DNA from: Burkholderia sp. GAS332
GTDB lineage: Bacteria; Pseudomonadota; Gammaproteobacteria; Burkholderiales; Burkholderiaceae
NCBI GenBank assembly: GCA_900142905.1
Contig: FSRV01000001.1
Coordinates: 1,860,001 to 1,924,000, forward strand
Length of the DNA: 64,000 nucleotides
Direction of reading: 5' to 3'
Shown here piece after piece: positions 1 through 64,000 of the stretch. The first letter of the stretch is position 1; each line of letters opens with the position of its first letter. A model generated the notes under the pieces. That model made no database searches. It was not told the origin of the DNA and saw only the letters and a list, made by a program, of their open reading frames with translations. Made by a program: the position numbers and the translations under genes.

Positions 1-486
1 CGCCGAATAGTCGCAGGCGAAGTTGCGCGCCGGGTCGCTATTGACGAAGTACGGCTGTGCGCCGGCCAGAATCGCCGCGCCTTCGTAGATTTGGTAGAAC
101 GGGTTCGGACAGAGTACGATCGCAGGCTGGCCGTCAGCATTGAGCTTGGGATCGATGACCGTTTGTGCGAGCGCGAAAAGCGCCTCGCGCGAACCCGACA
201 CCGGCAGCACCTGGGTGGCCGGATCGACCGGCGGCAGGTTGTAGCGCTGCGTGACCCATTTCGCGATCGACTCGCGCAGTGCCGGCGAACCGATGGTGGC
301 CGGATACGCCGACAAACCGCCGAGCGAGGCGATCACGGCGTCGCGAATCAGCGCGGGCGTGGGATGTTTCGGTTCGCCGATGCCAAAGCTGATGTGCGCG
401 AGGCCGGCGGGCGGCGTGACGTCCTTGAAAAGCGCACGCAGCTTTTCGAACGGATAGGGCTGAAGGGAGTCGAGTAGCGGGTTCAC
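1..486 (-). CDS. dapC: Succinyldiaminopimelate aminotransferase, N-terminal part (cut by window edge)
   Basis: PLP-dependent aminotransferase of the succinylase branch of lysine and diaminopimelate synthesis. I translated it by hand from a GTG at 486-484. The product begins VNPLLDSLQPYPFEKLRALF and continues with the fold type I N-terminal pattern: ISFGIGEPKHPTPALI, then SAYPATIGSPALRESIAKW, then a VLPVSGSREALFALAQ segment. The first 162 codons lie in the window and the PLP-lysine half lies off the left edge. In Burkholderia the gene is normally followed by dapD and dapE, which would be outside to the left. It is divergent from the EamA transporter gene. The GTG start fits the family N-terminus; no in-frame ATG lies close upstream. 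The alternative would be another class I aminotransferase, but the FEKLRALF and IGEPKHPTP signatures make DapC most likely. Confidence 0.9.
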   Translation of the reverse strand, partial: MNPLLDSLQPYPFEKLRALFKDVTPPAGLAHISFGIGEPKHPTPALIRDAVIASLGGLSAYPATIGSPALRESIAKWVTQRYNLPPVDPATQVLPVSGSREALFALAQTVIDPKLNADGQPAIVLCPNPFYQIYEGAAILAGAQPYFVNSDPARNFACDYSA

Positions 487-606
487 TGGGCGGATCGAGC
501 CTGATCGAAGAGGGGCGCAGACGGATGCAGGGAAATGCCGGGTACGCGCGCTGACGGCAAAACGCCTGAATGGCGTGAAAACGGCGGCAGCGGCGGCGAG
601 CGGATG

Positions 607-612
607 ATTATA
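607..612 (-). promoter_or_regulatory. Candidate -10 box for dapC
   Basis: The minus strand carries a perfect TATAAT here, about 120 bp upstream of the dapC GTG. I see no good -35 at the right distance, so this is only a candidate. It lies in the 395-bp gap between the divergent dapC and EamA genes; I found nothing else definite in that gap (487-881) beyond a GGGAG ribosome binding site just before the transporter start. Confidence 0.35.
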
Positions 613-881
613 GCGTGGCACGCCGCCGTTCGCGGGCCGCGTGGCGCGGCGCCAGGCGTTTGACGCGCGGCGCAACCCGCCAGGCGGCGCAGGCAATGCG
701 ACGCAGCGGGAACGACGCGAACCGCAGACGGTTCGCGCAAAAAAGAAGCAGGAGCAGCAATGTATGTAGCAGCAACGGAGACATCCGGACGATTCGGACG
801 AAGCGGGCGCAACAACGCCGCCGTCGGCAAACTCAGCAACATCGCCCGCAAAAGCAGCAACCGCCGCGGGAGTCTTACATC

Positions 882-1868
882 ATGACCAACTGGCTCCGCA
901 ATGGCTGGCCGACGCTCGCGATCATGCTGGGCGCCTCGGTATGGGGGATGATCTGGTACCCGCTGCGCATGCTCAATGCGCTCGGCGTGACCGGTACGGC
1001 CGCGAGCGCGCTCACGAGCGGCGCGGGTTGCCTGTTCGTCCTGCTGGTGCGCTATCGCGCGCTCAGGACCGTGCGTTGGCACTGGCTGCTGCCCGCTTTG
1101 GCGCTGGCCGCCGGCGTGACCAATCTCGGCTTCGTGTGGGGCTCGATCCACGGCGAGGTGATGCGCGTCCTGCTGTTGTTCTATCTCACCCCCGCCTGGA
1201 CCGCGCTCTTCGCGCACTTCATCCTGCACGAACGGCTGACCTGGGCGGGCGCGGGCCTTGCCGCGCTGTCGCTGGCCGGCGCGATGACCATGCTGTGGTC
1301 GCCGCAACTGGGCATGCCGGTGCCCGGCAACCTCGCGGAATGGGCCGGGTTGGCGGGCGGGATGGGCTTTGCGATGAGCAACGTGCTGATCCTCAAGACG
1401 AGCCGCGTGTTGCCAGAAATGAAACCGGAAATGCGCACCGCGACGATCTTCGGTGGCGCGGCGATTTTCAGCGCCTGTGCCTCGCTGTTCGAGGCGATGC
1501 CTGCACCGCCCACCGGCGCGCATCTCGGCACGGCCGCGCTACTAGTGCTCGGCCTCGGTTTTCTGCTCGCGTCGAACAATATGCTCGTGCAGTATGGGCT
1601 CGCACGCGTGCCGGCCAATCGGGCCTCGATCATCATGCTGTTCGAGATCGTGGTCACGGCCTTGTCCGCGTGGCTCTTCGCCGGCGAGACGCCGGGCCCG
1701 CGTGAATGGGCCGGTGGCGCGTGCATCGTGCTGGCGTCGGCACTTTCCAGTTGGGTGCACCGGACCAAGACCTTGCCGCCTGATCCGTCCAATCAGGATA
1801 CGGGGCTCGACGCGGATGACGATGCAGGCCGTAAGGACGCTAAGAACCGCTCACGTGCGATGGTATGA
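882..1868 (+). CDS. EamA/DMT-superfamily inner-membrane transporter
   Basis: Integral membrane protein of 328 residues with about ten hydrophobic segments, the size and pattern of the drug/metabolite transporter superfamily (two EamA repeats). The N-terminal repeat begins LAIMLGASVWGMIWYPLRML and the C-terminal repeat contains ASIIMLFEIVVTALSAWLFA followed by GETPGPREWAGGACIVLAS, a typical end-of-EamA motif. The reading frame is open back to 615, but the upstream part is arginine-rich and non-hydrophobic. The ATG at 882 follows GGGAG and puts the first membrane segment near the N-terminus. The substrate is unknown; the family covers amino acids, nucleosides and metabolite efflux. It is divergent from dapC and 150 bp upstream of smc. 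Confidence 0.88.
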   Translation: MTNWLRNGWPTLAIMLGASVWGMIWYPLRMLNALGVTGTAASALTSGAGCLFVLLVRYRALRTVRWHWLLPALALAAGVTNLGFVWGSIHGEVMRVLLLFYLTPAWTALFAHFILHERLTWAGAGLAALSLAGAMTMLWSPQLGMPVPGNLAEWAGLAGGMGFAMSNVLILKTSRVLPEMKPEMRTATIFGGAAIFSACASLFEAMPAPPTGAHLGTAALLVLGLGFLLASNNMLVQYGLARVPANRASIIMLFEIVVTALSAWLFAGETPGPREWAGGACIVLASALSSWVHRTKTLPPDPSNQDTGLDADDDAGRKDAKNRSRAMV

Positions 1869-2018
1869 TTGCCCCTCATTAGCCTGGCGCACGCTTCACC
1901 GCGTGCGATTGGCGCCCGTGTCGCGAGGGTTCGCGGGCTGTTTCGCTGCATTGGCGAACGGCTGGCGCGGCCCTCACGAGCCACCTTTTATTTTCCCTTT
2001 TCAAACAGCGAAATCGCC

Positions 2019-5000
2019 GTGCGTCTGACCTCGATCAAACTCGCTGGCTTCAAGTCATTCGTCGATCCCACGCATTTCCAGGTCCCGGGCCAGCTTGTTG
2101 GCGTGGTCGGACCGAATGGGTGCGGCAAGTCCAACATCATCGACGCCGTGCGCTGGGTGCTCGGCGAATCGCGCGCTTCCGAGCTGCGCGGCGAGTCGAT
2201 GCAGGACGTGATCTTCAATGGCTCGACCGCGCGCAAGCCGGGTAGCCGCGCCAGCGTCGAACTCGTGTTCGACAACGCCGACGGCCGTGCCGCCGGGCAG
2301 TGGGGGCAGTATGCCGAAATCGCCGTCAAGCGCGTGCTCACGCGCGACGGCACCTCGAGCTACTACATCAACAACCTGCCGGCGCGCCGCCGCGACATTC
2401 AGGACATCTTCCTCGGCACCGGCCTCGGGCCGCGTGCCTACGCGATCATCGGGCAGGGCATGATCGCGCGCCTGATCGAGGCGAAACCGGAAGAACTGCG
2501 CGTGTTCCTCGAAGAGGCCGCGGGCGTGTCGAAGTACAAGGAACGCCGCCGCGAAACCGAGAACCGCCTGCACGATACCCGCGAGAATCTGATTCGCGTC
2601 GAAGACATCGTCCGCGAACTCAGTGCGAACCTCGAGAAGCTCGAGGCGCAGGCGATCGTCGCGACCAAGTACAAGGATTTGCAGGCCGACGGCGAAGAGA
2701 AGCAGCGTCTGTTGTGGCTGTTGCGCAAGAACGAAGCCGGCGGCGAGCAGGAACGCCAGCAACGCGCGATCGAACAGGCGCAGATCGACCTCGAAGCGCA
2801 AACCGCGAAGCTGCGCGAAGTCGAAGCGCAACTCGAAACGCTGCGCGTCGCGCATTACTCTGCCAGCGACGCGATGCAGGGTGCGCAAGGGGCGCTGTAC
2901 GAGGCGAATGCCGAGGTCAGCCGCCTCGAGGCCGAGATCAAGTTCATCGTCGAGTCGCGTAACCGCGTGCAGGCGCAGATCGCGGCATTGACCGCGCAGC
3001 GTGAGCAGTGGCAGTCGCAAGCCCAGAAGGCGCAAGACGATCTCGAAGACGCTGAAGAACAACTGGCCGTCGCCGAAGAAAAGGCCGCGCTGGCCGAAGA
3101 CGAAGCCGCCGCCAAGCATGATGCGATGCCTGCGCTCGAGGCCCGCTGGCGCGATGCGCAGACCGAACTGAACGCCGAGCGCGGCGGTATCGCGCAGACT
3201 GAACAGGCACTCAAGCTCGAAGCGGCGCATCAGCGCAATGCCGATCAGCAATTGCAGCAGTTGCAGCAGCGTCACGAGCGGCTGAAGTCGGAAGCGGGCG
3301 GTCTGGATGCCCCTGACGAAGCGCAGCTCGAAGACTTGCGCATGCAGCTCGCCGAGAACGAAGAAATCCTGCATGACGCGCAAACGCGCCTCGCCGACGC
3401 GCAGGAAACCCTGCCGCGTCTCGATGGCGAACGACGCGCTGCCCAGGAGCGTGTGCAGGCGGAAAGCGCACAGATTCATCAGCTTGACGCACGCCTTGCC
3501 GCGCTCAAGCAACTGCAGGAAAACGTCCAGACCGAAGGCAAGATCCAGCCGTGGCTCGAAAAGCACGAGCTGAACGGCTTGCCGCGCCTGTGGAAGAAGC
3601 TGCACGTCGAAGCCGGCTGGGAAGCCGCGCTCGAAGCGGTGCTGCGTGAGCGGCTCGCCGCGCTGGAAGTGTCGAACCTCGACTGGGTCAAGGCGTTCGC
3701 CACCGATGCGCCGCCCGCCAAGCTCGCGTTCTACGCCCCGCCGGCCGCCGGTCAGCCGGCCGCTACGCCGCCGGCTTTGCGTCCGCTGCTGTCGCTGGTT
3801 CGTATCGACGACGCTGGCATCCGTGCCGTGCTGAACGATTGGCTCGGCCTCGCCTTCGTTGCTGACGATATGCAACAGGCGTTGGCCATGCGCTCGCAAC
3901 TGCCGGAAGGCGGTTCGTTCGTCGTCAAGGCTGGCCACGTCGTGACGCGTGTCGGCGTCCAGTTGTATGCCGCCGATTCCGAACAGGCCGGCATGCTGGC
4001 CCGTCAGCAGGAAATCGAAAACCTGGGCCGTCAGGTGCGTGCGCAAGCCTTGCTCGCCGATGAAGCGAAGGCCGCGGCGATCCGCGCCGAAGCCGCGCAT
4101 ACGCAAGCCGCGCAAGCGTTGACCGATGTACGTCAGCAGTCGGAGCGCGCGACGCAACGCGTGCACGCCTTGCAGATGGATGTGCTCAAGCTCGCGCAGG
4201 CGCATGAGCGCTACACGCAGCGCAGCACGCAAATCCGCGAAGAGCTCGCAGAAATCACCGCGCAGATCGAAGAGCAGCGCGCCTTGCGTGGCGAATCGGA
4301 AGCGAACTTCGAGCGTCACGACTCCGAACTCGCCGAATTGCAGGCGCGTTTCGAAGATCACCAAATGGCCTTCGAAGCACTCGACGAAGCGCTCACCGCC
4401 GCGCGCGCCCAATCGCGCGATCTCGATCGGGCCGCCACCGATGCACGCTTCGCCGCTCGCAACATGGCGAACCGCATCGAAGAATTGAAGCGCAGCATTC
4501 AGGTCTCACACGAGCAGAGCGAGCGCGTCGCCGCGTCGCTGGAAGATGCGCGCGCCGAGCTGGAAACGATCAACGAGCAAACCGCGCACACCGGTTTGCA
4601 GGACGCGCTCGATATCCGCGCGGTCAAGGAAGAAGCGCTGCACGCTGCGCGCCTCGAACTGGACGATCTGACCGCCAAGCTGCGTGCCGCTGACGAAACC
4701 CGTTTGACCGCCGAGCGTGCGCTGCAACCGCTGCGCGACCGTATCAACGAATTGCAGTTGAAGGAACAGGCCGCGCGCCTGAACGGCGAGCAGTTCATTG
4801 AGCAACTGGCCGCGGCCGGCGTCGATGAAGCCGAGTTGCAGGCCAAGCTCACGCCGGACATGAAGCCGTCCTACCTGCAAGGCGAAGTCACGCGCATCAA
4901 CAACGCGATCACGGCGCTCGGGCCGGTCAACATGGCCGCGCTGGACGAACTGAAGGCGGCGAGCGAGCGCAAAACGTTCCTCGATTCGCAATCGGCCGAC

Positions 5001-5537
5001 CTGAACAACGCGATCGAAACGCTGGAAGACGCAATCCGCAAGATCGACGGTGAAACACGCACCTTGCTGCAAGGCACCTTCGACGAAGTGAACCGTCATT
5101 TCGGCGAGCTGTTCCCGCGTCTGTTTGGCGGTGGCCAGGCCAAGCTGATCATGACCGGCGACGAAATTCTCGACGCCGGCGTGCAGGTGATGGCGCAACC
5201 GCCGGGCAAGAAGAATTCGACGATTCACCTGCTGTCGGGCGGCGAGAAGGCCTTGACCGCCACCGCACTGGTGTTCGCAATGTTCCAGCTGAATCCCGCG
5301 CCGTTCTGTCTGCTCGACGAAGTGGACGCGCCGCTCGACGACGCCAACACGGAACGCTTCGCGAACCTCGTGCGCGCGATGTCGGACAAGACGCAGTTCC
5401 TGTTCATTTCGCACAACAAGATCGCGATGGAAATGGCGCAGCAACTGATCGGCGTGACCATGCAGGAGCAGGGCGTGTCGCGGATCGTTGCCGTCGACAT
5501 GGAAACGGCTGCGGGTTTCGCCCAGAATATCGTTTAA
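2019..5537 (+). CDS. smc: Chromosome segregation protein SMC
   Basis: SMC ATPase of 1172 residues that forms a ring-shaped dimer with ScpA and ScpB and organises newly replicated origins. The N-terminal head has Walker A GPNGCGKS at about residues 31-38. Long charged coiled coils run from about 170 to 500 and from about 670 to 1000, flanking a hinge near 520-660 (around LPRLWKKLHVEAGWEAALEA). The C-terminal head has the ABC signature LSGGEKALTATAL near 1070 and Walker B CLLDEVDAPLDDAN near 1095. The frame is open back to 1869, but the GTG at 2019 gives VRLTSIKLAGFKSFVDPT, the canonical SMC start. It leads the smc-zipA-ligA-def group. MukB is excluded by the hinge and signature sequences. Confidence 0.98.
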   Translation: MRLTSIKLAGFKSFVDPTHFQVPGQLVGVVGPNGCGKSNIIDAVRWVLGESRASELRGESMQDVIFNGSTARKPGSRASVELVFDNADGRAAGQWGQYAEIAVKRVLTRDGTSSYYINNLPARRRDIQDIFLGTGLGPRAYAIIGQGMIARLIEAKPEELRVFLEEAAGVSKYKERRRETENRLHDTRENLIRVEDIVRELSANLEKLEAQAIVATKYKDLQADGEEKQRLLWLLRKNEAGGEQERQQRAIEQAQIDLEAQTAKLREVEAQLETLRVAHYSASDAMQGAQGALYEANAEVSRLEAEIKFIVESRNRVQAQIAALTAQREQWQSQAQKAQDDLEDAEEQLAVAEEKAALAEDEAAAKHDAMPALEARWRDAQTELNAERGGIAQTEQALKLEAAHQRNADQQLQQLQQRHERLKSEAGGLDAPDEAQLEDLRMQLAENEEILHDAQTRLADAQETLPRLDGERRAAQERVQAESAQIHQLDARLAALKQLQENVQTEGKIQPWLEKHELNGLPRLWKKLHVEAGWEAALEAVLRERLAALEVSNLDWVKAFATDAPPAKLAFYAPPAAGQPAATPPALRPLLSLVRIDDAGIRAVLNDWLGLAFVADDMQQALAMRSQLPEGGSFVVKAGHVVTRVGVQLYAADSEQAGMLARQQEIENLGRQVRAQALLADEAKAAAIRAEAAHTQAAQALTDVRQQSERATQRVHALQMDVLKLAQAHERYTQRSTQIREELAEITAQIEEQRALRGESEANFERHDSELAELQARFEDHQMAFEALDEALTAARAQSRDLDRAATDARFAARNMANRIEELKRSIQVSHEQSERVAASLEDARAELETINEQTAHTGLQDALDIRAVKEEALHAARLELDDLTAKLRAADETRLTAERALQPLRDRINELQLKEQAARLNGEQFIEQLAAAGVDEAELQAKLTPDMKPSYLQGEVTRINNAITALGPVNMAALDELKAASERKTFLDSQSADLNNAIETLEDAIRKIDGETRTLLQGTFDEVNRHFGELFPRLFGGGQAKLIMTGDEILDAGVQVMAQPPGKKNSTIHLLSGGEKALTATALVFAMFQLNPAPFCLLDEVDAPLDDANTERFANLVRAMSDKTQFLFISHNKIAMEMAQQLIGVTMQEQGVSRIVAVDMETAAGFAQNIV

Positions 5538-5654
5538 GTTTACGTTTGAGTTGATCATCGCGGGCGCCCGCGTTCAGCGCAGCGGCCAGCGGCCGCGCGA
5601 CACATGGGGTGGGCGCATAGCCGCGCAGACAGAAGAATTGCTGATGGAGCATGC

Positions 5655-6914
5655 ATGGACGAGTTGACACTCGGTTTGATCGGCGCGGGTGCCGTGGTGG
5701 TCGGGGGCGTGGTCGTGTACAACGCATGGCAAGGCGCCAAGGTGCGCCGCAAGATGCCGCGTCCAATGCCGGCCGATACCGCCGAAAGTTTCGCGCGGGA
5801 CGATCAGGAGGAGCAGAGCCCGTTTATCGAACCGGCCCGGCCGACCACGCGGCGGGAGCCGGTAGTGGGTTCAGACTCTGCGGCGGAAACTGCGGCGGCG
5901 CGCGTCGAGCCGACTTTTGGCACAGCAGCCGCGCCGCTCGATACGCCGGCCGATATCCAGGCTGAGACGACAACGCCGAACGGTTATCCGGAAGCCGAGG
6001 GCATTGCTGAAGCCGAAGCTGAAGGCGGCCACGCGGCGAAAGCCGGTGAACCGGTCGAGCCGATCCTGCCCGCTGCCACGACGATTTCGTCGGCGCCGCC
6101 GGCTATCGTCGACCGCCGCATCGATTGCATCGTGCCGATCCGTTTGAACGGCCCGGTGGCTGGCGACAAGGTGATTCCGCTCGCACAGCGTCTGCGCCGC
6201 GCCGGCAGCAAGCCGGTGCATATCGAGGGCAAGCTCGAAGGCGGCGCGTGGGAATTGCTGCAAAACGGCGCGCGCTATGAAGAGCTGCGCGCGGCCGCGC
6301 AATTGGCCAATCGGAGTGGCGCGCTCAACGAACTGGAATTCTCGGAGTTCGTGACCGGCGTGCAGCAGTTCGCCGATGCGCTCGACGCGGCACCGGAATT
6401 CCCCGATATGCTCGAAACGGTCGCGATGGCGCGCGAACTCGACGGGTTCGCCGCGCAGTGCGATGCGCAACTGTCGATCAACGTCCTGTCCGACGGGGCG
6501 CCGTGGTCGGCCAATTATGTCCAGGCGATCGCGTCGCAGGACGGTTTGCTGCTCTCGCGCGACGGCACGCGTTTCGTCAAGCTCGACGCGAAGCAGAGCC
6601 CCGTGTTCATGCTGCAATTCGGCGACACCAATTTCCTGCGCGACGACCTGACCTACAAGGGCGGCCAGATGATCACGCTGGTGCTCGACGTGCCGGTCGC
6701 GGACGAAGACATCCTGCCGTTCCGCCTGATGTGCGATTACGCGAAATCGCTGGCCGAGCGGATTGGCGGACGGGTGGTCGACGACGGGCGCCGTCCGCTG
6801 CCGGAAACCGCGCTGCTGGCGATCGAAAAGCAGTTGATGACGCTCTACGCGAAGCTCGAACAGGCGGGTATTCCGGCGGGTTCGCCCGCCACCCGGCGTT
6901 TGTTCAGCCAATAA
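5655..6914 (+). CDS. zipA: Cell division protein ZipA
   Basis: Inner-membrane protein that tethers and bundles FtsZ at the division ring. The 419-residue product has one N-terminal membrane anchor (residues about 4-25, LTLGLIGAGAVVVGGVVVYN). A basic stretch follows, then an acidic, Pro/Ala/Glu-rich linker to about residue 145. The rest contains the C-terminal FtsZ-binding domain, roughly residues 255-405, recognisable from INVLSDGAPW, VFMLQFGDTNFL and GGQMITLVLDVP. The ATG at 5655 is chosen because it places the anchor at the N-terminus. The smc-zipA-ligA order is the usual one in Burkholderiales. The linker is poorly conserved, as in all ZipA proteins, so identification rests on architecture and neighbours. 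Confidence 0.93.
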   Translation: MDELTLGLIGAGAVVVGGVVVYNAWQGAKVRRKMPRPMPADTAESFARDDQEEQSPFIEPARPTTRREPVVGSDSAAETAAARVEPTFGTAAAPLDTPADIQAETTTPNGYPEAEGIAEAEAEGGHAAKAGEPVEPILPAATTISSAPPAIVDRRIDCIVPIRLNGPVAGDKVIPLAQRLRRAGSKPVHIEGKLEGGAWELLQNGARYEELRAAAQLANRSGALNELEFSEFVTGVQQFADALDAAPEFPDMLETVAMARELDGFAAQCDAQLSINVLSDGAPWSANYVQAIASQDGLLLSRDGTRFVKLDAKQSPVFMLQFGDTNFLRDDLTYKGGQMITLVLDVPVADEDILPFRLMCDYAKSLAERIGGRVVDDGRRPLPETALLAIEKQLMTLYAKLEQAGIPAGSPATRRLFSQ

Positions 6915-7135
6915 CAGCACTGTTTTTTGCAGGACTCGACGGCCGCACGATGTGCGGCCGTTGGCGTTTGGGGCAGTGCTTCACGCTGTGCCTCAGTGGT
7001 GGCCTCGTGTGACCTCCAGGGTCGTGCTTCACTGGGCAATTCGAGCCGTGCTGCATCTGGCGTTTCACGCAACGCTTTCAGTGGCCGTCTCGCGGCAATA
7101 ACGAACGTACGAAACTGGCCATTCGGCCGATGTAA

Positions 7136-9792
<2,657 letters not shown>

Positions 9793-9843
9793 CGCCGCAT
9801 CCTGGCCCGCGGTGCACGCATTGTCGCGTGCGCCGGCGGCATA

Positions 9844-9873
9844 AAAAAACCCACGTTTTCACGTGGGTTTTTT
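9844..9873. terminator. Bidirectional intrinsic terminator between def and rluB
   Basis: A perfect 12-bp stem (AAAAAACCCACG paired with CGTGGGTTTTTT) with a 6-base loop. The A and T tracts on either side let it work in both directions, for the convergent genes def and rluB. Confidence 0.9.
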
Positions 9874-9937
9874 GTTCGGCGCGCGTCACGGTGCGGGCAC
9901 CGTGAGTCTTTCGCTGTTGAGCGTCAAGCCCGCGGCG

Positions 9938-12208
9938 TCAAAACGACTCGTCCGCCGACAGATAGCGCCATTGGCCCGGCGGCAGTGCACCCAGCATCAC
10001 CTGACCCATCCGCACGCGCTTCAGGCCGATCACTTCGAGGCCGACCAGCTCGCACATCCGGCGGATCTGACGCTTCTTGCCTTCGCGCAGCACGAAACGT
10101 AGTTGCTCGCCGTTTTGCCAATTGACCTGTGCCGGTTTCAGCGGCACGTCGTCGAGCGAGAGGCCGTGGCACAAGAGCGCGAGGCTTTCCGGCGGGAAGT
10201 GGCTTTCGACGTCGGTGGTGTGCTCGCCGAACGACACGCGCACGAGATACTCCTTGTCGATCTCCGAATGGCCGCCGATCAACTGCTTGGCGATGCGGCC
10301 GTCCTGCGTCAGCACCAGCAAGCCTGTCGAATCGATGTCGAGGCGCCCGGCCGGTGCGAGCTGGCGCAGATGCGAGACCGAGAAGCGGATGTCAGAACTG
10401 TCGCCTTCCCAGCGGTTTTCCGGCGTGACCAGCGTGATCGCCGGTTGATAGCCGTCTTCCGCCTGACCCGATACCAGGCCCACGGGCTTGTGGATCAGGA
10501 CCGTCACCTGGCTCGCTTGCGCGGCTTCGGCGGCCGGGTCGATCTCGATACGCTGGTCCGGACGAACCTTGGTGCCGAGCGTGTCGATCCGCTCGCCGTC
10601 GACCAGCACCCAGCCTTTTTCGATCCACTCGTCGGCTTCGCGGCGTGAGCACAGGCCGAGTTCCGACATCAGCTTGGACAGGCGCAGCGTGCCCGGCGCG
10701 TCTTCGTAATCGCGGCGCGGTGTGCGCGGCGCGGCATCGGCGTCGTGTTCGGCTCTGGCTGCATGCGCCGGGCCGCGCGGCTTGTCGGCGTGAGCGGGGC
10801 GGGTGTCATCGCCAAAGCGGCGGCCAGCGGCCGGGAGTGCCTTGTCGAAGCTGCGAGCAGGGCGTTCGCCCCGGTCACTACGTTCGCTACGATCGCCGGC
10901 ACGCGCCGGACGATCGCCGAATTCCCGCTTGGCCGGTGCGCGTTCGCCGCGGTCGTCGCGCGGTGCGCGCGCCGGACGGTCCGTGCGGTCACCGTAGCCG
11001 CTTTTGACGGGCTTCGCGAAAGTGCGCTCGCCACGCTCGGACGAACCACGCTCGCCTTCAAAACGGCGCGGTGCGCTGTCGCTGCGCGGCCCGCGTTCGC
11101 CTCCACGGCGTTCCTGCGGGGCGCCACGGTCGCTGCCGAAACGGGGGCGATCCGAGGCGTCGCGCGCCGGGCGCTCGCCACGCGGTCCGCCTTCCGACGG
11201 ACGGCCTGCGCCCGGACGCGGACCACTGAATGAGCGGCGTTCGCCGTCGTCACGGCGCGGGGCGCGGCTGCCTTCGAAACTGCGGGGAGCGCGTTCGCTG
11301 CGATCTGCGCCGCCTTCGAAGCGGCGGGGTGCGCCTTGGCTGCGTTCGCCGTCAGCGCGACGCGGAGCACGTTCGCTGCGATCGCCACTACCTTCAAACT
11401 TGCGGGGCGCACGCTCACCATCGTCACGACGGGGACCACGGTCGCCGCCGCCTTCAAATCGGCGCGGCGCGCCTTGGCTACGTTCGCCGTCAGCGCGACG
11501 CGGAGCGCGTTCGCTACGATCGCCACTGCCTTCAAACCTACGGGGCGCACGCTCACCAACATCACGACGCGGACCGCGGTCACCGCCGCCTTCAAACCGG
11601 CGGGGTGCGCCTTGAGGGCGCTCACCGTCAGCGCGACGCGGAGCGCGTTCGCTACGATCGGCACCACCTTCAAACCTACGGGGCGCACGCTCACCGTCGT
11701 CCCGACGCGGTGCGCGGTCACCGCCTTCAAACCGGCGCGGTGCGCCTTGAGGGCGTTCACCGTCAGCACGGCGCGGAGCACGTTCGCTACGATCGCCGCC
11801 ACCTTCGAACTTACGGGGCGCACGAGCGCCTTCGTCCCGACGGGGCGCACGATCGCCGCTACCTTCGAAGCGTCGCGGCGCACCGCCGGCCCCTTCGCGG
11901 CGCGGCGGACGATCCGACGGTGCCCGGCGCGCAGCGCCTGCACCCCCTGCATCCCGCTCGCGGGAAAACGATCCTTCAGCCCGTGGCGCACGCGCACCGG
12001 CGCCCGCCGGCTTACCTGCACCCGCCGGACGCTTGCCGCTACCCGCTGCGGCGCCTTCACCCCGCGCCCCGTTAAACCCAGCCGTCGGCGTAGACGGCCT
12101 TGGCCCGGTCGGACGTGTCGGCTTACGTGCCGAGGTGCTTCCGGTACGGACAGGGGCGCGTTCGGACGAAGCCGGCCGCGGGTGCTTGGCTGTTAATTTG
12201 ACTCGCAT
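9938..12208 (-). CDS. rluB: 23S rRNA pseudouridine synthase RluB with long repetitive basic N-terminus
   Basis: The C-terminal ~250 residues are a standard RsuA/RluB enzyme, which makes the pseudouridine at position 2605 (E. coli numbering) of 23S rRNA. An S4 RNA-binding domain (RLSKLMSELGLCSRREADEW...) is followed by the catalytic domain with the active-site aspartate in GRLDIDSTGLLVLTQDG. Ahead of this lie about 500 residues of Arg/Gly/Glu/Pro-rich low-complexity sequence, including tandem 46-residue repeats. The extension is presumably disordered and RNA-binding. E. coli RluB is only about 290 residues, with its basic tail at the other end. The gene starts 6 bp after glnD, so it is probably co-transcribed from map and glnD. 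Confidence 0.93.
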   Translation of the reverse strand: MRVKLTAKHPRPASSERAPVRTGSTSARKPTRPTGPRPSTPTAGFNGARGEGAAAGSGKRPAGAGKPAGAGARAPRAEGSFSRERDAGGAGAARRAPSDRPPRREGAGGAPRRFEGSGDRAPRRDEGARAPRKFEGGGDRSERAPRRADGERPQGAPRRFEGGDRAPRRDDGERAPRRFEGGADRSERAPRRADGERPQGAPRRFEGGGDRGPRRDVGERAPRRFEGSGDRSERAPRRADGERSQGAPRRFEGGGDRGPRRDDGERAPRKFEGSGDRSERAPRRADGERSQGAPRRFEGGADRSERAPRSFEGSRAPRRDDGERRSFSGPRPGAGRPSEGGPRGERPARDASDRPRFGSDRGAPQERRGGERGPRSDSAPRRFEGERGSSERGERTFAKPVKSGYGDRTDRPARAPRDDRGERAPAKREFGDRPARAGDRSERSDRGERPARSFDKALPAAGRRFGDDTRPAHADKPRGPAHAARAEHDADAAPRTPRRDYEDAPGTLRLSKLMSELGLCSRREADEWIEKGWVLVDGERIDTLGTKVRPDQRIEIDPAAEAAQASQVTVLIHKPVGLVSGQAEDGYQPAITLVTPENRWEGDSSDIRFSVSHLRQLAPAGRLDIDSTGLLVLTQDGRIAKQLIGGHSEIDKEYLVRVSFGEHTTDVESHFPPESLALLCHGLSLDDVPLKPAQVNWQNGEQLRFVLREGKKRQIRRMCELVGLEVIGLKRVRMGQVMLGALPPGQWRYLSADESF
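11291..11779 (-). repeat. In-frame tandem repeat within rluB (three ~138-bp units plus a partial)
   Basis: Residues 144-188, 189-234, 235-280 and 281-306 (partial) of RluB repeat the same module. It begins APRRADGERPQGAPRRFEGG, continues with DRGPRRDDGERAP(R/K)(R/K)FEG and ends DRSER. Units are 45, 46, 46 and 26 residues, and near-identical at DNA level as well. This is a coding minisatellite that could vary in copy number between strains. Confidence 0.9.
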
Positions 12209-12214
12209 GAAATC

Positions 12215-14794
12215 TCACACTGCAATCGCGCGCAGCAGTTCGGTCTCGACCTGAATTTGCAGGCGGTTGTCCGACAGACCGTATCCATCCAGCAGGAACA
12301 CGTCTTCAACGCGTTCGCCGAGCGTATTGATCCGCGCCGACGCGACGCCGACCCGGTGCTCGGCCAGCACGCGCGCGATCGAATAAAGAAGGCCTGGCCG
12401 GTCATTCGCAGACACGGACAGGATGTAATATTGGCCGCGCTCGTCGGCCCGAAGATCGACGCGCGGCGTAACAGGGAAGGTCCGCGACAGCCGTGACAAA
12501 CGGCCTTTCGACGGTCCCGGAAGCAGGGTGCCGTCACCGGTCAGGCGTGCGGTCAGTTCCTGTTCGACCAGATTGGCAATATCGCGATAATGCACGTCTT
12601 CTTCGGTATGCGCGACGAGGAAATTATCGAGCGCGTACCCGTGGCGGGTCGTGCTGACCCGCGCATCGAGCACCGACAAGCCATTGCGGTCGAAATACGC
12701 ACAAATGCCGGCGAACAGATCGGGCTGGTCTTTCACATACACCAGCACCTGAAGCGCCTCGCCGATCGGCGACGGACGCGCGCGCACGATCGGCGTCGTG
12801 GTCTCGACGTGCCGGTACAGCACGCGGGTTTGCCATGCGATATCCGCCGCGTCGTGGCGCAGGAAGTAGCCGATATCCAGCTTGTCCCACAGCGCCTTTT
12901 GCGCGCCTTCCGGCACGGTTTCGAGGCGCAGCAGCGCCAGCGCCTCTTCCTGGCGCGATTTCAGTTCCGAATGCGCGTCAGGCCGTGCGCCGCCGAGCAC
13001 CGCCAGCGTCGCGCGGTAGAGGTCCTCGAGCAGCTTGCCTTTCCACGTGTTCCAGACTTTCGGGCTGGTGCCGCGAATGTCGGCCACGGTCAGCAGGTAA
13101 AGCGCGGTCAGCCGGCGCTCGTTGCCGACCAGTTCGGCAAAGCGCTTGATGACCTCGGGGTCGCTCGTGTCCTGTTTCTGCGCGACCTGGCTCATGGTCA
13201 GATGCTGCTGGACCAGCCAGACGACCAGTTCGCCGTCCTCGCCCTCGATGCCATGATTGCGGCAGAAGCGCCGCGCGTCGGCCATGCCGAGCGTGGAATG
13301 GTCGCCGCCGCGGCCCTTGGCGATGTCGTGAAACAGCGCCGCCACGTACAACACCCACGGCCGGTCGAAATTGGCGATCAACTGGCTGCAGAACGGATAC
13401 TCGTGTGCATGCTCGGCGACCGCGAAGCGGCGCAGATTGCGCAACACCATGAGGATGTGCTGATCGACCGTGTAGACGTGATACAGGTCGTGCTGCATCT
13501 GCCCGACAATGCGCCGGAAGTTCAGCAGATAGCGCCCGAGCACGCTGGTCTGGTTCATCAGGCGCAGCGCGTGCGTGATACCGGCCGGCTGCTTCAGGAT
13601 GTCCATGAACAGGCGCCCGTTTTCCGGATCGCGGCGCCAGTGCTGATCCATCACGTCGCGGGCGTTGTAGATCGCGCGCAGCGTGCGCGCCGACAAACCC
13701 TTCACGCCCGGCGTCTGTTCGTAGAGCAGGAAAGCTTCGAGGATCGCGTTCGGCTCGCGCTGGAATACGTCGTCGCTGGCGATTTCCAGCATGCCTTGCT
13801 TCTCGACGAAACGGTCCGACAGCACGCGCGTGATACCGCTCGTGTTGGGGAAAAGCTGCGCTTCGATGTTCTGGATCAGGATCGTGGCGAGTTGCGTCAC
13901 GGCCTTGGCGGACCAGTAATAGCGGCGCATCAGCTGTTCGCTGGCGCGCTTGGTGGCCGTCGGCTTGTAGCCGAAGCTTTCGGCGACCGGCGTTTGCAGA
14001 TCGAACACCAGAATGTCCTGGCGGCGGCCGGCGATCACATGCAGCCGGGCACGCAGTGTTTTCAGGAAGCCTTCGTTGCGGCGCAGTTCGCGCGCTTCGC
14101 GCTCGGTGATCAGGCCGCGGGCTTCGAGCTCGCGCCAGCTACTGCCGAACCCGGCCGCCTGGGTAATCCACAGAATCAGTTGCAGATCGCGCAGGCCGCC
14201 CGGGCTTTCCTTGATGTTCGGTTCCAGCGAATACGGCGTGTCCTGAAACTTGGCGTGCCGCTGGCGCATTTCCAGCACTTTGGCCTGGAAGAACGCGCGC
14301 GGGTCGAGCGTCTCGCGATAGCGCTTGACGAAGTCGTCGAAGAGCGGGGCGCTGCCCGTAATGCGCCGTGCTTCGAGGAGCGAGGTGCGCACCGTGACGT
14401 CGTTGGCGGATTCTTCGACACACTGCGCCACGCTGCGCACGCTGCTGCCGAGTTCGAGTCCCAAATCCCACGCGAGACTGATAAAGCGTTCGATGCGCGC
14501 TTCGAGATGCTCGATCGGCGCGTCGGGCAGCAGGACCAGAATGTCGATGTCGGAGTGCGGCGCGAGTTCGCCCCGCCCGTAGCCGCCGACGGCCAGCAGG
14601 GCCAGTTCGGGCGGCAGCTCGCAGGTATTCCAGGCGGCGCGCAGCGACTCGTCCGTGGCGCGCGCCAGGGCGGCCATCAGCGCGTCAACGTTGGAGGCCG
14701 TCTTGAAGCGTTCCAGCAACTGGGCTTTGGCCACTTTGTAGTCCGCCTTGAGCGACGTGGCATGGGATTGGGCGACGGCTGGAACACTACTCAT
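12215..14794 (-). CDS. glnD: Bifunctional uridylyltransferase/uridylyl-removing enzyme GlnD
   Basis: Senses glutamine and adds or removes UMP on PII proteins (GlnB, GlnK), controlling nitrogen assimilation. The 859-residue product has four parts in order. An N-terminal nucleotidyltransferase carries [20 protein letters not shown], with the catalytic aspartates. A helical linker follows. The HD phosphohydrolase domain contains [17 protein letters not shown]. Two C-terminal ACT domains end the protein (starting near [16 protein letters not shown] and [18 protein letters not shown]). The frame is open 17 codons upstream, but the ATG at 14794 ([16 protein letters not shown]) gives the usual family length. 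It lies 31 bp after map. Confidence 0.97.
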
Positions 14795-14825
14795 TGGCAG
14801 GCGGGCAGGTGAGGTCGGAAGTCGG

Positions 14826-15635
14826 TCAGGCCGTCGCCGCGACAACCGGCGGACGCGCGGGCGTGCCGGCCGAGACCGTTAGCACGTCGTAGCCGGTTTC
14901 GGTGACGAGCACGGTGTGCTCCCACTGTGCCGACAGGCTGCGGTCTTTGGTCTTGACGGTCCACTGGTCCGGCATGGTGCGGATGTCGCGCCGTCCGGCG
15001 TTGATCATCGGTTCGATCGTGAAGATCATGCCGGTCTGCAGCTCGAGCCCGGTACCGGGACGGCCATAGTGCAAAATCTGCGGGTCTTCGTGGAACACCG
15101 TGCCGATGCCGTGGCCGCAATATTCGCGCACCACGCTGTAGCCTTGCCCTTCGGCATGCTTCTGGATGGCGTAGCCGATGTCGCCGAGATGGGCGCCCGG
15201 GCGCACCTGATCGATACCGAGCCACATGCATTCGAAGGTGGTCTGCACGAGGCGTTTGGCCATGATCGAGCCTTCGCCGACAATGAACATCCGGCTGGTG
15301 TCGCCGAAATAGCCTTCTTTGATGACCGTGACGTCGATATTCAGCGCGTCGCCGTTCTTCAGCGTCTTGTCGCCCGGAATGCCGTGACAGATCACGTCGT
15401 TCACGGAAATGCAGGTGGCTTTCGGGTAAGGCGGATAGCCGGGCGGCTGATAATTCAGCGGCGCCGGAACCGTGCCTTGTACCTGGAGCATGTATTCGTG
15501 ACACAGCCGGTCGAGTTCGCCGGTCGTGATGCCGGCCGCGACGAACGGCGTAATGTAGTCGAGCACTTCGCTAGCGAGCTTGCAGGCGACGCGCATCTGC
15601 GCGATATCGTGTTCGTTTTTGAGTGTAATAGCCAT
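14826..15635 (-). CDS. map: Methionine aminopeptidase, type I
   Basis: Removes the initiator methionine from new proteins. The 269-residue enzyme has all five metal ligands: two Asp in [19 protein letters not shown], His in [12 protein letters not shown], Glu in FTIEPMIN and Glu in [10 protein letters not shown]. The ATG at 15635 ([15 protein letters not shown]) follows GAGGGA and is preferred over the 27-codon upstream extension. Its normal partner in many bacteria is rpsB, which here lies to the right and divergent, about 2.2 kb away; the low-coding segment 15.9-17.5 kb separates them. Confidence 0.97.
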
Positions 15636-15821
15636 ATTTCCCTCAGGAGCCTTGTGGAGCGAGGGTTTCACCGTTTCGGGGACGCTGGATTTACGCAAAT
15701 TCCACCAGAATTCCACCGCAACGACGCGAAACCGCCAGCCAGCAGGGTTTCAGCGGGGCCGTGAAACGAAAATGCTCACTGGCAGACCGCGCCAAACCGT
15801 GCATTTGGGGCCGAATAGCAC

Positions 15822-15827
15822 ATTATA
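15822..15827 (-). promoter_or_regulatory. Candidate -10 box for map-glnD-rluB
   Basis: A perfect TATAAT on the minus strand about 190 bp upstream of the map ATG. There is no convincing -35 at 16-18 bp, so support is only moderate. Confidence 0.35.
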
Positions 15828-15903
15828 AGCCGGTTCCGCCTTGCGGACTGCCTGAAGGGCTTACGCAATCAATTGCGCAGCGACTGCTGCGCCGCAGGGT
15901 GAA

Positions 15904-16126
15904 TCAACGGCGAGCGCGACGGCTTGGGTCGCGTTGACTTGGGTCTACGCCAAGTTCTTTCAGGCGGGAGCGGAGTCGCTGGTTGTCCGCGAACAACCCG
16001 GCAAACGCCAGAACGAACAGCAGCAGATAGAACCACTCGCCGCTGTAGTGAATCAGCCGCCCACGCGGCGCCGGCGCAAGCGATGGCAGCGAGCAGAAGC
16101 GCCGCCTTATCCCGAAGCCAGTTCAT
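15904..16126 (-). pseudogene. Small membrane protein, apparently frameshifted
   Basis: An ORF starts at the ATG at 16126 with a signal-like or membrane segment (MNWLRDKAALLLAAIACAGA, running on into AAWAA), then turns arginine- and proline-rich. The +1 frame of the same stretch resumes a sensible protein, LIHYSGEWFYLLLFVLAFAG, followed by LFADNQRLRSRLKELGVDP, and stops at 15904. The two halves together would make a small two-helix membrane protein of about 74 residues. I infer a single-base frameshift near 16056 (or a sequencing error). The start overlaps the stop of the upstream 155-residue ORF by ATGA, so the two were probably an operon. No family recognised. Confidence 0.4.
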
Positions 16127-16590
16127 GCCGCCGCCTGCTGGCGAGACGCCAGAAACGCGTAGTTACCGCGCGACGGACTATCGATCATGACCTCAGGGTG
16201 GCGCTGTATGAAGGTCAGCATCGTAGCGGGGATCACCAGTCCATACTTGCTTGTCACCGTCCGCGCAGCGGAAGCAGCGGAAGCGGTAGTGCATTGCATC
16301 GCCGTGTTGGCGGCGACGATCAGCGAGCCGATGCACGCACCTACGTAGAACGATGCGCTCAACGCACCGACGACCGATAGCGCCGCCAGTGCTCTAGTCG
16401 CACCGATCAACTCGGCGACCGTTGCGCCCGGTCCCAGCGTCTTGCGCGCGCCCAGCGTCGTGGCGATTTTCGAAGCCGCCGCCTGAACGGAGCCAAACAG
16501 ACTGCTAGGGGCGGGCAGGCCCAGTGCACTCGTGTTTTCTGTAAATGCCTTGCCGAAATCGCCGCAAGTAGCCACAGCGCGCTCTGTCAC
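16123..16590 (-). CDS. Hypothetical membrane protein
   Basis: A 155-residue ORF with a GTG start at 16590. A polar, Ser/Ala-rich N-terminal half (to about residue 65) is followed by a long hydrophobic stretch near residues 66-95 (ALAALSVVGALSASFYVGAC, then IGSLIVAANTA), probably two membrane passes. The tail contains SKYGLVIPATMLTFIQRHPE. I do not recognise the family. It overlaps the start of the next small membrane ORF by four bases. I see no strong ribosome binding site before the GTG, so the true start could be internal. The gene sits alone between map and rpsB, in a place that is usually short or empty, so it may be a recent arrival. Confidence 0.5.
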   Translation of the reverse strand: MTERAVATCGDFGKAFTENTSALGLPAPSSLFGSVQAAASKIATTLGARKTLGPGATVAELIGATRALAALSVVGALSASFYVGACIGSLIVAANTAMQCTTASAASAARTVTSKYGLVIPATMLTFIQRHPEVMIDSPSRGNYAFLASRQQAAA

Positions 16591-17554
16591 TCAATCAGGG
16601 AGCGCTGATTTTAACTGGCAAATAAGGCGAATTATCCGGCGCACCGTAGTTGATGTGCTATGCATGAGGAAACTGGCGCGGACTTATGCAATCAACTGCA
16701 ATGGGCTTTGCAATTTGTCTACCCCAAGCGGTGTGGCAGACGGCCTGTATCCAACAAAGAGAAAGAAAAACGGGTTCGCATGCACGCTTCCGATTTGGCT
16801 ATTGTGTTCGCTACGCGGGTTTGTTCGCCATCTGTGCGAATTCCTACTAGGGGCGGTGGCCCCGGGACTTGTCCGGGGCGTCCACGCAAAAAAACCGGAA
16901 TTTTCAAACGGCTAATCCAATGTAATGAATTGACAGATACTGCCAGCCATAAATCTGGCATCTAACGCCAGTTACCCAAATAGCCTGAATAGCGTTGCTA
17001 TGGACCCAGGCGTACTTGCTCGAAATAGGGCGATTGGATAATGTCGCTCATTCCGGAAAGTGCTGATTCTCTTTCCGGCGTGTGTTTGCGTAGCCTGTCC
17101 CGTCGTGCGGGATGGGCTATTTTTTTGTCTTGTAGTATCAGTTGCCCGCATAGCACCGCGCGATGCAATTGATTGCGCGAAAAAGGCCACTGCCGGGTGT
17201 TCGAGTGAGGCATTAAGCCATGGCTTAATCAGCCGCGCCACGCCAGGGTGTTCGCGGCAATCGCCCCGATGACATCCTTCATTTCCTTGCGCGTGACCTG
17301 TGCGACCGTCCGTGCCCTTTGCGGGGTCAAACACGTCCGCGCGCCCGAAAGGCTGGTGTAAGGATTCGGGCGGTTTCCGCGGGGCAGCTTTGAGCAGGGC
17401 GACTGGCTTTCAATGACCGCCTTAGCGATGCCCTTGGGTTTCGCGTGCGAATGGGGGGATTGTTGCGCCACATTCCGGCAACCGCAGGGTTTTGCCATAA
17501 GGTGGCGAACGCGCAGGTGCAACCCGGTGCGGCAAACGGGAGCTACCGCGCAGG
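16591..17554. other. Poorly coding spacer with inverted repeats
   Basis: About 960 bp without a gene I can support. ORFs on both strands (for example 16660-16965 plus, 16719-16961 minus, 17229-17522 minus) have neither ribosome binding sites nor recognisable domains. Base composition is lower in GC than the flanking operons. It does contain short perfect inverted repeats: CCCCGG/CCGGGG at 16860-16878, TGCCAG/CTGGCA at 16941-16960, and the two-hairpin element at 17053-17127 listed separately. It may be the remnant of a mobile element. Confidence 0.5.
17049..17127 (+). ncRNA. Candidate small RNA with two hairpins and an intrinsic terminator
   Basis: A perfect 8-bp hairpin, CCGGAAAG (17053-17060) with CTTTCCGG (17071-17078), is followed 13 bp later by AGCC-TG-TCCCG (17092-17102) paired with CGGGA-TG-GGCT (17108-17118). 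A run of seven T at 17120-17126 then follows. The second element is a textbook rho-independent terminator with no gene in front of it. A possible promoter lies just upstream: TTGCTC at 17016-17021 and GATAAT at 17037-17042, spacing 15. That would start a transcript near 17049, giving an RNA of about 80 nt. The RNA is inferred; the hairpins and T run are seen. Confidence 0.45.
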
Positions 17555-17584
17555 TTGAGTCGGCCGATAGTCACGTGCTATAAT
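17555..17584 (+). promoter_or_regulatory. Sigma-70 promoter of the rpsB-tsf operon
   Basis: TTGAGT at 17555-17560 and a perfect TATAAT at 17579-17584, spaced 18 bp, oriented toward rpsB. The predicted start is near 17591. Confidence 0.8.
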
Positions 17585-17591
17585 CTTTGGC

Positions 17592-17828
17592 TAAGTCGAT
17601 CTCTGTCTTATTTATGTTGCCTTGTTGCTGTTCTAATGGGCGCAAACTGGCAGGGAAGGCTTCTCGTAGCGATAGTTGCCTGCGCTACGAGCAAAAAGCG
17701 CAGTACCCAAGGCAGCAGACTCGCAAGCCGGCGCACCCAGGGTGTCCGTCGCGTTCAGCCAGAAAGTTTGACTGGCAGCGCGGCCGATACGGCAGCCGGC
17801 TTAAGACCCAACCCTCGCGGAGAATTTC
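17592..17828 (+). promoter_or_regulatory. Long 5' leader of rpsB
   Basis: About 235 bp of untranslated RNA between the predicted start site and the rpsB ATG, ending in CGGAGAATTTC before the ATG. In other proteobacteria the rpsB leader binds S2 and represses the operon. A similar role is likely here but not shown by a motif I could verify. Confidence 0.5.
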
Positions 17829-18581
17829 ATGGCAGTTACTATGCGTCAAATGCTGGAAGCCGGTGTCCACTTCGGTCACCAAACGCGCTTCTGGAACCCG
17901 AAGATGGCCCCCTTCATTTTCGGTCATCGCAACAAGATTCACATTATCAACCTCGAAAAGACGCTGCCGATGTACAACGACGCGCTGAAGTACGCGCGTC
18001 AACTGGCAGCGAATCGCGGCACGATCCTGTTCGTCGGCACGAAGCGTCAATCGCGCGACACGATCGCTGAAGAGGCACAACGCGCTGGCATGCCGTTCGT
18101 CAACGCACGCTGGCTCGGCGGCATGCTGACCAACTTCAAGACGCTGAAGGTCTCGATCAAGCGCCTGAAGGACATGGAAGCAGCGCTGGAAGCAGGCGAA
18201 ACCGAACGCATGAGCAAGAAAGAAGCGCTCCTGTTCGAGCGCGAAATGGCCAAGCTGCAAAAGTCGATCGGCGGCGTGAAGGACATGGGCGGTATTCCGG
18301 ACGCGATCTTCGTGGTCGACGTCGGCTACCACAAGATTGCCGTGACCGAAGCTAACAAGCTCGGCATCCCGGTCATCGCCGTGGTCGATACGAACCACTC
18401 GCCGGAAGGCATCGACTACGTGATCCCGGGTAACGACGACGCATCGAAGGCTGTCGCTCTGTACACGGCTGGCGTGGCTGACGCGATCCTGGAAGGCCGT
18501 GCAAACGCGGTCAACGACGTGGTGCAAGCTACCCGTGGTGGTGACGGCGACGAGTTCGTCGAGGTCAACTCGGAAGCGTAA
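17829..18581 (+). CDS. rpsB: 30S ribosomal protein S2
   Basis: Ribosomal protein S2, 250 residues, near the usual 240-250. The N-terminus [20 protein letters not shown] and the signatures RWLGGMLTN and [20 protein letters not shown] are diagnostic. The CGGAG ribosome binding site precedes the ATG. It is the first gene of rpsB-tsf and is separated from tsf by a terminator/attenuator hairpin, as in E. coli, where it reduces tsf expression relative to rpsB. Confidence 0.99.
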
Positions 18582-18599
18582 AGCTGCCCCGTGTCCGGC

Positions 18600-18633
18600 A
18601 AAAAAGGGGGCTTTCTACAGGCCCCCTTTTTTT
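18600..18633 (+). terminator. Attenuator/terminator between rpsB and tsf
   Basis: AAAAAAGGGGGC (18600-18611) pairs with GCCCCCTTTTTT (18621-18632) around a 9-base loop, with a seven-T run. It lies 19 bp after the rpsB stop. Confidence 0.92.
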
Positions 18634-18774
18634 AAGCCGCGACAAAGTAGTGGTGTGCTGTGAGCAGTGCCTGAAACATAGTGCGTAGAAAATACGTGCG
18701 ATGTTGAAACGAATTCTTGCCGCCGGTATCGAAGTCCGGGCGGCGTGTGACAGACGGAACTCAAGGAGCAAATG

Positions 18775-19656
18775 ATGGCGGCAATTACCGCAAGCATGGT
18801 TGCAGAACTGCGCGCAAAGACCGACGCGCCGATGATGGAATGCAAGAAGGCGCTGACGGAAGCCGAAGGCGACATGGCGCGCGCTGAAGAGCTGCTGCGC
18901 GTGAAGCTGGGCAACAAGGCCAGCAAGGCAGCGTCGCGCGTGACGGCTGAAGGCGTGGTCGCCTCGTTCATCGGCGGCAACGCAGGTTCGCTGGTCGAAC
19001 TGAACTGCGAAACCGACTTCGTTTCGAAGAACGACGACTTCCTGGCGTTCTCGAAGACGGTCGCTGAACTGGTCGCTACGCAAAACCCGGCTGACGTCGC
19101 GGCCCTGTCGGCTCTGCCGCTGGACGGCTCGACGGTCGACGCAGTGCGTCTGGCGCTGGTCGGCAAGATCGGTGAAAACCTGTCGATCCGCCGTTTCGTG
19201 CGTTTCGACACGTCAAACCAGCTGGCAGCGTACCTGCACGGCACGCGTATCGGCGTGCTGGTCGAGTACACCGGCGCGGACGAGCAGGTCGGCAAGGACG
19301 TGGCCATGCACATCGCCGCCATGAAGCCGGTCTCGCTGTCGTCGGACGACGTGCCGGCGGATCTGATCGCCAAGGAGCGCAGCATTGCTGAGCAGAAGGC
19401 TGCTGAATCGGGCAAGCCGGCTGAAATCGTCGCCAAGATGGTCGACGGCAGCGTGCAGAAGTACCTGAAGGAAGTCTCGCTGCTGAACCAGACGTTCGTT
19501 AAGAACGACAAGCAGACGATCGAACAGATGCTGAAGGCTGGCAATGCGAGCGTGCAGAAGTTCGCGCTGTTCGTGGTCGGCGAAGGCATTGAGAAGAAGC
19601 AGGACGACTTCGCAGCTGAAGTGGCCGCTCAAGTCGCTGCTGCAAAGCAACAATAA
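18775..19656 (+). CDS. tsf: Elongation factor Ts
   Basis: Nucleotide exchange factor for EF-Tu, 293 residues. It has the N-terminal UBA-like domain ([20 protein letters not shown], then [14 protein letters not shown]), and the core signature [17 protein letters not shown] that contacts EF-Tu. Two ATGs are adjacent (18772 and 18775), both served by AAGGAGC. The second gives the canonical N-terminus. Only 110 bp separate it from the attenuator, so it depends on read-through or a weak promoter there. Confidence 0.98.
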
Positions 19657-19747
19657 GCATCGCTTAAGCTTCAGTTAGTACCGTTGGACCCGCGGCGGAG
19701 CAAGACTTTGCCGCGGTCGGCGGCGCCGCAAGGCTGCGCGCGGGTGA

Positions 19748-20587
<840 letters not shown>

Positions 20588-20687
20588 ACTCTCGTTCACA
20601 TAACGTGGGCTTTAACGCGAGCCCAGGCCGCCGCATAATGCGCGCGCTGGCCGACTCGCACCGTTCTGAAGGTTCGGAGGTTTAAAA

Positions 20688-21248
20688 ATGTCTGTGGCTG
20701 ATATCAGGAAGGGCGCTGAGCAAAAAATGCAGCGTTCCATCGACGCGTTCAAGAACGACCTGTCGAAGATCCGCACGGGCCGTGCACACACGGGTCTGCT
20801 CGATCACATCCAGTGCGATTACTACGGTTCGCCGGTGCCGATTTCGCAGGTCGCGAACCTGACACTGATCGACGCACGCACGATCGGCGTGCAGCCGTGG
20901 GAAAAGAAGATGGTCCAGGTCGTCGAAAAGGCGATCCGCGAGTCGGACCTCGGTCTGAACCCGGCTACGCAAGGCGACGTGATCCGCGTGCCGATGCCCG
21001 CGCTGACCGAGGAACGCCGCCGCGAACTGACCAAAGTGGTCAAGAGCGAAGCGGAAACGGCCAAGGTCGCCGTTCGTAACCTGCGCCGTGATGCAAACGA
21101 GCAACTGAAGAAGCTCGTGAAAGACAAAGAAATTTCGGAAGATGACGAGCGCCGTGCGGGTGACGACGTTCAGAAACTGACGGACAAGTTCGTCACTGAA
21201 ATCGACAAGCTTGTAGTGACCAAAGAAGCCGAGATCATGACGGTGTGA
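20688..21248 (+). CDS. frr: Ribosome recycling factor
   Basis: Splits post-termination ribosomes together with EF-G. The product is 186 residues, against a usual 185. It has the long three-helix-bundle signatures [37 protein letters not shown] and [19 protein letters not shown]. It starts after a GGAGG site. It lies between pyrH and uppS in the conserved cluster. Confidence 0.98.
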
Positions 21249-21309
21249 GGCCGTTCGCTCACCCCTTCACGGTTTCCACTTCTTTTTTGCAGTCACAGTC
21301 CCGACGGCC

Positions 21310-22092
21310 ATGACCTATACCAGCTCAACCGTGCGCGTGCCTGATGTCGCCGCGGTGCCGCGACATATCGCGATCATCATGGACGGCAACGGCCGTTGGG
21401 CGACCCAGCGCCGTCTGCCGCGCGTGGCCGGCCATACGCGCGGCGTCGACGCGGTGCGTGCGGCCGTCGAGGCCTGCGCCCGGCAGGGCGTCGAATACCT
21501 GACGCTGTTTGCTTTCAGCTCGGAAAACTGGCGCCGCCCGAACGACGAAGTGTCGTTCCTGATGCGCCTGTTCGTCACCGCGCTGGAGCGCGAGATCGGC
21601 AAGCTGCACGCGAACGGCATCCGTTTGCGTGTGGTTGGCGATCTGTCGAAGTTCGATGCCCGCATCCGCGATCTGATCAAGCGCGCGGAGACCAAAACCG
21701 CGCGCAACACCCGTCTCACGCTCACCATCGCCGCCAACTACGGCGGCCGCTGGGACATCATGCAGGCCACCCGCAAGCTCGCTGAACAATCGGCGCTGGC
21801 GGGTCAGGCGGTCGAGGTGAACGAGGACTCGTTCGCCGAACACCTGTCGATGGCCTATGCGCCGGAGCCGGATCTCTTTATCCGCACCGGCGGCGAGCGC
21901 CGTGTCAGCAACTTCCTGCTCTGGCAACTCGCCTACACCGAGTTCTACTTCACCGACACGTTCTGGCCGGATTTCGACGCCGACGCGCTCGGCCATGCTA
22001 TCGCCTCCTACGCGGAGCGTGAGCGCCGCTTCGGCCGCACCAGTGCTCAACTCGAGCCGCAATCGCAAAACGTCGATTCGCTTCCATGCTAA
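21310..22092 (+). CDS. uppS: Undecaprenyl diphosphate synthase (cis-prenyltransferase)
   Basis: Condenses isopentenyl units onto farnesyl diphosphate to make the C55 lipid carrier for peptidoglycan and O-antigen. The 260-residue protein has [13 protein letters not shown] with the catalytic Asp, [21 protein letters not shown] and, near the end, [21 protein letters not shown]. The last seven bases overlap cdsA. There is a short N-terminal extension before the core. Confidence 0.98.
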
Positions 22093-22907
22093 AAACCCGT
22101 GTCATCACGGCGATCATCCTGCTGGCGATCTTCCTGCCGGTCACGTTGTTCGCGCCGGTGGGCGCGTTCGGCGCGCTGATCGCCTTCGTCGTCGTGTTCG
22201 CCGCATGGGAGTGGGCGCGCTTGCTGAAGCTTGGCGGCGCCGGCCCGGTCATTTACGCGCTGGTGGCAGCGGTCGCGCTGGTCGCGAGCACGCGCCTCGG
22301 TACCGGCGTCGAGGAAGCCCGGCCGCTCTTTCAGGCGGCCGCAATTTTTTGGGTGATCGCGGGGCCGTATGTGCTCCTGCGCAAGCCCACGCTCTCACAA
22401 GGCGCCTGGCGTGGCTTTCTATTCCTTGCCGGTATTGTGGTATTTGTCGCGTGCTGGCATGCTCTCGTCGCCGCGCGCATGAAGGGCGTGCCGTTCGTGC
22501 TGTCGCTGCTGCTATTGGTATGGCTGGCCGATATCGGCGCATACTTCTCCGGAAAAGCTTTCGGAAAACACAAGCTGGCGCCTGCCATCAGCCCTGGTAA
22601 GACGTGGGAGGGCGCGATCGGCGGCTGGTTGGTGGTGATGATCGTCGCTGCGGCGGCGGTCTTTTTGCACGCGTTCGAGCCGACCCTGTATTCTGCGCTG
22701 CTGGCGCAATGGGGCGCCATACGTACGCTGCTCGCCCTGACCCTGCTGGTGGCATTCAGCGTGGTGGGCGACCTGTTCGAATCAATGATGAAACGCCAGG
22801 CCGGAGTGAAAGATTCAAGCGGCCTGTTGCCCGGGCACGGTGGCGTACTCGACCGCATCGACGCATTGTTGCCGGTGCTGCCGCTTGCCATGCTGCTGCT
22901 CGGCTAG
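22086..22907 (+). CDS. cdsA: Phosphatidate cytidylyltransferase
   Basis: Makes CDP-diacylglycerol from phosphatidate and CTP in the inner membrane. The 273-residue protein has about eight membrane segments. The CDS family signature sits in the C-terminal third: [20 protein letters not shown], then [19 protein letters not shown]. It overlaps uppS by 7 bp and is followed 10 bp later by dxr. Confidence 0.97.
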
Positions 22908-22917
22908 AGAAAGAGAT

Positions 22918-24123
22918 ATGCAAAAACGTCTGACATTGCTCGGTTCCACGGGCTCGATTGGAGACAGCACGCTTGACGTCGTCGCGCGTCATCCCGAGCG
23001 CTTTTCCGTTTACGCGCTCACGGCGCATCGCAACGGCGACAAGCTCGTCGAGCAATGCCTGCGCTTTCAGCCTGAAGTTGCCGTGGTCGGCGATGCCGAT
23101 ACGGCCGCGCTCGTCGCCGCGAAACTGCGCGAAGCGGGCTGCAGGACCGAAGTCACATACGGGCCGCAAGCGCTCGTGGAGGTGTCAAAGAGCGATGGCT
23201 GCGACACGGTAGTGGCGGCGATCGTCGGCGCCGCGGGCCTCGCGCCGAGCCTGGCCGCCGCGCGCGCCGGCAAGCGTATCCTGCTCGCCAACAAGGAAGC
23301 GCTGGTGATGTCCGGCGCAATCTTCATGGACGCGGTGCGCGACAATGGCGCCGTGCTGTTGCCGGTCGACAGCGAACACAACGCCATTTTCCAATGCCTG
23401 CCGCGCGAAGCGGCGCAGCACGGTGGCGTGTCGAAGATTATCCTGACCGCCTCGGGTGGCCCGTTCCGTACGCGCGAACCGGCCACGCTGGTCGACGTCA
23501 CGCCTGACGAGGCCTGCAAGCATCCGAACTGGGTCATGGGCCGCAAGATCTCGGTCGACTCCGCCACGATGATGAACAAGGGCCTCGAAGTGATCGAGGC
23601 GCATTGGCTCTTCAACTTGCCGGGCGAGCGCATCGAGGTGCTGATTCACCCGCAAAGCGTGATCCATTCAATGGTGTCGTACGCCGACGGCTCGGTGCTC
23701 GCGCAACTGGGCAATCCCGACATGCGTACGCCAATCGCGCATGCGCTGGCGTTTCCGGATCGTGTCGATTCGGGCGTGGCGCAACTCGATCTGCTGCAGG
23801 TCGCGTCGCTCTCGTTCGAAAAACCGGATTACACACGCTTCCCGTGTCTCGCACTCGCCGTGAAGGCGCTGGCCGAGGGTGGGTTGGCGAGCGCGGTCCT
23901 GAACGCCGCGAACGAAATCGCGGTTGAAGCGTTCCTGTCGCGCCAGATCGGTTTCATGGCGATCGCTCAGGTGGTCGACGCCGTCCTCAATGCGTTGCCG
24001 AGCCGTAGCGCGCACGCGCTAGAAGACGTGATCGAAGCGGACGCGGCCGCGCGCCGTGCCGCCGCCGACTTCATCGCACGTCTGCCGGACGCCGCCCGCC
24101 GCACGGAACGCGCCGTCCAGTGA
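22918..24123 (+). CDS. dxr: 1-deoxy-D-xylulose 5-phosphate reductoisomerase
   Basis: Second step of the MEP isoprenoid pathway: NADPH-dependent conversion of DXP to MEP. The product is 401 residues. The NADPH-binding start is [18 protein letters not shown]. Metal and substrate sites are in [16 protein letters not shown] and [10 protein letters not shown], and the catalytic loop is [20 protein letters not shown]. The ATG at 22918 is used; the open frame upstream lies inside cdsA. The product feeds UppS upstream. Confidence 0.98.
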
Positions 24124-24130
24124 GGCGTCT

Positions 24131-25516
24131 ATGAATCTGCTGATCGAACTGCTTGCCTTCGCGGTCGCGATTGGCGTACTGGTGGTCGTCCACGAGTACG
24201 GGCATTACAGCGTGGCGCGTTTGTGCGGCGTCAAGGTGCTGCGTTTTTCGATCGGCTTCGGCAAGCCGCTGTTCCAATGGGTGAGCCCGAAGACCGGCAC
24301 CGAATGGACGATTGCCGCGTTGCCGCTGGGCGGCTACGTGAAGATGCTCGACGAGCGCGAGACCGGCGGCGCGCCGATTCCCGCTGAAGCCTTGCCGCAT
24401 GCGTTCAACCGGCAGTCGGTGTGGCGCCGTTTCGCGATTGTCGCGGCCGGTCCGGTCGCGAACTTCCTGCTCGCCATCGTGCTGTTCGCCCTCGTGTTCG
24501 CCACTGGCGTGACAGAGCCGGCAGCGGTGGTGGCCGCGCCTGCTCCGAATACGCCGGCGGCGTTGGCCGGTTTCGACGGTGGCGAAACCATCGTCGCGGT
24601 GCGTGCCGAGAACCACGGCGAATCCGAGCGCGTACGCTCATGGTCCGACCTGCGCTGGAAACTGCTGGGTGCGGCGTTCGATCACAAGCGCATCGTGCTG
24701 AGCGCGAAAGATGCCCACGGCACCTCGGATTTCCAGCTGGATCTGCGCGGGATCACCGAGAAAGACGTCGACGACGACTTTATGTCACATCTCGGTTTCG
24801 AGCCGGGTGGTGGCAAGCTGACGGTCGCGGGTGTGCAGCCGGATAGCGCAGCGCAAAAGGCCGGCCTTGCGATAGGCGACCGTCTGCGCGCGGTTGACGG
24901 TATTGCTACCGACAATGCCACGGCCTTCATCGCTTATGTAAAATCGCACGCCGGTGTGCCCGTGACGCTGCAGATCGAGCGGGGTGGGCAAGCGGCAGGC
25001 AAGCTGGAAGACGTCCGCATCGTCCCGCAGTCGCAGCGGGATGACGCAACGGGGCAGCAGATCGGCCGTATCGGCGCGGAACTCGCCACCCAGGTGCCGT
25101 CGATCGATGTGCGTTACGGACCGGTCGAAAGTCTGCAACTGGGCGCACGCCGTACGTGGGATCTGGCTGTTTATTCGGTGCGCATGTTTGGGCGGATGAT
25201 CGTCGGCGAGGCATCGCTGAAGAATCTTTCTGGCCCCGTGACGATCGCCGATTACGCAGGAAAGAGCGCACGTCTAGGTCCTTCTGCATTCCTGTCGTTC
25301 CTGGCCCTTGTCAGTATTAGCCTCGGCGTACTGAACCTGTTACCAATTCCGGTATTGGACGGGGGTCATCTGTTATATTATTTGGTTGAAGCTGTAACCG
25401 GCAAAGTTGTTTCCGATCGCTGGCAACTCGTTTTGCAGAGGGCGGGTCTCGCCTGCATCGTCGCATTGTCGGCGATTGCGCTGTTCAACGATCTGGCTCG
25501 TTTAATCCATTTTTAA
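24131..25516 (+). CDS. rseP: RseP site-2 intramembrane protease
   Basis: Inner-membrane zinc protease that cleaves RseA in the sigma-E envelope-stress response and clears signal peptides. The 461-residue product has the zinc motif HEYGH at residues 21-25 in the first membrane helix and a central PDZ region (AGFDGGETIVAV and LTVAGVQPDSAAQKAGLAIG). The second catalytic motif LLPIPVLDGGHLLYYL lies in a later membrane helix. The gene is 7 bp after dxr and 67 bp ahead of bamA, the usual order. Confidence 0.97.
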   Translation: MNLLIELLAFAVAIGVLVVVHEYGHYSVARLCGVKVLRFSIGFGKPLFQWVSPKTGTEWTIAALPLGGYVKMLDERETGGAPIPAEALPHAFNRQSVWRRFAIVAAGPVANFLLAIVLFALVFATGVTEPAAVVAAPAPNTPAALAGFDGGETIVAVRAENHGESERVRSWSDLRWKLLGAAFDHKRIVLSAKDAHGTSDFQLDLRGITEKDVDDDFMSHLGFEPGGGKLTVAGVQPDSAAQKAGLAIGDRLRAVDGIATDNATAFIAYVKSHAGVPVTLQIERGGQAAGKLEDVRIVPQSQRDDATGQQIGRIGAELATQVPSIDVRYGPVESLQLGARRTWDLAVYSVRMFGRMIVGEASLKNLSGPVTIADYAGKSARLGPSAFLSFLALVSISLGVLNLLPIPVLDGGHLLYYLVEAVTGKVVSDRWQLVLQRAGLACIVALSAIALFNDLARLIHF

Positions 25517-25583
25517 AGTGTCTGGCGGCGTTCACGATGGCGACCGTCTGACCTGATGCAGCTATACACACTGGGGAAGCACG

Positions 25584-27887
25584 TTGTTTAAACCTCATCG
25601 CTTTGTTCCAAAGACGGTTATAGCCGCGGCATTCGCCGCGCATGGGCTGGTTGCTCACGCAACGACGCCCTTCGTGGTGCAAGACATCCGGATCGAGGGA
25701 TTGCAACGCGTCGAACCCGGTACCGTGTTCGCGTACCTGCCTATCAAGCAAGGCGATACCTTTAGCGACGACAAGGCTTCTGAAGCCATTCGCGCGCTGT
25801 ACGCCACGGGCTTCTTCAACGACGTCAAGATCGCGACCGAAGGCAATGTCGTCATCGTGCAAGTGCTGGAACGTCCGGCCATCGGCACGATCGACTTCGC
25901 CGGCATTCACGAGTTCGACAAGGACAACCTGACCAAGGCGCTGCGCGCGGTCGGGTTGTCGCAAGGCCGTTACTACGACAAGGCACTCGTCGACAAGGCC
26001 GAGCAGGAACTGAAGCGCCAGTACCTGACGCGCGGCTACTATGCCGCTGAAGTCACCACTACGATCACGCCGATCGACCGCAACCGCGTGTCGGTGCTGT
26101 TCTCGGTGGCTGAAGGTCCGAGTGCGAAGATCCGCCAGATCAACTTCATCGGCAACAAGGCGTTCAGCACGGGTACGCTGCGCGACGAAATGCAGCTGTC
26201 CACGCCGAACTGGTTCTCGTGGTACACGAAGAACGACCTGTACGCGAAAGACAAGCTCACCGGCGACCTCGAAAACGTCCGCTCGTATTACTTGAATCGC
26301 GGCTACCTCGAGTTCAACATCGAGTCGACCCAGGTGTCGATCACGCCGGACAAGAAGGACATGTATCTGACGGTCACGCTGCATGAAGGCGAACCGTACA
26401 CGATCAACAGCATCAAACTGGCCGGTAACCTGCTCGACCGCGAGCCGGAGCTGGCCAAGCTCATCAAGATCAAACCGGGTGACCGCTTCTCGGCTGAAAA
26501 GCTGCAAGCTACCACCAAGGCGATCGTCGACAAGCTCGGCGAGTACGGTTATGCGTTCGCCACTGTCAACGCGCAGCCGCAGATCGATCAGGAACACCAC
26601 AAAGTCGACCTGACGTTGCAAGTGGACCCGAGCCGCCGCGTGTACGTGCGCCGCATCAACGTGGTCGGCAACACGCGCACGCGTGACGAAGTGGTGCGCC
26701 GCGAAATGCGCCAGCTCGAAAGCTCGTGGTTCGATTCGAACCGCCTCGCGCTGTCGAAAGACCGGATCAACCGTCTCGGCTACTTTACCGATGTCGACGT
26801 GACCACGGTGCCTGTCGAAGGCACGCCGGACCAGGTCGATGTGGACGTCAAGGTGTCCGAAAAGCCGACCGGCGCGATCACGCTGGGTGCGGGCTTCTCG
26901 TCGACGGATAAGGTCGTGCTCTCCGCGGGCGTATCGCAGGACAACGTGTTCGGTTCGGGTACGAGTCTCGCGGTGAACGTGAATACCGCCAAGACGTACC
27001 GTACCTTGACGGTCACGCAGGTCGACCCGTACTTCACGGTCGACGGCATCAAGCGGATTACCGACGTCTACTACCGTACGTACCAGCCGCTGTACTATTC
27101 GACGGATTCGAGCTTCAAGATCGTCACGATCGGTGGCGACCTGAAGTTCGGTATTCCGTTCTCCGAAGTCGACACGGTGTACTTCGGTGCCGGCCTCGAG
27201 CAGAACCAGCTGGACATCGACGCGAACACGCCGCAAAGCTATATCGACTACGTGAACGAGTTCGGCCGTGTGTCGAACAACGTGCCGATCACGGTAGGCT
27301 GGTCACGCGACGCGCGCGACAGCGCACTGGTGCCGAGCCGCGGTTACTTTACGCAGGCGAACGCCGAATACGGCACGCCGCTCGGCGGCACGCAGTACTA
27401 CAAGGCCGACATCAACGCGCAGTACTATTATTCGTTCTCGCGCGGCTTCGTGCTGGGCTTCAACTTCCAGGGCGGTTACGGTAACGGCCTTGGCGGCAAG
27501 CCATATCCGATTTTCAAGAATTACTACGCGGGCGGTATCGGTTCGGTGCGGGGCTACGAGCCGAGCTCGCTGGGTCCGCGCGACGCGAAGACGAACGACC
27601 CGATCGGCGGCTCGAAGCTGCTGGTGGGTAACATCGAATTGACGTTCCCGCTGCCGGGCACGGGCTATGACCGCACGTTGCGTGTCTTTACCTTCCTCGA
27701 CGGCGGTAACGTCTGGGGTACGGAAGGCAACAGCGTCGGCGCGAACGGCCTGCGTTACGGCTATGGTGTGGGTCTCGCGTGGATTTCGCCGATCGGCCCG
27801 CTCAAGCTCAGCTTGGGCTTCCCGCTCGTGAAGCACACTGGCGACCAGTATCAGAAATTCCAGTTCCAGATCGGGACGGCATTCTGA
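25584..27887 (+). CDS. bamA: Outer membrane assembly factor BamA
   Basis: Outer-membrane Omp85 protein that inserts beta-barrel proteins. The 767-residue precursor has a signal peptide cleaved after about HGLVAHA. Five POTRA domains follow to about residue 420 (for example VVQDIRIEGLQRVEPGTVF, KIRQINFIGNKAF, RRINVVGNTRTRDEVVRREM). The C-terminal barrel contains the lid-lock motif GSVRGYEPSSLGP and ends in phenylalanine (FQFQIGTAF). The start is TTG at 25584, behind GGGGAAG; no in-frame ATG gives a signal peptide. Confidence 0.97.
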   Translation: MFKPHRFVPKTVIAAAFAAHGLVAHATTPFVVQDIRIEGLQRVEPGTVFAYLPIKQGDTFSDDKASEAIRALYATGFFNDVKIATEGNVVIVQVLERPAIGTIDFAGIHEFDKDNLTKALRAVGLSQGRYYDKALVDKAEQELKRQYLTRGYYAAEVTTTITPIDRNRVSVLFSVAEGPSAKIRQINFIGNKAFSTGTLRDEMQLSTPNWFSWYTKNDLYAKDKLTGDLENVRSYYLNRGYLEFNIESTQVSITPDKKDMYLTVTLHEGEPYTINSIKLAGNLLDREPELAKLIKIKPGDRFSAEKLQATTKAIVDKLGEYGYAFATVNAQPQIDQEHHKVDLTLQVDPSRRVYVRRINVVGNTRTRDEVVRREMRQLESSWFDSNRLALSKDRINRLGYFTDVDVTTVPVEGTPDQVDVDVKVSEKPTGAITLGAGFSSTDKVVLSAGVSQDNVFGSGTSLAVNVNTAKTYRTLTVTQVDPYFTVDGIKRITDVYYRTYQPLYYSTDSSFKIVTIGGDLKFGIPFSEVDTVYFGAGLEQNQLDIDANTPQSYIDYVNEFGRVSNNVPITVGWSRDARDSALVPSRGYFTQANAEYGTPLGGTQYYKADINAQYYYSFSRGFVLGFNFQGGYGNGLGGKPYPIFKNYYAGGIGSVRGYEPSSLGPRDAKTNDPIGGSKLLVGNIELTFPLPGTGYDRTLRVFTFLDGGNVWGTEGNSVGANGLRYGYGVGLAWISPIGPLKLSLGFPLVKHTGDQYQKFQFQIGTAF

Positions 27888-27925
27888 TCTGGCGGCAGGC
27901 CGGGCCAAACTACAGTATCGAGAGG

Positions 27926-28462
27926 ATGACTTTGCTAACCGGTATGTTTTCGAAACGTGTGGCGTGCGCGCTGGCGCTGGCAGTGACGCTGGGCGTCGGC
28001 CTGGCGGGGACAGCGCACGCGCAGGAAGCCAGGATCGCTGCGGTGAATTCGGACCGTATCCTGCGCGAATCGGCTGCCGCGAAGGCTGCCCAGGTCAAGC
28101 TCGAGGCCGAATTCGCCAAGCGCGACAAGGATCTGGCCGACATGGCACAGAAGCTGAAGTCGATGTCCGACTCGCTCGACAAGAACGGCGCGTCGATGTC
28201 GGCCACCGATCGCGCACAGAAGCAGCGCGATCTGTCGCAGCTGGATACGGACTTTCAGCGCAAGCAACGCGAGTTTCGCGAAGACCTGAACCAGCGCCGT
28301 AACGAAGAGCTGGCGGCCGTGCTCGACCGGGCTAACAAGGTGATCAAGCAGATCGCCGAGCAGCAGCACTACGACCTGATCGTTCAGGAAGCGGTGTATG
28401 TGAGCCCGCGCATCGATATTACCGATCAGGTGCTCAAGGCGCTCGCGGCTTCGGGCAACTGA
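27926..28462 (+). CDS. skp: Periplasmic chaperone Skp/OmpH
   Basis: Trimeric periplasmic holdase that carries unfolded outer-membrane proteins to BamA. The product is about 178 residues. A signal peptide (ACALALAVTLGVGLAGTAHA) is followed by the Skp core ARIAAVNSDRILRES, long charged helices, and a C-terminal strand (YDLIVQEAVYVSPRIDITDQ). The start is uncertain: GAGAGG abuts the ATG at 27926, so the TTG at 27932 or the ATG at 27944 (MFSKRVAC) may be the true one. All give a functional signal peptide. Confidence 0.93.
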   Translation: MTLLTGMFSKRVACALALAVTLGVGLAGTAHAQEARIAAVNSDRILRESAAAKAAQVKLEAEFAKRDKDLADMAQKLKSMSDSLDKNGASMSATDRAQKQRDLSQLDTDFQRKQREFREDLNQRRNEELAAVLDRANKVIKQIAEQQHYDLIVQEAVYVSPRIDITDQVLKALAASGN

Positions 28463-28608
28463 ACATGCGCTGGGCCGTTGCCCAGCGGATTTCCAGTCGC
28501 CGGATTGCCGGCCACCGGATCGCCAGCAGCCGGGGAGCGTAGGCCGGTTCGCAGCACAGTGTTGTAGCGCTGACAAGTTGGACTGATTTTGCAGGAGACA
28601 GGATAGGC

Positions 28609-29712
28609 ATGGCATTTACGCTCGAGGACATCGTCCAACGGTTCGGCGGTGAAGTAGTCGGAGAGGGTTCGCAGCGCGTCGGCAGTCTGGCGCCGCTCGA
28701 CCAGGCAGGCCCGGACCAGCTGGCGTTCCTCGCCAATCCGAAGTATCTGTCGCAGGTCGAAACGACCCGTGCGGGCGCGGTGTTGATCAACGCCGACGAT
28801 CTCGCGAAACTCGCCTCGCGCGACAATCGTAACTTCATCGTCACGCCGAATCCGTACGCTTACTTTGCGCGCGTCGCGCAGACCTTCATCGACATGGCAG
28901 CGCCCAAGGCCGTGCCCGGCGTGCACCCGAGCGCGACGATCGACCCGTCGGCCCAGATCGCCGCAAGCGCGGTGATCGGTCCGCACGTCACGGTGGAAGC
29001 GGGCGCGGTGATCGGCGAAAACGTGCGCCTCGATGCGAACGTCGTGATCGGCCGCGGCACGCGGATCGGTGCGGGCTCGCATCTGTATCCGAATGTCGCG
29101 GTGTACTACGGCTGCAAGCTCGGCGAGCGCGTGATCGTGCACGCGGGCGCGGTGATCGGCTCGGACGGGTTTGGCTTCGCGCCGGATTTCGTGGGTGAAG
29201 GCGATGCGCGTACCGGCAGTTGGGTGAAGATTCCGCAGGTTGGTGGCGTGTCGATCGCGGCAGACGTCGAAATCGGTGCGAACACTACTATCGACCGTGG
29301 CGCCATGGCCGATACGATCATCGAAGAGTGCGTGAAGATCGACAACCTCGTGCAGATCGGCCACAACTGCAAGGTCGGCGCCTATACGGTGATTGCCGGT
29401 TGCGCGGGCATCGCGGGCAGCACCACGATTGGCCGTCATTGCATGATCGGCGGCGCGGTCGGGATTGCCGGTCATGTGACGCTGGCTGACTATGTGATCG
29501 TCACGGCGAAGTCGGGCGTGTCGAAATCGTTGTTGAAACCCGGCATGTACACCAGCGCGTTCCCGGCAGTGAATCACGCGGACTGGAACAAGAGCGCCGC
29601 TTTGCTGCGTAACATCGACAAACTCCGCGACCGTATCAGGGCGCTCGAGAATGCCACGTCGGCAGACAAACCGGTCAACGCAGCAAGCAATTCCGCAGGC
29701 GACAAAGCCTGA
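28609..29712 (+). CDS. lpxD: UDP-3-O-(3-hydroxyacyl)glucosamine N-acyltransferase
   Basis: Third step of lipid A synthesis; adds the N-linked hydroxyacyl chain from acyl-ACP. The product is 367 residues. An N-terminal uridine-binding domain ([18 protein letters not shown]) precedes a left-handed beta helix of hexapeptide repeats from about residue 105 (for example [19 protein letters not shown]). The catalytic-histidine loop is around [20 protein letters not shown]. It starts behind a GGAGAC site, 146 bp after skp. Confidence 0.97.
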
Positions 29713-29948
29713 GAAATCTGAAAAACTCGCAGGCCAACCGGCAGAACAGCCCGGGGGCCAAGCGGCGAGGTAGGGCAACCGGCCGGCACCGCGTAAAATA
29801 GCGGCCAAGCATCAGAAGCAAAGTCGGTTGCCGTGACCGGGTGGCACGGCCGCCGGGTCTCGGCGAGCGCCGGCAGCACGCGTTACCAACCCACCTGCAC
29901 CAGCATCCGCAGTCATCATCGCGCAGTTAATGCGTGAGTAGAAACACC

Positions 29949-30413
29949 ATGAGCACCGAAAAAATCAATCTCGACATTCATAAGATTCTCACGCTGCTGC
30001 CGCATCGTTACCCGATCCTGCTAGTCGACCGGGTGCTCGAACTCGAGCCGCACAAGCGCATCAAAGCGTTGAAGAACGTGTCGATCAATGAGCCGTATTT
30101 CCAGGGTCACTTTCCGACCCGTCCGGTGATGCCCGGCGTGCTGATTCTCGAAGCGCTCGCGCAAACGGCGGCCCTGCTGACGTTTTCGGAGGAGCCGAGC
30201 GATCCGTCGAACACGCTGTATCTGTTCGTGGGTATCGACAATGCGCGCTTCAAGCGCGTGGTGGAGCCGGGCGATCAGCTGATCCTGAATTGCACGTTCG
30301 AGCGTCATATGCGCGGCATCTGGAAGTTCAAGGCGCGCGCCGAAGTGGATGGTGTCGTGGCGGCGGAAGCCGATCTGATGTGCGCGGTGCGGCACACGGA
30401 CAAAGACGCTTAA
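29949..30413 (+). CDS. fabZ: 3-hydroxyacyl-[ACP] dehydratase FabZ
   Basis: Dehydrates 3-hydroxyacyl-ACP in fatty acid elongation. The 154-residue hotdog-fold protein has the catalytic His and Glu in [40 protein letters not shown] at 29949 is the family start; a 5-codon upstream extension is possible. Its position between lpxD and lpxA is conserved and balances phospholipid against lipid A synthesis. The 236-bp gap upstream shows only a TAAAAT-like -10. Confidence 0.97.
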
Positions 30414-30508
30414 AGATCGGTGTCCGGGCAGTTAGCGGCTTACCGTAAGCCCTGCAAGCGCCGGCTACGCCCATCCACACAACGCAACAGAATTAGAAGC
30501 GAGGACGC

Positions 30509-31297
30509 ATGAGCAGGATTCATCCCACTGCGATCGTCGAACCGGGCGCGCAACTCGACGAATCCGTCGAAATCGGACCGTATGCCGTCATTGGCGCACA
30601 TGTGACGATCGGCGCACGGACCACGGTCGGTTCGCACAGCGTGATCGAAGGTCACACCACGCTTGGCGAAGACAACCGGATCGGCCACTACGCATCGGTC
30701 GGCGGCCGTCCGCAGGATATGAAGTACAAAGACGAGCCGACCCGGCTCGTGATCGGCAATCGCAACACGATCCGTGAGTTCACCACGATCCACACCGGCA
30801 CGGTGCAGGATACGGGCGTCACCACGCTGGGTGACGATAACTGGATCATGGCCTACGTGCACATTGGGCACGACTGCCACGTCGGCAACAACGTCATTCT
30901 GTCGAGCAATGCGCAGATGGCAGGCCACGTGACGATTGGCGACCACGCGATCATCGGCGGCATGTCGGGCGTGCATCAGTTCGTGCGGATCGGCGCGCAT
31001 TCGATGCTGGGTGGCGCGTCGGCGCTCGTGCAGGACGTCCCGCCGTTCGTGATTGCCGCGGGCAACAAGGCTGAGCCGCACGGTATCAATGTCGAAGGTC
31101 TGCGCCGCCGCGGTTTTTCGGCGGATGCGATCTCGGCGCTGCGCTCAGCGTACCGCCTGCTGTACAAGAACGGTCTGTCGCTGGAAGAAGCGAAGCTGCA
31201 GTTGCGCGACCTCGCGTCCGCGGGTGGCGATGGCGATGAGCCGGTACAAACGCTGCTCGCGTTTGTCGAAGCGTCGCAACGCGGCATCATCCGCTAA
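30509..31297 (+). CDS. lpxA: UDP-N-acetylglucosamine acyltransferase
   Basis: First step of lipid A synthesis: transfers 3-hydroxyacyl from ACP to UDP-GlcNAc. The 262-residue protein is almost entirely left-handed beta helix ([20 protein letters not shown] onward). The catalytic histidine is in [15 protein letters not shown]. The C-terminal helices contain [29 protein letters not shown] site precedes the ATG. lpxB starts 3 bp after the stop. Confidence 0.98.
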
Positions 31298-31300
31298 GCG

Positions 31301-32470
31301 ATGGCCCTGAACCCAAGTCCGCTACGCGTGGCGATGGTCGCTGGCGAGCCGTCCGGCGACTTGCTGGCGGCGTCGCTGCTCGACGGCCTCGCGAGCCGTC
31401 TGCCCGCTGGTACCCAGTATTACGGGATCGGCGGTCCGCGCATGATCGCCACGGGCTTCGACGCCCACTGGCCGATGGAAAAGCTGACGGTGCGCGGCTA
31501 TGTCGAAGCACTGCGGCATATTCCCGAGATCCTCGGCATCCGCAACGAACTGAAGCGCCAACTGCTGGCTGAGCCGCCGTCGGTGTTCATCGGCGTGGAT
31601 GCGCCCGATTTCAACTTCGGCCTCGAGCATCCGCTGCGCGAGGCGGGCATTCCGACCGTTCACTTCGTCTGTCCGTCCATCTGGGCGTGGCGGGGCGGGC
31701 GCATCAAGAAGATCGCCAAGGCGGTCGACCACATGCTGTGCGTGTTCCCGTTCGAAACGGCGCTGCTGGAAAAGGCGGGTGTCGCGGCGTCCTATGTGGG
31801 CCATCCGCTCGCTGACGAGATTCCGCTCGAGCCCGATACGCTCGGCGCGCGCCGCACGCTCGGCCTCGCTGAGAGCGGTCCGATCATCGCGGTGCTGCCG
31901 GGCAGTCGGCGCTCCGAGATCGATCTGATCGGCCCAACGTTCTTTGCCGCGATGGAGATGATGCAGCACCAGGAGCCGGGTCTGCGCTTCGTGATGCCGG
32001 CGGCCACGCCTGCACTGCGCGAGATGCTGCGGCCGCTGGTCGATGCGCATCCCGGTCTCGCCCTGACCATCACCGACGGCCAGTCGCAAATCGCGATGAC
32101 GGCGGCGGATGCGATCCTCGTCAAGAGCGGCACCGTGACGCTGGAAGCCGCGTTGCTGAAAAAACCGATGGTGATCTCGTACAAGGTGCCTTGGTTGACC
32201 GGCCAGATCATGCGCCGTCAAGGCTATCTGCCGTACGTTGGCTTGCCGAACATTCTGGCGGGGCGCTTCGTCGTGCCCGAGATTCTGCAGCACTTCGCGA
32301 CGCCTCAGGCGCTCGCCGAGGCCACGCTGAAACAGTTGCGCGACGAGGCCAACCGGCGCACGCTGACGGAAATCTTCACGGAGATGCATCACGTGCTGAA
32401 GCAGAACACCGCGCAGCGTGCGGCGGAAGTCGTGGCGAGCGTCGTCGAAAAACGGAAGGCGCGGCCGTGA
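31301..32470 (+). CDS. lpxB: Lipid-A-disaccharide synthase
   Basis: Glycosyltransferase (GT19) joining UDP-diacylglucosamine and lipid X into the lipid A disaccharide. The 389-residue product has [20 protein letters not shown] at the N-terminus, [27 protein letters not shown] and [15 protein letters not shown] (UDP site). Near the end is [20 protein letters not shown]. The stop overlaps the rnhB GTG. Confidence 0.98.
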
Positions 32471-33231
32471 CCGTCTCACGCGCGCCACGCCGCAAGGCTG
32501 CGACCGTTGCAGGCGCGGCGGCGCGGCAGGTCGGTCTGGACTTCGAGACGCCGGACGACATCGTCTGCGGCGTCGACGAAGCCGGGCGCGGGCCGCTGGC
32601 CGGCCCGGTGGTTGCCGCGGCGGTGATTTTCGATCCATCGAAGCCGATGATTCGCGGTCTCGACGATTCGAAAGCACTCACCGCCAAAAAGCGCGACGAA
32701 CTGTACGACAAGATCGTCGAGCGGGCGCTGGCTTACTGCATTGCCTCCGCGACGGTCGAAGAAATCGATACGCTGAACATTCTGCATGCCACCATGCTGG
32801 CGATGAAGCGGGCGGTCGAAGGTCTCTCCGTCGTGCCGACGCTCGTGAAAATCGACGGCAATCGCTGCCCGACGCTGAGCATTCGTAGCGAGGCCATCAT
32901 CGGCGGTGACGCACTGGTCAAGAGCATTTCGGCGGCGTCGATTCTCGCCAAGGTCACGCGCGACCGGATGCTGCTCGAATTGCATCAAACCCATCCGGTT
33001 TACGGTTTTAACGCGCATGCCGGCTACGGCACGCCGCAACATCTCGCGGCGTTGCGTGAACATGGCCCCTGCGAGCATCATCGGCGCTCGTTCGCACCGG
33101 TGCGTGAAGCGTATCAGCGCTTCGGCACGGCTTCGAAGCGGCTGCCGGCGGGCAACGTGATCGTCGTGTCCGAAGTGCTCACCGACACCACGTTCGACGA
33201 CGACGCCTTCGGCGATCGCAGCGGCGCCTGA
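32467..33231 (+). CDS. rnhB: Ribonuclease HII
   Basis: Cleaves RNA in RNA-DNA hybrids and single ribonucleotides in DNA. The 254-residue enzyme has the catalytic Asp and Glu in [15 protein letters not shown], further acidic residues in VKIDGNRCP and [15 protein letters not shown], and [20 protein letters not shown]. The GTG at 32467 overlaps the lpxB stop (GTGA) and gives a basic N-terminal extension of about 33 residues before the core. The open frame upstream lies inside lpxB. Confidence 0.96.
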
Positions 33232-33292
33232 GCGTCATGTGTCGCCCGGCGCGTCGCCCACTCTTTCCTCATTCTCTCTGTCTTCGCTGCCT

Positions 33293-34075
33293 GTGAAAGC
33301 CATCACCTCGCGGGACAATCCGCTCTACAAGCGCCTCAAGGCCCTGGCCGGCTCGACGCATCAGCAGCGTCGCAGTGGCCACGCGTTGCTCGAAGGGTTC
33401 CATCTCGCGAGCACCTATCTCGACGTCGCCGGGCAGCCGGAAATGTGCATCGTCACCGAGGGCGCGCTGCGCCACGACGAAGCGCAGGCGATCGTGTCGC
33501 GCATCGACGAGCACCGTATCGTCACGCTGCCTGACGCGTTGTTCGGCCAATTGTCGAACGTCGTGCACGGTGTCGGGATTCTGTTGCTGGTTGAGAAGCT
33601 CGATACGCCGCTTCCGGAGAAGGTCGGAGAAACCTGCCTCGTACTCGATGGTGTACAGGATGCCGGCAACGTCGGGTCGATTCTGCGCAGCGCGGCGGCC
33701 GCGGGTATTCAGCAGGTGTTTTGCGCACCGGGCACCGCGTACGCGTGGTCGTCGAAGGTATTGCGCTCGGGCATGGGCGCGCATTTCCTGCTGCAAATCC
33801 ATGAGGATGTCGAAGCGCAGGGTTTGATCGAGCGTCTCGCCGTGCCCGTCGTCATTACGGACTCGCACGGTGCCGAGGCGATCTACGATTGCGATCTGAG
33901 CGGACCGCTCGCATGGGTGTTCGGCAACGAAGGCGCGGGCGTGTCGCAGACCTGGCGCGATGCGGTTTCCTTGCGGGTGACGATTCCTCAGCCGGGCGGC
34001 ATGGAATCGCTCAATGTGGCGGCCGCCGCGGCGGTTTGTGTCTTTGAACAATGCCGCCAGCAGCGCCGCGCGTGA
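33293..34075 (+). CDS. SpoU/TrmH-family RNA 2'-O-methyltransferase
   Basis: SAM-dependent rRNA or tRNA methyltransferase with the trefoil-knot (SPOUT) fold, about 260 residues. The N-terminal substrate-binding part begins VKAITSRDNPLYKRLKALAG. The three SpoU motifs are DAGNVGSILRSAAAAGIQQV, WVFGNEGAGVS and MESLNVAAAAAVCVFEQCR. The target base cannot be read from sequence. The start is either the GTG at 33293 (chosen because VKAITSRDNP fits the family) or the GTG at 33239. It follows rnhB closely and is probably the last gene of the cluster. Confidence 0.9.
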   Translation: MKAITSRDNPLYKRLKALAGSTHQQRRSGHALLEGFHLASTYLDVAGQPEMCIVTEGALRHDEAQAIVSRIDEHRIVTLPDALFGQLSNVVHGVGILLLVEKLDTPLPEKVGETCLVLDGVQDAGNVGSILRSAAAAGIQQVFCAPGTAYAWSSKVLRSGMGAHFLLQIHEDVEAQGLIERLAVPVVITDSHGAEAIYDCDLSGPLAWVFGNEGAGVSQTWRDAVSLRVTIPQPGGMESLNVAAAAAVCVFEQCRQQRRA

Positions 34076-34151
34076 GCTTGCACTGACTTCGGGTCTGAGG
34101 CGACGTTAGCGATCACCTCAGCACCCCGCGCGTAGGTCAAACAGGCCACGC

Positions 34152-34967
34152 TCAATAAGCCGGCCGGTCCAGCTTGATTTCCTGCAGGATCGTCGTCGCG
34201 ATCTCTTCGATCGACTTATGCGTCGACGACAACCACTTGACCCCTTCGCGCCGCATCATCGCTTCGGCCTCATTGATCTCGTAGCGGCAATTTTCCGGCG
34301 CGGCGTACTTGCTGCCCGGCCTGCGTTCGTTACGGATCTCCGACAGCCGTTGCGGATCGATCGACAATCCAAACATCTTCTGCCGATGCGCCAATAGCGG
34401 CGTAGGCAGCTTGCCACGCTCGAAGTCTTCCGGAATCAACGGATAGTTGGCCGCTTTCACCCCGTACTGCATCGCCAGATACAGGCTCGTTGGCGTCTTG
34501 CCGCTGCGCGACACGCCGACCAGAATCACGTCGGCGTCGGCCAGATTGCGGTTCGATTGACCGTCGTCGTGGGCGAGCGAGAAGTTGATCGCCTCGATCC
34601 GGTTCTTGTATTCCTCGGTATCGGCGTTCTGGTGGCCGCGGCCCATCGCGTGGCTCGACTTCAGTTCCAGTTCCTGTTCAAGCGGCTCGACGAAGGTCTG
34701 GAACATGTCCAGCACGAGCGCATTCGAACCCTTGACGATCTGATTCGACGCGCTGTCCACCAGCGTCGTAAACACGATCGGACGACGGCCGTCCTGCTGG
34801 ATCGCTTCGTTGATCTTTTCTAGCGTGGCGTAGGCTTTTTCCGTCGAGTCGACGAAAGGCACGCGAACCAGGCGGAATTTCTGGTCGAACTGGGAGAGGA
34901 TCGAATGCGCGAAGGTTTCGGCAGTGATCCCGGTACCGTCGGAGACGATGAATACGGTGGGCGGCAT
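34152..34967 (-). CDS. ppsR: PEP synthase regulatory protein (bifunctional kinase/pyrophosphorylase)
   Basis: Inactivates PEP synthase by ADP-dependent phosphorylation and reactivates it by Pi-dependent dephosphorylation. The 271-residue DUF299 protein begins [20 protein letters not shown], has P-loop GVSRSGKT at residues 151-158, and ends [20 protein letters not shown] followed by [10 protein letters not shown]. The ATG at 34967 is used rather than the 16-codon upstream extension. It is divergent from its substrate gene ppsA, which strongly supports the assignment. Confidence 0.97.
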
Positions 34968-35496
34968 CAGTGGGACTGGGGAACGTGAGCGGACAAAAAC
35001 GCTCGAATGAAACATCGCTGCATGGACGTCGCTGCACGGTGGCTAACCGGTGATTGCAGGGGCGTCATATCAGCGCGCCGTGGGCACCGCAACTGCGCCC
35101 GGATGGCGGCGGGGCCTCGCAAAAGCCCGCCAGCCGGTCCGGGGCGCGATTCGAGGCGCAATTCTCGTCCGACTGTCACATTTTGAGAGTCGGCACGGTA
35201 GAATAGCGGCAACCTGTTGGATAAGCAATTGCAGGCGATTGGCGCCTAACTTACCGCGAACGGTCGGTCAACGCCACGCTTTCAGCCGGTAACTTGCCGC
35301 GAATGGGTTGGATCGATCGGTAATTTCGTCCAACCGCTTTCTACGTCGTGCTTCTGGCGATTCTAGTGTCTCTGCCCATTTGCAGCGATTGCTTCTCCAA
35401 CAGGTTGTGCAAGACGCGAGGTCACGCTTCCAATGGGCGTCTCGCGTCCAAGCCCACTTGCACAGCCGTGAATTTCTTTCACACTTAGGGGCTTGT
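34968..35496. promoter_or_regulatory. Divergent ppsR/ppsA intergenic region
   Basis: 529 bp with no supported gene. A TAGAAT -10-like box near 35200, oriented toward ppsA, lies in a lower-GC stretch and would give a leader of nearly 300 nt. No clear -35 or operator was found. It must carry control for gluconeogenic induction of ppsA, but I cannot place the sites. Confidence 0.35.
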
Positions 35497-37902
35497 ATGA
35501 CTAACGCAGTTACCGTCGCAAAGGAAGAGGCGTATGTAGTTCCGTTTGAGCAGTTGCGGATGACCGATGTGGAGATTGTCGGCGGCAAGAACGCGTCGCT
35601 TGGCGAGATGATCAGTCAACTCGCCGAAGCCGGCGTGCGCGTGCCGACGGGCTTCGCCACCACGGCACTGGCTTTCCGTGACTTCTTGCATCACAACAAT
35701 CTGACTGAACGCATCGCCAAACGTCTCGAAACGCTCGACGTCGACGACGTGAAGTCGCTCGCCGAAGCGGGCAAGGAGATCCGTCAATGGATCATCGACG
35801 CCCCGATGCAGCCGCGTCTCGAAGCGGATATCCGCGCAGGCTTCGACACCCTGCAAAACAGCTCGCCTGAAGAGCTGTCGTTTGCCGTGCGTTCATCGGC
35901 AACGGCAGAAGACTTGCCGGACGCCTCGTTCGCGGGTCAGCAGGAAAGCTACCTCAACGTGGTCGGCATCGACGACGTGCTTGATCGCATGAAGCACGTG
36001 TTCGCGTCGCTGTATAACGACCGTGCTATCTCCTATCGCGTCCACAAGGGCTTCACTCACGCTGAAGTCGCGTTGTCGGCAGGCGTGCAGCGCATGGTGC
36101 GCTCGGACGTCGGCGCAGCGGGCGTGATGTTCACGCTGGACACGGAGTCGGGTTTCAAGGACGCCGTCTTCATCACCTCGAGCTACGGCCTGGGCGAAAC
36201 AGTCGTGCAGGGCGCCGTGAATCCGGACGAGTTCTACGTCTTCAAGACCACGCTCGCACAAGGCAAGTACCCGATCATCCGCCGCTCGATTGGCTCGAAG
36301 CTGATCAAGATGGAATTCACCAAGGCCGGCGAAGAAGGCCGCGTGAAGACCGTCGACGTCACGCATGAGCAGCGCAACCGTTTCTCGATCACCGACGAAG
36401 ACGTGATCGAACTCGCGAAATACGCCGTCATCATCGAAAAGCACTACGAGCGTCCGATGGACATCGAGTGGGGCAAGGATGGCCGCGACGGCAAGATATT
36501 CATCCTGCAGGCGCGCCCGGAAACGGTGAAGAGCCAGGCTGCGGGCAAGGCTGAGCAACGCTTCAAGCTGAAGGGCCAATCGAACGTGCTGGCTACCGGC
36601 CGGGCAATCGGCCAGAAGATCGGTGCGGGTCCGGTGCGCGTGATTCACGATCCGTCGGAAATGGACCGTGTGCAGCCGGGCGACGTGCTGGTGGCCGACA
36701 TGACCGACCCGAACTGGGAGCCGGTGATGAAGCGCGCATCGGCAATCGTCACGAACCGTGGCGGCCGTACCTGCCACGCGGCGATTATCGCGCGTGAGCT
36801 GGGCGTGCCGGCCGTGGTCGGCTGCGGCGACGCTACCGACGTGCTAAAGGAAGGCGCGCTGGTGACCGTGTCGTGCGCCGAAGGCGACGAAGGCAAGATC
36901 TACGACGGTCTGCTCGAAACCGAAATCACCGAAGTGCAGCGCGGCGAACTGCCGCCGATTCCGGTGAAGATCATGATGAACGTCGGCAACCCGCAACTGG
37001 CCTTCGATTTCTCGCAACTGCCGAACGCAGGCGTGGGTCTGGCACGGCTGGAATTCATCATCAACAACAACATCGGCGTTCACCCGAAGGCGATTCTCGA
37101 GTACCCGAACATCGATCAGGACCTGAAGAAGGCCGTGGAAAGCGTGGCCCGCGGCCATGCGTCGCCGCGTGCGTTCTACGTCGACAAGCTGACCGAAGGC
37201 ATCGCCACGATCGCGGCGGCGTTCTATCCGAAGCCCGTGATCGTGCGTCTGTCGGACTTCAAGTCGAATGAGTACAAGAAGCTGATTGGCGGTTCGCGTT
37301 ACGAGCCGGACGAAGAAAACCCGATGCTGGGCTTCCGTGGCGCATCGCGCTACATCGCCGACGACTTCGCCGAAGCGTTCCAGATGGAATGCATCGCGCT
37401 GAAGAAGGTGCGTGAAGAGATGGGCCTCGACAACGTCGAGATCATGGTGCCGTTCGTGCGTACGCTGAAGCAGGCGGAGCGCGTGGTGGGGCTGCTGGAG
37501 AAGTTCGGCCTGAAGCGCGGTGAGAAGAACCTGCGCCTGATCATGATGTGTGAAGTGCCGTCGAACGCGATTCTCGCCGAAGAATTCCTGCAATTCTTCG
37601 ACGGTTTCTCGATCGGCTCGAACGACCTGACGCAGCTCACGCTCGGCCTCGACCGCGACTCCGGCATGGAACTGCTGGCAGTCGATTTCGACGAACGCGA
37701 CCCGGCGGTGAAGTTCTTGTTGAAGCGCGCAATCGATACGTGTCTGCGACTGAACAAGTACGTCGGCATCTGCGGCCAGGGCCCGTCGGACCATCCGGAC
37801 TTTGCGCAATGGCTGACCGATGAAGGCATCAAGTCGATCTCGCTGAACCCGGACTCGATCATCGAGACGTGGCAGAAGTTGGCAAAGTCGTCGGCGAAGT
37901 AA
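35497..37902 (+). CDS. ppsA: Phosphoenolpyruvate synthase
   Basis: Makes PEP from pyruvate and ATP, the entry to gluconeogenesis. The 801-residue enzyme has three domains. The N-terminal ATP-grasp nucleotide domain carries [12 protein letters not shown] and [19 protein letters not shown]. The central swivelling domain has the phosphorylated histidine in [20 protein letters not shown]. The C-terminal PEP/pyruvate barrel contains [10 protein letters not shown] and ends with [15 protein letters not shown]. The ATG at 35497 gives the family N-terminus; the frame is open 63 codons upstream without support. Regulated by the divergent PpsR. Confidence 0.98.
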
Positions 37903-38023
37903 GCGGAAAAAACAAGCGCCGGGCAGCTGCCCGGTAAAGCGGTTTGCATAAAGGGTGTGCGGTACATCAAAAGCGCGTAAAAGCGTACTGCACCGCCCGA
38001 TAAATGCACCCGCTTCGTGCTAT

Positions 38024-38051
38024 AAACACCCCGGTAGATCCGGGGTGTTTT
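38024..38051 (+). terminator. Terminator after ppsA
   Basis: Perfect 11-bp stem AAACACCCCGG (38024-38034) with CCGGGGTGTTT (38040-38050), a 5-base loop and a following T. It ends 17 bp before the NfeD start. Confidence 0.85.
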
Positions 38052-38068
38052 GCTTTGTGGAGGTCGAC

Positions 38069-38524
38069 GTGGCGCCAGGTGGATTGTTCTGGTGGATCGG
38101 GGCGGGTGTGCTGGTCGTGCTGGAGCTGATCAGCGGCACCTTCTATTTGCTGATGATCGCGTTGGGTTGCGTAGCGGCTGCTATTGCGCAGCTGGCGGGC
38201 GTGGCCGCCGACCTGCAGTTCGCGATTGCGGCCGTCGTGGCGCTTGCGGCCGTCCTGTTGCTCAAGCGCTCGCGCTTTGGCCGTAGAACGCGCAAGGAGG
38301 CGTCGAAGAATCCGGACGTCAATCTGGACATCGGCCAGACGTTGAGCGTGCCGGCGTGGCACGAGCGCCGGGCGCGCGCCGATTACCGCGGCGCGGCATG
38401 GGACGTCGAATTGGCGGCGGGTGAGCCCGAAGATGCACAGCTCTATGAAATCGCCGAGATGCGCGGCAGTTGCCTCGTTGTCGTGGCCAGCCGGCAGGCA
38501 AAAACCAAGGCAACCGTGGCCTGA
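38069..38524 (+). CDS. NfeD-like membrane protein
   Basis: The 151-residue product has three or four membrane helices in the N-terminal half (FWWIGAGVLVVLELISGTFY, LLMIALGCVAAAIAQLAGVA and a third around AIAAVVALAAVLLL). A C-terminal OB-fold domain follows, with the NfeD pattern NLDIGQTLSVP and GAAWDVELAAGE. Short NfeD proteins partner SPFH/stomatin proteins, and the next gene is exactly that. The GTG at 38069 follows GGAGG by 5 bp; another in-frame GTG at 38057 is possible. Confidence 0.9.
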   Translation: MAPGGLFWWIGAGVLVVLELISGTFYLLMIALGCVAAAIAQLAGVAADLQFAIAAVVALAAVLLLKRSRFGRRTRKEASKNPDVNLDIGQTLSVPAWHERRARADYRGAAWDVELAAGEPEDAQLYEIAEMRGSCLVVVASRQAKTKATVA

Positions 38525-38587
38525 GCGCGCGCCCATGCGTGCACAGCACCCTATACAACTATTCGAACAACGGACCGGAGGTCAGTC

Positions 38588-39520
38588 ATGGATTCAACCA
38601 TTGTCGGGGCGGTGTTTCTGCTTATCGTAATCGTGCTGGCGGCACAGACGCTCAAGATCGTGCCGCAGCAGCATGCGTGGGTGCTGGAGCGGCTCGGCCG
38701 CTATCACCGCACGCTGACGCCGGGCTTGAGCTTCGCGTTTCCCTTCGTCGACCGGATCGCGTACAAGCACATCCTCAAGGAAATCCCGCTCGAAGTGCCG
38801 AGCCAGGTGTGTATCACGCGCGACAACACGCAGTTGCAGGTGGATGGCGTGCTGTATTTCCAGGTCACCGACCCCATGAAGGCGTCGTACGGCTCGAGCA
38901 ACTTCGTGTTTGCGATTACGCAGTTGTCGCAGACCACGCTGCGCTCGGTGATCGGCAAACTCGAACTCGACAAGACTTTCGAAGAGCGCGACTTCATCAA
39001 CCACAGCATCGTGTCGTCGCTCGATCAAGCGGCGTCGAACTGGGGCGTCAAAGTGCTGCGTTACGAGATCAAGGACCTGACGCCGCCCAAGGAAATTCTG
39101 CACGCGATGCAGGCGCAGATCACCGCCGAGCGCGAGAAGCGCGCACTGATCGCGGCATCCGAAGGGCGCAAGCAGGAGCAGATCAATATCGCCTCGGGTG
39201 GGCGCGAGGCGTCGATCCAGAAGTCCGAAGGCGAGCGGCAAGCGGCGATCAATCAGGCGCAGGGTCAGGCTGCTGCGATTCTGGCGGTGGCTGAGGCCAA
39301 CTCGCAGGCCATTCAGAAGATCGCTGCGGCCATCCAGTCGAACGGCGGGATGGAGGCGGTGAACCTGAAAGTGGCCGAGCAGTACGTGACCGCGTTCGGT
39401 AATCTGGCCAAACAGGGCACCACGCTGATCGTGCCGGGTAACCTGGCGGATATGAGTTCGATGATCGCGTCGGCGCTGACGATTGTGAACAAGGGCAAGG
39501 GCGCAACCGAGGCGCGCTGA
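38588..39520 (+). CDS. SPFH/stomatin-family membrane protein (QmcA-like)
   Basis: The 310-residue product has one N-terminal membrane anchor (IVGAVFLLIVIVLAAQTLKI), then an SPFH/band 7 domain: PQQHAWVLERLGRYHRTLTP, RDNTQLQVDGVLYFQVTDP and ERDFINHSIVSSLDQAASNW. A coiled coil follows, rich in Glu, Ala and Gln (about residues 175-245). Such proteins form large oligomeric cages in the membrane and modulate proteases such as FtsH. It follows the NfeD gene by 63 bp behind CGGAGG, a widespread pair. Confidence 0.93.
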   Translation: MDSTIVGAVFLLIVIVLAAQTLKIVPQQHAWVLERLGRYHRTLTPGLSFAFPFVDRIAYKHILKEIPLEVPSQVCITRDNTQLQVDGVLYFQVTDPMKASYGSSNFVFAITQLSQTTLRSVIGKLELDKTFEERDFINHSIVSSLDQAASNWGVKVLRYEIKDLTPPKEILHAMQAQITAEREKRALIAASEGRKQEQINIASGGREASIQKSEGERQAAINQAQGQAAAILAVAEANSQAIQKIAAAIQSNGGMEAVNLKVAEQYVTAFGNLAKQGTTLIVPGNLADMSSMIASALTIVNKGKGATEAR

Positions 39521-39578
39521 GTGGGCGCCAAGGCTGGTTGACACGGTCTGATCCGGCCCTCCGGTACCTGGAATTGCC

Positions 39579-39616
39579 AAAAAAATGGCCCGCGAACTAG
39601 TGCGGGCCATTTTTTA
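39579..39616. terminator. Bidirectional terminator between the SPFH gene and smpB
   Basis: ATGGCCCGC (39585-39593) pairs with GCGGGCCAT (39602-39610), flanked by A6 and T5. It serves the two convergent genes. Confidence 0.88.
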
Positions 39617-39679
39617 TTCAGTGACTCTGCCGGTCAACCCGGGCGCGGCAAATCCACGCAGGGTTTAACGCCGATCAGA

Positions 39680-40126
39680 TCACGACGGCGAGCGCATCAG
39701 GCGCGCCTTCTCGCGTTCCCAGTCGCGCTTCTTCTCGGTTTCGCGCTTGTCGTGCTGCTTCTTACCCTTGGCCAGCCCGATCTCGCATTTGACGCGGCCG
39801 CCTTTGTAGTGGAAGTTCAGCGGCACGAGCGTGTAGCCGCGCTGCTCGACTTTGCCGATCAGTTTGCTGATTTCCTCGCTATGCAGCAGCAGCTTGCGCG
39901 TGCGCACCGGGTCCGGGTTGATGTGGGTCGAGGCCTCAGGCAGCGGGCTGATGTGCGTGCCGATGAGGAACAGTTCGTTATTCTTGATGACGACGTAACC
40001 TTCCTTGATCTGGCCACGCCCGGCGCGCAGGGCTTTGACCTCCCATCCTTCGAGCACGAGCCCTGCTTCATAGCGTTCTTCGACCGAGTAGTCGTAGAAG
40101 GCTTTTCTGTTGTCGATGATGCTCAT
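39680..40126 (-). CDS. smpB: SsrA-binding protein SmpB
   Basis: Binds tmRNA and brings it to stalled ribosomes. The 148-residue product matches the family: [59 protein letters not shown] and a basic tail with [19 protein letters not shown]. It is divergent from ratA with about 100 bp between starts; this smpB/ratA pairing is conserved in beta- and gammaproteobacteria. Confidence 0.98.
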
Positions 40127-40226
40127 GAATGGAAAGTGCCCAACTCGTTTAAAATCACGATTTTAGCAAAGCGGGGCAAGGAAAGCCCGCGGCGCTTGTC
40201 CACCCTTGCCACGCGCTGTTCAATTT

Positions 40227-40664
40227 ATGGCAGATGTCCAGAAAACCGTGTTGATCCGCCATTCGGCGGAACAGATGTTCGACCTCGTTACCGACGTCGC
40301 CGATTACCCCAATTTCCTGCCTTGGTGCGGGGGCGTCGAAATCCGCCGCCAGGACGAAACCGGCATGGAGGCGAAGATCGATATCAACTTCAAGGGCATC
40401 AAGCAGCACTTCGCTACGCATAACACCATGGAGCGGCCCACGCGCATCGACATGCAATTCGCGGACGGCCCATTTCGCAAATTCACCGGCTTCTGGCGTT
40501 TCACGCCCTTGCGGGCCGACGCCTGCAAGATCGAATTCGCGCTGCACTACGAATTCACCAACATCATTCTCGAGAAGATCATTGGGCCGGTGTTCAGCCA
40601 CATTGCCAACACCTTCGTCGAATCGTTCGTGAAGCGCGCCGATCAGCGCTACGGTAAGGCATGA
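40227..40664 (+). CDS. ratA: RatA/COQ10-family START-domain protein
   Basis: A 145-residue polyketide cyclase/START-fold protein. It begins MADVQKTVLIRHSAEQMFDL and has VADYPNFLPWCGGVEI, KFTGFWRFTPL and the C-terminal IGPVFSHIANTFVESFVKRA. In E. coli the homologue RatA was described as inhibiting 70S ribosome assembly, while the mitochondrial COQ10 relatives bind ubiquinone, so the true role is debated. The stop overlaps rnfH (ATGA). Confidence 0.93.
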   Translation: MADVQKTVLIRHSAEQMFDLVTDVADYPNFLPWCGGVEIRRQDETGMEAKIDINFKGIKQHFATHNTMERPTRIDMQFADGPFRKFTGFWRFTPLRADACKIEFALHYEFTNIILEKIIGPVFSHIANTFVESFVKRADQRYGKA

Positions 40665-40993
40665 GCGCGCGCTTGTCGATTGAAGTCTGCTACGCGCTCG
40701 CCGATGAGCAGACGCTGATCGCCGTGGAATTGCCGGAAGGCGCCACGGTGCAGCAGGCGCTCGACGCGAGCGGCATCTTGCAGCGTTATCCGCAGATCGA
40801 CCTGGGCACGCAGAAGGTCGGCGTGTTCGGCAAGCTCAAGCCGCTCGATGCGGTGCTCGCCGACCACGATCGCGTCGAGATTTACCGGCCGCTGCTGGTG
40901 GATCCGAAGCTGTCGCGGCAGCGGCGCGTCGAGAAGACCCGCAAGGCGGGTTCGATTGAAGGGCGCCGCTGGCAGAACAAGGATTCGCGCTAA
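40661..40993 (+). CDS. rnfH: RnfH-family ubiquitin-like protein (RatB)
   Basis: A 110-residue beta-grasp protein. It begins SARLSIEVCYALADEQTLIA, contains LPEGATVQQALDASGIL and VGVFGKLKPLDAVLADHDRV, then EIYRPLLVDPKLSRQRRVEK and a basic tail. It is translationally coupled to ratA. The function is unknown; the name comes from rnf clusters of other bacteria. Confidence 0.93.
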   Translation: MSARLSIEVCYALADEQTLIAVELPEGATVQQALDASGILQRYPQIDLGTQKVGVFGKLKPLDAVLADHDRVEIYRPLLVDPKLSRQRRVEKTRKAGSIEGRRWQNKDSR

Positions 40994-41040
40994 GCGCTTC
41001 TTGTGACTGTGGCGGATGGCGCCGCTCAGGGTGCTTCGTT

Positions 41041-42033
41041 TCAATGCACCGCAGGCTGCGCCTTTTCCTCAATCGATGCCGCGCCGGACGTGCCGTCATC
41101 CGCATGCTGGCGCACCGACCAGCAGACCCCCGCCACCAGCAGCAGGATCGCCGCCGTTTCCAGCGGACGCGGCAGGCGCTGGTCATAGATGAACGCGTAG
41201 AGCAGGGCGAAGAGCGTCTCGAACACGATCATCTGGCCAGACAGGGTGAGCGGCAGCCGCTTCGACGCGGCATTCCACAGCCCGTTGCCGAGCCATGAGG
41301 CGCCGACTGCGAGGCCCAGGTTCAGCATCCAGAAGGTATGCCAGCGTGCGTCGCTAAGCGCCCCCTGCAGGCTGCCAGACGGCATGACGGCGACCACCAG
41401 CCACAACAAGGCGCCGAGCGCGCCCGTCACCACGCCCCACAGCACCGACCACTCGTTGCCGCTGAAATGCGTCTGGCGCTGCAGATAACGGGCGTTTTCG
41501 ACCGCGAACCAGGTCCAACAGGCGAGCGCGCCTACCGCGCAGGCGAGGCCGAGGAGCTTCGTCGCGATACTCACGGGCGTGCTGTCCGCTACTGTGAAGA
41601 CGTCGAGGTTGATGCAGGCGATGCCGGCCACCACCAGCGAAAGCGGCCATACGAGGCGGGCGAGCGGCACTGCGCCGTGATCGCGCCGGCCAAGCAGCGT
41701 CACCGTGACCGGCAGCACGCCGACGATCAGCGATGCCGGTGCGATGCCGATCATATGGACGGCCGCCGTCAGCAGCAGGTAGTAGAGCAGGTTGCCGGCC
41801 AAGGCCAGCTTGACCAGCGCGCCGAGATCCTCGCGGGTCAGGCGTTTGACGAGCGAACGGGCCATCGGCAGCGCGGCGGCCAGCGAAACGACGCCGTACA
41901 TCGTGTAGCGGCCGGCGCTCAACAGCAGCGGCGAAAAATCGGGCAGCACGCGCGGCACCAGAAACACCATGCCCCATAAGGCCCCGGCCAAAACTCCATA
42001 TGCCACACCGCGCTGCATCGACTGCCCCTGCAA
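41041..42033 (-). CDS. EamA/DMT-superfamily inner-membrane transporter
   Basis: A 330-residue protein with about ten membrane helices and two EamA repeats. The first begins GVAYGVLAGALWGMVFLVPR; the second includes FWMLNLGLAVGASWLGNGLW and SGQMIVFETLFALLYAFIYD, followed by QRLPRPLETAAILLLVAGVC. The tail is polar and cytoplasmic. The substrate is unknown. It converges with rnfH and is divergent from guaB. Its sequence is not close to the EamA protein at 882-1868. Confidence 0.88.
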   Translation of the reverse strand: MQGQSMQRGVAYGVLAGALWGMVFLVPRVLPDFSPLLLSAGRYTMYGVVSLAAALPMARSLVKRLTREDLGALVKLALAGNLLYYLLLTAAVHMIGIAPASLIVGVLPVTVTLLGRRDHGAVPLARLVWPLSLVVAGIACINLDVFTVADSTPVSIATKLLGLACAVGALACWTWFAVENARYLQRQTHFSGNEWSVLWGVVTGALGALLWLVVAVMPSGSLQGALSDARWHTFWMLNLGLAVGASWLGNGLWNAASKRLPLTLSGQMIVFETLFALLYAFIYDQRLPRPLETAAILLLVAGVCWSVRQHADDGTSGAASIEEKAQPAVH

Positions 42034-42321
42034 GAAAAACTGGAATGGTCGGCAGAATAGCCGCTCAGCGGGCAGGGTGTCTTGTTTGATTCTGCATTCC
42101 GGCGGCTTTATCGGGCGTTTTCAGGCGCCTTTTAACTTCCGCGTGCCGCCCCGCGACGCGAAAGCCCCCCAAATTGGCCGCGCGCCAACCGCGTGGCGCC
42201 TCCGTGGGCCCGAACGCGCAAACGAAACCGGATCGAACCCGAGGCGAACGCGGAAGCGAAATTGAAGGGCGCGAAGTCGCGAAAAAAATCGCCCGAAATT
42301 CGCTAAGCTGCTGTTAGTGCA

Positions 42322-42350
42322 GTGAAAACCGGGGAGGTATCGCGTATAAT
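42322..42350 (+). promoter_or_regulatory. Promoter of guaB
   Basis: Perfect TATAAT at 42345-42350, 26 bp before the guaB ATG, with a weak -35 (GTGAAA at 42322-42327, spacing 17). The rest of the 343-bp gap (42034-42376) shows no gene. Confidence 0.6.
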
Positions 42351-42376
42351 TCGCTTTTGCGCCTATAGGATTTGCC

Positions 42377-43837
42377 ATGCGTCTGATCCAAACAGCACTC
42401 ACGTTCGATGACGTGCTCCTCGTCCCGGCCTTCTCCGATGTTCTGCCGCGCGACACCAGCCTCAAGACCCGGCTGACCCGCAACATCTCCCTGAATATGC
42501 CGCTCGTGTCCGCCGCCATGGACACCGTCACCGAAGCCCGTCTCGCGATCGCGATGGCGCAAATGGGTGGCGTGGGCATCATCCACAAGAATCTCACGCC
42601 GGCCGAACAGGCGCGTGAAGTCGCCAAGGTCAAGCGCTTCGAATCGGGCGTCGTGCGCGATCCGATCACCGTGCCGCCGCAAATGAAGGTGCGCGACGTC
42701 ATCGCGCTGTCGCGCCAGCATGGCATTTCGGGCTTCCCGGTCGTCGAAGGCGCGCAACTGGTCGGCATCGTCACGAACCGCGACTTGCGTTTCGAAGAGC
42801 GTCTGGATGAGCCGGTGCGCAACATCATGACGCCGCGCGAGCGCCTCGTTACCGTCAAGGAAGGCACGCCGCTCGCCGAAGCCAAGGCGCTGATGCACAG
42901 CCACCGCCTCGAACGCGTGCTGGTCATCAACGACGCATTCGAACTGCGCGGCCTGATGACCGTCAAGGACATCACCAAGCAAACCGAACACCCGGACGCG
43001 TGTAAGGACGAACACGGCAAGCTGCGCGCAGGCGCGGCGGTCGGCGTGGGCGAAGACAACGAAGAACGCGTCGAGCTGCTGGTGCAGGCGGGTGTGGACG
43101 TGATCGTCGTCGACACGGCGCACGGCCACAGCAAGGGCGTGCTCGAGCGCGTCAAGTGGGTCAAACAGAAATTCCCTCATGTGGAAGTGATCGGCGGCAA
43201 CATCGCTACCGCTGCGGCGGCCAAGGCGCTCGTCGAATACGGCGCAGACGGCGTGAAGGTTGGTATCGGCCCGGGCTCGATCTGCACGACGCGGATCGTC
43301 GCGGGCGTGGGCGTGCCGCAGGTCACCGCGATCTCGAACGTGTCGGAAGCGCTGAAGGGCACGGGCGTGCCGGTCATCGCCGACGGTGGCGTGCGTTTCT
43401 CGGGCGACGTCAGCAAGGCGCTGGCCGCCGGTGCGAATTCCGTGATGATGGGCAGCATGTTCGCCGGCACCGAAGAAGCGCCGGGCGACGTGTTCCTGTT
43501 CCAGGGCCGCCAGTACAAGTCGTACCGTGGCATGGGCTCGGTCGGCGCGATGAAGGACGGCGCGGCAGACCGCTACTTCCAGGACAACTCCGCGAACATC
43601 GACAAGCTGGTGCCGGAAGGCATCGAAGGCCGCGTCGCCTACAAGGGCTCGGTCAACGCGATCCTGTTCCAATTGATCGGCGGCGTGCGCGCCAGCATGG
43701 GCTACTGCGGTTGCCGCACGATCGCGGAGATGAACGACAAGGCCGAGTTCGTGCAGATCACGGGCGCGGGCTTGCGCGAGTCGCATGTGCATGACGTGCA
43801 GATCACCAAGGAAGCGCCCAACTACCACGTGGACTAA
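42377..43837 (+). CDS. guaB: IMP dehydrogenase
   Basis: Oxidises IMP to XMP, the committed step to GMP. The 486-residue enzyme has an (alpha/beta)8 barrel interrupted by two CBS domains (about residues 95-205, with [20 protein letters not shown]). The catalytic cysteine is in [18 protein letters not shown]. The flap and substrate sites include [19 protein letters not shown] and [15 protein letters not shown]. The CBS domains bind purine nucleotides and adjust activity. Confidence 0.98.
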
Positions 43838-43843
43838 ACGCCA

Positions 43844-44560
43844 ATGAAGCCATTGCTGCGCGCTGTACTCATCCTCGATGCGTTGTTGCTGCTTGCGTTC
43901 GGCGTGTTGTTTCTGCTGACGCCCTGGACTTCGTTGTACAACGCGCTGCAACTGGTGCAAACCCAGCCGACCTTGGTCGGCCAGGGGTTTGGCGTGGCGC
44001 TGATCGGGCTCGCGTGGCTCGCTTTGCACGCGTCGATCGACGGTTCGCTCACGTCGACGGTCGCCAAGGTCGTCGGTCATGTGAACTGGCTGACCGGCGT
44101 GCTGATGCTGGTCTGGCTGCTCGGGCTGCATACGCCGGCGCTGACCGGCTTCGGGCAGATCATCGCCGTGCTGACCGGTGTCGTACTGCTGGTGGTCGGC
44201 TTGGGCGGTGTGCGACTGTCTGGCGCGGTGCGGCGGCGCGAAAAGTTGCGGCTGGTGGAAGCCGCGGCTGCCGAGCGTGCAGAGAAGCAGGCCGCGAAAG
44301 ATGCCGCCAAAGACGCTGCGAACAGGCGCGACACCGGTCGCGTGACGGCGGAGCCGGTCTATCGCACCGAGCCGGTCGTCGAGCCTGTTATGCCGGTCAC
44401 ACGGCCCGTGAGCGCTGTTTCGGCAGCGCCGCTTCATTCGGCGGTCGACGAACCGGGCCTGACGGCGTCTGAACGCGCCGAGGCTGCAGCCGCCCGCGAC
44501 GACGCCCGCAACTCTGCTGCCGATGCGCCCGGTGCGCCGCGGCCGCCGTTTCATGGCTGA
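43844..44560 (+). CDS. Hypothetical inner-membrane protein between guaB and guaA
   Basis: A 238-residue protein starting 6 bp after the guaB stop. Four membrane helices are predicted by eye: about residues 7-29 (LILDALLLLAFGVLFLLTP), 46-65, 80-97 and 103-124. A cytoplasmic tail of about 110 residues follows, first highly charged and Ala-rich (AAAAERAEKQAAKDAAKDAA), then Pro/Val-rich. No enzyme motif. Location implies co-transcription with guaB. I do not recognise a named family. Confidence 0.8.
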   Translation: MKPLLRAVLILDALLLLAFGVLFLLTPWTSLYNALQLVQTQPTLVGQGFGVALIGLAWLALHASIDGSLTSTVAKVVGHVNWLTGVLMLVWLLGLHTPALTGFGQIIAVLTGVVLLVVGLGGVRLSGAVRRREKLRLVEAAAAERAEKQAAKDAAKDAANRRDTGRVTAEPVYRTEPVVEPVMPVTRPVSAVSAAPLHSAVDEPGLTASERAEAAAARDDARNSAADAPGAPRPPFHG

Positions 44561-44764
44561 CGCGCCCAGCGCCAGAACGCCTGCCGAAGCTAGCGGATTT
44601 CGTTCGTGCGCGCCGCAGGCGAGTGCCTGGGGTGCCGAACGCTCACAGCACGCTTCATCGTTACGCTTCATGCCCGATCGTCCCCACGTGGACCGCTTTG
44701 AATTCAACGCCGCGCTTCATGCGCGGCATCCCGTATCCGTTCACTTATGACTCCGTCCGCTGCC

Positions 44765-46348
44765 ATGCACGACAAGATCCTGATCCTCGACTTCGGTTCG
44801 CAAGTCACCCAACTGATTGCACGTCGCGTTCGCGAAGCCAACGTGTATTCGGAAATTCATCCTCACGACGTCGACGCGTCGTTCATTCGCGACTTCGCGC
44901 CGAAGGGCGTGATCCTCTCCGGCGGCCCGAGCTCGGTCACCGAAACGGATGCGCCGCGCGTGCCGCAAGTGGTGTTCGAACTCGGCGTGCCGGTGCTGGG
45001 CATTTGCTACGGCATGCAGGCGATGGCCGAGCAGCTCGGCGGTAAGGTCGATATCGGCCACCTGCGTGAGTTCGGCTACGCCGAAGTGCGCGCGCGCAAC
45101 CATACGAGCCTGCTCGAAGGCATCAGCGACTTCACCACGCCGGAAGGTCACGGCATGCTGAAGGTGTGGATGAGCCACGGCGACAAGGTGCTCGAAATGC
45201 CGCAGGGCTTCCAACTGATGGCATCGACGGAATCGTGCCCGATCGCGGCGATGGCCGACGAGCAGCGCCATTTCTACGGTCTGCAATGGCACCCGGAAGT
45301 CACGCACACCGTGCAGGGCCGCGCGATGCTCGAACGTTTCGTGCTGCAGATTTGCGGCGCGAATCCCGACTGGGAAATGGGCCATTACATCGACGAAGCG
45401 GTCGCGAAGATTCGCGAGCAGGTCGGCAACGAGCATGTGATTTTGGGCTTGTCGGGCGGCGTGGATTCGTCGGTGGCGGCGGCGCTGTTGCATCGCGCGA
45501 TTGGCGATCAACTGACCTGCGTGTTCGTCGATCACGGCCTCTTGCGGTTGAACGAAGCCGAGCAGGTGATGGCCACTTTCGCCGATCACCTCGGCGTGAA
45601 GGTGATCCACGTCGACGCGAGCGAAGTGTTCCTGTCGAAGCTGGCCGGCGTGACCGATCCGGAAGCGAAGCGCAAGATCATCGGCGCGGAATTCGTCGAA
45701 GTGTTCCAGACCGAAGCCAACAAGCTGACCGATGCGAAGTGGCTTGCGCAAGGCACGATCTATCCGGACGTGATCGAATCGGCCGGCAAGGGTAAGAAGG
45801 CCACGCAGACCATCAAGAGCCATCACAACGTGGGCGGCCTGCCTGAGACGCTGAATCTGAAGCTGCTCGAGCCGCTGCGCGAACTGTTCAAGGATGAAGT
45901 GCGCGAACTCGGCGTGAAGCTCGGTTTGCCGCCGGCGATGGTGTATCGCCACCCGTTCCCGGGCCCGGGTCTGGGCGTGCGGATTCTTGGCGAAGTGCGC
46001 CGCGATTTCGCCGACCTGCTGCGTCGCGCGGACGCGATTTTCATCGAGACGCTGCGCACCTTTATCGACAAGGAGAGCGGCAAGTCCTGGTATGACTTGA
46101 CGAGCCAGGCGTTTGCGGTGTTCCTGCCGGTGAAGAGCGTCGGCGTGATGGGTGATGGCCGGACTTATGAGTACGTCGTTGCGCTGCGCGCTGTGCAGAC
46201 GCTGGACTTCATGACCGCGCATTGGGCACATCTGCCGCACGAGTTGCTGGGGCATGTGTCGAACCGGATCATTAATGAAGTGCGCGGGATTAACCGGGTG
46301 GTTTATGACATCTCGGGGAAGCCGCCGGCGACGATTGAGTGGGAGTGA
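44765..46348 (+). CDS. guaA: GMP synthase (glutamine-hydrolysing)
   Basis: Converts XMP to GMP using glutamine and ATP. The 527-residue enzyme has an N-terminal class I glutamine amidotransferase with the nucleophile in [13 protein letters not shown] and the His-Glu pair in [11 protein letters not shown]. The ATP pyrophosphatase has P-loop [16 protein letters not shown], and the C-terminal dimerisation domain ends [38 protein letters not shown] at 44765 is the usual start; an in-frame ATG at 44747 is also possible, and neither has a strong ribosome binding site. Its 3' end is a known integration site for genomic islands in other bacteria, which matters for the sequence that follows. Confidence 0.97.
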
Positions 46349-46386
46349 TCTGAACTGCTCCCAAGTCGTTCCGGGAGCTCCGGTTT

Positions 46387-46414
46387 TCCATGTTTTCCTT
46401 TAAAAAAACATGGA
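46387..46414. repeat. Inverted repeat downstream of guaA
   Basis: TCCATGTTTT (46387-46396) with AAAACATGGA (46405-46414), a perfect 10-bp stem with an 8-base loop, 38 bp after the guaA stop. It could be a terminator without a classical T tail, or the end of a lost mobile element. Confidence 0.6.
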
Positions 46415-46444
46415 GCTATTGTCCAATAAGATTCGTTGCGGTCT

Positions 46445-46829
46445 ACGAAGCTTGACCGCCCGGAACTGACGTCGGCGAAGATCATCGTCTCGGGTGGCCG
46501 TGGTCTGGGCAACGGCGAGAGCTACACGAAGGAGCTCGAACCGCTGGCGGACGAGTTGAACGCAGCACTCGGCGCATCACGCGCAGCAGTCGACGCGGGC
46601 TTCGTGCCGAACGACTATCAGGTCGGCCAGACCGGCCAGATCGTCGCGCCGCAACTGTACGTGGCAGTCGGCATGTCGGGTGCGATCCAGCATCTGGCCG
46701 GCATGAAGGACTCGAAGGTCATCGTCACGATCAACAAGGACCCGGAAGCGCCGATTTTCAGCGTCGCCGATTATGGCCCTGGTGGGCGAGCTGTTCACGC
46801 TCGTGCCGGAACTCCAGCGTGCGATCTAA
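46445..46829 (+). pseudogene. etfA: Electron transfer flavoprotein alpha subunit, 3' fragment with frameshift
   Basis: Only the C-terminal FAD-binding third of EtfA is present: [20 protein letters not shown], then [40 protein letters not shown] and [20 protein letters not shown]. After that an extra C within 46777-46779 shifts the frame. The correct ending [17 protein letters not shown] continues in the next frame to a TAA at 46827-46829. There is no N-terminal part and no etfB. A functional copy must be elsewhere. The fragment marks a rearrangement next to guaA. Confidence 0.88.
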
Positions 46830-47350
46830 GCGCGATGAAGCGAACTGGGGCGCAGCCGCCGAGCAGTCGCTGGCCAACATCCGGCAGATCCTGGCTGCCC
46901 GCGCCGGTCGCCGGTCGCCTGGATCTTACCGTGCCGGTCTCCAGCAGGTGGGTGACGAAGGCGTGCCGCAGCGAATGCGGCGCGATGGGTTTCTGGATAC
47001 CGCTGCGCTGGCGCACGATGCGGCAAGCCAGCGCTACTGGGGACCGGGTGATTAGGGTGCCCGGGGATGTCGCCCGGGAATAGCCACTCCTCGGGATGAG
47101 CGTCGTGCCAGTACAGCCGCAGGATCTCGAGCAGCCGCGGCGACAGCATCACATAGCGATCCTTACGATTTTTACCCTGAGTCACGCGAATCACCATGCG
47201 CTGGCTATCAATATCGGTGACCTTCGGGTGCATGACTTCCGACACGCGCAGCCCGGCCGCGTAGGCGGTCATCAGGATCGTGCGCTGCTTGAGGCTGGCG
47301 ATCGACTTGAAGAAGGTGGTGATCTCCTCCAGGCTCAGGACGGCCGGCAG
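46826..47350 (-). pseudogene. Tyrosine recombinase/integrase, multiply frameshifted
   Basis: The 5' part reads LPAVLSLEEITTFFKSIASL, then MTAYAAGLRVSEV, IDSQRMVIRVTQGKNRKDRY, LSPRLLEILRLYW and [12 protein letters not shown]. The frame then shifts, and the neighbouring frame carries [20 protein letters not shown], the catalytic HxLRH box. The region that should hold the last His and the tyrosine nucleophile is scrambled, so it is inactive. The N-terminal DNA-binding part is also missing. It resembles the integrases found with IS91-type elements. It abuts the etfA fragment tail to tail. Confidence 0.88.
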
Positions 47351-47388
47351 TCTGAACGGCTTCCTGCAACAGATACGACTTCTGTGTA

Positions 47389-47472
47389 TCAGCGCGATCG
47401 TCTGGTGAGCAGCTTGTCCTTCATGCGCTTGAAGAAGGCGTCCGGGACCAGGCCGCCGCGCCGCAACTTCAT
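47389..47472 (-). other. 27-codon ORF at the left end of the duplicated promoter
   Basis: Reads MKLRRGGLVPDAFFKRMKDK, then LLTRRSR and stop. Its ATG sits at the edge of the promoter copy whose twin flanks the LysR gene, so it may be the leftover start of a lost divergent gene. No homology recognised. Confidence 0.3.
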
Positions 47473-47543
47473 GTATTCCAGAATCGTATAGATAGAGCGT
47501 TATTTTTCATTATAAAGGCATGACGATCGTCGCTAGTATGCAG
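47471..47543 (+). promoter_or_regulatory. Promoter/operator copy A, upstream of uxuA
   Basis: A 73-bp segment that aligns without gaps to 52143-52215 (57 identical positions by hand count). It includes a 20-bp identical core at 47497-47516 (GCGTTATTTTTCATTATAAA). A TAGTAT -10-like box lies at 47534-47539 and a CGATCG palindrome at 47524-47529. It lies about 150 bp before the uxuA GTG. The match to the LysR-flanking copy implies control by that regulator. Confidence 0.75.
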
Positions 47544-47694
47544 AGTCCTGGCTGCGCCCCCGCGTGAACCCCGACCCGCGCACGGCGTCCATACGCGTCG
47601 CCGCGCTGGGCCAACGCGGAAAAGCCGAACCAACCAGTCACTGATACGCAGCGTCATTGAAGGCGCAGCGGGCGTGTGAGGAGGAGACTCGAAC

Positions 47695-48753
47695 GTGAAA
47701 ATGACCTTTCGCTGGTATGGCGACACGGACCCCGTGCCGCTCGCTTACATCCGTCAGATTCCCGGCATGGTCGGGGTCGTCTCGGCCATCTATGACGTGC
47801 CTGTGGGCGACGCGTGGCCGATCGACAGGATCCTGTCGCTGAAGGAGAAGATAGAGGCTCACGGCCTGACGCTGGACGTGATCGAAAGCGTGCCGGTCCA
47901 CGAGGACATCAAGCTCGGAAAACCGGCGCGCGACACGCTCATCGCCAACTACGGCCAGACGCTGCGTCACCTCGGCGCCTGCGGCGTCGAGGTGGTCTGC
48001 TACAACTTCATGCCGGTTTTCGACTGGACCCGCACCTCGCTGGAAATGCACCTGCCCGATGGATCGACGACGCTCGCGTTCGACACGCGAGCGATTCGTG
48101 AACTCGACGTCAGCCAGGGTATCCAGCTGCCCGGCTGGGACGCGAGCTATCGGCCCGAGCAATTGAAAGCCCTGTTGCGCGACTACGAAGCGCTTGACGA
48201 AGCCGGTCTCTGGGCCAATCTCGACTACTTCCTGCGCGCGATCATTCCGGTGGCCAAAGAAGCCGGCATCAAGATGGCGATCCACCCCGACGATCCGCCA
48301 CGGCCGATTTTCGGGCTGCCGCGCATCGTCAAGAATCGTGCTGACCTGCAGCGCGTGCTGGCTATCGTCGACGATCCCGCCAACGGCCTGACGCTGTGTT
48401 CGGGCTCGCTGGGCGCGGACCTGCAGAACGATATTCCGGCACTCGTGCGCGAGTTCGGTGCGCGTGGCCGGATTCATTTTGCACACCTGCGTAACGTGCA
48501 AGTCAATGCGGCGGGCGATTTTCATGAGACCTCGCATCGCTCGGCCGACGGCTCGCTCGACATGGCGGAAATCGTCAAGGCCTACTTCGAAACCGGCTTT
48601 GAAGGCTATGCCAGGCCCGACCATGGGCGAATGATCTGGGGTGAAACGGGCCGCGCTGGCTATGGGTTGTTCGACCGTGCGTTGGGTGCGGTCTACCTGA
48701 ACGGCATCTGGGAGGGCCTCGCCAAACATCCGGCCGATCATGCGGCTGAGTAA
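47695..48753 (+). CDS. uxuA: D-mannonate dehydratase
   Basis: Dehydrates D-mannonate to 2-keto-3-deoxygluconate in hexuronate breakdown. The 352-residue TIM-barrel metalloenzyme begins [20 protein letters not shown] and has [48 protein letters not shown] (metal His) and [12 protein letters not shown]. Near the end is [20 protein letters not shown]. The GTG at 47695 follows GAGGAGGAG. The gene overlaps the next one by 14 bp. First gene of the uxuA-uxuB-iolB unit. Confidence 0.95.
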
Positions 48754-50218
48754 TGCCTGCCTGGCTTCGCTCGCAGCGCGCACTGCTGGCGAAGTCGTCG
48801 TTCCCGCCTACGATCGCGCGAGCCTTGCACCGGGCATTGTCCATCTGGGCCTCGGGGCGTTTCATCGCGCGCACCAGGCCGTGTACACCGAGCACACGTT
48901 GCGCGCTGGCGATCACCGCTGGGGCATCGTCGGCGTGTCGTTGCGGCGTGCGGACACGTCGGAGGCGCTCACTCCGCAAGATCATCTGTATGCCGTGGAT
49001 GTGCGCGACGGCACCGCGGATTCGTTGCAGGTGGTCGGTGCGCTGATCACTTCGCTGGTCGCGCCGCAGTCGCCCGCCGCCGTGCTCGATGCGATGACCG
49101 ATCCGCGCTGCCATATCGTCAGCTTGACGATCACCGAGAAAGGCTATTGCCGCAATCCGGCCAGCGGCGTATTGCAGTTCGATCATCCCGACATTGACCA
49201 TGATCTGCGCGAGGCCGCCGCGCCGCGTAGCGCGATCGGCTTCGTCGTACGCGCGCTGGCGCTGCGCCGCGCGGCCGGTGTGGGCCCGTTTACCGTGCTG
49301 TCGTGCGACAACCTGCCGTCCAACGGCGACACGATGCGCGCGTTGACGCTGGCGTTCGCGCGCAAAGCGGATCCTCTGCTGGCCGACTGGATCGAGCTAG
49401 AGGGCGCATTTCCCAACACGATGGTGGATCGGATCGTGCCGCTGACCACAGGCGCCGATCGCATGCGCGTAGCAAAGCAACTCGGTGCCGACGATGCGTG
49501 GCCGGTGATGACCGAGCCGTTCTCGCAATGGGTGATCGAGGACCGCTTCGCGGGACCGCGGCCGGCGTGGGAGTGTGCAGGCGCGACGCTCGTGGGTGAC
49601 GCGCGTCCCTATGAGCAGGCCAAATTGCGGATGTTGAACGGCGCGCATTCGGTGCTCGCGTACCTCGGGTCGCTGATCGGCTATGACACCGTCGATCAGG
49701 CGATCGGCGCGCCGGCGGTGCTGAACTTTGTCGAAAGCATGTTGCGCGACGAGGTGGAGCCGACGCTGTCGCGACCCGCTTTGGCCACCTATCGCACTGA
49801 ACTGTTCGCGCGTTTTCGCAACACCGCGCTCGATCACCGCTTGCAACAGATCGCGACCGACGGCTCGCAGAAACTGCCACAGCGCTGGCTGGAAAGCGTG
49901 CGCGCCAACCTGAAAAGCGGCGCGCCGACCGAACGTCTCGCCTTTGCGCTGGCCGTCTGGATCGCTTACCTGAGCGGACAGGACGAGACAGGGCGCACTT
50001 ACATCATCGCGGATCCGCTCGCCGACACCCTGACCGAGGCGGTCCGCTCGACCTTGCCAGCGGATGCAGTTGATGGGGTACGGAGCCTGCTCGAAATCGA
50101 GTCGATTTTCGGTTGCGATCTGCGCGCGCACCCGCGCTTCGTCGCGCAAGTCGCGCGCCATCTGAATGCGATTCGCACACAAGGCGTCGTCAAAGCAATG
50201 GGCGCTTTTGCCGCTTGA
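48740..50218 (+). CDS. uxuB: Mannitol dehydrogenase-family oxidoreductase, probable fructuronate reductase
   Basis: NAD-dependent polyol/uronate dehydrogenase, 492 residues. The N-terminal nucleotide-binding domain contains [19 protein letters not shown]. The family catalytic pattern K-x4-N-x2-H is seen in [30 protein letters not shown] and [14 protein letters not shown] are also typical. The family includes mannitol, arabinitol and tagaturonate dehydrogenases; coupling to UxuA by a 14-bp overlap argues for reduction of D-fructuronate to D-mannonate. The ATG at 48740 gives [12 protein letters not shown]. Confidence 0.88.
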
Positions 50219-50287
50219 GGCCATTCAGGTGACCGCCGCGACTGCCGCGTTCTGCCGGTTAGCAAACCTTAATAATTGGAGGAAGAC

Positions 50288-51118
50288 ATGAGCGACCTGC
50301 TCGTCAAACCGTCAAAGCATGCCGAAGACGGCCAGATCATCCATATCACGCCGGAGAGCGCCAACTGGAAATACGTCGGCTTCGATGTTTTCGACCTGAA
50401 GCCTGGCGTGACAGTTACTCGTGGGACGGGCGATCGCGAAGTCGTGGTCGTGCTCGTCAGGGGGCACGCAACAGTGGGTTGCGAAGGGCTCGCGAGCCGC
50501 GCGATCGGCGCTCGGATGTCGCCGTTCGATGGCGCGCCATGGTCCATGTACGTGCCACCGCATACGCGCTACACGATCGTGGCCACGGACGACGTCGAAC
50601 TCGGCATCTGCTCCGCGCCCGCGAAGGGCGGTCTGCCGCCGCGCTTCATTGCACCTGACGAGGTCAAGCAGGAAACCCGCGGCGCTGGCGCCAACCTGCG
50701 TCACGTGCGCCACATCCTTCCCGAAACCGAGCCGGCGGAGAGCTTGCTGGTGGTGGAATCGGTGACGCCGGCGGGCAACTGGTCGAGCTACCCGCCGCAT
50801 CGGCACGATACCGACGATGGCGAGCAGCAGACCTATCTCGAGGAAACCTATTACCACCGCGTCTCGCCGCCGCAGGGCTTCGCGATTCAGCGCGTCTATA
50901 CCGACGACCGCAGTCTCGACGAAACGCTCGCGGCGTACGACAAGCATGTCGTGCTGGTGCCGCGCGGCTATCACCCGGTTGCCGCCGCGCACGGCTACGA
51001 TCTCTACTACCTGAATGTGATGGCCGGTCCGCGCCGCGCCTGGCACGTACATAACGAGCCGGCTCATGAATGGTTACACCAACCCGGCGCAGGCGTCGCG
51101 GTGGACGGCGCGCGCTGA
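50288..51118 (+). CDS. iolB: IolB-family 5-deoxy-glucuronate isomerase, possibly acting on a hexuronate
   Basis: A bicupin of the KduI/IolB family, 276 residues. IolB hallmarks are NWSSYPPHRHDTDDGEQQTY with metal-binding His, LEETYYHRVSPPQGFAIQRV, YTDDRSLDETLAAYDKHVVL, VPRGYHPVAAAHGYDLYYLN and HNEPAHEWLHQ. IolB normally isomerises 5-deoxy-glucuronate in inositol degradation, but no iolA, C, D, E or G is present here. The neighbours are uxuA and uxuB, and no uxaC is seen. An aldose-to-ketose step on glucuronate is the missing reaction. The ATG at 50288 follows GGAGGAAG. That it is IolB-family is firm; the substrate is inferred. Confidence 0.9.
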   Translation: MSDLLVKPSKHAEDGQIIHITPESANWKYVGFDVFDLKPGVTVTRGTGDREVVVVLVRGHATVGCEGLASRAIGARMSPFDGAPWSMYVPPHTRYTIVATDDVELGICSAPAKGGLPPRFIAPDEVKQETRGAGANLRHVRHILPETEPAESLLVVESVTPAGNWSSYPPHRHDTDDGEQQTYLEETYYHRVSPPQGFAIQRVYTDDRSLDETLAAYDKHVVLVPRGYHPVAAAHGYDLYYLNVMAGPRRAWHVHNEPAHEWLHQPGAGVAVDGAR

Positions 51119-51134
51119 GTCCCGTTGCGGTAAG

Positions 51135-52130
51135 TCAGTCGCTGTCGGCGTCGGGGCCTTGGGTGTCGAATCCGGCGGCCTCGCGCAGCGCTTGCAGCAT
51201 CGCCCGCGCACCCGGTGAGAGCCTGTCGCCGCGCCGTGTGACGATGCCCGCCGGTCCAAGCTTCAGATCGAGTTCGAACGGTAGCGGTTCAAGCGCGCCG
51301 GCAATGCAATACGGCCGCACCGGCTCGCGCGCAAGCGGCGCGATCATATCGCTCATCTGCAGCAGACTCGTGATGACAGGCAGCGATGAACTCTCCACCA
51401 CATCCGTCGGCAACGCGAGCTGCCGTTCGAGAAAAAGTTGCGTGAACTGATTACGCATCACGTTGCCTTTCGGCGGCAAGATCCAGGTTTGCGGCGCCAG
51501 TTCGTCCCAGCTCAGAGCCTTGCGCTTGACGAGCGGGTGGCCAACGCGAGCGAACAGCGCGTGCTGTGCTTCCGCGAGCGGGGCGTAGTGCAGTTCCGCC
51601 AGATCGTCCGGATTGCGGATTCGCGCGACGATCATATCCAGCTTGCCTTCCTGCAGACGCTGCACCAGCACCTCGCTGAACTCCATCTCGATGTTGACGC
51701 GAATCTGCGGAAAGCGCTTCTTGAGCAGCGCCACAGCTTGCGGCACGAGGTTGGTGGCCGCCGTGACCTCGGTGCCGATCATCGCCTGCCCGGTCAGGCC
51801 GGCTTTGAGCGCGGACACTTCGTCGTACGCGTGCTGCAACTCCGCCAGCACGCTGCGTGCATGGCGGATCAGCACCTCGCCGTACCAGGTGGGCTCGACC
51901 CCGCGGGGATGCCGTTCGAACAATTGCACACCCATCGTGTCTTCCAGTTCCCGGAGCAACTTGGTCGCCCCGGGCTGCGTCATGTGCGCGGCGTCCGCCG
52001 CGCGCAATACCGAGCGATGGGTGTCGAGCTGAACGATCAGGGCCAATTGGCGCGTCTTCAGACGCGTGGGGTCGAAGTGGCCCGTCGCGATCGCCCCCAC
52101 GCCGATATCAGGATGAATGGCTGAGGTCAC
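51135..52130 (-). CDS. LysR-family transcriptional regulator of the uronate cassette
   Basis: A 331-residue LysR protein. The N-terminal winged helix-turn-helix contains RSVLRAADAAHMTQPGATKL and LLRELEDTMGVQLFERHPRG. An effector-binding domain runs from about residue 110 (GQAMIGTEVTAATNLVPQAV). The N-terminus is about 25 residues longer than typical. The GTG at 52130 follows GGAGA. It converges with iolB and is divergent from the M24 gene across promoter copy B, the normal place for a LysR operator. GbpR-like regulators of sugar and sugar-acid genes have similar N-termini. Confidence 0.92.
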   Translation of the reverse strand: MTSAIHPDIGVGAIATGHFDPTRLKTRQLALIVQLDTHRSVLRAADAAHMTQPGATKLLRELEDTMGVQLFERHPRGVEPTWYGEVLIRHARSVLAELQHAYDEVSALKAGLTGQAMIGTEVTAATNLVPQAVALLKKRFPQIRVNIEMEFSEVLVQRLQEGKLDMIVARIRNPDDLAELHYAPLAEAQHALFARVGHPLVKRKALSWDELAPQTWILPPKGNVMRNQFTQLFLERQLALPTDVVESSSLPVITSLLQMSDMIAPLAREPVRPYCIAGALEPLPFELDLKLGPAGIVTRRGDRLSPGARAMLQALREAAGFDTQGPDADSD

Positions 52131-52142
52131 GATGTCGTCTCC

Positions 52143-52215
52143 ATGTATTCCATATCGATATAGATTTTGCGTTATTTTTCATTATAAAAGAATATCGATC
52201 GATTCTACTATGCAG
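52143..52215. promoter_or_regulatory. Promoter/operator copy B, between the LysR and M24 genes
   Basis: The twin of 47471-47543. It contains two AT-rich palindromes, ATATCGATAT at 52152-52161 and ATCGATCGAT near 52195-52204, spaced as LysR recognition and activation sites often are. A TACTAT -10-like box at 52206-52211 points toward the M24 gene, and TATAAT on the minus strand (52181-52186) points toward lysR. The 20-bp core 52169-52188 is identical to copy A. Confidence 0.75.
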
Positions 52216-52317
52216 AAGACGTCCTGCATTCCAAGGCGGGGCGGATTCCCATCACAGGCATCGACACCGGCTGCATCCAGCATCTGCGCATGCAGCCGCA
52301 CAGGAGACGACGAAGCA

Positions 52318-53484
52318 ATGAACACCCGCACCGCAGACATCCCGCCGGAAGGCATCGCGACCGACGAGTTCCTGGGCCGCGTCGCCAAGGTCCGCAGCGC
52401 ACTCGACAAGGCGGGCCTGGTCGGCCTGCTCGCCTTCGGCGATTGCTGGCGTGGCGCGAACATCGGCTACTTTACCGAGTTCCGTCCACTCGACGGCGTG
52501 TCGGACATCGCCAACGCGATCCTGCTGCTGCCCGTGGACGGCGACCCCGTGCTGTTCGTATCGGATCAATGCTTCGACTACGCGACGAGCGTGACCGCCT
52601 TCGAGGTGCGCAGCCTGCGAGAAGTCACGCAACAGGTGCAGGCATTTTCGGCGCGGCATCGCAGCGGCACGGTCGGCCTCGCCGGCGCCGCCTATATCCC
52701 CGCGGACCTGCTGCAGCGACTGAACGCCGGTCTCGGCGAACTGAAGCTCGAACCGACGATGGTGCTGGCCGAAATCAAGGCGATCAAGAGCGACGCCGAA
52801 GTGGCGCTGATGCGCAAAGCCGCCGCCTTGACCGATTCGGCGATGGCCGCGATTCGCGACGCGCTCGCTGACCGCCGTCCGTACACCGAGCGAGAACTCG
52901 CTCTGATCGCTGACCGCGCGATGCTCGCGGGAGGAGCGGACCGGACCGCCTTCGATTCGATGGTGCAATCCGGTCCGCGCTCGGCGTATAACCTGGCGCG
53001 CCCCACCGATCGCATCCTGCAACCGGGCGACCTGATCATGACCGACATCGGTGCGCGTTATCGTGGATACGTGGCCGATGGCGGACGCGGTTTCACCTAC
53101 GGCCCGGCGAATCCCGAGAAGATGGCGATCGTCGCAGCAGCGGCGCGCGCGGTCGAAGCGGGGCTCGCCGCCGCGCGTCCCGGCATGGCGGCGATGGAAC
53201 TGAACGCGGTGATTCAGCAGGCGCTGGTGAAATCGAACTACGAACAATACTCGAGCGAAGCGCGCGGCCATGGCACCGGTCACGGCACCGGCATGGACCC
53301 CGAAGAAGAAGCGCCGTGGATCGGGCCGGGCAACAAGACCGTGCTGCAGGAAAACATGGTCTTTACCCTGAAGGCGACGATCACGGTGCCGAACGTCGGC
53401 GGTTTGCGCACGGAACGTATCGTGCGGTTGACCTCGGGCGGCGTCGAAACGCTCGACCAGTTCCCGATGGAACTGCACTGGTGA
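52318..53484 (+). CDS. M24-family (pita-bread fold) hydrolase with atypical active site
   Basis: A 388-residue creatinase/aminopeptidase-P-like protein. The N-terminal domain (about 1-150) precedes the pita-bread domain. Two metal-binding Asp are present in MTDIGARYRGYVADGGRGF. GHGTGHGTGMDPEEEAPWI supplies the first His, but the second His of the usual HExP is Glu here. FTLKATI stands where metallopeptidases have T(I/V)EPGI, so one metal-ligand Glu is Lys. LRTERIV keeps the last Glu. It is therefore unlikely to be a standard Xaa-Pro peptidase; creatinase-like or DddP-like chemistry is possible. ATG at 52318 behind AGGAGAC. Same promoter type as uxuA. Confidence 0.85.
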   Translation: MNTRTADIPPEGIATDEFLGRVAKVRSALDKAGLVGLLAFGDCWRGANIGYFTEFRPLDGVSDIANAILLLPVDGDPVLFVSDQCFDYATSVTAFEVRSLREVTQQVQAFSARHRSGTVGLAGAAYIPADLLQRLNAGLGELKLEPTMVLAEIKAIKSDAEVALMRKAAALTDSAMAAIRDALADRRPYTERELALIADRAMLAGGADRTAFDSMVQSGPRSAYNLARPTDRILQPGDLIMTDIGARYRGYVADGGRGFTYGPANPEKMAIVAAAARAVEAGLAAARPGMAAMELNAVIQQALVKSNYEQYSSEARGHGTGHGTGMDPEEEAPWIGPGNKTVLQENMVFTLKATITVPNVGGLRTERIVRLTSGGVETLDQFPMELHW

Positions 53485-53573
53485 GTGCAGCGAATTTATC
53501 GTAACGTGCCGGCGAACCCACGCCGCCGACACGCAGCAGTTCAAAATATAGATTCCCAGAGAAGGGGGGAGAC

Positions 53574-54959
53574 ATGAATACATCGCCCATTTCATCCGGC
53601 AACGCGCCGCTTATCAGCCGCTCCGCCGTCAACCGTGTGCTGGTCGCTTCGGTGGTCGGGACCGCCATCGAGTGGTACGACTTTTTTCTTTATGCCACCG
53701 CTTCGGCGCTGGTCTTCGCCAAGCTGTTCTTCCCCTCGTTCGATCCGGTGGTCGGCACCATCGCGGCGTTCGGAAGTTTTGCGGTCGGCTATCTCGCGCG
53801 GCCATTTGGCGCCGTGTTTTTCGGGCACTTTGGCGATCGCATTGGCCGTAAGGCGACGCTGGTTGCGACGCTGACGATCATGGGCGTCGGCACCTTCGTG
53901 ATCGGCCTGCTGCCGACTTACGCCTCGATCGGCGTCTGGGCGCCGATCCTGCTGGTGGCGATGCGCTTCCTGCAAGGGCTCGGGGTCGGCGGCGAATGGG
54001 GCGGCGCGGTGCTGATGGTGGTCGAAACGGCGCCGGCCAGGAAGCGTGGCTTCTTCGGCGCGTTCCCGCAATTGGGCGTGCCGCTCGGGCTGATGCTCTC
54101 GACCGCGGTGTTCAAAGCCGTGTCGAGTATGCCGTCGGACGCGTTCTATTCATGGGGATGGCGCCTGCCGTTCCTGCTGAGCGTCGCGCTGATCGCGATC
54201 GGCCTGTTCATTCGCCTGCGCGTCATGGAGTCGCCGGTATTCGAACAGATCAAGGCAAGCAAGCAGGTCGTGAAAGCGCCGCTGATCGAATTGCTGCGCC
54301 GGCATCCGAAAGACCTCGTGCTGACGATCGGCACGCGCTTCGCGGTTGACATCACCTTCAACGTGATCAACGTGTTCGTGCTGGTCTACGGAACGACGCG
54401 GCTCGGCTTGTCGCGTGGACTACTGCTGAACGCCATCATTGTGGGCTGCGCGTTTGCGCTGATCACGCTGCCGCTGTTCGGCAAACTGTCGGACGTGATC
54501 GGACGCCGGACCGTTTTCATGCTCGGCGCGGTGTTCGTGGCGATCTATGGATTCGCGTTCTTTCCGTTGCTTGAGACACGCAATCCGACCTTGATTTTCG
54601 TGGCGTACGTTTGCGGTATCGCGTTGAGCCAGGCGTCGGTGTACGGCGTGCAATCGACGTGGTTTGCGGAACTTTTCGGTACGCGGGTGCGCTATACGGG
54701 TGCTTCGCTGCCGTATCAGATCGCCGGCATCATCACGTCAGGACCGACGCCATTGATCGCCACCTATCTGTTCGCGACGTATGGCCAGACGCTGCCCATT
54801 TCGATCTATATAGCGGCTACAGGGTTGTTGAGCCTCGTGTGCGCGTTTTTCCTCGCGGAGACTTTCAGGCGGGATCTGTCCGCAGAGCCGGAAGATGAAG
54901 CGACCGCAGCGCAGGGCGCGCGTGCGTCCGCTCAGTCGCCGCACCCCCTGCCGCGCTGA
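53574..54959 (+). CDS. MHS-type major facilitator transporter
   Basis: A 461-residue, 12-helix metabolite:H+ symporter. Family motifs: GTAIEWYDFFLYATASALVF in helix 1, the loop 2-3 motif GHFGDRIGRKATL, RFLQGLGVGGEWGGAVLM, GAFPQLGVPLGLML, and the repeat GKLSDVIGRRTVFM. The family moves organic acids and compatible solutes (shikimate, proline/betaine, alpha-ketoglutarate). It lies 89 bp after the M24 gene behind GGGGGGAGAC, so it is probably co-transcribed and may import the sugar acid or the M24 substrate. Confidence 0.92.
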   Translation: MNTSPISSGNAPLISRSAVNRVLVASVVGTAIEWYDFFLYATASALVFAKLFFPSFDPVVGTIAAFGSFAVGYLARPFGAVFFGHFGDRIGRKATLVATLTIMGVGTFVIGLLPTYASIGVWAPILLVAMRFLQGLGVGGEWGGAVLMVVETAPARKRGFFGAFPQLGVPLGLMLSTAVFKAVSSMPSDAFYSWGWRLPFLLSVALIAIGLFIRLRVMESPVFEQIKASKQVVKAPLIELLRRHPKDLVLTIGTRFAVDITFNVINVFVLVYGTTRLGLSRGLLLNAIIVGCAFALITLPLFGKLSDVIGRRTVFMLGAVFVAIYGFAFFPLLETRNPTLIFVAYVCGIALSQASVYGVQSTWFAELFGTRVRYTGASLPYQIAGIITSGPTPLIATYLFATYGQTLPISIYIAATGLLSLVCAFFLAETFRRDLSAEPEDEATAAQGARASAQSPHPLPR

Positions 54960-54990
54960 GTTTCGCAAATGCGAGATGGCAGTGTTCAGG

Positions 54991-55188
54991 AATCCACGCA
55001 TTGCGCAGGCGCCTGTGCAGCCGCGTTGCTGCGATCAGATCGAATACGCCGGTGATAATCGCGTTTGCGCCGATGATGGCGACCAGCACGAGCGTGGTAA
55101 TGCCCGGCACTAACGCGGCCATCAAACCCGCGCCGATGCTGCAGATGCCGAGCAGCAAGGGCACCCACCAGCCGGCGTGCCATGTGGA
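54991..55188 (-). pseudogene. HdeD/DUF308 membrane protein, N-terminal fragment
   Basis: Reads HAGWWVPLLLGICSIGAGLM, AALVPGITTLVLVAIIGANA and IITGVFDLIAATRLHRRL, the first two helices of HdeD-type acid-resistance proteins. It then runs into unrelated sequence next to the MHS gene's 3' end. About two-thirds of the protein is missing. The ORF continues, but the remaining residues are arginine-rich and antisense to the transporter. Confidence 0.75.
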
Positions 55189-55464
55189 ACTCCAAGCGCT
55201 ACCATCATGCGATGAACTGCAGTCTAGGCTCCACGCAGCTGCGATTCTTTCGCGTTTCTGCCATGCGTTTCGCAATTCTGCATTCGTTCACGAGGCGTGC
55301 GAAATGGCATCCAGACGCACGAAAATAACCTGATCCATCACCGCATTTTTATAGCGGCTTGCCGTGAGACCTTCTAACATGAATTTACGCCGCGCACGGT
55401 CTGGCATGAGCCTTGTCATTGCTGGCCCGGCGTCGCACCTCAACGCCAGAAGGAAGGGAATCTC

Positions 55465-55899
55465 ATGAAAGCGAATCTCCTTGTATTGCTGCTCGCGTCG
55501 TCGCTCGGACTCGCTCCAGACGCGAACGCCCAGGTGGCCGGCGCCCAACCGCTTGGTGTCAGCGTGACAGAGTCGGCCGCGATCGTAGCAGGCTGGAGCG
55601 TGAGAAAGTCGATCATGGACAAGCCGGTCTTCAACGAGAAGGGTGAGCGTGTCGGTGTCATTCATGACATTATCGTGGCACCGGATCGGTCGGTATCGTT
55701 TGCAATCGTCGCCGCAAACCAGTTTCTGGGGGTATCGCATCACGACGTGGCCATTCCGATCGAGCAGCTCGATTTCGTCAATGGCAAACTGGTGCTTGCC
55801 GGTGCAACGAAAGATGCGATCAAGGCGCTGCCCGAGTTTCAATACACAAAGGTAAGCGCGACACCTAAGGCGAGGTCCGACTACAGCGAGCATCACTGA
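55465..55899 (+). CDS. Secreted PRC-barrel domain protein
   Basis: A 144-residue protein with a signal peptide (MKANLLVLLLASSLGLAPDA, cleavage after about NAQ). A PRC-barrel follows: KPVFNEKGERVGVIHDIIVA, PDRSVSFAIVAANQFLGVSH and HDVAIPIEQLDFVNGKLVLA. It is a periplasmic protein of unknown function; such proteins are common beside stress genes. A GGAAGGGA site precedes the ATG. The gap to the left (54960-55464) holds only the HdeD fragment. Confidence 0.85.
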   Translation: MKANLLVLLLASSLGLAPDANAQVAGAQPLGVSVTESAAIVAGWSVRKSIMDKPVFNEKGERVGVIHDIIVAPDRSVSFAIVAANQFLGVSHHDVAIPIEQLDFVNGKLVLAGATKDAIKALPEFQYTKVSATPKARSDYSEHH

Positions 55900-56086
55900 C
55901 CTAGGTCTCGCATCGCCCACGATCGATGCATTTGACGCGCGGCACATTCGTTCCATGGGCAGGGCGCGGATCGGCGCGCGGCGCGTGACTAGTTGTCGTG
56001 CCGCATGACCGCCGCATGCTCTTCAGGCGACGTTCTTAACCAGCGCCGCTGCAACGCACGTTCAATCGCCACCCCCTGAGAGCAGC

Positions 56087-56201
56087 AGGAGCAGGGCTTG
56101 CCATGCAGGTTTCGATCTAGCCCAACGATACAACCCACCGGCACTGCCGTGACCATGCGCAAGATCGCCTCAAGCAACTGCGCGTCCGAAATCATCGGCA
56201 T
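56087..56201 (-). pseudogene. MgtC/SapB-family protein, N-terminal fragment
   Basis: Starts MPMISDAQLLEAILRMVTAV and continues PVGCIVGLDRNLHGKP, the first MgtC helix and its conserved GLxRxLxGKP loop. It then becomes unrelated Cys/Ser/Arg-rich sequence to a stop at 55989. The rest of the gap 55900-56451 has no gene I can support. Confidence 0.7.
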
Positions 56202-56451
56202 CCCACTGAGGTTTCCAGGTAACGTCGCGTTCGGCGAGCACCCGGCTGCTGACTACCAGGCCGATGCAGCAAGAAAGCTGATTGACCGAAGCGGCCACTG
56301 CGACGTCGAGCACGGTTTTCAGTATCAGTACACTCCAAACATCCTACGAGAAGAGTGGGCCGTGTCCTGCGATGGCGCGAACAATCTCGGCCAGCGACAT
56401 CTGCCCATATAACGAATCCGCCTTAAGAAGCTTTGAGTTCGACGTAAGCTT

Positions 56452-57309
56452 ATGTATGCAACAAGGAGACTCCTGCCTGCCATGAAGCAAACGACAGGAT
56501 TGATCCCGGGTCACGGGTTACGCTGCCAACCGATGAACGTCGCTTTCACCAATGGCGGGCTGAATTCCGTGCAGGGACTTCGGCTCATTATGCCGACAGG
56601 TACCACTGTCGTGCAGGCTGCCGGCTGCGACGACCTCGGAGTGAATCACTCCATCCTGATAAGTGCTCCATTTGTCGCAGTCATACCGGCGGGCGCGCGG
56701 TTCGCCACGATCGCTGACAACGATCCCGAGGGATGGGTTATCGCACTAAAAAGGGGCGTACTTGGGCAAGTCTCGCAAGAAGCGTTTGGCGCGGTCCCGA
56801 AATGGACTAAGTCATGGGATCCGTTCCTGCGTGAGGCCGCAGGCACATTGGGCGCTTTGCATCATGCGAAGCTCATCGACGCCGCCTGCGCCGATGCTTT
56901 CGCCGATGTCATCTCGGTGCACATCGCTCTGCGCTACGGGCACTGTGCTGGTGCGGCCGGGCCGGACACGCCTCTTACGCGTCAAAAGCTGATTCGCGTT
57001 CAAGCCTTCGTTCATGAGCACATAGCCGAGACCATTTTGGTCGAACAACTCGCAGTGCTGGTGCACATGGGTACATCAAACTTTGCACGCGCTTTCAAAA
57101 CGGTGACAGGCAACCCGCCCCATCTTTACGTGACACTCGAGCGAGTGAAATTTGCCAAGACGATGTTGTGCGAGGAGACCCTTCCCCTGGTTGATGTCGG
57201 CGCGCGCGCGGGGTTTCAGACTCAGCAGCATTTCACTGAAGTGTTTCATCGATACAGCGGTGTGACCCCGCGCGCATACCGGCTTGCACACCGTACCGTC
57301 GGTAGCTGA
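56452..57309 (+). CDS. AraC-family transcriptional regulator
   Basis: A 285-residue regulator. The N-terminal region contains a possible effector domain (LRLIMPTGTTVVQAAGCDDL). The C-terminal ~100 residues are the double helix-turn-helix: RVQAFVHEHIAETILVEQLA, MGTSNFARAFKTVTGNPPHL and LVDVGARAGFQTQQHFTEVF followed by HRYSGVTPRAYR. The start is the ATG at 56452 or the one at 56482 behind AAGGAGA (13-bp spacing). Targets are unknown. It converges with psiE with 7 bp between stops. Confidence 0.88.
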   Translation: MYATRRLLPAMKQTTGLIPGHGLRCQPMNVAFTNGGLNSVQGLRLIMPTGTTVVQAAGCDDLGVNHSILISAPFVAVIPAGARFATIADNDPEGWVIALKRGVLGQVSQEAFGAVPKWTKSWDPFLREAAGTLGALHHAKLIDAACADAFADVISVHIALRYGHCAGAAGPDTPLTRQKLIRVQAFVHEHIAETILVEQLAVLVHMGTSNFARAFKTVTGNPPHLYVTLERVKFAKTMLCEETLPLVDVGARAGFQTQQHFTEVFHRYSGVTPRAYRLAHRTVGS

Positions 57310-57316
57310 GCCCGAG

Positions 57317-57883
57317 TCAATCGCCCCGCCGGGCACCTTCGCCGGATTCTGTTTCCTGCTGCCGCTGTGCATACATGGTCCGGTCGAGTTTGGCGTGCGC
57401 CGCCGTGCTCGCGTCGACCGGATCGTCGCGCTGCCGCATCAGCCAGTAGACGCTCCCCAGCGCCACCAGCGCAAACGCAAGCGCCGCGATCTGCGCGGGT
57501 GCGCTGGCCGGATCGAGAATGATGAATTTGCGGGCGATGGCAAGCAGCGCAACGAGAACCACCGTCTTGACCTGAACGATATGATCGCGCCGCGCCATCA
57601 CGCGCGTAATCGAATGTTTGAATTCCATTGCAATCAACAACGTCATGACCATGCCGAAGACTGTTTGAAAGACTGCGTGATCGAGCGGGTTCAGCGCGTC
57701 CGAAACCAGCAATGCCGTAACCGCACGGATCAATTGCCAAAGCGACACGAGAATAATGACGGAGATCACCAGGCTCAGCACATGCGCGACAAGCTGTTCG
57801 AAGCGTTCATAAAAGCTGAGGACGTCCCACTGCAGACGCAGTGCGTCGAAATTCCTGCGCAGCCAGTTTTTCTTTCTGTCCAT
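57317..57883 (-). CDS. PsiE-family membrane protein
   Basis: A 188-residue protein. A basic N-terminus (MDRKKNWLRRNFDALRLQWD) is followed by four membrane helices (LSLVISVIILVSLWQLIRAV, VFQTVFGMVMTLLIAMEF, TVVLVALLAIARKFII and AQIAALAFALVALGSVYWLM). The PsiE motif EFKHSITRVMARRDHIVQVK and a charged tail are present. PsiE-type genes are part of transmissible heat/chlorine-tolerance loci in other proteobacteria. The ATG at 57883 is preferred to a 20-codon upstream extension. Confidence 0.85.
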   Translation of the reverse strand: MDRKKNWLRRNFDALRLQWDVLSFYERFEQLVAHVLSLVISVIILVSLWQLIRAVTALLVSDALNPLDHAVFQTVFGMVMTLLIAMEFKHSITRVMARRDHIVQVKTVVLVALLAIARKFIILDPASAPAQIAALAFALVALGSVYWLMRQRDDPVDASTAAHAKLDRTMYAQRQQETESGEGARRGD

Positions 57884-58048
57884 GATTGGGTTCCGGGGTG
57901 GCCGCCGATACGCCGCGCGCACACAGCGGGGTGCGGATTGCACATGCTTCGTGCGAAGGTCAGTTGACGATGTGGCAGTTCATGCGCCACGGTCTTTCGG
58001 ATTCGTGCTGTTTCTTTGCGGATAGCTGCTTGAAAGCGCAACGGGCGG

Positions 58049-58260
58049 ATGTCATTGTCGAACGTGACGGCGCTGCGCGACCGGCTGATGGAAATCCTGC
58101 GGCATCACTTCAAGCCGGAGTTCCTGAACCGTGTCGATGAAGTGGTTGTGTTCCGTGCGCTCGGCAAGGAGCAGATCCGCCGGATCGTCGACCTGCAGCT
58201 TCAACGCGTGCAGCGCACGGCGGCCGCGCAGAACGGTGGAGTCAACGCCGCCGGTTGCAC
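58049..58260 (+). pseudogene. ClpB/ClpK-type AAA+ ATPase fragment
   Basis: A short in-frame segment, RDRLMEILRHHFKPEFLNRV, then DEVVVFRALGKEQIRRIVDL and QLQRVQR. This is the end of the second AAA domain of ClpB-type disaggregases (the PEFLNRxDEVVVF sensor region). Neither Walker motifs upstream nor a D2-small domain downstream survives. A stand-alone heat-shock ATPase relic. Confidence 0.8.
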
Positions 58261-58264
58261 CCGC

Positions 58265-58537
58265 TTACAGCGCCACTTCTCCCGCAATCACCTCGTCGCG
58301 ATAGCACCAGATCCACGATTCGCCCGGTTCGATGGAACGCACCAGTGGGTGGCCCGTCGCATGATAATGCGCGCTCGCATGGCGATCGGGCGATGAGTCG
58401 CAACAAGCTACATGACCGCACGACATGCAGAGCCGCAGATGCACCCACGCGTGGCCGAGTTTCACGCAATCCTCGCAATAGTGCTTCGTGGTCTCTAATA
58501 CGCGGATTCCATCCAGATGCGTGCAGGTGGGAGTCAT
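58265..58537 (-). CDS. UBP-type zinc finger protein
   Basis: A 90-residue protein that is essentially one zf-UBP domain: TCTHLDGIRVLE, HYCEDCVKLGHAWVHLRLCM, SCGHVACCDSSPDRHASAHY and HATGHPLVRSIEPGESWIWC. The Cys/His ligands are intact. The ATG at 58537 follows AGGAG by 7 bp. In bacteria these often neighbour redox and stress genes; here a thioredoxin reductase-like gene is 74 bp upstream in the same direction. Confidence 0.88.
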   Translation of the reverse strand: MTPTCTHLDGIRVLETTKHYCEDCVKLGHAWVHLRLCMSCGHVACCDSSPDRHASAHYHATGHPLVRSIEPGESWIWCYRDEVIAGEVAL

Positions 58538-58611
58538 GGTCAGCTCCTGGTGATGAGATTGCGACAGAGAAAGCGGATGGCGCCTCACTCATGTGACGCA
58601 CATGAAGCACA

Positions 58612-59697
58612 TCATGCGCCGCTCAGATAGCGGTGCACCAGCGCCACCGCGGTGGCTCCTTCGCCGACGGCAGCCGCCACGCGTTTGATCGAGCCGTGGC
58701 GGACATCGCCGGCGGCGAACACGCCGGGCATGCTGGTTTCCAGATACAGCGGCTCGCGATCCAGCGGCCACTGCGGCTTCGGGTCCGTGTCGTGCAGGTC
58801 GGAGCCCGTTACGAGATAGCCGGCTTCATCGCGAGCCACGCCCACCTCTTTGGCCCAATCGGTCTGCGGCAGGCCGCCAATGCAAACGAAGAGCCAGTTC
58901 GTCTTCAGGCGTCGCGCTTCGCCGCTGCGGCGGTCGGTCAGCGTGATCTCGCGTAGCACGTCGTCGCCGTGCAATGCGGTAACGGTCGTGCAGGTCAGCA
59001 CCTCGATGTTCGACGCGGATGAAATGCGGTCGATCAGGTACTGCGAGAGTGTGCTTTTCAGCGACGCGTCGCGTACCACCATCGTGACGTGATTGAGCCG
59101 CCGGTACGCGACACCTGTCGCGCACACCGAGGTGCGTGCGGTGATCCGCGTACCGTCTTCGAGATAGACGATACCGTTGCCCGTCGAGAAATCCGCGCGC
59201 ACGCCGGCACGGGCCAGCTGGATTTCCGCGCCGAACCGGACTGCCTGATCGCGAGCCCGCTCGGCGAGCTCCGTACCGCTTACACCGTCTGGAAATCCCA
59301 AATAGTTTTCGATCTTCGAAGTGCTGCCGGCCTGTCCACCGACGGCCCAGCGCTCCACCAGCACCGTGCGCAATCCCTCGGATGCACCGTAGACCGCGGC
59401 GCTCAGACCGGCCGGCCCGGCGCCATAGATCGCGAGATCGTATTCTGAACGTGACGGGATGCGGAACCAGCCGAGCTTTTCGGTGATCTGCCGGATGGTC
59501 GGACATTCGAGTCGCGTGCCGTCGTGAAACTCGCATACCGGCAGGCGCGAGTCGCCAAGGTGCTGCACGTGCGCCAGCTTCGCCGACTCTTCATCGCTGT
59601 TGAGTTCGATCCACTCGAAGGGAATGTCGCAACGATGCAGGAAATCGCGGATCGCATAGCCTTGCGCCGACCGCATGCGTCCATAAATCTTGACCAT
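58612..59697 (-). CDS. Glutaredoxin-like/thioredoxin reductase-like fusion lacking its NADPH fold
   Basis: A 361-residue protein. Residues 1-80 are a glutaredoxin/GST-N-like domain (VKIYGRMRSAQGYAIRDFLH, SRLPVCEFHDGTRLECPT). From about 86 comes the TrxR FAD domain (YDLAIYGAGPAGLSAAVYGA, GQAGSTSKIENYLGFPDGVS). Near residue 202 the sequence jumps from ATGVAYRRLNH directly to VTMVVRDASLKSTLSQYLID. The stretch that normally carries the NADPH-binding GxGxxG (about 50-55 residues) is missing in frame. The C-terminal FAD part (GVFAAGDVRHGSIKRVAAAV) is intact. It is probably inactive as a reductase. ATG at 59697. Confidence 0.82.
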   Translation of the reverse strand: MVKIYGRMRSAQGYAIRDFLHRCDIPFEWIELNSDEESAKLAHVQHLGDSRLPVCEFHDGTRLECPTIRQITEKLGWFRIPSRSEYDLAIYGAGPAGLSAAVYGASEGLRTVLVERWAVGGQAGSTSKIENYLGFPDGVSGTELAERARDQAVRFGAEIQLARAGVRADFSTGNGIVYLEDGTRITARTSVCATGVAYRRLNHVTMVVRDASLKSTLSQYLIDRISSASNIEVLTCTTVTALHGDDVLREITLTDRRSGEARRLKTNWLFVCIGGLPQTDWAKEVGVARDEAGYLVTGSDLHDTDPKPQWPLDREPLYLETSMPGVFAAGDVRHGSIKRVAAAVGEGATAVALVHRYLSGA

Positions 59698-59759
59698 GTG
59701 TGCCTCGCCCCTGTCTGTGTTCGGGTCATGCGTGTGGTCAACCGTCACGCATGTTCGTC

Positions 59760-60002
59760 TCAATCCGGCAGAACGAACTCGGTACGCATGTCCTCGATGA
59801 CACGCCTGACCTGTCGAAGATAGTCGGCGCCGCTCTCATTGAGCGCGAGCATGTCCCAGTTCCGGCCGGCGGCATCGGGCGGATGCCGCTCGGGCAGCGG
59901 CACGCGGACTCGCAGATGGTGGGGGACGTCGGCTGCAAGCTGCTCGACGCGCCGTTGTGCTTCGGCGCGAATCTGTTCGGCCGTTTGAATGGACTTCGAC
60001 AT
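59760..60002 (-). CDS. Hypothetical small acidic/basic protein
   Basis: An 80-residue soluble protein starting MSKSIQTAEQIRAEAQRRVE behind GGAGGG. A helical N-terminus is followed by HHLRVRVPLPERHPPDAAGR and a C-terminal helix with NESGADYLRQVRRVIEDMRT. No family recognised. It is 62 bp upstream of the truncated reductase, same strand, and probably in one operon with it and the UBP protein. Confidence 0.7.
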   Translation of the reverse strand: MSKSIQTAEQIRAEAQRRVEQLAADVPHHLRVRVPLPERHPPDAAGRNWDMLALNESGADYLRQVRRVIEDMRTEFVLPD

Positions 60003-60367
60003 GGGCTTGCCCTCCATGAGTGGCGAACGTCGACATGGAGTCACGTCGCGCGAAAGTCTCGAGCGGAAATTGACGGGACGTATTCATCAATCAAGATTAG
60101 GCTTCCGCTGACTACGCTTCTTCCACGTTCCTGCCAGGACATGTCGGATTTCTGCGATCGGGTCCAAACTTGCCGCAGCCTTGCGCGATAACCGGGCCGG
60201 TCAAGCCTGCCTCAGCGAGTTGCCGCGTCGACTTACCCCGCGTGTGGCGGCGGATCTGATACGCATGTTTTGACACCTAACTGCTACTCGTTTTCGGGAA
60301 GCCGATGGCACTCGATGGCGCTCATGTAGAGAAGCGCGGCGCTCGCTAGCGTACATGCTTCCTTCTG
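60003..60367. other. Intergenic region without recognised features
   Basis: 365 bp between the hypothetical gene and uvrA-like. It is lower in GC than neighbours in places; I see no ORF with a ribosome binding site, no terminator and no repeat of note. It must hold the promoter of the leftward operon 60002-58265. Confidence 0.5.
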
Positions 60368-63055
60368 TCATGCTACGAGGTGCTGCCGCAGATACTCAGC
60401 GGTGCGGCTTTCCTTCGCGCGCACGACCTGGGCCGGTGTGCCGCTCGCGACGATCTTGCCGCCGGCGTCGCCGGCGCCCGGGCCGACGTCGACAACCCAG
60501 TCGCTTTGTGCGGCCACCCGCATGTCGTGCTCCACCACGACGACGGTGTTGCCGGCATCCACGAGTCCCTGGAGTTGCACCATCAACCGGTCGACATCGG
60601 CGGGATGCAGGCCGGTGGTCGGTTCGTCGAGGATATACAGCGTGTCGCCGCGTTGCGCGCGTTGCAGTTCCGTGGCGAGCTTGATGCGCTGAGCTTCGCC
60701 ACCGGACAATTCGGTGGCGGGCTGACCAAGCCGCAGATAGCCGAGACCGATGTCACGCAACACTTTCAGTGCGCGCATCACGCTGGCTTCGTCAGCGAAG
60801 AAATCGCAGGCGGCGTCGACGGTCAAGCCGAGCACTTCGGCGATGTTCTTATCGCGCCATGTGACTTCAAGCGTCTGCGTGTTGTAGCGCGTGCCGTCAC
60901 AGGTCGAGCAGGGCGCATAGACGCTTGGCAGGAACAGTAGTTCGACGCTGACGAAGCCTTCGCCTTCACACGTCGGGCAACGGCCTTGCGCCACGTTGAA
61001 CGAGAAGCGGCCTGCGCCGTAGCGACGCCTGCGAGCCAGTGGCGTGTCGGCGAACAGCTTGCGCACGTGGTCGAAGAGGCCCGTGTAGGTGGCGAGATTG
61101 GAACGCGGCGTGCGGCCGATCGGTTTCTGATCGACGCGCACGAGGCGGCGCAGCGCGTCCATGCCTTCGGCAATGCGGCCGCCGGTCGGCGCGCTCGCGG
61201 CCGCGAGCAACGGGTCCTGCTCGTCGTCGTCCGGGTTTTCAAAGACGCGTCCAAGGTGGCTAGCGACCAGTTCCGGCAACGCCTGGCTCACGAGGCTCGA
61301 TTTGCCCGAGCCCGACACGCCCGTGACGGCAGTCAGGCAGCCGAGCGGAAACGCGGCGTCCAGCCCATGCAGATTGTTGCGCGTGATGCCGGCGAGCCGC
61401 AGCCAGCCGGTCGGTTCGCGCGTCGCGCGTTTGACGGGCGCGGGCGGCGCAAACAGATACCGGCGCGTATGCGACGCTTCGACATTCGCGAGGCCGGCGG
61501 GCGGACCACTATAGACCACATGGCCGCCGGCTTCGCCGGCCGCGGGACCGACATCGACGAGCCAGTCGGCGCGCCGCATCATCTGCAGATCGTGTTCGAC
61601 GACAAACAGCGAATTGCCCGCGGCCTTCAGGCTCTGCAGCGCGCTGAAGAGCGCTTCGCCATCCGCGGGGTGCAGGCCAGCCGATGGCTCGTCGAGTACA
61701 TACACGACGCCGAACAACTGCGACGACAACTGCGTGGCGAGTCGCAAGCGCTGCAGTTCGCCGGATGACAGCGTCGGCGTACTGCGCTCCAGCGCGAGAT
61801 AGCCCAGACCCAGATCGACCAGAGTCGTCAGGCGTTCGAGCAACTCGGCTGCAATGCGTTGCGCGGCGACGCGTTTTTCCTCCGACAGGTTGGGTGTGCG
61901 CCGCACGTCGGGCGAGGCTTTATGCGCGGAACCGCCTGCGGCAATCCGCTTATCGACGGCATCGCGCATGGCGCTCTTGCTGAGCACGCTGCCTTTGCCG
62001 GCGTCTTTCCCCGAATGAGCGGCATCCGGCTCGGGCCATTCGCCGCGCGCGATCGGTTCGAGCATCTCGGCAAGTCTGGCTAGCGGCAACTGCGCGAACG
62101 CGCCGATATCGAGCCCGGCGAATTTCACCGACAGCGCTTCCTTCTTGAGTCGCTTGCCATGACAGGCCGGACAGACGCTGCCAATCATGAATTGCGACAC
62201 GCGTTTTTTCATCAGCGCGCTTTGCGTGTTCGCGAACGTGTGCAGCACATAGCGGCGTGCACCGGTGAATGTCCCTTGATAGCTTGGTTCGTCCTTGCGC
62301 TTGAGCGCGGCACGCGTTTCTTTCGGCGTGAGTCCCGCGTAGACGGGCGCGGTCGGCTGTTCGTCGGTGAAGAGAATCCAGTCACGGTCTTTCTTCGGTA
62401 AATCGCGCCACGGTTTATCGACGTCGTAGCCAAGGGTCACCAGAATGTCGCGCAGGTTTTGTCCGTGCCACGCGGGCGGCCATGCAGCGATTGCGCGCTC
62501 GCGAATGGTCAGCGAGTCGTCGGGCACCATCGATTTTTCCGTGACCTCGTACACGCGGCCAAGTCCATGGCAAGTCGGACAGGCGCCTTGCACCGTGTTC
62601 GGCGAGAAATCCTCGGCGAACAGCATGGGCTGCTTCGACGGGTAGTCGCCCGTGCGCGAATAGAGCATGCGCACGAGACTCGACAGCGTGGTCACGCTGC
62701 CAACCGACGAGCGCACGCTCGGCGTGCCGCGCTGCTGTTGCAACGCGACCGCGGGCGGCAGGCCTTCGATGGCGTCCACTTCGGGCACGCCGACCTGCTC
62801 GATCAGGCGCCGGGCATACGGCGCGACCGATTCGAAATAGCGCCGCTGCGCTTCGGCGTACAACGTGCCGAATGCCAGCGACGATTTGCCCGATCCGGAC
62901 ACGCCGGTGAAGACGACCAGCGCATCACGCGGAATCCGCACATCGATGTTTTTCAGATTGTGTTCGCGAGCGCCGCGCACCTGCACGAAGCCGGTGAAGG
63001 CGGCTTCCTCGGACGGCGGCGGCGTCGAGCGGGCTTTGTTGTGGATGGCGTCCAT
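60368..63055 (-). CDS. UvrA2-type excinuclease ATPase paralogue
   Basis: An 895-residue UvrA-like protein with two ABC ATPase modules. Module I has Walker A GVSGSGKSS at residues 51-59, signature LSSGELQRLRLATQL and Walker B VVYVLDEPSAGLHPAD. Module II has GVSGSGKSSLVSQ, LSGGEAQRIKLATEL and LYILDEPTTGLHPAD. Zinc-finger CxxC pairs occur (CPTCHG, CPACHG, CPTCEG, CSTCDG). After SLVRMLYSRTGDYPSKQP it runs straight to the first zinc finger; the ~100-residue UvrB-binding domain of canonical UvrA is absent, as in class II UvrA (UvrA2). These are linked to DNA damage or drug tolerance. ATG at 63055; no leader gene follows. Confidence 0.92.
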   Translation of the reverse strand: MDAIHNKARSTPPPSEEAAFTGFVQVRGAREHNLKNIDVRIPRDALVVFTGVSGSGKSSLAFGTLYAEAQRRYFESVAPYARRLIEQVGVPEVDAIEGLPPAVALQQQRGTPSVRSSVGSVTTLSSLVRMLYSRTGDYPSKQPMLFAEDFSPNTVQGACPTCHGLGRVYEVTEKSMVPDDSLTIRERAIAAWPPAWHGQNLRDILVTLGYDVDKPWRDLPKKDRDWILFTDEQPTAPVYAGLTPKETRAALKRKDEPSYQGTFTGARRYVLHTFANTQSALMKKRVSQFMIGSVCPACHGKRLKKEALSVKFAGLDIGAFAQLPLARLAEMLEPIARGEWPEPDAAHSGKDAGKGSVLSKSAMRDAVDKRIAAGGSAHKASPDVRRTPNLSEEKRVAAQRIAAELLERLTTLVDLGLGYLALERSTPTLSSGELQRLRLATQLSSQLFGVVYVLDEPSAGLHPADGEALFSALQSLKAAGNSLFVVEHDLQMMRRADWLVDVGPAAGEAGGHVVYSGPPAGLANVEASHTRRYLFAPPAPVKRATREPTGWLRLAGITRNNLHGLDAAFPLGCLTAVTGVSGSGKSSLVSQALPELVASHLGRVFENPDDDEQDPLLAAASAPTGGRIAEGMDALRRLVRVDQKPIGRTPRSNLATYTGLFDHVRKLFADTPLARRRRYGAGRFSFNVAQGRCPTCEGEGFVSVELLFLPSVYAPCSTCDGTRYNTQTLEVTWRDKNIAEVLGLTVDAACDFFADEASVMRALKVLRDIGLGYLRLGQPATELSGGEAQRIKLATELQRAQRGDTLYILDEPTTGLHPADVDRLMVQLQGLVDAGNTVVVVEHDMRVAAQSDWVVDVGPGAGDAGGKIVASGTPAQVVRAKESRTAEYLRQHLVA

Positions 63056-63223
63056 ATCGATGAGTGGCGAATAAGCATGGCCCTGCGGGCCAACGCTAGC
63101 GAAGCTGCACGGAGCATGCCCGACGGTTATCTGGCGATGATGCCAGTGAAGGCAGGGCGCACCCACCCCCGTCAATCCAGAAATGACAGCCTATCATTGA
63201 AGCGCCTATCCGCGCGGCATTGC

Positions 63224-63331
63224 CTACTGACCCACGGTTTCCATCTGCTCCGGCACGCCCGCATTCAAGCAGATGTGTTTCAGTTCGGTGAAGTCCGCCA
63301 GTGCATCGTACCCGTGCAGTTGTGCGTTCAT
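63224..63331 (-). pseudogene. Aldehyde dehydrogenase C-terminal tail (fragment)
   Basis: A 35-codon ORF: MNAQLHGYDALADFTELKHI, CLNAGVPEQMETVGQ, stop. The DALxDFTELKHIC pattern resembles the last strands of aldehyde dehydrogenases. Its ATG overlaps the stop of the LysR gene, which is probably accidental. Either a relic of a deleted dehydrogenase or a chance ORF. Confidence 0.45.
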
Positions 63332-64000
63332 CAGATTTTCCTGGTCGCGGTAGGGGTGTCCTTCGTTGCATCCAACGGCGCGGTGTTCAGCACCTGGCGC
63401 AGTTCGTCGGCGATGATCGAGATCAGCGCGTCCGCCGCGGCGCTTAGCGGCCGGCGCGGATGCGTGATGCAGACGATGTGGCGCACGATGCGTGGCGCCA
63501 GAATCGGATACGCGCGCAACGTGCCCGCTCGGACTGCGCGCTCGACCACGATACGCGGCAGGATGGTCGCGAAGCGCGTATTGCCGACCAGTTGCACGAT
63601 GCTGCTGAGCACATCGATTTCGAAGCGCGGCGTCAGGAGCACGTCCTCGTGCTGCGCGGCGGTATCGAGCACGCCGCGCAGGCCGTGCCGCTTGGTCGGC
63701 AGCACCAGTTCGAGTTCGGGCAGCTTGGCCAGCTCGATCGCGTGCGGCAGGTCGGGGCCGTGTGCCGCACTGGTGGCGAGCACCATTTCTTCGTCGAGGA
63801 TCGCGTGCGCATCGAGCGAGAGCTTGCCGCGCGGTTTGTTGATGAGCGCCGCGTCGAGCTGGCCGCCGGCGACCCAGTCGATGAAGGTCGCGCTGTAGCC
63901 GTCGGAGACGGTGACTTCGACGTACGGATATTTCTCGTGATAGCGCGACAGTGAATCGGCCAGCACGCTTTCGCTGATCGACGCAATCAACCCGATCGAC
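63331..64000 (-). CDS. LysR-family regulator, C-terminal effector domain (cut by window edge)
   Basis: The visible ~223 residues are a LysR substrate-binding domain: SIGLIASISESVLADSLSRY, EKYPYVEVTVSDGYSATFID, GGQLDAALINKPRGKLSLD and ILDEEMVLATSAAHGP. It ends LNTAPLDATKDTPTATRKI. The N-terminal helix-turn-helix lies off the right edge. Target genes would be outside the window; the truncated aldehyde dehydrogenase tail just downstream suggests a past deletion. Confidence 0.9.
   Translation of the reverse strand, partial: SIGLIASISESVLADSLSRYHEKYPYVEVTVSDGYSATFIDWVAGGQLDAALINKPRGKLSLDAHAILDEEMVLATSAAHGPDLPHAIELAKLPELELVLPTKRHGLRGVLDTAAQHEDVLLTPRFEIDVLSSIVQLVGNTRFATILPRIVVERAVRAGTLRAYPILAPRIVRHIVCITHPRRPLSAAADALISIIADELRQVLNTAPLDATKDTPTATRKI

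What the first reader, a model, noticed from the sequence alone, without database searches (positions are those of the whole stretch)
50288..51118. IolB-family isomerase in a hexuronate operon, probably replacing UxaC
uxuA and uxuB need D-fructuronate, normally made from glucuronate by UxaC. No UxaC-like gene is present, but an IolB-family bicupin follows in the same unit. IolB carries out the analogous aldose-to-ketose isomerisation on 5-deoxy-glucuronate, and its relative KduI was reported to affect hexuronate conversion in E. coli. No other inositol genes are here. A non-orthologous glucuronate isomerase is a testable new assignment.
Basis: partly seen in the sequence, partly recalled or inferred. 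Interest (0 to 1): 0.75.

Follow-up and report, generated by a model that had tools for sequence, protein, structure and literature searches.

The report
IolB-like isomerase in mobile hexuronate cassette
A soil bacterium carries a compact, apparently mobile six-gene set in which a cousin of an inositol-breakdown enzyme sits where the usual glucuronate isomerase would be expected, which suggests it has been recruited to do that job.

Summary
Confirmed: window 50288-51118 encodes a KduI/IolB-family bicupin (TIGR04378 334 bits, cut-off 205) directly after uxuA and uxuB. The genome has no UxaC and a separate iol cluster with its own iolB, 53% identical. So the window gene is an extra, divergent copy.

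New here: uxuA-uxuB-iolB' is half of a sharply bounded ~7.5-kb six-gene cassette (plus LysR, M24-type hydrolase, MFS transporter), complete in 14 of 14 uncut loci found, with mostly different flanks in the 12 compared. Both transcription units are preceded by copies of one operator/promoter-like module. 12 of 144 genus genomes carry iolB'; each has a second IolB at 53-56% identity. 13 of 13 carrier genomes searched lack UxaC. The proteins form one clade on a long stem and differ at residues near-invariant in 70 other IolBs. UxuB relatives have UxaC beside them in 5 of 10 other genomes.

Best reading: a cupin hexuronate isomerase (most likely D-glucuronate to D-fructuronate) displacing UxaC. 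Activity is untested; the exact substrate and the M24 step are open.

The parts
47464..47528 (+). operator/promoter-like module, copy 1, upstream of uxuA (GTATTCC box from 47473; left edge of cassette homology)
   Evidence: 50 of 65 bases identical to copy 2, shuffles at most 35 for the window; similarity among cassettes starts here; a 17-base pattern of the box finds only this copy in the window at up to 3 mismatches, copy 2 being further off
47695..48753 (+). uxuA, D-mannonate dehydratase (GTG start)
   Evidence: PF03786 496 bits, TIGR00695 395 bits, cut-off 200; start codon read
48740..50218 (+). uxuB-like reductase of the mannitol dehydrogenase family, probable fructuronate reductase
   Evidence: PF08125/PF01232; NF011611 fructuronate reductase 414 bits, best model but under cut-off 603; some relatives adjoin UxaC
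50288..51118 (+). iolB', KduI/IolB-family bicupin, predicted hexuronate aldose-ketose isomerase
51135..52130 (-). LysR-type regulator, probably of both transcription units (inferred)
   Evidence: PF00126 + PF03466; position next to copy 2 of the module
52136..52200 (.). operator/promoter-like module, copy 2, in the lysR/M24 divergent gap
   Evidence: aligned over 14 loci
52318..53484 (+). M24-family hydrolase, one of five aligned metal-ligand positions changed (Glu to Lys352)
   Evidence: PF00557 151 bits on the longer ORF 52117-53481; alignment to prolidase 1wy2; K352 invariant in 12 of 12
53574..54959 (+). MFS transporter of the metabolite:H+ symporter (MHS) type, probable importer
   Evidence: TIGR00883 431 bits, just under cut-off 443; 44% identical to an MHS-type transporter in the genome's second uxuB cluster; cassette similarity ends at about its stop codon

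Best explanation
The gene encodes a cupin hexuronate isomerase recruited from the inositol enzyme IolB. In the cell an aldohexuronate, most likely D-glucuronate, is isomerised (C1 aldehyde to C2 ketone) by this protein to D-fructuronate; UxuB reduces that to D-mannonate and UxuA dehydrates it to 2-keto-3-deoxygluconate. It thus takes the place of UxaC, which was not found in the genome. The three genes travel and are probably co-regulated with a LysR regulator, an MHS-type importer and an M24-family hydrolase, which may release the uronate from an amide- or N-linked conjugate. Shown: gene content, conservation as one unit, shared promoter-like module, absence of UxaC, a separate iolB, clade-specific residues. 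Inferred: the reaction, the substrate, the LysR target and the M24 role.
For: No UxaC in the genome, in 13 of 13 cassette genomes, nor over cut-off in any of 299 family genomes. Separate iol cluster with its own iolB; each of the 12 of 144 genus genomes with iolB' has a second IolB at 53-56% identity (its neighbours were checked in the window genome only), and C. telluris has two PF04962 genes. Six-gene order conserved in 14 of 14 complete loci, mostly different flanks in the 12 compared, tight edges of similarity. Same 65-bp module ahead of uxuA and in the lysR/M24 gap: 42-52 of 65 identical in 14 of 14 loci; Markov shuffles done for 3 loci, maximum 36. UxuB relatives: 5 of 10 other genomes have UxaC directly beside uxuB, one as UxaC-UxuB-UxuA. 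In the same genome the other uxuB cluster has its own likely fructuronate source, an L-idonate 5-dehydrogenase-like gene, 350 bits against a cut-off of 469. Cassette proteins form one clade (100/100) on a 0.66 stem and differ at C53, V158, K172, P179, E181, F254, which are alike in 67-70 of 70 other IolBs, while candidate metal ligands are invariant in 84 of 84. Chemistry: IolB and KduI carry out the same 1,2-isomerisation on 5-deoxy- and 4-deoxy-5-keto-hexuronates (established knowledge; the KduI step also in PMC6353982, passages).
Against: No activity has been measured. The protein passes the IolB equivalog cut-off with room (334 against 205), so sequence alone would call it a 5-deoxy-glucuronate isomerase. 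The genome also has glucarate dehydratase (880 bits, cut-off 829) beside genes that read as a transporter and KdgD, so an oxidative route for glucuronate may exist and make an isomerase route unnecessary for plain glucuronate. UxuB scores under its model's cut-off. In 5 of the 10 other genomes uxuB has no UxaC within the 1.5 kb held. The M24 gene is not needed for plain glucuronate. The cassette proteins are close kin (89-95% identity), so their shared substitutions are one inherited set, not repeated events. Single exceptions exist among iol IolBs: one (L036) has both R172 and Q181.
Confidence: 0.66

Rival explanations
1. It is still a 5-deoxy-D-glucuronate isomerase: a second, acquired IolB that works in inositol breakdown or on another 5-deoxy sugar acid, and its place beside uxuAB reflects chance or a mixed cassette.
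Against: Every cassette genome checked has a second IolB-family gene (12 of 12, C. telluris); apart from iolB' itself no iolC, iolD or iolE hit lies in a cassette; uxuAB linkage unbroken in 15 of 15 loci (one cut by its contig end); near-invariant IolB residues changed.
Confidence: 0.14
2. It is a hexuronate isomerase, but for another aldose that gives the same ketose or a related one: D-mannuronate (which also isomerises to D-fructuronate) or D-galacturonate.
For: UxuB and UxuA need only D-fructuronate and D-mannonate, and D-mannuronate is the C2 epimer of D-glucuronate (established chemistry); the genome may already have an oxidative glucuronate route, so a different uronate would add more.
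Against: Nothing in the six genes points to alginate; galacturonate would need an altronate branch, absent from the cassette.
Confidence: 0.13
3. The cassette breaks down a conjugated or modified uronate: the MHS transporter imports it, the M24 hydrolase cuts a C-N bond, and iolB' isomerises the freed (perhaps modified) uronate. This extends rather than excludes the best explanation.
For: M24, MFS and LysR are present in all 14 complete cassettes and share the promoter-like module. The M24 protein has no close kin outside the cassette in the searches made: next best on plasmids 31%, none in the 397 other Pseudomonadota genomes at E 1e-40 (at most 4 candidates per genome scored); it lacks one metal ligand of prolidase, and some M24-fold enzymes that act on small molecules also lack metal ligands (recalled).
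Against: No sequence feature names a substrate; the M24 structure model failed (pLDDT 39.7).
Confidence: 0.25

Closest known systems
IolB, 5-deoxy-D-glucuronate isomerase (TIGR04378; PDB 2qjv, Salmonella IolB-like)
   Different: Linked to uxuAB not iol genes; extra copy beside an iol-locus IolB; separate clade; C53, V158, K172, P179, E181, F254 replaced
UxaC, uronate isomerase (PF02614), in uxaC-uxuB-uxuA type loci
   Same: Position beside uxuB and expected reaction feeding UxuB and UxuA
   Different: Unrelated protein: the window protein hits only PF04962; UxaC not found in 13 of 13 cassette genomes searched
KduI, 5-keto-4-deoxyuronate isomerase (PDB 1xru, 7yrs)
   Different: Only 13-17% identity in the structure alignments; works in pectin/glycosaminoglycan breakdown with KduD
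L-gulonate pathway of Haemophilus influenzae (GulD-UxuB-UxuA; PMC5788505, passages)
   Same: UxuB and UxuA fed with fructuronate without UxaC acting
   Different: Fructuronate made by a dehydrogenase from L-gulonate; the cassette has no dehydrogenase besides UxuB. The genome's second uxuB cluster resembles this type

Membership tests
IolB (5-deoxy-D-glucuronate isomerase) | Score over the curated equivalog cut-off | tested here: met
   TIGR04378 334 bits, cut-off 205
IolB (5-deoxy-D-glucuronate isomerase) | Bicupin fold and candidate metal ligands (two His in HxHD, Glu, His) | tested here: met
IolB (5-deoxy-D-glucuronate isomerase) | Residues near-invariant in iol-type IolBs | tested here: not met
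   C53, V158, K172, P179, E181, F254 (67-70 of 70 in iol-type) replaced in every cassette row with a letter there, 14 or 15 rows
IolB (5-deoxy-D-glucuronate isomerase) | Linked to other inositol genes | tested here: not met
   No iolC, iolD or iolE hit in the cassette loci; own iol cluster lies 0.55 Mb away with its own iolB
IolB (5-deoxy-D-glucuronate isomerase) | Activity on 5-deoxy-D-glucuronate | not testable with these tools
   needs an enzyme assay
UxaC protein family | Matches PF02614 | tested here: not met
   only PF04962 matched; genome has no PF02614 match
UxaC-type function (uronate isomerase) | Genetic partner of uxuB and uxuA | tested here: met
   15 of 15 cassette loci, one cut by its contig end inside iolB'; UxaC itself adjoins uxuB in 5 of 10 other genomes
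UxaC-type function (uronate isomerase) | Converts D-glucuronate to D-fructuronate | not testable with these tools
   needs an enzyme assay or complementation
KduI | Sequence subfamily and partner KduD | tested here: inconclusive
   Same Pfam model and fold, 13-17% identity; the only NCBIfam model matched at E 0.001 is IolB; KduD not searched
Fructuronate reductase (the UxuB partner) | NF011611 curated cut-off | tested here: inconclusive
   414 bits against 603, but UxaC-adjacent relatives also score under it: 439, 477 and 358 for the three of five scanned
M24 metallopeptidase (the neighbouring hydrolase) | Five metal ligands D, D, H, E, E | tested here: not met
   D243, D254, H322 and E366 align, the fourth position is K352, invariant in 12 of 12; which positions are ligands is recalled

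The most novel reading that the evidence does not exclude
A new isofunctional family of uronate isomerases: a cupin recruited from IolB that displaced UxaC and spread among Paraburkholderia and Caballeronia on a self-regulated six-gene cassette that feeds on a conjugated (amide- or N-linked) hexuronate freed by an orphan, non-standard M24 hydrolase.
Probability: 0.25. Interest if true: 0.75.

Novelty: new variant of a known kind. Interest (0 to 1): 0.6.

Why it matters
Annotation by the curated IolB model would call this gene iolB and leave the hexuronate pathway of these bacteria with a gap. If the reading is right, UxaC gains an unrelated counterpart from the cupin family, the unproven suggestion that KduI/IolB cupins can isomerise plain hexuronates gets a clean test case, and a compact gene set for a uronate or a uronate conjugate becomes available. 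The cassette also hands over an uncharacterised hydrolase with a strong functional context.

Tried and rejected
Considered and rejected: (1) pseudogene or chance ORF: rejected by the profile scores and dN/dS 0.135. (2) Simple recent duplicate of the genome's own iolB: rejected, 53% identity and a place in the tree apart from the two Burkholderiaceae iol IolBs; deeper forks are weakly supported and the tree program warned that the long branch of those two may be misplaced, so the donor is not named. (3) uxuA without UxaC as sufficient evidence: rejected, since 47 of 299 family genomes have UxuA and none has UxaC over cut-off. I fetched 20 of the 49 UxuA places; 3 are cassettes already held from another collection. 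Of the other 17, 12 have an MFS gene of one cluster (c1) in the stretch and 11 a GntR-like gene (c2), and none has a match to the window uxuB at E 1e-20 over half its length (names are my reading of the sequences, only one c1 member was scanned). Direct mannonate uptake could explain those. The argument rests on uxuB being present.

Led nowhere: structure of the M24 protein (pLDDT 39.7, 12 close sequences); search for M24 relatives outside the cassette; the box pattern, which at up to 3 mismatches found copy 1 only; papers on IolB-like isomerases or cupin uronate isomerases (nothing in the listings describes an IolB-family glucuronate isomerase; open-licence library only, listings capped at 12-20 papers). 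Uronate dehydrogenase was not searched for. Atomic coordinates were not at hand, so the distance of the changed residues from the metal was not measured. Rows dropped: seven IolB hits were left out of the first comparison and the tree because the matched stretch ran past a stop; cut at that stop, they were put back for the counts. L015 (partial) was left out of the tree and of dN/dS. L099-L101 are the same genomes as L013, L014, L012 and are not counted twice. Flanks of L105 and L106 were not compared.

Full report
What is there. The window (contig C1:1860001-1924000 of a 10.4-Mb genome in 3 contigs) holds, in order: uxuA 47695-48753 (+), uxuB-like 48740-50218 (+), the IolB-family gene 50288-51118 (+), a LysR regulator 51135-52130 (-), an M24-family hydrolase 52318-53484 (+) and an MFS transporter 53574-54959 (+).

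The genome-wide checks. UxaC (PF02614) gives 0 matches in the genome, 0 of 13 in cassette-bearing genomes, and among 299 family genomes 1 match under the cut-off and 0 over it. PF04962 gives two genes: the window copy, and one at C1:1358776-1359549 inside an iol cluster (iolB, iolE, iolD, iolC with a C-terminal extension, sugar ABC transporter genes, names read from the ORFs; IolC-DUF2090 fusions are important for inositol use in several bacteria, PMC9007349, passages). The two proteins are 53% identical. So the genome has an inositol IolB elsewhere and the window copy is extra.

A six-gene cassette. A scan of genome contigs kept the best 80 of 135 related loci. Eleven are 89-95% identical; the other 69 are at most 61% identical. 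In those 69, tblastn with the cassette proteins found no uxuA, uxuB, LysR, M24 or MFS match beside the gene, and all but five have iolC, iolD, iolE or ABC-ATPase matches in the stretch held (some stretches are short). Of those five, four lie beside a gene that I read as inositol-dehydrogenase-type (iolG-like) and one (L046) does not. With P. caribensis (L004) and two further genus members (L105, L106) there are 14 complete cassettes including the window, plus L015, cut by its contig end; most are labelled Paraburkholderia, one Caballeronia, one Burkholderia sp. All 14 have uxuA, uxuB, iolB', lysR, M24 and MFS in the same order, 7213-7267 bp by the matched parts. Flanks were compared in 12 of the 14: they are mostly unrelated, but three loci (L009, L012, L013) share a downstream block, and single genes are shared by the window and L008, and by L004 and L008. 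Similarity starts about 220-230 bp before uxuA and ends at about the MFS stop codon. L004 and L106 may be one species. In the genus, 12 of 144 genomes have iolB' (89-100% identity; next best hit 57%), and each of the 12 has a second IolB at 53-56% identity; Caballeronia telluris has two PF04962 genes as well. Whether those second copies lie in iol clusters was checked in the window genome only. This looks like an accessory cassette that moves as a block.

One regulon, probably. The region ahead of uxuA and the gap between lysR and M24 carry copies of one module with a box GTATTCC...TATAGAT followed by TTATT(C/T)TTCATTATAAA or close to it. Ungapped identity over 65 bases is 50 in the window and 42-52 in the 14 complete loci; for the three loci with controls (100 first-order Markov shuffles each) the maximum was 36. 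A 17-base pattern of the box allowing 3 mismatches found copy 1 only, so the likeness lies in the whole module. I infer that the LysR protein controls both units, which would make M24 and MFS part of the same pathway, although lysR and M24 diverge and lysR faces iolB' tail to tail.

Why an isomerase is expected. UxuB needs D-fructuronate. Among 369 class genomes, 11 have a UxuB match at E 1e-100, own included. Of the 10 others, 5 have UxaC (PF02614, 243-267 bits) directly beside uxuB, one of them as UxaC-UxuB-UxuA; the other five show no UxaC within the 1.5 kb held (one has a UxuA match, one an enolase-superfamily gene, three other or unclear neighbours). The closest uxuB genes on plasmids other than the cassette (50-54% identity; 5 records opened of 28 such rows listed) lie next to uxuA in three, in one gene group with uxaC in one, and near neither in one. 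The same genome has a second uxuB (C2:720879-722258, 48% identity) beside ManD (736 bits, cut-off 550), an L-idonate 5-dehydrogenase-like gene (350 bits, under its cut-off 469) and an MHS-type transporter 44% identical to the cassette's. That cluster resembles the L-gulonate route of H. influenzae, in which a dehydrogenase makes the fructuronate (PMC5788505, passages). So several uxuB clusters bring their own likely fructuronate source: UxaC, a dehydrogenase, or IolB' in the cassette.

Mechanism offered. MHS transporter: uptake. M24 hydrolase: possibly release of the uronate from a conjugate. IolB': aldose-ketose isomerisation, as IolB does on 5-deoxy-glucuronate, which differs from glucuronate only by the missing 5-OH (established chemistry). 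UxuB: NADH-dependent reduction to D-mannonate. UxuA: dehydration to 2-keto-3-deoxygluconate, which may be used through the genome's KDPG aldolase (eda 245 bits, cut-off 156; the kinase was not searched). The steps are inferred from families and context; none is measured here.

Against it. The protein is over the IolB equivalog cut-off. The genome has glucarate dehydratase over its cut-off beside genes that read as a transporter and KdgD, so plain glucuronate might already be used oxidatively; this shifts some weight to D-mannuronate or a conjugate. The UxuB model cut-off is not reached, though three UxaC-adjacent UxuBs miss it too. The E. coli KduI precedent is indirect: the authors compared extracts and growth and state that how KduI acts is unclear (PMC3578941, passages).

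Literature. In seven answered searches of an open-licence library no listed paper was about an IolB-family glucuronate isomerase, as far as titles and abstract starts show; subscription papers are not covered, so this is weak evidence of novelty.

Verdict. Ordinary by sequence, unusual by context: a predicted non-homologous replacement of UxaC on a conserved six-gene cassette. Confidence 0.66 that it is a hexuronate isomerase feeding UxuB, with D-glucuronate the likeliest substrate.

Noticed in passing
window 46436-47272: Between guaA (44747-46348, my reading) and the cassette lie an ORF with an ETF-alpha FAD domain (46436-47083, +) and a phage-integrase fragment (46826-47272, -), which look like remnants of an insertion.
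   Followed up: partly
window 52318-53484: The M24-family hydrolase is highly conserved among cassettes (96-99% identity to the window in 11 others), has no close relative outside the cassette in the searches made, and has Lys in place of one metal-binding Glu.
   Followed up: partly
L132 7362-14273 (genome C2, about 720.9-727.8 kb): Second uxuB with ManD, an L-idonate 5-dehydrogenase-like gene and two MFS genes: a probable L-gulonate or L-idonate to mannonate pathway.
   Followed up: partly
L085 7576-11017 (genome C2:779978-781006 and neighbours): Second uxuA with a D-galactonate-type MFS transporter (TIGR00893 312 bits, under cut-off 395) and a GntR-like gene, no uxuB: possible D-mannonate uptake and use, a layout recurring in the family.
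   Followed up: partly
299 genomes of the window's family: No UxaC over cut-off in any of 299 genomes although 47 have UxuA: the family seems to lack classical uronate isomerase.
   Followed up: yes
L038 10964-11623; L062 10788-11498; L068 11657-12373; L071 6380-7045: Some alphaproteobacterial iol clusters carry a second, very divergent IolB-family match (30-34% identity) next to an IolC-like match.
   Followed up: no
L095, L096, L104: Other Burkholderiaceae genomes without UxaC over cut-off have uxuA beside genes that read as altronate/galactarate dehydratase-like and zinc alcohol dehydrogenase, and in L096 and L104 a mannitol-dehydrogenase-family reductase; how their ketouronate is made is open (names are my reading).
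   Followed up: no
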